Below, piece after piece: positions 1 through 24,009 of a DNA stretch of 24,009 bases. The translations under genes and the position numbers were made by a program. The notes below the pieces were generated by a model, which saw nothing but the letters and a program-made list of their open reading frames with translations, did no database searches and had not been told where the DNA came from. This stretch comes from a virus: the IMG/VR virus record IMGVR_UViG_3300022744_000097, positions 1 through 24,009 of that record; one strand, given 5' to 3'. Every line of letters begins with the position of its first letter. The first letter of the stretch is position 1.

Positions 1-211
1 AGTTCTTTTTCTGCTCTTCAACAGACGGGATAAGGAACGGTCTGGCAGGAATGTTTGCAATTGGCGAACCGAATTCGTGTATATAACCGAGCGCGGCATT
101 TCCTACCTCTTCATTTCGAGCATCCGTCGCCTCTGGTATCCCTACCATGATCTTATATTCTGCTATTTCAAGGATGCGCTTCATTTCATCCTCAAATAGG
201 CTTTTTTTCAT
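1..211 (-). CDS. HK97 gp10-like neck/head-tail protein (partial, 3' end outside window)
   Basis: Only the first 70 codons are present; the gene runs off the left edge. The visible protein has the pattern VGIPE, then NAALGYIHEFGSP, then NIPARPFL, which I recognise as the N-terminal half of phage HK97-gp10-like or virion-morphogenesis proteins of the head-tail junction. That family is thought to help join or complete the head and tail. The ATG at 211 follows the upstream DUF4054 gene by one base, and a GGAAG in the end of that gene can serve as ribosome binding site. Position after capsid and DUF4054 genes supports a neck or tail-completion role. The exact family is inferred from motif memory. 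Confidence 0.75.
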   Translation of the reverse strand, partial: MKKSLFEDEMKRILEIAEYKIMVGIPEATDARNEEVGNAALGYIHEFGSPIANIPARPFLIPSVEEQKKN

Positions 212-212
212 C

Positions 213-656
213 TTAATTACTTCCAGAGTAAAACAACGGAACCTGACCAAGAGAATACTGCCCTGCTGGCATAATCTGCAATCCTCCTGCACCCCAGATG
301 CGGGCAAGCTGAAGCAATCGTATGCCGTAACTAGTCATGTTCCACTGCCCGCCATCCTCCATTGATACAGAGCCAGCATCACGAGACACGGATACCTTAT
401 CTACCGTCTTCGACGTTTCAATGCCTTGAGCAGTGCCGCTGATACCACCAACAGCAGCCGCAAGAGCATCACGAGCAGATAAAACAAGGTTATGAGCTAC
501 GAATAACTTTGTAGCAAAGTCAAGTGTATCCTGATCTGTCCACACAAGAGGATTTAGATACAGCGGCGCGATATCTATCCATGGCTGTATCTGAGGGGCA
601 GTGTAAGCGTCGAACTCAGGAAATAGGTCTTTTACGCTTTGTGTTGTTATTGGCAT
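213..656 (-). CDS. DUF4054 family phage head-tail connector protein
   Basis: The 147-residue product begins MPITTQSVKDLFPEF and has a helical N-terminal half followed by GGQWNMTSYG and ARIWGAGG near the C-terminus, matching my recollection of DUF4054 proteins. These lie directly after the major capsid gene in phages with DUF1073 portals and are usually treated as head-tail connector or adaptor candidates. Here it follows the capsid gene and a small overlapping gene (616-813) and is immediately followed by the gp10-like gene. The start overlaps the end of the small upstream gene by about 40 bases, indicating translational coupling. Function is inferred from synteny. Confidence 0.75.
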   Translation of the reverse strand: MPITTQSVKDLFPEFDAYTAPQIQPWIDIAPLYLNPLVWTDQDTLDFATKLFVAHNLVLSARDALAAAVGGISGTAQGIETSKTVDKVSVSRDAGSVSMEDGGQWNMTSYGIRLLQLARIWGAGGLQIMPAGQYSLGQVPLFYSGSN

Positions 657-813
657 CTGGAATCACGTCCTGAATGATTGTAGAGAACTGCTTAACGTAC
701 CAATGATTGGCGATATCTTCAGGCACTTCATGAATCCCAACATCGAAATGCTGGGACTCGCCGAGAGCAACAGACAGGTCAAATGCCTGCGTTACTTCAA
801 TCTTAGATGCCAT
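616..813 (-). CDS. small conserved head-region protein, unknown function
   Basis: A 65-residue protein starting MASKIEVTQAF with a central IANHWYVKQF motif and a basic Asn/Lys/Arg-rich tail. The ATG at 813 is preferred over an upstream TTG because GGG lies seven bases before it. The gene overlaps the last codons of the capsid gene by 11 bases and its own 3' end overlaps the DUF4054 start. Small proteins with an HWYVK-like motif occur at this position in related phage head modules, but I do not know the role; a structural or head-completion function is possible. Confidence 0.6.
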   Translation of the reverse strand: MASKIEVTQAFDLSVALGESQHFDVGIHEVPEDIANHWYVKQFSTIIQDVIPDANNNTKRKRPIS

Positions 814-1771
814 CACAGTACCCAACTGTTTCGCCGCGTGGGAACTCTACAGCACCCAAACGCCCGTAGTATGTGGTTAATTGATTCAAACCACGATACT
901 CCAATGGAGTGCGTTGCAATGGAACCATTGGGAAGCGAACGAACGACTTCTCGTTGCTGTACAATGCCATGCGTTGAGTACCGCCAACGCCACGATCTGT
1001 CAGCCACTTGCTTGATACAACATCAAGAGGCACGCCGTTGTTTGCCATGCACAAGCTGTTAACTTTGATATATGTGAGCAACGACACGTTACCAGCATCA
1101 GACACGATTGTGCTATTGAGATAAGCAAACTTTAATGGAGGCAATGCGAGCTTAGTTGCTACGATGCTATAACCAGATGCAGCCCAGACTAATTGCTCAA
1201 ACGCGGCGATATCTTGCATGACTTGACGAGCTGTAGTTACACCGCCGCCCCATGCGCCAGTTACAGCGTTGGTTACAGTAGCAACCTTGGTGTCACTGTT
1301 CCATAATCCTGTTAGCGCAGCACCGCTGTAGGTCAAGCTGTCGTCGCCAATGTAAACCATGCGATCAACGTCCATTTGATGCTTCATTGTCAAAGCTTCA
1401 AACTTTTGTGAGTCAACTGGGCGACCGAGTTGCTGTGCAGATGCCAGCTCTGGAATAGTCCAGCCAAGCTCATAGCCGATTAAGTTTAATGGTGTAGCGG
1501 TCTTGCCGATATCCAATGCTAAGCCTGCAATTGTGGTTGAGTCTTTGCCGACCCAGCTAATACCATTGGGGCTAATCCCGCCAGCCATAGCAAAGCTAGA
1601 GTTGGTGAACGAACTAACCTCATCGGCAATGCTTACGTCTTGGCGTAATTGGATATCACGCCCGTAGGTGATGCTGACCAATGGCATATACATCGTCTGA
1701 TCTAAACGCTCCAATTCTCCTAATAGGAAAACGCCAGAGCTATCGATTGTGTTTCTATCAAATGTGAACAT
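803..1771 (-). CDS. major capsid protein (DUF2184 family)
   Basis: A 322-residue protein of the size expected for an HK97-fold major capsid protein of the DUF2184 family, which forms the icosahedral shell. Recognisable stretches include the N-terminal FDRNTIDSSGVFL, a central MVYIGDD and GLWN, and a C-terminal YYGRLGAVEFPRG. It lies downstream of the protease-scaffold (2274-3473) and cement-like (1783-2274) genes in the order typical of this head module. No maturation cleavage site can be identified by eye. There are 11 bases between the upstream stop and this ATG, consistent with one leftward operon. The family call rests on sequence pattern plus synteny. Confidence 0.85.
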   Translation of the reverse strand: MFTFDRNTIDSSGVFLLGELERLDQTMYMPLVSITYGRDIQLRQDVSIADEVSSFTNSSFAMAGGISPNGISWVGKDSTTIAGLALDIGKTATPLNLIGYELGWTIPELASAQQLGRPVDSQKFEALTMKHQMDVDRMVYIGDDSLTYSGAALTGLWNSDTKVATVTNAVTGAWGGGVTTARQVMQDIAAFEQLVWAASGYSIVATKLALPPLKFAYLNSTIVSDAGNVSLLTYIKVNSLCMANNGVPLDVVSSKWLTDRGVGGTQRMALYSNEKSFVRFPMVPLQRTPLEYRGLNQLTTYYGRLGAVEFPRGETVGYCDGI

Positions 1772-1782
1772 CTATCTATTCC

Positions 1783-2274
1783 TTAAATATTGTAAGCAAT
1801 TTCAACGTTGCCAGAAGCGTCTTGTGTGCCTGCGAATGTGCATCCCGTTACGGCAACGGTTTCGCCTGATACTAAAGCAGCTTCGATTGCGCCGATTACG
1901 CGAATGCCTGATGGGTTTGCGATACGCACATAAACTTGACTGCCGAGTGCTGGGGTGCCTGCGACGTTAACAACTGTCATATATCCGCGACGAACCACGT
2001 CGGCAACGCCGTTAACGGCAGGAACATCCACGCCAAGAGGGTCGCTCGCATTGCTTCCAGTCATAGGGAATGGACGGGCAAGGATGCCATAGATCACACT
2101 GGCTGTATCGCTTGCAACGAGAGGGACGAACTTGCCCGATACGATCTTGCCGAACATGCCGTAGTTGGCGAAAGGCAAAGCCGAGTTCAACAGTTGTGGC
2201 TCGACTGTGGTTGATTGTCTGCGGCTGATATCGCCACGGATGCCGTTCGGCATGCGGTATAGAAAAGCTACCAT
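1783..2274 (-). CDS. structural cement-like capsid decoration protein (Gp24-type)
   Basis: Starting at the ATG at 2274 (TAATG overlap with the upstream stop; GGAG nine bases before), the product is 163 residues. It contains YGMFGKIVSG, followed by YGILARPFPMTG and a beta-rich C-terminal half with repeated Gly/Val turns. This resembles the small beta-barrel cement proteins (annotated as structural cement protein Gp24) encoded between the protease and the capsid gene in DUF2213/DUF2184 phages. Such proteins decorate and stabilise the shell. A further ATG 15 bases upstream would add five residues but lacks a ribosome binding site. Function is inferred from family resemblance and position. Confidence 0.7.
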   Translation of the reverse strand: MVAFLYRMPNGIRGDISRRQSTTVEPQLLNSALPFANYGMFGKIVSGKFVPLVASDTASVIYGILARPFPMTGSNASDPLGVDVPAVNGVADVVRRGYMTVVNVAGTPALGSQVYVRIANPSGIRVIGAIEAALVSGETVAVTGCTFAGTQDASGNVEIAYNI

Positions 2275-3473
2275 TATTTTTTGCTCCAAAATTCACGATT
2301 ACGTTTATTAATTTCATCCACGGTTAGATGCGCTGGTCTCATGCTTCCCATATCAACAGCGGAATGGCGAGTGCCTTTTGCTTTGTTGAGTTGAGCTACA
2401 AGATCAGAAGATGCCAAGAATACATCTGCCACTTGACTCGCGCTCAAGCTATCAACAGCACGCCCGCGCAGGAATACTTTCACTGCTTCGGCTGTCTCCT
2501 GAATGCCTAGGGCGGCATTGATTGACTCGACCATTGCGGTATCTTTAGATTTAAACTTCAGGCTAGGGCTAAGAATCTCTACGCGACTACGCAACTCTGA
2601 GTCATGCACAACCACGCCAGCTTCTTCAATTTTTCCTGCCGCCACAACGTCGGTAGGGCTGTCCTCTGCGGGCACGTCCTCGTCTTCGTCTTTGGCTTCC
2701 AGCTTCTCTAAGCGTTCATCGATTGCTTTTAAGCTATCCAGAATCTTAGACATGGCATCGGTTGCCTTGTCTTCTTTCTTTGCTTCCTCTAGTTCGTCTT
2801 TGACTTCTTCCACTGCCTCTTGAAACGATTCCTCGTCTTTAGCGTGGAAGTAAGCCAGCAGGCGATCTATGGCACTGCGCTTCTTTACCATTTTAATAGT
2901 TTCCTTGTCTCGGATTGAACATCTAACGCCAGCACGACCACGCGACACTAGCGCGACGTGATTACCTATGATATTGGTTTGTCTGCCAACACCAATGGAG
3001 TCTTGGATGTAGTGCGTGTCATAGCCGCACGATACTTGTCTTAAGTTATTTTTTTGGATTGCTGTAATGGCTTCACGGTCTGTTATAAGTAGATCAGCTA
3101 ACAATAAATCTGCTTCTTCGTACTCACCGCGCCGAACATTCTGCGCTAGACCAACGGTTAACGCACGCCAGTTGTCGGGAGAAACGAATTCATCTGGGTG
3201 GTCAAGCGTAACGCTTTTCCCTTCGAACGATGCGAGCGTTTCGGGGGAAAATACTTCTTCTTCGGTGCGGTGAATGGTAACGATACCCGAATCTGTCTCG
3301 ATTGGAGTCTCATCTTTGGCATATAGCTGCGTTCCTGTGCGTGCAATAGGAACTGCCTCACAAAGCAAATAACCTTCAGGGGTTGAGCTTATGCGAGGCG
3401 AAATATCTTCGGTAGTGTAAACGCGCAGAACTCCAGCGCGGTCTGTCATCTTAATTTTCATTACTGTCATCAC
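2274..3473 (-). CDS. DUF2213 capsid maturation protease fused to scaffold-like region
   Basis: A 399-residue protein. Residues 1 to about 190 match DUF2213, a prohead-protease-like domain, with LDHPDEF (candidate His) and GNHVALVSRGRAG (candidate Ser). From about residue 195 the sequence becomes charged and helical, rich in Glu, Lys and Asp, with heptad-like IDERLEKLEAKDE, as in internal scaffolds cleaved during head maturation. The C-terminal region ends in REFWSKK and may contact capsid. Fusion of protease and scaffold in one chain is common in such modules. A TATAAT-type promoter (3491-3518) lies just upstream, making this the first gene of a separate leftward transcript after the inserted cassette. 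The start has no strong Shine-Dalgarno; ATGs inside the first five codons are alternatives. Confidence 0.8.
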   Translation of the reverse strand: MMTVMKIKMTDRAGVLRVYTTEDISPRISSTPEGYLLCEAVPIARTGTQLYAKDETPIETDSGIVTIHRTEEEVFSPETLASFEGKSVTLDHPDEFVSPDNWRALTVGLAQNVRRGEYEEADLLLADLLITDREAITAIQKNNLRQVSCGYDTHYIQDSIGVGRQTNIIGNHVALVSRGRAGVRCSIRDKETIKMVKKRSAIDRLLAYFHAKDEESFQEAVEEVKDELEEAKKEDKATDAMSKILDSLKAIDERLEKLEAKDEDEDVPAEDSPTDVVAAGKIEEAGVVVHDSELRSRVEILSPSLKFKSKDTAMVESINAALGIQETAEAVKVFLRGRAVDSLSASQVADVFLASSDLVAQLNKAKGTRHSAVDMGSMRPAHLTVDEINKRNREFWSKK

Positions 3474-3490
3474 GACGTTATGTAATTGCC

Positions 3491-3518
3491 ATTATACTCT
3501 TATTTAAAATAAATGCAA
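3491..3518 (-). promoter_or_regulatory. sigma70-like promoter for capsid genes
   Basis: On the minus strand TTGCAT (3518-3513) is followed by a 16-base spacer and TATAAT (3496-3491), 18 bases before the DUF2213 start. It would restore leftward transcription of the capsid genes downstream of the oppositely oriented cassette. The spacer contains the AT-only dyad TTATTTTAAATAA. Confidence 0.6.
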
Positions 3519-3560
3519 GTTATTTATTTCACTGAAAGTGGTAGCGTTGCGGTTGGTGTT

Positions 3561-3575
3561 GTGTCATAGTGTAAT
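3561..3575 (+). promoter_or_regulatory. recurrent promoter/operator-like element, copy 1
   Basis: GTGTCATAGTGTAAT lies 22 bases before the LigA-related start. Identical or one-base-different copies occur at 21906-21920 and 23439-23453 at almost the same distance from the next gene. TAGTGT could act as a -10 box, although the -35 region here is poor. It is either a weak or activated promoter or a regulator site. Confidence 0.5.
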
Positions 3576-3596
3576 TGTCAACTAAGGAGATTCATT

Positions 3597-3998
3597 ATGA
3601 TGCCTACACAGATAGAAGAAGAAAGGCGGCTGCGTATTAAGGTATCTGTATGGGCTTATGCTTACGAGATAATGAATGACCCTATAGCCACAGATCAGCA
3701 GTTCGACGAAGAATGCGCCAAAGTGAATATCTTCCTCAACACTGGCAGGCACGACGATTGGTTTAGGTCTAATTTCGACCCATGGACAGGAATGTGGGTC
3801 AGGAATCATCCAGATTTGGCGGGGCTGCATAGGATATATCTCATGCATAAGGTTAAGTTCAGGAGAATATACGGCGCAGATCAATACGTTGTGTGCGAAA
3901 GCTTCTTGCCACCCAACACAACATCGATTATAGTGTATAATATGCACCGCAAAAACGGTAAGCGGTGCGTTAAATCATCAAGGAGAGTAATACTATGA
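3597..3998 (+). CDS. DNA ligase LigA-related protein (phage accessory)
   Basis: A 133-residue protein resembling the small phage proteins annotated as DNA ligase LigA-related, which are similar to the N-terminal Ia-like helical domain of NAD-dependent ligases. Supporting motifs are VWAYAYEIMNDP, DQQFDEEC, TGRHDDWFR and TGMWVRNHPDLAGL. There is no adenylation lysine motif (KxDG), so it cannot be a complete ligase; its role is unknown. AAGGAG precedes the tandem ATG ATG start. It is the first gene of the rightward cassette. The C-terminal part of the frame overlaps a promoter, a hairpin and the start of the next gene, so the last 20 or so residues may carry regulatory sequence more than protein function. 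Confidence 0.7.
   Translation: MMPTQIEEERRLRIKVSVWAYAYEIMNDPIATDQQFDEECAKVNIFLNTGRHDDWFRSNFDPWTGMWVRNHPDLAGLHRIYLMHKVKFRRIYGADQYVVCESFLPPNTTSIIVYNMHRKNGKRCVKSSRRVIL
3906..3934 (+). promoter_or_regulatory. internal sigma70-like promoter
   Basis: TTGCCA (3906-3911), a 17-base spacer and TATAGT (3929-3934) lie inside the 3' end of the LigA-related gene and about 60 bases before the next start. The -10 overlaps an ATAGTGT motif also found at other phage promoters. Confidence 0.5.
3944..3968 (+). other. leader hairpin
   Basis: Perfect 7-base arms GCACCGC (3944-3950) and GCGGTGC (3962-3968) enclose an 11-base loop. The hairpin would lie at or near the 5' end of a transcript from the promoter at 3906-3934 and ends 27 bases before the start of the next gene. 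There is no U-tract, so a terminator is unlikely; a 5' stabilising or translation-control structure fits better. Confidence 0.45.
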
Positions 3999-4135
3999 AC
4001 GACTGGAACACATACGACGATAGCGGTACGTGGAAAGGCACCCCAGCCTATTTCGACGCGCTAGACCGTCAGCACGAAGTAGATCGGCTGTTTGATCGGT
4101 ACAGCGAGGCGAGGGGGATTTATGAAGAACGCTAA
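3995..4135 (+). CDS. small hypothetical protein, 46 aa
   Basis: The ATG at 3995 follows AAGGAGAGTAATACT and overlaps the end of the LigA-related frame by four bases. The product (MNDWNTYDDSG at the start, GIYEER at the end) is acidic and aromatic with no membrane segment. It overlaps the Rha start by 14 bases, so the two are probably translationally coupled. I do not recognise the family. Confidence 0.6.
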   Translation: MNDWNTYDDSGTWKGTPAYFDALDRQHEVDRLFDRYSEARGIYEER

Positions 4136-4799
4136 ATTGGCAGTGGTTCAGAGCGATGCACTGGTAACAAGGTTCAGGAGCAAGATAACCACAACAAGTT
4201 TTATTATCGCAGAAAGGACAAACAATCAACATAAAAACGTCATGGCATTAATTAGGAAATATGAAAATGAATTAAGCGAGCTTGGAGAAGTCGCGTTTCA
4301 AACGCGACTTAACACTCAGGGTTCGGCGACTGAATATGCTGTTTTAACAGAAGAGCATACTTCTCTTGTTTTGATGCTGCTGAAAAATAACGAAGTCGTG
4401 GTAAGATTTAAGCTTGATATAACGAAAGCATTTTTTAAAATGAGGGAGGAGCTTGGAAGGGTAAAAGAAAACAAGCAAAATATTAACTGGATTGAGGTTA
4501 GAAATGATACAAAATCTGGATACAATTCAATGAAAGTTTATCTTGAGGAGGTTAGGGCTGATTTAGGAAAAGAAACAGAGGAGCATCATCACACCAATGA
4601 AGCAAGAATGATTAACGGTCTAATGACTGGAGTTTTTTCAGCAAGAACAAGAGATAACTTATCTAAAGATGAATTAGCTGAAATTGTATTTATGCAACAA
4701 AGAAATGCAAAGCTAATAATTCAAGGGCTATCTTACCCAGAAAGAAAGGATGCATTAAGACTAATGCTTACCGACCTAAGACTAAAGAGGTTATCATGA
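4122..4799 (+). CDS. Rha family phage regulatory protein
   Basis: Starting at the ATG at 4122 (GAGGGGG seven to eight bases before), the product has 225 residues. Residues about 20-105 match the phage pRha domain: TTSFIIAERTNNQHKNVMALI, then the Y-A-V-L-T-E-E-H segment, MLLKNNEVVVRFKLDI and AFFKMREEL. Rha proteins are DNA-binding-type regulators first noted in lambdoid phages, where they can interfere with phage growth. The C-terminal half is helical and unassigned. The gene looks more AT-rich than its neighbours on either side, suggesting separate acquisition. It overlaps the previous gene by 14 bases and the next one by ATGA, so it is part of one rightward operon. Confidence 0.8.
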   Translation: MKNAKLAVVQSDALVTRFRSKITTTSFIIAERTNNQHKNVMALIRKYENELSELGEVAFQTRLNTQGSATEYAVLTEEHTSLVLMLLKNNEVVVRFKLDITKAFFKMREELGRVKENKQNINWIEVRNDTKSGYNSMKVYLEEVRADLGKETEEHHHTNEARMINGLMTGVFSARTRDNLSKDELAEIVFMQQRNAKLIIQGLSYPERKDALRLMLTDLRLKRLS

Positions 4800-5071
4800 A
4801 CGAACTACAAGAACGAATAGATATAGCAGCAATGCTATCAACAGAGATCACGCCAGAGGAATATGCTCTACTCACAGGAAGGTTGTCCGACCTCGCGCTG
4901 GGCGACGCAAACGAGGAGGATATGATGGACTTAATTTACTCGATGCACAGCAAGGGAGGGCTGGCACGACACTTCTCAGCGCGGCTATCCGAGGCGGTTG
5001 ATCTTGAGATGAGCGTCGAGTATTTCAACTACTACCTAGCGGCGAAGAAGGTTGAGGTGTGCGATGAGTAA
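4796..5071 (+). CDS. hypothetical acidic protein, 91 aa
   Basis: Starts with the ATGA overlap at the Rha stop. The product is mostly helical and acidic (MNELQERIDIAAML, later YSMHSKGGLARHF and SAEVDL-like helices), with no cysteine cluster or membrane segment. Base composition shifts back to GC-richer than Rha. I do not recognise a family. Coupling to Rha suggests co-expression, not necessarily a shared function. Confidence 0.65.
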   Translation: MNELQERIDIAAMLSTEITPEEYALLTGRLSDLALGDANEEDMMDLIYSMHSKGGLARHFSARLSEAVDLEMSVEYFNYYLAAKKVEVCDE

Positions 5072-5312
5072 TAGGGAAATTATACTTAAACTGATAGATA
5101 AGGCGTTGCAATCCCAAAATACTTACGACGACTATCCACTTATAGCTTATGCCGTTAAGGGAAATGGAAGGAGAAAGGGAGATCATGGATATTTTTGCAA
5201 CGAATCGGCGGAACACATGATAGGGCAGGGCAGGAGATACAAGCATCTCATGCACTTGCTTATCATGATAAAAAAGGAGATGGAAAATGTTACTGTTAAA
5301 ATGGATACATAA
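5064..5312 (+). CDS. hypothetical protein, 82 aa
   Basis: The ATG at 5064 overlaps the previous stop by eight bases. The protein is basic in the middle (KGNGRRKGDHGY) with helices at both ends (REIILKLIDKAL; HLMHLLIMIKKEM). An upstream in-frame ATG at 5052 would add four residues but has no better ribosome binding site. Family and function are unknown. Confidence 0.6.
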   Translation: MSNREIILKLIDKALQSQNTYDDYPLIAYAVKGNGRRKGDHGYFCNESAEHMIGQGRRYKHLMHLLIMIKKEMENVTVKMDT

Positions 5313-5463
5313 TCTTACTGGCGTGATTGTTGTGGTGTGCATGGCAATCACATGCCTAGGGCTACTAGCAACGGATTTAGACTTAACGGATCAAGTCATT
5401 GCATGCATACTGTGTTTTGCGGTATGGTTGGTGATGGACTGGGCTTGGGAGCAGGAAAAATGA
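5287..5463 (+). CDS. small membrane protein, 58 aa, two membrane segments
   Basis: ATG at 5287 is preceded by AGGAG with seven-base spacing inside the end of the previous gene. The product has two hydrophobic segments, about residues 12-28 (VIVVVCMAITCLGLL) and 37-52 (VIACILCFAVWLVM), separated by a short acidic loop, and ends WEQEK. The hairpin topology resembles small phage inner-membrane proteins such as holin-like or exclusion proteins, but no family is recognised. Confidence 0.55.
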   Translation: MLLLKWIHNLTGVIVVVCMAITCLGLLATDLDLTDQVIACILCFAVWLVMDWAWEQEK

Positions 5464-5681
5464 ATAAAAGAAAAGACGAGTGTGGGTTTTGTAAAAGAAG
5501 ATCGTGCTACTGGAGAGTAGTTAATGAAAACTATGATAACATAGCATGCGCTAGGCACATTGACGCGCTACATTGCCATGCAAACGAAGCATTAGGAAAG
5601 AATAATGGAGTTGCTAGATGCAATATATCATCAACAGCAAAGCTAAGGCGTGGCGATAAATATGAAATGATGGAGCTTTAA
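5460..5681 (+). CDS. cysteine/histidine-rich small protein, 73 aa
   Basis: ATGA overlap with the preceding membrane protein gene; AGGA five bases upstream of the ATG. The protein starts MNKRKDECGFCKRRSCYW and later has CARHIDALHCH, giving CxxC plus further C and H residues that could bind a metal ion. It may be a small zinc-binding protein. No family is recognised. Confidence 0.6.
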   Translation: MNKRKDECGFCKRRSCYWRVVNENYDNIACARHIDALHCHANEALGKNNGVARCNISSTAKLRRGDKYEMMEL

Positions 5682-5683
5682 TT

Positions 5684-5809
5684 ATGGATGATTCGACAGA
5701 TTTAGAAAGCGATACAGGGCAATGCCCGTGCTGCGGCGAGAAGGTTGTATTTGACGGCTATTCATGGTATTGTACTGAATGTGATTTTCATTGCGTAAAT
5801 GAAGGGTAA
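5684..5809 (+). CDS. mini zinc-ribbon protein, 41 aa
   Basis: ATG at 5684, two bases after the previous stop, with GGAG in the end of that gene. The 41-residue product contains CPCC, then WYCTECDFHC, the spacing of a minimal zinc ribbon (two CxxC knuckles about 15 residues apart). Tiny zinc ribbons of this kind are frequent in phage accessory operons; the role is unknown. Confidence 0.55.
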   Translation: MDDSTDLESDTGQCPCCGEKVVFDGYSWYCTECDFHCVNEG

Positions 5810-5816
5810 ATTTAAT

Positions 5817-5963
5817 ATGTTAATGCTACAAGTAATGTTATGGTTGCTGCTGTCGCCTGTTATGATTGTGTTTGCAATTGTTTACAGAGCTTTTGAGCTT
5901 CCGATTAGGCAATATCAAGAGTGGGGAAATCGATTGGTTGAAAAGGTAAAGGAGTTAAAATGA
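5817..5963 (+). CDS. small single-pass membrane protein, 48 aa
   Basis: The product has one N-terminal hydrophobic segment (LWLLLSPVMIVFAIVY, about residues 9-24) followed by a charged helix ending VEKVKELK, typical of a bitopic inner-membrane protein. The ATG at 5817 has AGGG about 12 bases upstream; the ATG at 5823 is a possible alternative. The stop overlaps the next start (ATGA). Confidence 0.5.
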   Translation: MLMLQVMLWLLLSPVMIVFAIVYRAFELPIRQYQEWGNRLVEKVKELK

Positions 5964-6151
5964 TTGAACACTGCATATTCGTGCCACATAGCGAACATCT
6001 GAACAAGTTAGATCATAGATTGACACATGATCTAGCTAGAATTGCTAGAATGATTAAACTTACTGAATTCAAAAGTATTAAAAACTTTCGTGGTAGTGAT
6101 TTTATCAGATTAAGAATGTATGGAGTTATGGATAGGAGAGAATTAAAATGA
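5960..6151 (+). CDS. hypothetical basic protein, 63 aa
   Basis: ATG at 5960 follows AAAGGAGTTAAA and overlaps the previous stop. The protein is helical and basic (DHRLTHDLARIARMIK; IRLRMYGVMDRRELK). No membrane segment or cysteine motif is visible and no family is recognised. Confidence 0.55.
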   Translation: MIEHCIFVPHSEHLNKLDHRLTHDLARIARMIKLTEFKSIKNFRGSDFIRLRMYGVMDRRELK

Positions 6152-6306
6152 AACCACATATATGGTACTCATGCGGTCAGTGGCATTGCCGCCTAAAAGG
6201 GCATGTTGGTTATATTTTAACAGCAGGAAAATGGGGTAATCCAAAGCAAGCTTATAACAATATGTCGCTTTCAAGTCTATACTCAACACTATACTGCGCC
6301 CGTTAA
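6148..6306 (+). CDS. hypothetical protein, 52 aa, last gene of cassette
   Basis: ATG at 6148 overlaps the previous stop and follows GGAGAGAATTAAA. The product starts MKPHIWYSCGQWHCRLKG and is aromatic with three cysteines. Its stop TAA (6304-6306) overlaps the stop of the convergent head morphogenesis gene (TTA on this strand, 6303-6305), so the cassette abuts the structural module without any intergenic base. No family is recognised. Confidence 0.55.
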   Translation: MKPHIWYSCGQWHCRLKGHVGYILTAGKWGNPKQAYNNMSLSSLYSTLYCAR

Positions 6307-7040
6307 TCATCAATGAACACGGGAACAGCAAAGCATCTACAGTTCGGAAAACAACTAGGTAAATAACTTTGTCCGTCCGCAAACGTGGGCGGATTTTTCC
6401 ATTCAAACACATGACCGTCTATCTTGGCGTGTTCATGCCTTACATCACTATCGTGCATCGTCCTCCAGATAAACTGAGTGCTTCCTGTAGCCTCTGCCCT
6501 AGCCTTGGTTAGCTCAGTGCTGGCACGACCTACCTCGGTTCGTGCTATCGTTCTCGCCCTGCTAATCGTAACATCACCAGTACGCATAATATCATCTACA
6601 ATCACACCACTACGCTCACCAGACTCAACGGCGCGTATCGCTAACGTCTGCACTCGTTCAGCAGCTTGCAACGGCAGGGACGTGATTAGGTCAACCTGTC
6701 GGCGCACTGCGTCTTGCATGAGCTTACCTGTTGGCGTGTTCTGTATCGTATCGCGCAGCCCTGCTGACAGCTCTTGCGAGAAGGCTGTCCAAGCCGCTTC
6801 ATTCTTTCTGTCTAGCTGCTTGAGCATCTTAACTGAAGCCAGTGCGCCCCAGTATCTGAGCGTTTCGGCATAGGACTGAAGGGCGTGAGCTGCTCGCTGA
6901 GCATCCGTTACAATCTCATCATCCCAACGCAGCATCTTAACGATACCACCACAGTGACGAGCGATCTGGACTAGCTGACGCTCATACTGAGCGATAACAG
7001 ATTTAATCTTGACGGGGTTTTGTAGCTTCTTCATTATCAT
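6303..7040 (-). CDS. phage head morphogenesis protein (Mu F / SPP1 gp7-like)
   Basis: A 245-residue protein with a helical N-terminal region and a C-terminal Mu F-like domain: RARTIARTEVGRAS (about residues 159-172), then RTMHDSDVRHEHAKIDG, FEWKNPP and a C-terminal PSCFPNCRCFAVPV. These are hallmarks of minor head proteins that bind the portal and aid capsid assembly or DNA ejection. It overlaps the portal gene by about 32-38 bases; the second ATG at 7034 has AGAG eight bases upstream and is an equally good start. Unlike its usual neighbours it is not followed directly by the protease gene, because the rightward cassette lies between them. Confidence 0.85.
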   Translation of the reverse strand: MIMKKLQNPVKIKSVIAQYERQLVQIARHCGGIVKMLRWDDEIVTDAQRAAHALQSYAETLRYWGALASVKMLKQLDRKNEAAWTAFSQELSAGLRDTIQNTPTGKLMQDAVRRQVDLITSLPLQAAERVQTLAIRAVESGERSGVIVDDIMRTGDVTISRARTIARTEVGRASTELTKARAEATGSTQFIWRTMHDSDVRHEHAKIDGHVFEWKNPPTFADGQSYLPSCFPNCRCFAVPVFIDD

Positions 7041-8382
7041 TCTCTAGCGGCTCGGGTGGCATTGCGTCGGCTTCGGCTATTTCTTCATCAGTTATATTTG
7101 AAAACACGCCAGTAATATGACTTGATTGCTTGAGTTCTCTCAAAGCCGTACCACGGCGGATTAAACCAGACTCTTCTGCTTTGAGGACGGCATCGGTGAT
7201 CTTGCTGCATATATCAGCTTTTTCTGTATCATCTTTCTGCCACAACGAAGCAAACTCAAAGTCTAGGTCGGCGGGGGCTTTTCCGAACAGCGAGCGATAA
7301 GTTAGCTCAAGGATAAGCTGAACGCCGCAACGTAACTGCTTCTCCTGATTGACGTTCACGCCGTCGTAGTATGTCCTAAGGTCTGACTCGCCCGTGCTGT
7401 TTAACCCAGCAGGAGACTGCCCAAAGAACCGAACAAGCGGTATCTGTGTGCCGCCGCTAAGTTGCTGTCCGAGCTGAAGTATAACGTCTGGTAATCCTGT
7501 GAACGCATACGACTGCGATTGAAATTCGTCCTGTGCATCAAGCACAGTCAAGCCCTCGTTCGTCTGGTACTGCCTGATCTGCTCCATTGAGCGCAAGAAG
7601 CCATCCAGAGCGCGCCCGCCCGTTGCCATTATATCACGGAAGCCCTTGATCTTAACCGTGCGTAGATGAGCCTTGTAGACTAACTGAGCCATGCCCTCGG
7701 TTGCGCTGTCGAATGCCGTGATTCTGTCCCAGATGCGCTCCAGCAAGCTGATTCCCCAGCCGTTCTCGCTGATCTTCTGCCAGTACGGGACGTTGATGCC
7801 TTCCATGCGAATGACGCGGCTGTAATGTATCTTCTGGTTAATCAGTGCCTTGGCGTCAGCCAGAACGGTATAATACTTGGGTAATCCAAGATTCTCGCCG
7901 TATTCTGTCACAAGGTCTTCTAGCGAAGGTTGAATTAGCCATCGATCTAGTATCAGTAAGCCCTTGAACTGACCTACCCCGACCGTATCGAGGTTGAGAG
8001 GCGTTTCGGTCTTCTGTCCATCGATCAGCATAACGGCAATACATCCGCCGTACAGCCGAGACCACTTAACACACTCGCCGAGCCGTTCCCATATCCTCAT
8101 CTTAATCATTTCGCGCTGCATACGCTTGATATCGGTCGGCTCCATCTCGCTATTAATCTCAATGCCTGCGCGAGTCATGTCTTCAGCCACAAGATCGATA
8201 GCTTGCCCACATGTCCACGAACTACGATAGGCAAACTCAAGCTGCACGCGGTTACGACTGACTGGACTGAACTGGTACGATGAGCCATCGGCAATACTGC
8301 CACTGCCTAGACCTGTGCGCGACTGTAGATTACTGAAGCTATCCATGGCGCGTGATGGTGGTGTTACTTGCTTATATGTCAT
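7003..8382 (-). CDS. portal protein (DUF1073 family)
   Basis: A 459-residue protein matching DUF1073-type portals: DSFSNLQSRTGLGSG near the N-terminus, then FAYRSSWTCGQAIDLVAEDMTR, RLYGGCIAVMLIDG and a C-terminal FGQSPAGLNSTGESDLRTYY. The portal forms the dodecameric ring at one capsid vertex through which DNA is packaged and ejected, docking the terminase. It lies between the large terminase subunit and the Mu F-like protein, the standard order. The C-terminal tail is acidic and overlaps the next gene. An extended -10 promoter sequence (8408-8416) lies just upstream in the terminase gene end. Confidence 0.88.
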   Translation of the reverse strand: MTYKQVTPPSRAMDSFSNLQSRTGLGSGSIADGSSYQFSPVSRNRVQLEFAYRSSWTCGQAIDLVAEDMTRAGIEINSEMEPTDIKRMQREMIKMRIWERLGECVKWSRLYGGCIAVMLIDGQKTETPLNLDTVGVGQFKGLLILDRWLIQPSLEDLVTEYGENLGLPKYYTVLADAKALINQKIHYSRVIRMEGINVPYWQKISENGWGISLLERIWDRITAFDSATEGMAQLVYKAHLRTVKIKGFRDIMATGGRALDGFLRSMEQIRQYQTNEGLTVLDAQDEFQSQSYAFTGLPDVILQLGQQLSGGTQIPLVRFFGQSPAGLNSTGESDLRTYYDGVNVNQEKQLRCGVQLILELTYRSLFGKAPADLDFEFASLWQKDDTEKADICSKITDAVLKAEESGLIRRGTALRELKQSSHITGVFSNITDEEIAEADAMPPEPLENDNEEATKPRQD

Positions 8383-8407
8383 GTTATCATCCGATAATAT
8401 CTTGTGT

Positions 8408-8416
8408 ATTATACCA
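8408..8416 (-). promoter_or_regulatory. extended -10 promoter candidate before portal
   Basis: On the minus strand TGGTATAAT (8416-8408) fits an extended -10 (TGn TATAAT) about 25 bases before the portal start. No good -35 is visible, which is tolerated by extended -10 promoters. Confidence 0.4.
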
Positions 8417-8422
8417 CAACGG

Positions 8423-10021
8423 CTAATAGTCTGCCATTCTTTCCCATACGCTCATCGTCATGCCCGCGGGGCTGTACAGCATGCAAACCATGTCGGCATG
8501 ATTGGGGGATGGCATTCCATCAGGCTGCTTATCAACGAACACCTTGCCCGCTGTGTTTCGGTCGTATGTCGGTTGACTCAACTCATTTTTGAGGCGATCA
8601 AGTTCAGGCAGATCGGACGGTATGCTGATTAATTCGTCTTCATGGTATATCATGCCCTCAACTACAGCGCGATACGTCTTTTGGAATCTGGTTCGCAACG
8701 ACCACCACGCTTGAGCCTTGTAGTTCATAAAGAAGTCTTGGTTTGTTCTATCCTTAACCATCTCGCCTTCGGGGTCATGAACCTTTGCGCTTCCCCGATA
8801 CGCCTCAAAGATAACCTCTTGCAACGCTTCCAGCCTGCGCCCTTCGTTGATCTTTCTGCTGTCGCCGCGAACGCCAGCACCCAAGCCGTCTGAGTCGTAG
8901 TATGTTTCTTTGACTTCATGCTCGTCGCACAGGGCAAACACGCGCTCAACGCTGCCATATATATCATCACCCTTGCCGCTCCATGACTCACAATGCCTCA
9001 TTACAACGCCATGACGATATCCCCACGCGTTCATATCCTTGCCACAATCAGCCACATCGAACGCACCAACACGGCTGCCAGATGCTTCGAATCCTAGCTT
9101 GACGTGTGCATTGATGGCTGCTTCGACCCACAGCGCGGGTATTAGTACGCGCTCCACCGAAGCCGAGTAGGATAGGTCAATCTCTTGCGCTACAGTGACA
9201 GGGTCAAGCTCATAGCACATCTTTGCGTACCATGCATCATCCTTGCGCGGGTCGTCGCGCCAATGGAATGTAAACACAGGTATTTTACCAGAGTGACGAC
9301 GCAAGGCGAAGCTGTTGGCTAGACCATTCGGCGTGCTGATATCCTGCCGACAGTTTGTGGTCATGCTCAGGGACGCATCGACTAACTGAGGGCGTTCCAA
9401 GAAGCTCGCTTCATCAACAAAGTATATCGCCGCCCTATCGCCGCGCCCTATTCCGTCGCCAGCCTCTCCAGTCATAACCGAGTTTGTTTCTGGGAAGCTG
9501 ATACGCATGTGGGCGGAATCTCGTTTCTTATCCCAGCCGCCCCTAAACTCTGGTGGCAAATGGCGAATAAACTCGCGAGCTTTCCAGAATAGAGACTTTG
9601 GCGCGCCGTTTTTGTCAACATACTCTTCTTTGCGCGAGCCGAATCCGATGGTGATATCGTCATAGAATAAGCATATAGAGCAGGCTACAGCGACAGACAG
9701 CCAGCTCATGCCCATATCACGAGACTTTTCTGTAATGCCTTTCTTTCGATTGCGCCAGTTATCAATTAGCCAGACAACCCACTCTTCTTGGCGTGGAAAC
9801 AGTATAAACGGTATCTTAACCTGAAGTCCTATATCAGCATTGCGCGGGTCGGTCGTTACGCCCCAGTCTATAATAAACTGACCGATGTTTTCCTTGTAGT
9901 ATTCTTTGATTGCGGGGAGGTATTGGGGATTAGCGCGTATCCATTTGAGTTTATCAATGCGCCATTGGATTACACTTAGGTAATCAGGGTTTTTCCAATC
10001 AAACGGGACTGGGCAAGGCAT
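8423..10021 (-). CDS. terL: terminase large subunit
   Basis: A 532-residue terminase, the ATPase-nuclease motor that packages DNA. The Walker A-like motif is KSRDMGMSW (about residues 99-107), Walker B is AIYFVDEAS (198-206), and a TTNCRQDISTPNG coupling-type segment follows. The RNase H-like nuclease domain shows AFDVADCGKD (D322, D325) and YYDSDGLGAG (D376, D378) as candidate metal ligands. Length is normal for the family. It starts one base after the small-subunit stop. The type of packaging (cos or headful) cannot be read from the sequence alone. Confidence 0.93.
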   Translation of the reverse strand: MPCPVPFDWKNPDYLSVIQWRIDKLKWIRANPQYLPAIKEYYKENIGQFIIDWGVTTDPRNADIGLQVKIPFILFPRQEEWVVWLIDNWRNRKKGITEKSRDMGMSWLSVAVACSICLFYDDITIGFGSRKEEYVDKNGAPKSLFWKAREFIRHLPPEFRGGWDKKRDSAHMRISFPETNSVMTGEAGDGIGRGDRAAIYFVDEASFLERPQLVDASLSMTTNCRQDISTPNGLANSFALRRHSGKIPVFTFHWRDDPRKDDAWYAKMCYELDPVTVAQEIDLSYSASVERVLIPALWVEAAINAHVKLGFEASGSRVGAFDVADCGKDMNAWGYRHGVVMRHCESWSGKGDDIYGSVERVFALCDEHEVKETYYDSDGLGAGVRGDSRKINEGRRLEALQEVIFEAYRGSAKVHDPEGEMVKDRTNQDFFMNYKAQAWWSLRTRFQKTYRAVVEGMIYHEDELISIPSDLPELDRLKNELSQPTYDRNTAGKVFVDKQPDGMPSPNHADMVCMLYSPAGMTMSVWERMADY

Positions 10022-10022
10022 C

Positions 10023-10526
10023 TTAGCCGCCCTTCGTCATAAGATCGTATATCTTCGAGGCATCCTGAGCTGTTTCGGCAGGCTTTGCGCTGACTGCGTC
10101 GGGTAATGCAGGGTTACCGAAGTCAACTTTAGCATCCCACAGTGTACCACGACGGCGGAATGTTAGCCAAGCCACCTGTGCCTTAACGTCACCCTGAACG
10201 AATTCATCCCATTCATCACGAACGAATCTTCCAGCTTCTTTATCGTACTGTGATTTAATAACCCGCCTCGTGTATCCCGTGGCTTGCTGATACAGGGAGT
10301 AGGCAACTTCAGCATCGGCTATCGTTCTGCCGTCCTTCATGGCTTTCCCGAAATGCTCGTACTTGTCGCGCCACATCGTAAGCGTGGCGCGCGACACCTC
10401 AAAGAACTGAGCAACCTCAGTATCCGACAGACCAAGCAGACACAGCTTATACACCTGCGAGACAAACTCAGGACGATATGCAGCCATACCCTCTTCTTCA
10501 CTTTCTACGAATAACGTTCCTTGCAT
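10023..10526 (-). CDS. terS: terminase small subunit
   Basis: A 167-residue protein with an N-terminal helix-turn-helix (LGLSDTEVAQFFEVSRATL, then MWRDKY), followed by GRTIADAEVAYSLYQQATGYT, a pattern I recognise from phage small terminase subunits that bind the packaging site. It immediately precedes terL, the canonical order. The ATG at 10526 has GGGGG five to nine bases before it; an internal ATG at 10487 has a GAGGG too close to serve well. The C-terminal tail is Ala/Pro rich and probably contacts the large subunit. Confidence 0.85.
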   Translation of the reverse strand: MQGTLFVESEEEGMAAYRPEFVSQVYKLCLLGLSDTEVAQFFEVSRATLTMWRDKYEHFGKAMKDGRTIADAEVAYSLYQQATGYTRRVIKSQYDKEAGRFVRDEWDEFVQGDVKAQVAWLTFRRRGTLWDAKVDFGNPALPDAVSAKPAETAQDASKIYDLMTKGG

Positions 10527-10589
10527 TATGCCCCCAAGTCCACAGCTTGTACGCTACGAACAAACAACCAGCCTCGACTAAGTATGGTA

Positions 10590-10829
10590 TCATCTTTTAG
10601 TAATCCAGTCAAGTATATCTTTGGCAAACATGCCCACGGCTATAACGATCAAGCTAACTGCTTTACGCCAGTAAGTAGCATGTGTCTTTTCGCTGTTCTC
10701 TTCGTATATCGAATCGCTGAGCTTCTGAACAAATATATCTAAACAACGGGGGTCGTCGAGCAAGTGATGCACAACGGTACGTCTGAACGACTCGTCAGTT
10801 TCGAACAACTCTATGATATCCTGCTTCAT
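10590..10829 (-). CDS. small protein with C-terminal membrane segment, 79 aa
   Basis: The product has a soluble, acidic N-terminal domain (MKQDIIELFETDESF; HLLDDPRCLDIF) and a C-terminal hydrophobic helix AVSLIVIAVGMFAKDIL (about residues 57-73) ending in WITKR. It overlaps the upstream gene by ATGA. Lying between tail-fibre and terminase genes, it could be a tail-anchored inner-membrane protein such as a holin-like or lysis-timing factor, but no family is recognised. Confidence 0.6.
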   Translation of the reverse strand: MKQDIIELFETDESFRRTVVHHLLDDPRCLDIFVQKLSDSIYEENSEKTHATYWRKAVSLIVIAVGMFAKDILDWITKR

Positions 10830-11032
10830 TTTTTCTTAACTGCATCTATAGCCGCATCGGCTAATGCGCTGATAAGCGGGTCGGCATTAGCTCGCGCTGA
10901 CAGGTCTGAAGCGATTGCATTAGCCGCAACCCGAGAATCACCGCCTAGCTTTGGCGCAGCCTTAGCCATCTGCTCGGCGGCAACCTTATCCACAACCGAC
11001 ACGCCTAACATTTTTAATAAACTTTTCCACAT
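10826..11032 (-). CDS. hypothetical Ala-rich protein, 68 aa
   Basis: Starts at 11032 with AAGGA nine bases upstream (AAGGAAAAATACCATG). The product begins MWKSLLKMLGVSVVDKVAAEQM and continues as alanine-rich amphipathic helices ending AAIDAVKKK. It has no clear membrane span. ATGA overlap couples it to the downstream 79-residue membrane-type protein, so the pair may act together. No family is recognised. Confidence 0.6.
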   Translation of the reverse strand: MWKSLLKMLGVSVVDKVAAEQMAKAAPKLGGDSRVAANAIASDLSARANADPLISALADAAIDAVKKK

Positions 11033-11043
11033 GGTATTTTTCC

Positions 11044-12210
11044 TTAATCTGACAATATTACATTCCACTCGAAATGAGTGAATGAAGGCAAGAAAGTGTT
11101 CGTGTATGGACTCCAAGACGCACCGCTTTGATTGGCTGCCACAAAAAAAGTTGCGTTTCTGGCTGCTTCGTTCGCTGGGAACATGCACACCTTCCATGCA
11201 CCGCTTGGAGGGGTTGCGCCCATATCGATATCAATGTATGTCCCGTTACTTCCCGCGTCATTTGAGTCTATAATGAGCCTAAACGACTTACCATCAGCGG
11301 AAATATGATCTATCCCAACCGTTCCAGTAGACGATATTCCTGTGCCTTTGCTCGCTGTGGGGCTGTACGTCGTGCCGCCACCTCCACCGCTACTGCTTAT
11401 TGTGACAGAGTTATCTACGTCTGAATTATTCGACACCGTCAAAGTTATATTGCTGCCAGCGACTAGACTTGTTGTTTTCAAAAGCCTTGCGACAGAGCTT
11501 GTTTCATCACTTGCCGACGGAAGGCTAAACGTTCCAGCACCGTTAAGCTGCACATTAAAACGAGAAAGCTGCTCGCTTCCGTCGCCGCTGTCAAGAAAGA
11601 ATTTTGTATCAGACAAAACCATCTTGTGACCATTGTACCCAGCAGAAACCCACTTTGCAGAAGGCTGGTGCCACACAAGCGGCATGCCGTCATTGGCATG
11701 AACATAGGTATCTGGGTCGATGGAAACATTGGTAAGCGAATCTAGTGTTCCGCCACCTCCACCGCTTGCGTTAATCGTTACGGCGTCACCAACTCGGGAC
11801 ACCGTGACATTAGTACCTGCTGTGATCGTCTGCACGCCGCTTGCCGATACGGTGTAGTCATTACCAACGTGCGATACTGATACGTTAGTCCCTGCTGATA
11901 CGGTTGGCGCAACCACAGTGCTAGACACTTGATAATCGTCATCAACGTGAGACACAGATATCCCAGTGCCAGCTGATACCGTGGTGGTGCCACCGCCACC
12001 ACCACCAGTGCTATTGAATGTAATCGTTCTGGCTTCGTCCGAGTAGACAATATTTGTGCCTACGCCAGCTATAAGAGTATAACCTTGATATGCCGTATCT
12101 GCCTGATTAACACCAAGCAGCGCATTAGCTTCTGGCAATGGTACGCCGATAATTCCGTTAGTGGCTGGGATAGGCTGACCCGTGCTTGTGTAGTTAACCT
12201 TTACTGACAT
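11044..12210 (-). CDS. glycine-rich repeat tail fibre/spike protein
   Basis: From the ATG at 12210 (GGAG eight bases before) the product has 388 residues. An N-terminal head of about 67 residues is followed by Gly runs (about residues 69-74 and 150-154) and three imperfect repeats of about 24 residues with the pattern VSAGTxxxVSHVGxDYxVS, then a beta-rich C-terminal domain with a further Gly run. Such repeats and Gly linkers are typical of trimeric phage fibres or of proteins on the virion surface that contact the host. It overlaps the DUF1353 gene by 17 bases. Receptor specificity cannot be inferred. Confidence 0.75.
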   Translation of the reverse strand: MSVKVNYTSTGQPIPATNGIIGVPLPEANALLGVNQADTAYQGYTLIAGVGTNIVYSDEARTITFNSTGGGGGGTTTVSAGTGISVSHVDDDYQVSSTVVAPTVSAGTNVSVSHVGNDYTVSASGVQTITAGTNVTVSRVGDAVTINASGGGGGTLDSLTNVSIDPDTYVHANDGMPLVWHQPSAKWVSAGYNGHKMVLSDTKFFLDSGDGSEQLSRFNVQLNGAGTFSLPSASDETSSVARLLKTTSLVAGSNITLTVSNNSDVDNSVTISSSGGGGGTTYSPTASKGTGISSTGTVGIDHISADGKSFRLIIDSNDAGSNGTYIDIDMGATPPSGAWKVCMFPANEAARNATFFVAANQSGASWSPYTNTFLPSFTHFEWNVILSD

Positions 12211-12562
12211 GCTTTGCTCCAAATAAACGTACAGCGGCATAGACATAAGATGCCCTGAACAGCGTCATGCCGTCTTCACGGCATAGGTTGAATAAAACCT
12301 TATCAGCGGAAGAGCGGAATGAGGTTGGTAGCTTTCCTCTGAGTATGAGAGTGTACAGCGCGTCGTGAACACATGAGCCGCGCATGAAGTCAGGTGTGTC
12401 TATGGCGCAAGTAGCACCGTCCCACTTAAACCCTTCTTCTATCACTATCGTGCCTTGACTGATGCAAATATCTTTAGATACAACGTTAAGGCTAGGTTTG
12501 AATAATTTAACAGTTAATCTTTCTGTTAAAATGTACATATATCCATTGGATTCGTATTTCAT
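12194..12562 (-). CDS. DUF1353 family phage protein
   Basis: A 122-residue protein with the DUF1353 pattern: GFKWDGATCAIDTPDF (about residues 43-58) followed by CVHDALYTL. The family is common in phages near tail and lysis genes and its biochemical role is not established. The start overlaps the end of the SGNH tail protein by ATGA. A CVHD segment with the GFxWDGA motif suggests a conserved active or binding site, but this is speculative. Confidence 0.8.
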   Translation of the reverse strand: MKYESNGYMYILTERLTVKLFKPSLNVVSKDICISQGTIVIEEGFKWDGATCAIDTPDFMRGSCVHDALYTLILRGKLPTSFRSSADKVLFNLCREDGMTLFRASYVYAAVRLFGAKHVSKG

Positions 12563-13863
12563 GACCCGTATCCCGTGTTTGGTATAAATCCTTTTTGCAA
12601 TAATTGCTTTTCGTAAGCCCCCGTAAGAATAGCATGAGCATTCTCAGCTTCGTGCAGACCGTCACCTGTCGAAGCGGTAGCAGAGCCATACACCGCCCAT
12701 TTACCAGTTTGATTTGAACCACCAGCTTCAACAGCAACATTAGGATCAAGCACGCCGAATAGCAATGTACCAACTTGAGTATCTAACCATGCATTCCAAG
12801 TGTTACGTGTTCCTGTCGGATGAGTCGTTGCAGCATCAAAAAATGTTTGGTTTGCTACAGTAGTCCATGAATCGGTTGATGTAGTATGCGGCTCACACTT
12901 AGCAACCCAGAATCGTGCAGCTGGATTACTAACCTTTATGTTAGTAATTAGAGTATTAAGATCGGTCTGAAGATTTGTTAGCGTTCTTGCGCCAGTTAAA
13001 TCATTAACAGCAAGCTGAATAAACACATCAGTTACATAAGCAGTCATCCACCAAGCAGAGCTTGATAACGATGCCGCCGCTTGTAACGTACTGCCCGCGA
13101 TTGCTGCAACATAGGTAGGCACTGAGAAATCAAACATAGCCCGCCAAGTAGCGGAACGACCAGATAAGCCATCTGTTAACGATCCTGTGCCTGATGTTTT
13201 TGAGTCTCCAATTAACAAAGCTGCTGTTTTTTGATATTGATATGTGGCAATCAATCCTCCATAGCAAGCAGGAGGGAAAACGGTTAAAGATGTTCCGCCT
13301 GTTGCAGAAAACAAACCGATATCAGTTACAGAATTTATTGGCGTGTTTGTAGTAAACCCAGTTGACTGATCTGTCCATGGCCCACCGATAGCCGCATCCG
13401 TTCCTGTGTAAAATAATATTCCTGACGTTGGAACATTAACATCCCAGCGAAGCCAAAACCGCTCATCTGATGCAAAGCCGCCGTTTATAGTACACCAATC
13501 GTCTGATATGAATGAGTTGCCAGCCGTAACCGCTACGCTAGATGAACCGCCATATAATATGGGCTGACTGGCAGTGACTTGAGTTCCATTAACTCGTTCT
13601 ATTGCAAACGATATCGTATATGTTTTTGGTAGATTTGTTTTAACAAAATTTCCGCTAACATTCCATCCTATGAGTGGTAATTTAAGAGATGTGATAGGAT
13701 AACGCCCTGTGCGAATCATTATCCTTCCTTGGTGCCTTGTGTAAGGTTGATTGCTTGACGTAAATCCTTGCAGCCATCCAGCGCCACACAACTGCATTGT
13801 TCCAGACACGCGATTGTCTGCGCTGCCAGAAAATGAATTATTTTGACTGAATAAATTATTCAT
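12559..13863 (-). CDS. tail protein with SGNH/GDSL hydrolase domain
   Basis: A 434-residue protein. Residues 1 to about 210 are beta-rich and virion-like. From about 215 there is an SGNH hydrolase: LLIGDSKTSG (block I, candidate nucleophile S221), a glycine at AIAGST (G257), AVND (block III, N287) and GDGLHEAENAH (block V, D401 and H404). SGNH enzymes in phage tail proteins can de-O-acetylate host surface polysaccharide, so a depolymerase-like or deacetylase role at adsorption is likely. It overlaps the upstream gene by one base and the downstream one by four, so all fibre genes are coupled. The substrate is unknown. Confidence 0.78.
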   Translation of the reverse strand: MNNLFSQNNSFSGSADNRVSGTMQLCGAGWLQGFTSSNQPYTRHQGRIMIRTGRYPITSLKLPLIGWNVSGNFVKTNLPKTYTISFAIERVNGTQVTASQPILYGGSSSVAVTAGNSFISDDWCTINGGFASDERFWLRWDVNVPTSGILFYTGTDAAIGGPWTDQSTGFTTNTPINSVTDIGLFSATGGTSLTVFPPACYGGLIATYQYQKTAALLIGDSKTSGTGSLTDGLSGRSATWRAMFDFSVPTYVAAIAGSTLQAAASLSSSAWWMTAYVTDVFIQLAVNDLTGARTLTNLQTDLNTLITNIKVSNPAARFWVAKCEPHTTSTDSWTTVANQTFFDAATTHPTGTRNTWNAWLDTQVGTLLFGVLDPNVAVEAGGSNQTGKWAVYGSATASTGDGLHEAENAHAILTGAYEKQLLQKGFIPNTGYGS

Positions 13864-15260
13864 TATTGAGCAACCCTCATGGCGGTGAAAACGTGACCTG
13901 TCGTCGCGGCGAAAACTGAAACGGCTTTATCGGTAGTGAAGCTAATAAAACCGCCCTCGTTCATTCCTGTTTGCGGATGCAAGGGCATGCTCCCAGCAGC
14001 ATTGGGTGCCGCTGTACCGCCGAGAAAATTAATCCATAGCATCTCGTTTGTTGTGCTGACATTAGCAATCAGATAAGTTTGATTAGCTGCTTGAGGTGCG
14101 CTTATTGTTTGAGCTGTTCCGCCTGTTGTTATTGTGCCACTGATATCAGATACAACGACAGCTCCTTGCTTTGTTGCAACAGATGATTGATTGCTAGCAA
14201 GCACAACGCCCAAGCTGTTTGCGCTCGTTTGCTGACCTAAGCTTGAAGGATTAACGCTACCAAGCGCGGTAAGTTGTTGAGCTATGCGCTGCAATCTGCC
14301 ATTTAATCCACTCGATCCCGTATCTGTTGATGGAGCTGTTTCGGTAATATCGCCTATTCTTGTTAATTCTGTTGATTGATTGACTGACGTAGCGGCACCG
14401 CTTGGCAAAGGTAAAGAAGCTACTGAAACAGGTTGAGTTACTGCGCTACCGTCAACTTTCAGAGCTGTCATGCTTGCAATGCCCTGAACGGTAATTACGT
14501 CAGATGAGGCTGTTCCAGCAACGCCTAAAGCTGGTTGTTTAGCCGCTGTAGATGCGCCGCTAGGCAATGGTAGAGATGCAGCACTTACTGCTTGCGTTCC
14601 GCTTGGGGTTGATGTAATGGTTCCCGTAACAGTCACAGGGTTTGTGATTGTGCCAACAGTTGTGACGGCTGCGAGCGTGTCGCTAGGCTTTAAGCGTGTG
14701 GACAGGGCAACATCGATATTGGTATTACTAACAGGTTGCGTAGCTTGCCAGAAGGTTCCAGTTACCGCTGTGGTAGGCATGGAGGTCACAACTGCTGTTA
14801 CAGGTACTTTCCCGCCCACAAGCACTGGGGTTTTAACATCAAGGGACTCAAGGGATGCGTCTGACGTTGTTGCGAGGTTGATCTGTAGCACTTGATTTGC
14901 TGCAGATGCGTCGCCGCCGCCACCACCTCCACCGCCCGTTGCGCCGTTGTTGATGGTAACATCGGCAAGTGTAGACACTGCGGCAACAGCAACAGGGTCT
15001 TCAGACTTTGCGTACAGACACACCCCAGAGCCAAGCGCGGCAATAGGAACGGAAAGTTGCCCATTAAATTTATGTCCAGCCAAGGACGAGGCTGGCTGTG
15101 ATGAGGCAAAAACGTACTGAGTGGGCTTTGTGAATGTAACGTTTGACGCTACGCATGTTACTGACGTATAAGATGAGTTTACTATTGATACGTCTGTCGT
15201 GGCTGAAAAAGAAGCCGCGCTAAGGAGAGAAAGCGCGGCGTAAAGGGGTGTTTTTTTCAT
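13863..15260 (-). CDS. signal-peptide-bearing virion-type repeat protein
   Basis: A 465-residue protein beginning with a good Sec signal peptide (MKKTPLYAALSLLSAASFSA, likely cleavage after residue 20). A run of nine glycines (109-117) separates an N-terminal domain from a region with repeated LPLPSGAxT and QPALGVAG segments known from phage structural proteins. The C-terminal domain (about 365-465) is beta-rich. It starts downstream of a perfect sigma70 promoter and lies just before the SGNH tail gene, so a tail or fibre-associated role is likely; why it should be exported is unclear. AAGGA lies about 12 bases from the ATG. Confidence 0.7.
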   Translation of the reverse strand: MKKTPLYAALSLLSAASFSATTDVSIVNSSYTSVTCVASNVTFTKPTQYVFASSQPASSLAGHKFNGQLSVPIAALGSGVCLYAKSEDPVAVAAVSTLADVTINNGATGGGGGGGGDASAANQVLQINLATTSDASLESLDVKTPVLVGGKVPVTAVVTSMPTTAVTGTFWQATQPVSNTNIDVALSTRLKPSDTLAAVTTVGTITNPVTVTGTITSTPSGTQAVSAASLPLPSGASTAAKQPALGVAGTASSDVITVQGIASMTALKVDGSAVTQPVSVASLPLPSGAATSVNQSTELTRIGDITETAPSTDTGSSGLNGRLQRIAQQLTALGSVNPSSLGQQTSANSLGVVLASNQSSVATKQGAVVVSDISGTITTGGTAQTISAPQAANQTYLIANVSTTNEMLWINFLGGTAAPNAAGSMPLHPQTGMNEGGFISFTTDKAVSVFAATTGHVFTAMRVAQ

Positions 15261-15293
15261 GGAAGTGCAATCCTTTTGTGATCGTCACATTGG

Positions 15294-15322
15294 ATTATAC
15301 TCTGATATTATTGAACTGTCAA
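15294..15322 (-). promoter_or_regulatory. perfect consensus sigma70 promoter
   Basis: On the minus strand TTGACA (15322-15317), a 17-base spacer and TATAAT (15299-15294) lie 34 bases before the start at 15260. The -35 box is inside the 3' end of the preceding small gene. It matches consensus at all twelve positions. Confidence 0.75.
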
Positions 15323-15424
15323 AGACAGAACTATATAGATAATTGCGAATACTATTGAGGCAAGTATTAGCATTGGCGGAACGTATCCGTATTCGATGAC
15401 GCATGAATCTAGTTCTTCTTTCAT
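15308..15424 (-). CDS. small membrane protein, 38 aa
   Basis: ATG at 15424 with GAGGAG ten bases upstream and only two bases after the previous stop. The 38-residue product has an acidic N-terminus (MKEELDSC) and a single hydrophobic helix (MLILASIVFAIIYIVLSL, about residues 18-35). It is a typical phage mini membrane protein; family unknown. Confidence 0.6.
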   Translation of the reverse strand: MKEELDSCVIEYGYVPPMLILASIVFAIIYIVLSLTVQ

Positions 15425-15426
15425 GG

Positions 15427-15603
15427 CTATACTCCTCTGCTAATAATATCGTAGGCAACGTAAGCAATAAACGCCAGAGATATGACTACAAAGTAAGCCG
15501 CACAGGATTCACTTGCCTGTTGCTTAACGTTACGGCTTGCTGTGTTGCGCTGGATATCTCCGTATCCTCTAAAGTGGCTGTATTCTGCGCGTTCTGTTTT
15601 CAT
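15427..15603 (-). CDS. small membrane protein, 58 aa
   Basis: The ATG at 15603 is chosen because of a near-perfect AAGGAGATTAAC before it. The product has a soluble basic N-terminal part (MKTERAEYSHFRGYGD) and a C-terminal hydrophobic helix (YFVVISLAFIAYVAYDI, about residues 37-53), so it is likely tail-anchored in the inner membrane. A TTGACT/TACTTT promoter-like pair lies upstream. No family is recognised. Confidence 0.6.
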   Translation of the reverse strand: MKTERAEYSHFRGYGDIQRNTASRNVKQQASESCAAYFVVISLAFIAYVAYDIISRGV

Positions 15604-15637
15604 GTTAATCTCCTTGGTTGTAATTAAAGTATGATAG

Positions 15638-15829
15638 TTATAGTGCATAAGTCAAGGACTTGTGACAGTGTCGAGTTGACTTCTTGCACGCAGCTTCAGC
15701 CATTACGGCGCGAGCTGCTGCGACCTGAGCCTCGATGCGAGCGGACTCGTCTCGACGCTGCTGTTGTACATAACCGCCGCTCATAACTAAGCAAACCGTT
15801 ATAACGTACAGATATTTAATCATCATCAT
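15638..15829 (-). CDS. small exported or membrane-anchored protein, about 61-63 aa
   Basis: Three consecutive ATG codons begin the frame; AGGAG is best spaced for the third, giving MIKYLYVITVCLVMSGGY, an N-terminal membrane anchor or signal sequence. The remainder is a helix rich in Ala, Arg and Gln, ending with two cysteines. The topology (N-terminal anchor, periplasmic helix) recalls spanin-type proteins, but length and lack of a partner make that uncertain. It overlaps the preceding gene by 14 bases. Confidence 0.5.
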   Translation of the reverse strand: MMMIKYLYVITVCLVMSGGYVQQQRRDESARIEAQVAAARAVMAEAACKKSTRHCHKSLTYAL

Positions 15830-15971
15830 ACTCCTGAATCTCGTATCGAGTCGGACTGCTTGCGTAGGCTTGCATGCCTCTCAGGATACGCTTAGCATGC
15901 GCCAAGTCTCTCAGATCGTTGTATACCACACGACCGTTTATGTTGTCTACGATACGATACTTAACTGACAT
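15816..15971 (-). CDS. small hypothetical protein, 51 aa
   Basis: Starts at 15971 with GAGGTGGTAT just upstream; the ATG lies inside the end of the preceding gene. The product (MSVKYRIVDNINGRVVYNDL at the start, TRYEIQEYDDD at the end) looks like a small alpha/beta domain. Its pattern Y-x-I, G, Y, A, YE resembles the neighbouring 44-residue protein (15961-16095), so the two may be duplicates. The function is unknown. Confidence 0.55.
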   Translation of the reverse strand: MSVKYRIVDNINGRVVYNDLRDLAHAKRILRGMQAYASSPTRYEIQEYDDD

Positions 15972-16095
15972 ATACCACCTCGTATTTTTCCTCGTTACTG
16001 TCGCCAATCTTATCAAGCATCTCGAACGCTTTAGCTACTGTTCTGATGCCGCTATAGATTGAGTGTCCTGTCTTGCGGTTTCTGATTGCATACAT
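15961..16095 (-). CDS. small hypothetical protein, 44 aa
   Basis: ATG at 16095 is preceded by AAGGAGATATATC and by a TTGACA-N16-TATAAT promoter. The product begins MYAIRNRKTGHSIYSGI and ends KYEVVYVS. It overlaps the next gene by 11 bases and shares a Y-x-I / G-x-x-x-Y / YE pattern with it. The strong promoter and ribosome binding site argue that it is expressed despite its size. Confidence 0.6.
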   Translation of the reverse strand: MYAIRNRKTGHSIYSGIRTVAKAFEMLDKIGDSNEEKYEVVYVS

Positions 16096-16119
16096 GATAT
16101 ATCTCCTTGTTATAGTGCA

Positions 16120-16147
16120 ATTATACCTCACGCTATAGTATTGTCAA
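16120..16147 (-). promoter_or_regulatory. sigma70 promoter flanked by ATAGTGC dyad
   Basis: On the minus strand TTGACA (16147-16142), a 16-base spacer and TATAAT (16125-16120) drive the small leftward genes. Inverted heptamers ATAGTGC (16112-16118) and GCACTAT (16148-16154) flank the promoter exactly on both sides, suggesting an operator. Confidence 0.65.
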
Positions 16148-16161
16148 GCACTATGACAGCC

Positions 16162-16259
16162 TGTGGATAACCTGTGGATAACTATTGCACATATACCACC
16201 AACACCTTTGCCAGCAAGGCTTTGAAGGCTGTGGATAACTTTAAGTTTCCTGTGTATAA
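16162..16259. other. cluster of four DnaA-box matches (candidate origin element)
   Basis: TGTGGATAA at 16162-16170, 16173-16181 and 16230-16238, and TGTGTATAA at 16251-16259, all match the complement of the DnaA box TTATNCACA and have the same orientation. They fill the gene-free gap between two small genes. Four matches in 98 bases are far above chance and indicate host DnaA binding, for replication initiation or transcription control. Confidence 0.65.
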
Positions 16260-16472
16260 CTATTTAGACCAAACGTCGTTAGATTCATCAACAACCCTTA
16301 CTAGGTCTAACCCGCATGGAAGTAAGTCGCTGTATCGCCCCGTGTCATAGAACTGATCTACCCTACCACCCTCGTCCTCGCACAACATCATCCCCGTCAC
16401 GCTTCGAGCCTTCACAGTGTATCTCGTCCCGCTCGCATTAACAGCAACGTCACCAATGCGTAATTTTAACAT
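16260..16472 (-). CDS. small hypothetical protein, 70 aa
   Basis: ATG at 16472 follows TAGGAGATACATC. The product begins MLKLRIGDVAVNASGTRYTV and appears beta-rich, like a small SH3-type fold, with GGRVDQFYDTGRYSDLL in the middle. It faintly recalls the G-x-x-Y / GRY pattern of the rightward paralogue array at 21.9-23.2 kb, but similarity is too weak to claim homology. The stop abuts the DnaA-box cluster. Confidence 0.6.
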   Translation of the reverse strand: MLKLRIGDVAVNASGTRYTVKARSVTGMMLCEDEGGRVDQFYDTGRYSDLLPCGLDLVRVVDESNDVWSK

Positions 16473-16544
16473 GATGTATCTCCTAGTATCAACTTAACAT
16501 AGATCGTTCAATGGCGGTGCCTTAAAACGCCGCCTAGGTGCATT

Positions 16545-16706
16545 TTAAGAAACAACATTAAGAGTTGATACGACGGCGTATCTGTTCCCGTCATTCAAAG
16601 CCCTGTACTCATGAAGCAGCTTAATCATATCTCGACGATCTAGCTCAATTTCTTTAACGAGCTGAAACTTACCTTTGCTTAAATTCTTAACTATGTACAT
16701 TTTCAT
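16545..16706 (-). CDS. small hypothetical protein, 53 aa, first leftward gene
   Basis: ATG at 16706 is preceded by GGAGGTGTGTG, a strong ribosome binding site, and by TTGCAA-N16-TATAGT. The product begins MKMYIVKNLSKGKFQLV and continues with an acidic and basic helix (LDRRDMIKLLHEY). It is the first gene of the leftward half next to the origin-like region, so probably early expressed. No family is recognised. Confidence 0.6.
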   Translation of the reverse strand: MKMYIVKNLSKGKFQLVKEIELDRRDMIKLLHEYRALNDGNRYAVVSTLNVVS

Positions 16707-16732
16707 CACACACCTCCATCTAACATGATTCC

Positions 16733-16760
16733 ACTATAACAAAACTCGATAGGATTGCAA
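16733..16760 (-). promoter_or_regulatory. leftward sigma70-like promoter
   Basis: On the minus strand TTGCAA (16760-16755), a 16-base spacer and TATAGT (16738-16733) lie 27 bases before the 53-residue gene. Confidence 0.5.
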
Positions 16761-16784
16761 GCTATTTCAGCAATGCCTCGTAAT

Positions 16785-16862
16785 CGCGTTAAAACAGCCC
16801 TAGGTTGAACGCAACGTTTTGGACTGGTCGATATTCATTTAACGCGACAAGATTCAACCTAG
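16785..16862. repeat. two interleaved inverted repeats
   Basis: CGCGTTAAA (16785-16793) pairs with TTTAACGCG (16838-16846), and CTAGGTTGAA (16800-16809) pairs with TTCAACCTAG (16853-16862). The order a-b-a'-b' cannot form two hairpins at once in a simple way; it would be a pseudoknot in RNA or two protein sites in DNA. Confidence 0.6.
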
Positions 16863-16975
16863 AGCTTCCTAATGCCCATTAAACCACAAAAACAACTCAT
16901 AACATAAACAAGGCTGCAAGTCAGCCTAATTAAAAACAACTTGAGACGGTTTTAGCTTAACGCTGCACGGAAAGT

Positions 16976-17002
16976 AAAACCCAGTAACTTGGTTTGGGTT
17001 TT
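16976..17002. repeat. inverted repeat, possible terminator
   Basis: AAAACCCA (16976-16983) and TGGGTTTT (16995-17002) form a perfect 8-base stem with an 11-base loop. The T-rich 3' arm could make it a weak intrinsic terminator, but the tract is short. Confidence 0.35.
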
Positions 17003-17029
17003 AGCGTATTAACCCCATAACCCCAAGTA

Positions 17030-17070
17030 CACGCCAAGAAAGATAATTAAACACAATCATTTCTGGCGTG
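17030..17070. repeat. inverted repeat with one bulge
   Basis: CACGCCAAGAAA (17030-17041) is the complement of TTTCTGGCGTG (17060-17070) apart from one extra base, with an 18-base AT-rich loop. It directly precedes the AT-rich stretch, as protein-binding or secondary-structure sites do in replication origins. Confidence 0.45.
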
Positions 17071-17354
17071 ATTTTAAGTAGTTGGCACGTAAAGAAAAAA
17101 CAAAATGAGAAATTACAGACTTTCATAATTTCGCAAAAAATCCCATTAGATACTAATTATAGAATAATTATATATATATATTAATATTTTATAAAATATA
17201 AGAAATAGATACATAAACCTATATAAATAAAGGCTTAGAAGGTAAATGCAATTCTACACAAATTCGTCATAAAGTAGCGGTATTAGACACAAAAACCACT
17301 ATAAAACAGCCAATTCCTACACCACGCTATCAGCATCAAATTTAGGTAAAAAAC

Positions 17355-17422
17355 GTCAAATTCATGTACCTTTTCGCTTTTTCGTAAACGAATTTGACAT
17401 TTGAAATATGTGAAAGTATAAT
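17355..17422 (+). promoter_or_regulatory. perfect sigma70 promoter with overlapping operator dyad
   Basis: TTGACA (17394-17399), a 17-base spacer and TATAAT (17417-17422) precede the replication helicase gene. The perfect inverted repeat GTCAAATTC (17355-17363) / GAATTTGAC (17390-17398) overlaps the -35 box, and a degenerate extra half-site (TCAAATTTAGGTA) lies just upstream. This is what a repressed early promoter looks like. Confidence 0.7.
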
Positions 17423-17454
17423 AAAAATACATCGATAAATTAAAAGGTGGAATC

Positions 17455-18855
17455 ATGGTAAACTTGGTAGATCATTCAATAAAATACAGCCAGTATAACG
17501 TAGCACTTCAGTTCTCAAAAGTTTTCACATGCAAGTATTGTAAAGTGATGGACAAATGGTATTTGTGGACTAAATCAAAAGATCATGGCGGAATTCAGTG
17601 GATTGAAGACCCAAAGGATATTGTTGTAACAGAGTTCAGGGAGTTCCTGACAACGATATCACGAAAGGCATCGAGAGACATTGATTTAACGCCATCAAAG
17701 CAAGTTTCGACGCAGATTCTAATAGAGTCGAGCGCGTACATTAAGGGCGCATTAAGTGAACTCAAAACAATAAAAAGCGTATCAACTTGCCCCGTTGAAT
17801 GGGATTCAAACTTATGGGAGCTAAACACACCGAAAGGCATAGTAGACCTAACCACTGGATTCCTTAGAGAGAGAACGAAGGATGACTTGGGGTTGCTTTA
17901 TACTTTAGTTTCTCCATTAAACGAGCCGCCCGTAAAATGGCTAGAGTTTCTAAATCAAGCATGTAACGGCGATGCTGAAATGATCGGATTCTTAAAGCGA
18001 ATAGCTGGGTTTGCTTTGACGGGTATAACAACACCTCACTCCTTATTTTTCCTTCACGGCTGCGGGGGTAACGGCAAGGGTACATTTATCCTAGCTATCC
18101 AGACAATACTTAATAGCTATGCTTGCTCTGTAAAACCACGAATGTTTATCGAGACACAGCAGGAAACTCATTTATCTGAATATGCCGTTTTAATGTCAAA
18201 AAGGCTTATCTTGTGCGAAGAGATAAAGCCAGACGCTAGATGGGATAAGGAAAAGATGAATTCTATAACTGGAGGCAATAACATAACAGCAAACTTTATG
18301 CGCCAAGATTATTTTACTTTCAGACCAAGATTTAAGGTACTATTGGCAGCCAATGACAAACCAGAGTTTAAGAATCCAGACAATTCAGTTGTTCGTCGAC
18401 TGCATTTAATACCTTTTAATCATACCCCAAAAAAGGAAAATCACAATCTTGAGCGGCAATTAGAAGCTGAATACCCAAAGATATTGAGCTGGATGATTGA
18501 AGGGTGCCTTGAGTTTCAGGAGGTTGGATTAAATCCACCCGATTGGATATCTCAGGCAACGAAACAGTATATTGCTGACGAAGATCAGATACAGCAATGG
18601 ATTGATTCAAGAACAAAGTCCGTCGGTAATGATGGCGGCGGGCAGTCTTCTAGGATGTACGAAAGCTGGAAGATGTTTTGTAAAGAGTCTGGAATTGAAA
18701 GCGGGAGTCAAATATCATTTAGCAAGAAAATGTTCAAAAAGGGCTTTAAAGTAAAAAACACGAGTAACTTCAAAAGATGGATAGGAATAGACTTGACCGA
18801 TGGAGAAATGGACAAGATTTATGAGCTAGAGAGAAAACAAAGCCGAGGATTTTAA
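17455..18855 (+). CDS. D5-type SF3 replicative helicase
   Basis: A 466-residue protein with an N-terminal CKYC pair, a D5_N-like region and an SF3 AAA+ helicase domain. Walker A is HGCGGNGKGTF (about residues 201-211), Walker B is LILCEEI (251-257), and a sensor-1-like motif KVLLAANDKPEF lies at 294-305, followed by VVRRLHLIPF. Such proteins unwind DNA at phage and plasmid origins. No archaeo-eukaryotic primase or TOPRIM motif is visible, so it appears to be a helicase without its own primase. AGGTGG precedes the ATG, and a perfect promoter with an operator-like dyad lies upstream. It begins the rightward replication transcript next to the origin-like region. Confidence 0.85.
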   Translation: MVNLVDHSIKYSQYNVALQFSKVFTCKYCKVMDKWYLWTKSKDHGGIQWIEDPKDIVVTEFREFLTTISRKASRDIDLTPSKQVSTQILIESSAYIKGALSELKTIKSVSTCPVEWDSNLWELNTPKGIVDLTTGFLRERTKDDLGLLYTLVSPLNEPPVKWLEFLNQACNGDAEMIGFLKRIAGFALTGITTPHSLFFLHGCGGNGKGTFILAIQTILNSYACSVKPRMFIETQQETHLSEYAVLMSKRLILCEEIKPDARWDKEKMNSITGGNNITANFMRQDYFTFRPRFKVLLAANDKPEFKNPDNSVVRRLHLIPFNHTPKKENHNLERQLEAEYPKILSWMIEGCLEFQEVGLNPPDWISQATKQYIADEDQIQQWIDSRTKSVGNDGGGQSSRMYESWKMFCKESGIESGSQISFSKKMFKKGFKVKNTSNFKRWIGIDLTDGEMDKIYELERKQSRGF

Positions 18856-18857
18856 TT

Positions 18858-20381
18858 ATGCTTAGAGATTACCAGAAAAAAGCCATTGAAGATATTAGAA
18901 ATGCAATGAAATCAGGCGCAAGAAAGGTCGTATTTGTACTACCTACAGGCGGAGGCAAAAGTAAGGTCATATCTGAAATAGTTAAATCGGCATACGATAA
19001 AGGTTTTATTATATGGGTAATAGCTCACAGGTACAGGCTACTTATTCAGCTTGATGAGGCAATAGGAAGCAATGACTGTTCTTTTATTAAATCAGGTCTT
19101 AAATCTAACAGGGACTCAAAAGTACAGTTGTGCGGAATACAAACGCTGCACAACAGACATGAGTCTTATCCCGCTCCAGATTTAATCTGCATCGACGAAA
19201 CTCACCGCGCGTGTGCGAAGCAATACAAAGACGTTATTGATGCATATCCCAAAGCTAGAGTGATAGGATTTACTGCTACGCCAGAACGCACTGATGGGAG
19301 AGGGCTTGGAGAGATATTTGACGCTATGGTTACAAGTGTTGGTACGGGCTGGTTAATAGAAAATAAATACCTGTCTGCGTATCGATACTTCAGCCATCGT
19401 AATCAATTAGATATCTCTGGCGTAAAAAAGAACGGAAATGATTACGATAAAGTTGAATTAAGCGAGGCTGTTGCTCGGTCTTCAATAATCGGGGACGCTG
19501 TTGAGCATTACAGAGAAAAAGCGCATAACTTGCCTGCCGTATGCTTTTGTGATAGCGTTAAGAATTCAGAAAGCACTAGAGACAGGTTTATTGATGCGGG
19601 ATATAACGCCATATCTATATCAGCAGACACGCCAATACAGCAGCAGGATGACGCTCTTCTCGGTCTCGCCGACGGCAGGTATCACGTTGTTTGCTCTTGC
19701 GATCTGATTAGCGAGGGCGTTGATGTTCCCTTGTGTGCTGTTGCTATATTGCTCAGAAAAACCATGAGCAAGATTATTTATCTTCAACAGGTAGGAAGAG
19801 TGCTAAGAAAGCATGATGATAAGCCTAACGCGATTATATTAGATCACGTCGGCAATTGGGACACACACGGATTCCCGTGCGACGAAAGGGAGTGGAGCTT
19901 AGAAGGAAAGAAAAAGAATTTATGCGAGAAAGGAGCAACTTCAAAGATGTGTGAAAAATGCTATGAAAGAATAGCATTAGGAGAAATCCCTTCCTGTGGA
20001 TATGAAGAAGAAGAGTGCTGGATATTGTCAGAAAGAGCCAAAAAAGAGAGTGACGAGAAGGCAGCTTTTGAAGCTGGAAAGCTTGAAGAACTAAATCCTA
20101 AGGAGTGTAGAAAAAAGCCAGAAACACCAAGAGAAAAATGGCATGAGGTTTATCACGCCAAAAACTTGGAAGAACTTAAAGCCATTGAAAAAGAAAGGGG
20201 ATATCGTCGAGGATGGGCAGCAAGAAAGGAAAGACAAAGGAAAATGCTGATTGAAAAAAACGATGAATTAATGGCATGTAAAAGCAAAAGTGATGTGCTG
20301 AATGTCGCCAATAATTACGGGCTAGATGAGTATTCATGTTTGAAAAGATTCAAAGATAACGGCGGAATTTTAAAGGATTAA
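18858..20381 (+). CDS. SF2 DExH-box helicase
   Basis: A 507-residue SF2 helicase starting two bases after the D5 gene. Motif I is PTGGGKS (about 29-35), motif II DETH (113-116), motif III FTATPER (138-144), motif V ISEGVDVP (284-291) and motif VI QQVGRVLR (310-317). It resembles the short phage DEAD/DEAH helicases of the SSL2/RecQ-like group that assist replication or recombination. C-terminal to the motor are four cysteines (C356, C365, C368, C380) that could bind zinc, and then a long charged helical tail (about 390-490). Both helicase genes form one operon. Its exact task is unknown. Confidence 0.85.
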   Translation: MLRDYQKKAIEDIRNAMKSGARKVVFVLPTGGGKSKVISEIVKSAYDKGFIIWVIAHRYRLLIQLDEAIGSNDCSFIKSGLKSNRDSKVQLCGIQTLHNRHESYPAPDLICIDETHRACAKQYKDVIDAYPKARVIGFTATPERTDGRGLGEIFDAMVTSVGTGWLIENKYLSAYRYFSHRNQLDISGVKKNGNDYDKVELSEAVARSSIIGDAVEHYREKAHNLPAVCFCDSVKNSESTRDRFIDAGYNAISISADTPIQQQDDALLGLADGRYHVVCSCDLISEGVDVPLCAVAILLRKTMSKIIYLQQVGRVLRKHDDKPNAIILDHVGNWDTHGFPCDEREWSLEGKKKNLCEKGATSKMCEKCYERIALGEIPSCGYEEEECWILSERAKKESDEKAAFEAGKLEELNPKECRKKPETPREKWHEVYHAKNLEELKAIEKERGYRRGWAARKERQRKMLIEKNDELMACKSKSDVLNVANNYGLDEYSCLKRFKDNGGILKD

Positions 20382-20383
20382 AA

Positions 20384-21049
20384 ATGAAGATTTACATAGA
20401 AAAGATTAGATCATTAAATGAATTAACAGTAACCCCTCAGGATGTTGATTTATATAAAGGAGAAAGATATATTCTTAATGATGGAACTGTGACAGGCAGA
20501 TTGTTTAAGGGGTTTTTGGATGGGGTGCATTTTTACAACGATCCTTCGTTGAAGAGTATTTTTACAGACAAAGGCGTTGAGTTAAATTACAAGCATAATT
20601 TAACGGGAAGGTATATTTTTGGATGTTATGAATACAATGATACAGATTGTATTAGCGAAATAAAAGTAACAGAGTTTCGTGATTTTCTTAAATACGCTGG
20701 CTTAAAAGAAAAAAAGTTTTGTAAATCATTTGGCATAAATTGCCTATGTGATCTTACAAACGATCAGCTCGATGAGATATTGTCAACTACCGATTTAACG
20801 GCTTCCTTCAGCAAGACACGAATGACCTCGCGCGAGAATGTTGGCAGCCGCGTTTATATCGCGGTCGTGCGTAGCTCCACAAGTGCTACATACCCACATT
20901 CTCTTATTCAGACCTGTAAAACCTTTCGGGCTGCTGTCGGGTATTACGCCGCAACTAGAACAGGTCTGGGTTGTGTACTTCTCGTTAACTTCTTCAAACC
21001 ATACCGACGCGCTATCGCATTTATATCGAAGCATGGTTCTGAACATTGA
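20384..21049 (+). pseudogene. phage gene truncated by tnpB insertion; chimeric C-terminus
   Basis: ATG at 20384 with AAAGGA upstream, two bases after the SF2 helicase stop, so it belongs to the same operon. The first about 133 residues (MKIYIEKIRSLNELTV to NDQLDEIL) look like native phage protein and carry no recognised domain. From about 20782 the frame continues antisense to tnpB, adding about 88 residues of implausible composition up to 21049. The gene is therefore most likely interrupted, the original C-terminus being displaced to the right side of the element. If the left flank up to 20781 is joined to 21890, a stop codon follows after two codons, which would restore a 134-residue protein; this junction is a guess. 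Confidence 0.6.
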
Positions 21050-21832
21050 CCAACCAGCGTCTAGCACTGACTTAGCCATCTTGGTTTTAGCCAAGGCGGA
21101 AGAGTTAACATTTCCGACGAAAATAGCGGCGTTTTCTTTAACGAGCCTGCTACTTACTTTATGCAGAAAGTCTGAGCGTTTAGCCTTAATCTTGGCGTGT
21201 ATTGCCTTAACTCTCTGTTTCTTATTTGCGCGTTGCGCTGTGGCGAGCTGCTGTTCTTGGTTGCGGTAGAAGTGTTGTGCATCGATTTTCTCGCCGTTTG
21301 ATAGTACAGCAAAGTCTTTAAGACCAAGATCAATGCCGACAGACGCAGTCCCTTCTGATGCTACTTTTTCGGTCTCTACGCAGATGTTAGCGTACCACCT
21401 GCCTCGTGAGTCCTGCGCGAAGTTACCCGAACGAAGCTCGTACTTAGATAGACCGTAAGAGTCCCATATCTTGAAGTGGTGACCAGCGTAGCGAAGTTGA
21501 CCGTTAATGCATTTGATGCACTGAGCAGAGAAAGGAATCCAGCCTAGCGATCTTTTAGAACGCCAAGAAAGCTTATTCTTTTTAAATTGCTTGCGACGAA
21601 TTGCGTATTCTTGACCGACTATCTGAATAGTTTTTGACCCAATCAACGTCCCTTCTTTTGAAGTTCCTGCTGTATATTTTTGCAGATCGAACCCGCTTAG
21701 AAATTTCCCGTGACGCTTCAGATATCTGTAGCTTAGATCATTGCAGTAGTTCCAAACCATGTTAACTTCACGCGCCATGGCACACAGAACCTTAGCGTGC
21801 TTGTCCTTGATTCGTATATGAAGTGTCTTCAT
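20795..21832 (-). CDS. tnpB: TnpB-family RNA-guided nuclease (RuvC-II Glu replaced)
   Basis: 345 residues from the ATG at 21832 (AAGGAATACC upstream); a longer frame to 21883 has no ribosome binding site. TnpB proteins are RNA-guided DNA endonucleases ancestral to Cas12. RuvC-I is SVGIDLGLKDFA (D168). At the RuvC-II position, where EDL is usual, the sequence is AAIFVGNVNSS, so the catalytic Glu is Gly240. The zinc finger is CSSC (291-294) and CSTC (315-318), and RuvC-III is HDRDINAAANIL (D325). Glu280, Glu281 or Glu284 in WFEEVNE could substitute, since rearranged RuvC-II sites are known in some TnpB clades. The gene is otherwise complete. Confidence 0.88.
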   Translation of the reverse strand: MKTLHIRIKDKHAKVLCAMAREVNMVWNYCNDLSYRYLKRHGKFLSGFDLQKYTAGTSKEGTLIGSKTIQIVGQEYAIRRKQFKKNKLSWRSKRSLGWIPFSAQCIKCINGQLRYAGHHFKIWDSYGLSKYELRSGNFAQDSRGRWYANICVETEKVASEGTASVGIDLGLKDFAVLSNGEKIDAQHFYRNQEQQLATAQRANKKQRVKAIHAKIKAKRSDFLHKVSSRLVKENAAIFVGNVNSSALAKTKMAKSVLDAGWSMFRTMLRYKCDSASVWFEEVNEKYTTQTCSSCGVIPDSSPKGFTGLNKRMWVCSTCGATHDRDINAAANILARGHSCLAEGSR

Positions 21833-21854
21833 GGTATTCCTTAGACGAGCTATC

Positions 21855-21883
21855 ATTATATCATAACTAAAATTATTTAACAA
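21855..21883 (-). promoter_or_regulatory. tnpB promoter
   Basis: On the minus strand TTGTTA (21883-21878), a 17-base spacer and TATAAT (21860-21855) lie 22 bases before the tnpB start, so the gene has its own transcription against the phage operon. Confidence 0.6.
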
Positions 21884-21887
21884 CTGC

Positions 21888-21920
21888 TTGACGTAGTGCC
21901 ACGGCGTGTCATAGTGTAAT
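21888..21920 (+). promoter_or_regulatory. recurrent promoter element, copy 2
   Basis: TTGACG (21888-21893), an 18-base spacer and TAGTGT (21912-21917), within GTGTCATAGTGTAAT (21906-21920). It lies 20 bases before the first gene of the paralogue array. Copy 3 has the same 18-base geometry. Confidence 0.55.
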
Positions 21921-21940
21921 AGTACTCAAGGAGACGCATC

Positions 21941-22126
21941 ATGGAACTAAAAGACGGACATAAATATATAGACAGGAGAGGGGCAGTTCACACCGTTTAC
22001 AGAAGGATTGGAATAATATCATCTCATCCGTTCGAGAATGAAACAAAAACACTCAAATGGGCTAGAAGTGGGCGATATGCTCACTCTGAAGATCATCCGA
22101 ATGATTTGGTTGGAGAGGCATCATGA
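21941..22126 (+). CDS. tandem-array small protein, copy 1 (61 aa)
   Basis: ATG at 21941 follows AAGGAGACGCATC. The product reads MELKDGHKYIDRRGAVHTV at the start and GRYAHSEDHPNDLVGE near the end. Four other proteins in this array share the N-terminal G-x-x-Y-x-x-R-x-G and C-terminal G-x-Y/F...DHPNDLV pattern. Small proteins of this pattern are widespread in phages and have no assigned function; I expect a small beta-barrel. It overlaps the next gene by ATGA. Confidence 0.7.
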   Translation: MELKDGHKYIDRRGAVHTVYRRIGIISSHPFENETKTLKWARSGRYAHSEDHPNDLVGEAS

Positions 22127-22305
22127 AACTGGAACACGGCAAAACATACAAGGACAGGACGGGCAGGGAGTGGATTGTTACGTACAATCCAGAACGATTT
22201 TTGTATAAGTTTGAGTGTGGTCGTCGAATGAGCTGGACTGAAGAAGGAAAGTTTATTCATCACGAAGACCACGATTCTGCGTTTGATTTAGTGGAGGCTG
22301 TATGA
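22123..22305 (+). CDS. tandem-array small protein, copy 2 (60 aa)
   Basis: Starts in the ATGA overlap. Begins MKLEHGKTYKDRTGREWIV and ends HHEDHDSAFDLVEAV. The first nine codons are nearly identical at the DNA level to copy 4 (22791), indicating a recent duplication. The C-terminal motif carries a three-residue insertion relative to DHPNDLV. Confidence 0.7.
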   Translation: MKLEHGKTYKDRTGREWIVTYNPERFLYKFECGRRMSWTEEGKFIHHEDHDSAFDLVEAV

Positions 22306-22583
22306 GCATCATATCGGACATGCTGGAATATAACGCTGTTATCCTGAAAAACAGGCATAAAATGGTTGCTGCGCTACGAAAGGAGATAGAAGATGAGATA
22401 GAAGACGGCTACATGACGCTTGAAGACTTCCATTCTTTACTTGAGCCAACAAATTTGGTATCATTACGCCAAAGATTATTTAGACGAAGAAAGTTAGGGT
22501 TAGATTGCGTAGGGGGGTATTCAATCAGTTTTTACAAGAAGAAGCACAGTTATTTTATCAAAATCACAGGGAGAACGAAATGA
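22302..22583 (+). CDS. second-family small protein, copy 1 (93 aa)
   Basis: ATGA overlap with the previous gene. The protein has an N-terminal helix (MSIISDMLEYN), an acidic helix (LRKEIEDEIEDGYMTLEDF), and a C-terminal beta part (YSISFYKKKHSYFIKI). It aligns by eye with the protein at 23156-23428: both start MSI, share GY-(M/I)-T/S-x-x-(D/E)F, and end with a short K/Y-rich beta segment. No known family; helix-turn-helix-like spacing is possible. Confidence 0.6.
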   Translation: MSIISDMLEYNAVILKNRHKMVAALRKEIEDEIEDGYMTLEDFHSLLEPTNLVSLRQRLFRRRKLGLDCVGGYSISFYKKKHSYFIKITGRTK

Positions 22584-22789
22584 AAAAAGATATAAAGGAA
22601 GGACAGCGTTATATAAGAAGAAATGGAAGCATAACAAGCAAACTAATTTTTAATAAATGCGAATTAACGAAAAATGAGTTTCCATTTATATGCAGGTGTT
22701 TTTTTACATACAGATCGAACGGCAGTCACTCACTAGATGAGAGAGACATTTCTCCTCTTGATTTAGTAAAAAGATATAAAGGAAAATAA
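22580..22789 (+). CDS. tandem-array small protein, copy 3 (69 aa)
   Basis: Starts at 22580 in an ATGA overlap, AGGGAG eight bases upstream. Begins MKKDIKEGQRYIRRNGSIT and ends SPLDLVKRYKGK. It is the most divergent member: the central region has FPFICRCFFTY instead of the usual aromatic strand, but the Y-I-x-R-x-G and DLV elements remain. It is more AT-rich than its neighbours. Confidence 0.65.
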   Translation: MKKDIKEGQRYIRRNGSITSKLIFNKCELTKNEFPFICRCFFTYRSNGSHSLDERDISPLDLVKRYKGK

Positions 22790-22790
22790 A

Positions 22791-23000
22791 ATGAAACTAG
22801 AACACGGAAAACGTTATATCACGCGGGGCGGATGGATTACAGGCGTTGTGACTCATCACCCAAATTATATCAATTACCCGTTCCTTGTCGAGGCATGTGA
22901 CTACCCGTACAGCGTCACCGCTGAGGGGTTCTATTCGTTCGATAGGCATCCTAATAACCTTGATCTTTTGGCAGAGTACAATGATACTCAAACAGGGTAA
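22791..23000 (+). CDS. tandem-array small protein, copy 4 (69 aa)
   Basis: ATG at 22791 one base after the previous stop, with AAAGGA upstream. Begins MKLEHGKRYITRGGWITGV and has NYPFLVEAC, GFYSFDRHPNNLDLL near the end. Closest to copy 2 at the N-terminus and to copy 5 in KRYITR. It overlaps copy 5 by 20 bases. Confidence 0.7.
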   Translation: MKLEHGKRYITRGGWITGVVTHHPNYINYPFLVEACDYPYSVTAEGFYSFDRHPNNLDLLAEYNDTQTG

Positions 23001-23247
23001 GCGGTACATAACCCGTTCTTTCGATATAACCCAGCCTCTGGAACGCATCGGAGACGGGTTATACTGCTACGATACGGGCATGTATCGCGTGACGCAGCAC
23101 GGTCGCTATCATCCGTCATGCGATCATCCGAATGATTTAATCAAGGAGTACGGCTATGAGTATCCTCGCGCAACTGTTAAGCCAGTACACGCCAAAAATG
23201 GACGTGAAAAAAAGTTCAGCTGGAAGAAAGAAAAAGTATTACTATAA
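22981..23247 (+). CDS. tandem-array small protein, copy 5 with extended tail (88 aa)
   Basis: ATG at 22981 inside the end of copy 4. Begins MILKQGKRYITRSFDITQP and has GRYHPSCDHPNDLIKEYGYEY at about residues 41-61. In the other copies a stop follows soon after this motif; here the frame stays open for about 27 more codons and overlaps the next gene (23156) by 92 bases. The extra tail is basic (GREKKFSWKKEKVLL) and may be non-functional read-on, or a real extension. Confidence 0.65.
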   Translation: MILKQGKRYITRSFDITQPLERIGDGLYCYDTGMYRVTQHGRYHPSCDHPNDLIKEYGYEYPRATVKPVHAKNGREKKFSWKKEKVLL

Positions 23248-23428
23248 AAAGAAGAAATTTAAGGAAGGGTATATCAGTACATGGGAGTTTTATTGCAAAT
23301 TTGATCTTGGGATACAGTACAATACCTTTTGTGAGTATCTAAGGGTAAATCTTGGGAGCGGTTCTGTCACGATTAACGGCATTGAAATAAAATATTTCAA
23401 AGATACTAGATATCAGCTGCTTGCATAG
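23156..23428 (+). CDS. second-family small protein, copy 2 (90 aa)
   Basis: ATG at 23156 with a perfect AAGGAG seven bases upstream, inside the tail of copy 5. The protein starts MSILAQLLSQYTPKM, has a very basic segment (GRKKKYYYKKKKFKEGYIS), then a region resembling the protein at 22302. Lysine-rich sequence suggests nucleic-acid binding. Its placement after a group of array genes mirrors 22302 and supports a segmental duplication. Confidence 0.6.
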   Translation: MSILAQLLSQYTPKMDVKKSSAGRKKKYYYKKKKFKEGYISTWEFYCKFDLGIQYNTFCEYLRVNLGSGSVTINGIEIKYFKDTRYQLLA

Positions 23429-23453
23429 TGCATTACATGTGTCATAGTGTAAA
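23421..23453 (+). promoter_or_regulatory. recurrent promoter element, copy 3
   Basis: TTGCAT (23421-23426), an 18-base spacer and TAGTGT (23445-23450) within GTGTCATAGTGTAAA (23439-23453), 19 bases before the next gene. A second ATAGTGC lies at 23425-23431, giving two heptamers 20 bases (about two helical turns) apart. Confidence 0.55.
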
Positions 23454-23472
23454 TACAAACAAGGAGAACGAC

Positions 23473-23628
23473 ATGAAAATCATCCACCAAGAAACAATCA
23501 GCAAACAAAAAGCAGAGTTGTCAATCATTGCCGCCCTATCGACACTCATGATAGAGTCATCCAATCTTATTGAAATGGCTTATACGGCAAAAGCATTGCA
23601 CACGTTCAAAACAGTATGCGAGGGTTAA
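23473..23628 (+). CDS. small hypothetical protein, 51 aa
   Basis: The ATG at 23473 is chosen for AAGGAGAACGAC just upstream. The product begins MKIIHQETISKQKAEL and is helical (LSIIAALSTLMIESSNLIEM). It is the first gene after promoter element copy 3. No family is recognised. Confidence 0.6.
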   Translation: MKIIHQETISKQKAELSIIAALSTLMIESSNLIEMAYTAKALHTFKTVCEG

Positions 23629-23631
23629 ACC

Positions 23632-23970
23632 ATGTTATTATTCAAAGAATCAAACAGAAAAGCAATCGAAGCTGAGATCAAGGCATCGTTATCTAGCGCG
23701 ACGTATGACTACACACTAACCAGCTTCGATAAGATCGATGCGGTAATTAATCTGCATAAGATGAAAGATAAGACAAGGATGGTCATCCCTGCGCGCGAAG
23801 TTGAGAATCTTGATTATCTTGCGATGGTCAATGTTATAGTGCTTGAGCGTGACGGAAAAGATATATGGTTCGTTGCGTCTTATGATAGTATCGCATCGAC
23901 TCATAAGATCAAGACGAATAAAGTTAAAGGCTATGTGCAGATTAAAACTTCAGAGTTGGGGGATGAATAA
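23632..23970 (+). CDS. hypothetical protein, 112 aa
   Basis: ATG at 23632 follows GAGGGTTAAACC, three bases after the preceding stop. The product begins MLLFKESNRKAIEAEI and has alternating helices and strands (SFDKIDAVINL; LAMVNVIVLERDG; DIWFVASYDS), like a small alpha/beta domain. The stop overlaps the next start by one base (TAATG). No family is recognised. Confidence 0.65.
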   Translation: MLLFKESNRKAIEAEIKASLSSATYDYTLTSFDKIDAVINLHKMKDKTRMVIPAREVENLDYLAMVNVIVLERDGKDIWFVASYDSIASTHKIKTNKVKGYVQIKTSELGDE

Positions 23971-24009
23971 TGGAAACGAATATCGTGGTTAGTATTGTAG
24001 GGAAAGATA
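23970..24009 (+). CDS. start of a further small gene (partial, cut by window)
   Basis: ATG at 23970 with GGGGG ten bases upstream. Only METNIVVSIVGKD is visible. Position and ribosome binding site suggest the operon continues to the right; nothing more can be said. Confidence 0.5.
   Translation, partial: METNIVVSIVGKD

Follow-up and report, generated by a model that had tools for sequence, protein, structure and literature searches.

The closest described relatives of the genes analysed here belong to an unnamed phage protein family, phrog_23578 of the PHROG collection, which matches 29 of the 53 members that we scanned (best E 1.8e-39), and where a position is given, the matched stretch is the domain-bearing one. 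The five copies described below have diverged too far for a direct match to phrog_23578 (none at E up to 1) and are linked to it via other members only. Among individual relatives, gp25 of EBPR siphovirus 2 contains one copy of the domain, as do the genes here, but fused to a dATP/dGTP diphosphohydrolase. In gp084 of Agrobacterium phage 7-7-1, one copy is fused to a DUF4406 nucleoside 2-deoxyribosyltransferase, and p074 of Rhizobium phage 16-3 combines one copy with two GDRV-type segments and a C-terminal tail.

Organisation of the array

The analysed stretch of 24,009 bases (the window) is a complete virus record, which may itself cover only part of the virus. The terminase shares 62% identity with that of Burkholderia phage Magia, and a close relative of the right-hand 10 kb was not found among 50,697 phage records. 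The initial annotation had placed five small genes, here called c1 to c5, at the start positions listed in Table 1, and all five are present there. Their starts are accompanied either by a ribosome-site-like sequence or by a short overlap (4-20 nt) with the adjoining gene, and c2 has ATGA overlaps both with c1 and with the next gene downstream. Two unrelated small genes are interleaved with the copies; we considered these as a duplicated pair and rejected this, their mutual likeness not being significant. The last 30 residues of c5 lie outside the domain, and c5 overlaps the next gene by 92 nt (23156-23247) in different frames, far more than any other genes of the array overlap. The stop codon of c5 may have been lost.

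The promoter-like site ahead of c1 is, as predicted from its sequence, likely the promoter of the array. It contains the 14-mer GTGTCATAGTGTAA, of which the window has three exact occurrences, all on the plus strand (3561-3574, 21906-21919 and 23439-23452). No other 14-mer is present three times, and GTGTCATAGTGTAA at every site directly precedes an AAGGAG ribosome site and a start codon; it is probably a common phage promoter or operator. The promoter-like site and the positions of GTGTCATAGTGTAA together suggest that c1 through the gene ending at 23428 probably form one transcript, with the next one starting near 23439.

Table 1. Features of the window in and around the array
Feature	Position	Strand	Remarks	Match
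D5-type primase/helicase	17455-18855		left of the array
Helicase	18858-20381		left of the array
Gene with diverged sixth copy	20384-21049	+	domain near the N-terminus (~20456-20662)	external profile E 0.0036; A2 2.9e-5
TnpB/IS605 OrfB-type transposon protein	20795-21883	-	between sixth copy and array	PF07282 E 2.8e-24; PF01385 E 8.5e-14
Promoter-like site	21888-21919	+	TTGACG-16-CATAGT, extended -10; ahead of c1; holds 14-mer GTGTCATAGTGTAA
Copy 1 (c1)	21941-22126	+	61 aa; stand-alone domain	external profile E 1.1e-7
Copy 2 (c2)	22123-22305	+	60 aa	external profile E 5.5e-10
Unrelated small gene	22302-22583	+	93 aa; interleaved in array	no family match
Copy 3 (c3)	22580-22789	+	69 aa; most diverged of the five	external profile E 1.5e-6
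Copy 4 (c4)	22791-23000	+	69 aa; nearest the family consensus	external profile E 5.5e-11
Copy 5 (c5)	22981-23247	+	88 aa; domain at 22981-23154	external profile E 2.3e-9
Unrelated small gene	23156-23428	+	90 aa; interleaved; starts within the c5 tail

Kinship of the five copies

The five genes had been described as a tandem multiplication of one family with variable centres, and the alignments support this. When scores were compared with chance using 500 shuffles per pair, nine of the ten pairwise alignments beat nearly all shuffles (all but 0 to 7 of 500), with z values of 3 to 12; in local alignment, z was 12.3 for both c1-c5 and c2-c4, and 9.5 for c3-c4. The sole pair at chance level was c2-c3 (z 0.3, 500 shuffles), and despite this c3 belongs in the family, because it is linked via c4, c1 and c5. 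We also searched all frames of the window with a profile built from 109 non-redundant domains, all from outside the window (the external profile). The copies c1 to c5 came out on top (E 5.5e-11 to 1.5e-6), the gene at 20384 was next, and noise followed. A small ORF on the minus strand (16260-16472), ending in GRYSDLLPCGLDLV, resembles the family end and was rejected as below threshold (external profile E 2.1).

The front motif proposed for the copies, GK-x-Y-x-x-R, is indeed common to them, but the second residue is not always lysine and the real form is G[KHQ]xYxxR. The end reads exactly DHPNDL in c1 and c5 only, whereas the other copies carry DHDSAFDL, RDISPLDL and RHPNNLDL. The general rule of the family is GxxYxxRxG ... 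aromatic-x3-4-G ... D[LI][VIL], in which G8 and Y11 are invariant across 67 alignment rows and G48 is present in 66 of the 67; in c5, phenylalanine replaces the second glycine of the conserved pattern.

Age of the copies

The initial annotation considered the amplification to be rapid and pointed to the nearly identical starts of c2 and c4. These two copies do have MKLEHGK in common, but their overall identity is only ~31%, and theirs is therefore not a recent duplication. Identities among c1 to c5 are about 23-40%, and those to members in unrelated phages reach 38-40%; since the copies are no closer to one another than to outside members, rapid amplification is unsupported. Likeness at the DNA level is limited to short stretches, for instance the GATCATCCGAATGATTT end common to c1 and c5. 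The tree of the family, built on few informative columns, is largely unresolved, and a single origin of c1 to c5 was neither demonstrated nor rejected (AU test, p-AU 0.78). Judged by their sequences, the five copies are old paralogues that were not recently expanded.

A diverged sixth copy

A sixth copy, absent from the earlier reading of five, is recognisable in the sequence upstream of them. Its domain (GERYILNDGTVTGRL...) beat 2000 of 2000 shuffles. The 3' part of the gene that contains it is antisense to the gene for the TnpB-type protein, and because the reading frame runs into the antisense of this TnpB/IS605 OrfB gene, the gene at 20384 seems to be interrupted and its present end is probably not the original one.

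The family in other phages

Beyond the window the family was found at no fewer than 134 loci, in which the domain stands by itself, is repeated in tandem or is fused to further domains. Members were gathered with degenerate DNA patterns and profile iteration, and the count is biased by these patterns. More than half of the loci returned by the first pattern contained an unrelated gene and were excluded from the family. This small gene, LAGKIYKxRGGGYTGPKTKAQKSMTKW..., is very similar throughout and is present in many virus contigs (loci L011-L018, L020, L022-L024, L029 and L033-L036). Among 104 non-redundant outside ORFs, read from stop to stop and thus with uncertain start sites, seven contain two copies of the domain and five are apparently stand-alone; the remainder have additional sequence, and in most ORFs such sequence flanks the domain on one side or both. 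As an add-on the domain is often N-terminal and sometimes C-terminal or in tandem. A second multi-copy phage has five matches within one record of 65 kb.

Fusion partners include a dATP/dGTP diphosphohydrolase (PF18909) in three proteins, a dCMP deaminase (PF00383), a DUF4406 nucleoside 2-deoxyribosyltransferase, DUF6378, HTH_39 and a ribosomal L12 C-terminal-like domain, and there is a weak match to the domain on a MazG-like protein of Agrobacterium phage 7-7-1 (E 0.0037). As most partners have no assigned function either, the link with nucleotides comes from a few proteins. In one further fusion (L032, 3149-3535) the domain is joined to a DHLPP...NPERxxAL hairpin (phrog_1761), and a tblastn search with the entire fused protein matched 317 phage records, mainly over the hairpin part. 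A resemblance of this partner to Acb2/Tad1, noted by eye, was dropped, as it had no Pfam or NCBIfam match and only designed proteins were found in the PDB.

Genes for a Sak4-like annealing protein, DNA polymerases, helicases, methyltransferases, exonucleases and a resolvase lie next to other members; terminase and head genes also adjoin them, and these neighbour frequencies carry no background rate. The gene p074 of Rhizobium phage 16-3 is located downstream of Pr, which is annotated as an early promoter, and close to a Sak4-like gene. The mean net charge of the family is -1.5 and the median pI 5.6; with such a mean charge, it has no general nucleic-acid-binding charge.

Single-copy tblastn searches against the 50,697 phage records gave no convincing match, whereas a consensus query returned gp25 of EBPR siphovirus 2 at E 0.1, which was confirmed afterwards by profile. 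We attributed the matches in Escherichia phage mio and MW202627 to chance, and likewise a GYF-domain match in the PDB (SMY2, E 1.5). A pattern scan of genome contigs contained zero true members. The family had been said to have no assigned role, which agrees with the absence of significant matches for c1 to c5 in Pfam, PADLOC and the PDB; c4 and c5 had no match in NCBIfam either, and a literature search on the family found nothing.

Predicted fold

AlphaFold models based on family alignments reached a pLDDT of 84.4 and a pTM of 0.69 for c4, and 93.3 and 0.78 for c3. Both models are small beta barrels with identical strand order, thus the check for differing folds revealed none in the two copies modelled. 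Their structural neighbours in the PDB are the same, namely PsaE, PHF19/PHF1 Tudor and other small barrels (Z 2-4), with YorP also among the neighbours of c4. The best structural match is weak (Z 3.8, rmsd 2.5 over 49 residues) and is to an integrative model, and Foldseek against the PDB gave nothing with E below 1 for c3 or c4. Against predicted viral structures, Foldseek returned uncharacterised proteins, for example from Brucella phage EF4, Sinorhizobium phage phiN3 and Burkholderia phage Mica. The copies c3 and c4 are thus confidently predicted to adopt one small beta barrel that is loosely SH3-like, a term used here as a class label and not as a relationship, given that no Z exceeds 3.8 and that the Foldseek E values stay above 1.

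Possible role of the array

The array is a real and fairly ordinary feature. We favour, with a probability of about 0.5, the reading that it consists of old paralogues of a ~60-residue, non-catalytic, SH3-like barrel domain that serves in binding and moves as a module between tailed phages. The five copies would be expressed early as one transcription unit. The conserved G-K-x-Y-x-x-R-x-G hairpin and the D-L-V strand would form the barrel, which would itself lack an active site and would act by holding a partner, whether another protein or a small ligand (for example a nucleotide), with the variable centre and loops determining the choice of partner. As stand-alone proteins, the copies in this virus could have a range of different binding partners, of host or phage origin, in the course of takeover and replication. 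Against this reading, the copies may be merely tolerated accessory genes that are in part decaying.

One alternative, related to the role suggested in the initial annotation, is an anti-defence set in which each protein binds and blocks a single immune protein or signal nucleotide of the host, and the array is kept since host defences differ. The copies are indeed small stand-alone paralogues with variable centres, and the presence of the domain on nucleotide-handling enzymes is compatible with the handling of signal nucleotides. Yet c1 to c5 match none of the defence-related models searched, no anti-defence gene is among the common neighbours listed for other members, the copies are old, and most relatives are portions of larger proteins. 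Moreover, the sole functional pointers, the fusion partners and neighbours, are genes of nucleotide metabolism and of DNA replication or recombination, and we consider this explanation unlikely. Those same fusions, several of them distinct and with dNTP-related enzymes, would suit a subunit or regulator of nucleotide metabolism, with the domain serving to sense or channel deoxynucleotides and the stand-alone copies working in trans on such enzymes. However, no gene of nucleotide metabolism was recognised adjoining this array, and many partners either have no assigned function or are other small repeat domains, which leaves this explanation about as doubtful as the previous one.

Lower in probability is a broader proposal, that the domain is a general phage module binding nucleotides or nucleotide-enzyme complexes. 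Enzymes would use it as a head for targeting or sensing, and arrays of stand-alone copies would counter the nucleotide-based immunity of the host as sponges or blockers. A barrel of the KOW/Tudor type that binds nucleic acid or tunes transcription also appears quite improbable: the fold class contains nucleic-acid and histone readers, relatives are situated in replication and recombination regions, and c3 is positively charged (+5), but the family is slightly acidic on average. Finally, non-adaptive accretion, whereby copies arrive and then decay with little function, is a poor candidate, for although the gene with the sixth copy is apparently broken by a transposon and c5 continues into the next gene, the five frames are intact with ribosome sites in most, core residues are conserved despite deep divergence, and a recurrent promoter-like element precedes the array.

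Comparison with known systems

The domain, widespread in tailed phages, has neither a Pfam entry nor a name and is attached to several enzymes of deoxynucleotide metabolism. With its boundaries, fold class and partners defined, many 'hypothetical proteins' become one testable family, and if binding of nucleotides or host proteins is true, arrays like this one would show how a single scaffold can give a phage several specificities. Of the proteins with known structures, the PHF19/PHF1 Tudor domains, PsaE and Bacillus subtilis YorP are similar to the barrels of the window in size and strand arrangement, at a Z of about 2-3.3 only and without sequence similarity. The copies in the window stand alone, whereas most collected members of the phrog_23578-like family are parts of longer proteins. 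The array itself is new and diverged, and its kind, a widespread phage domain, is known but unnamed.
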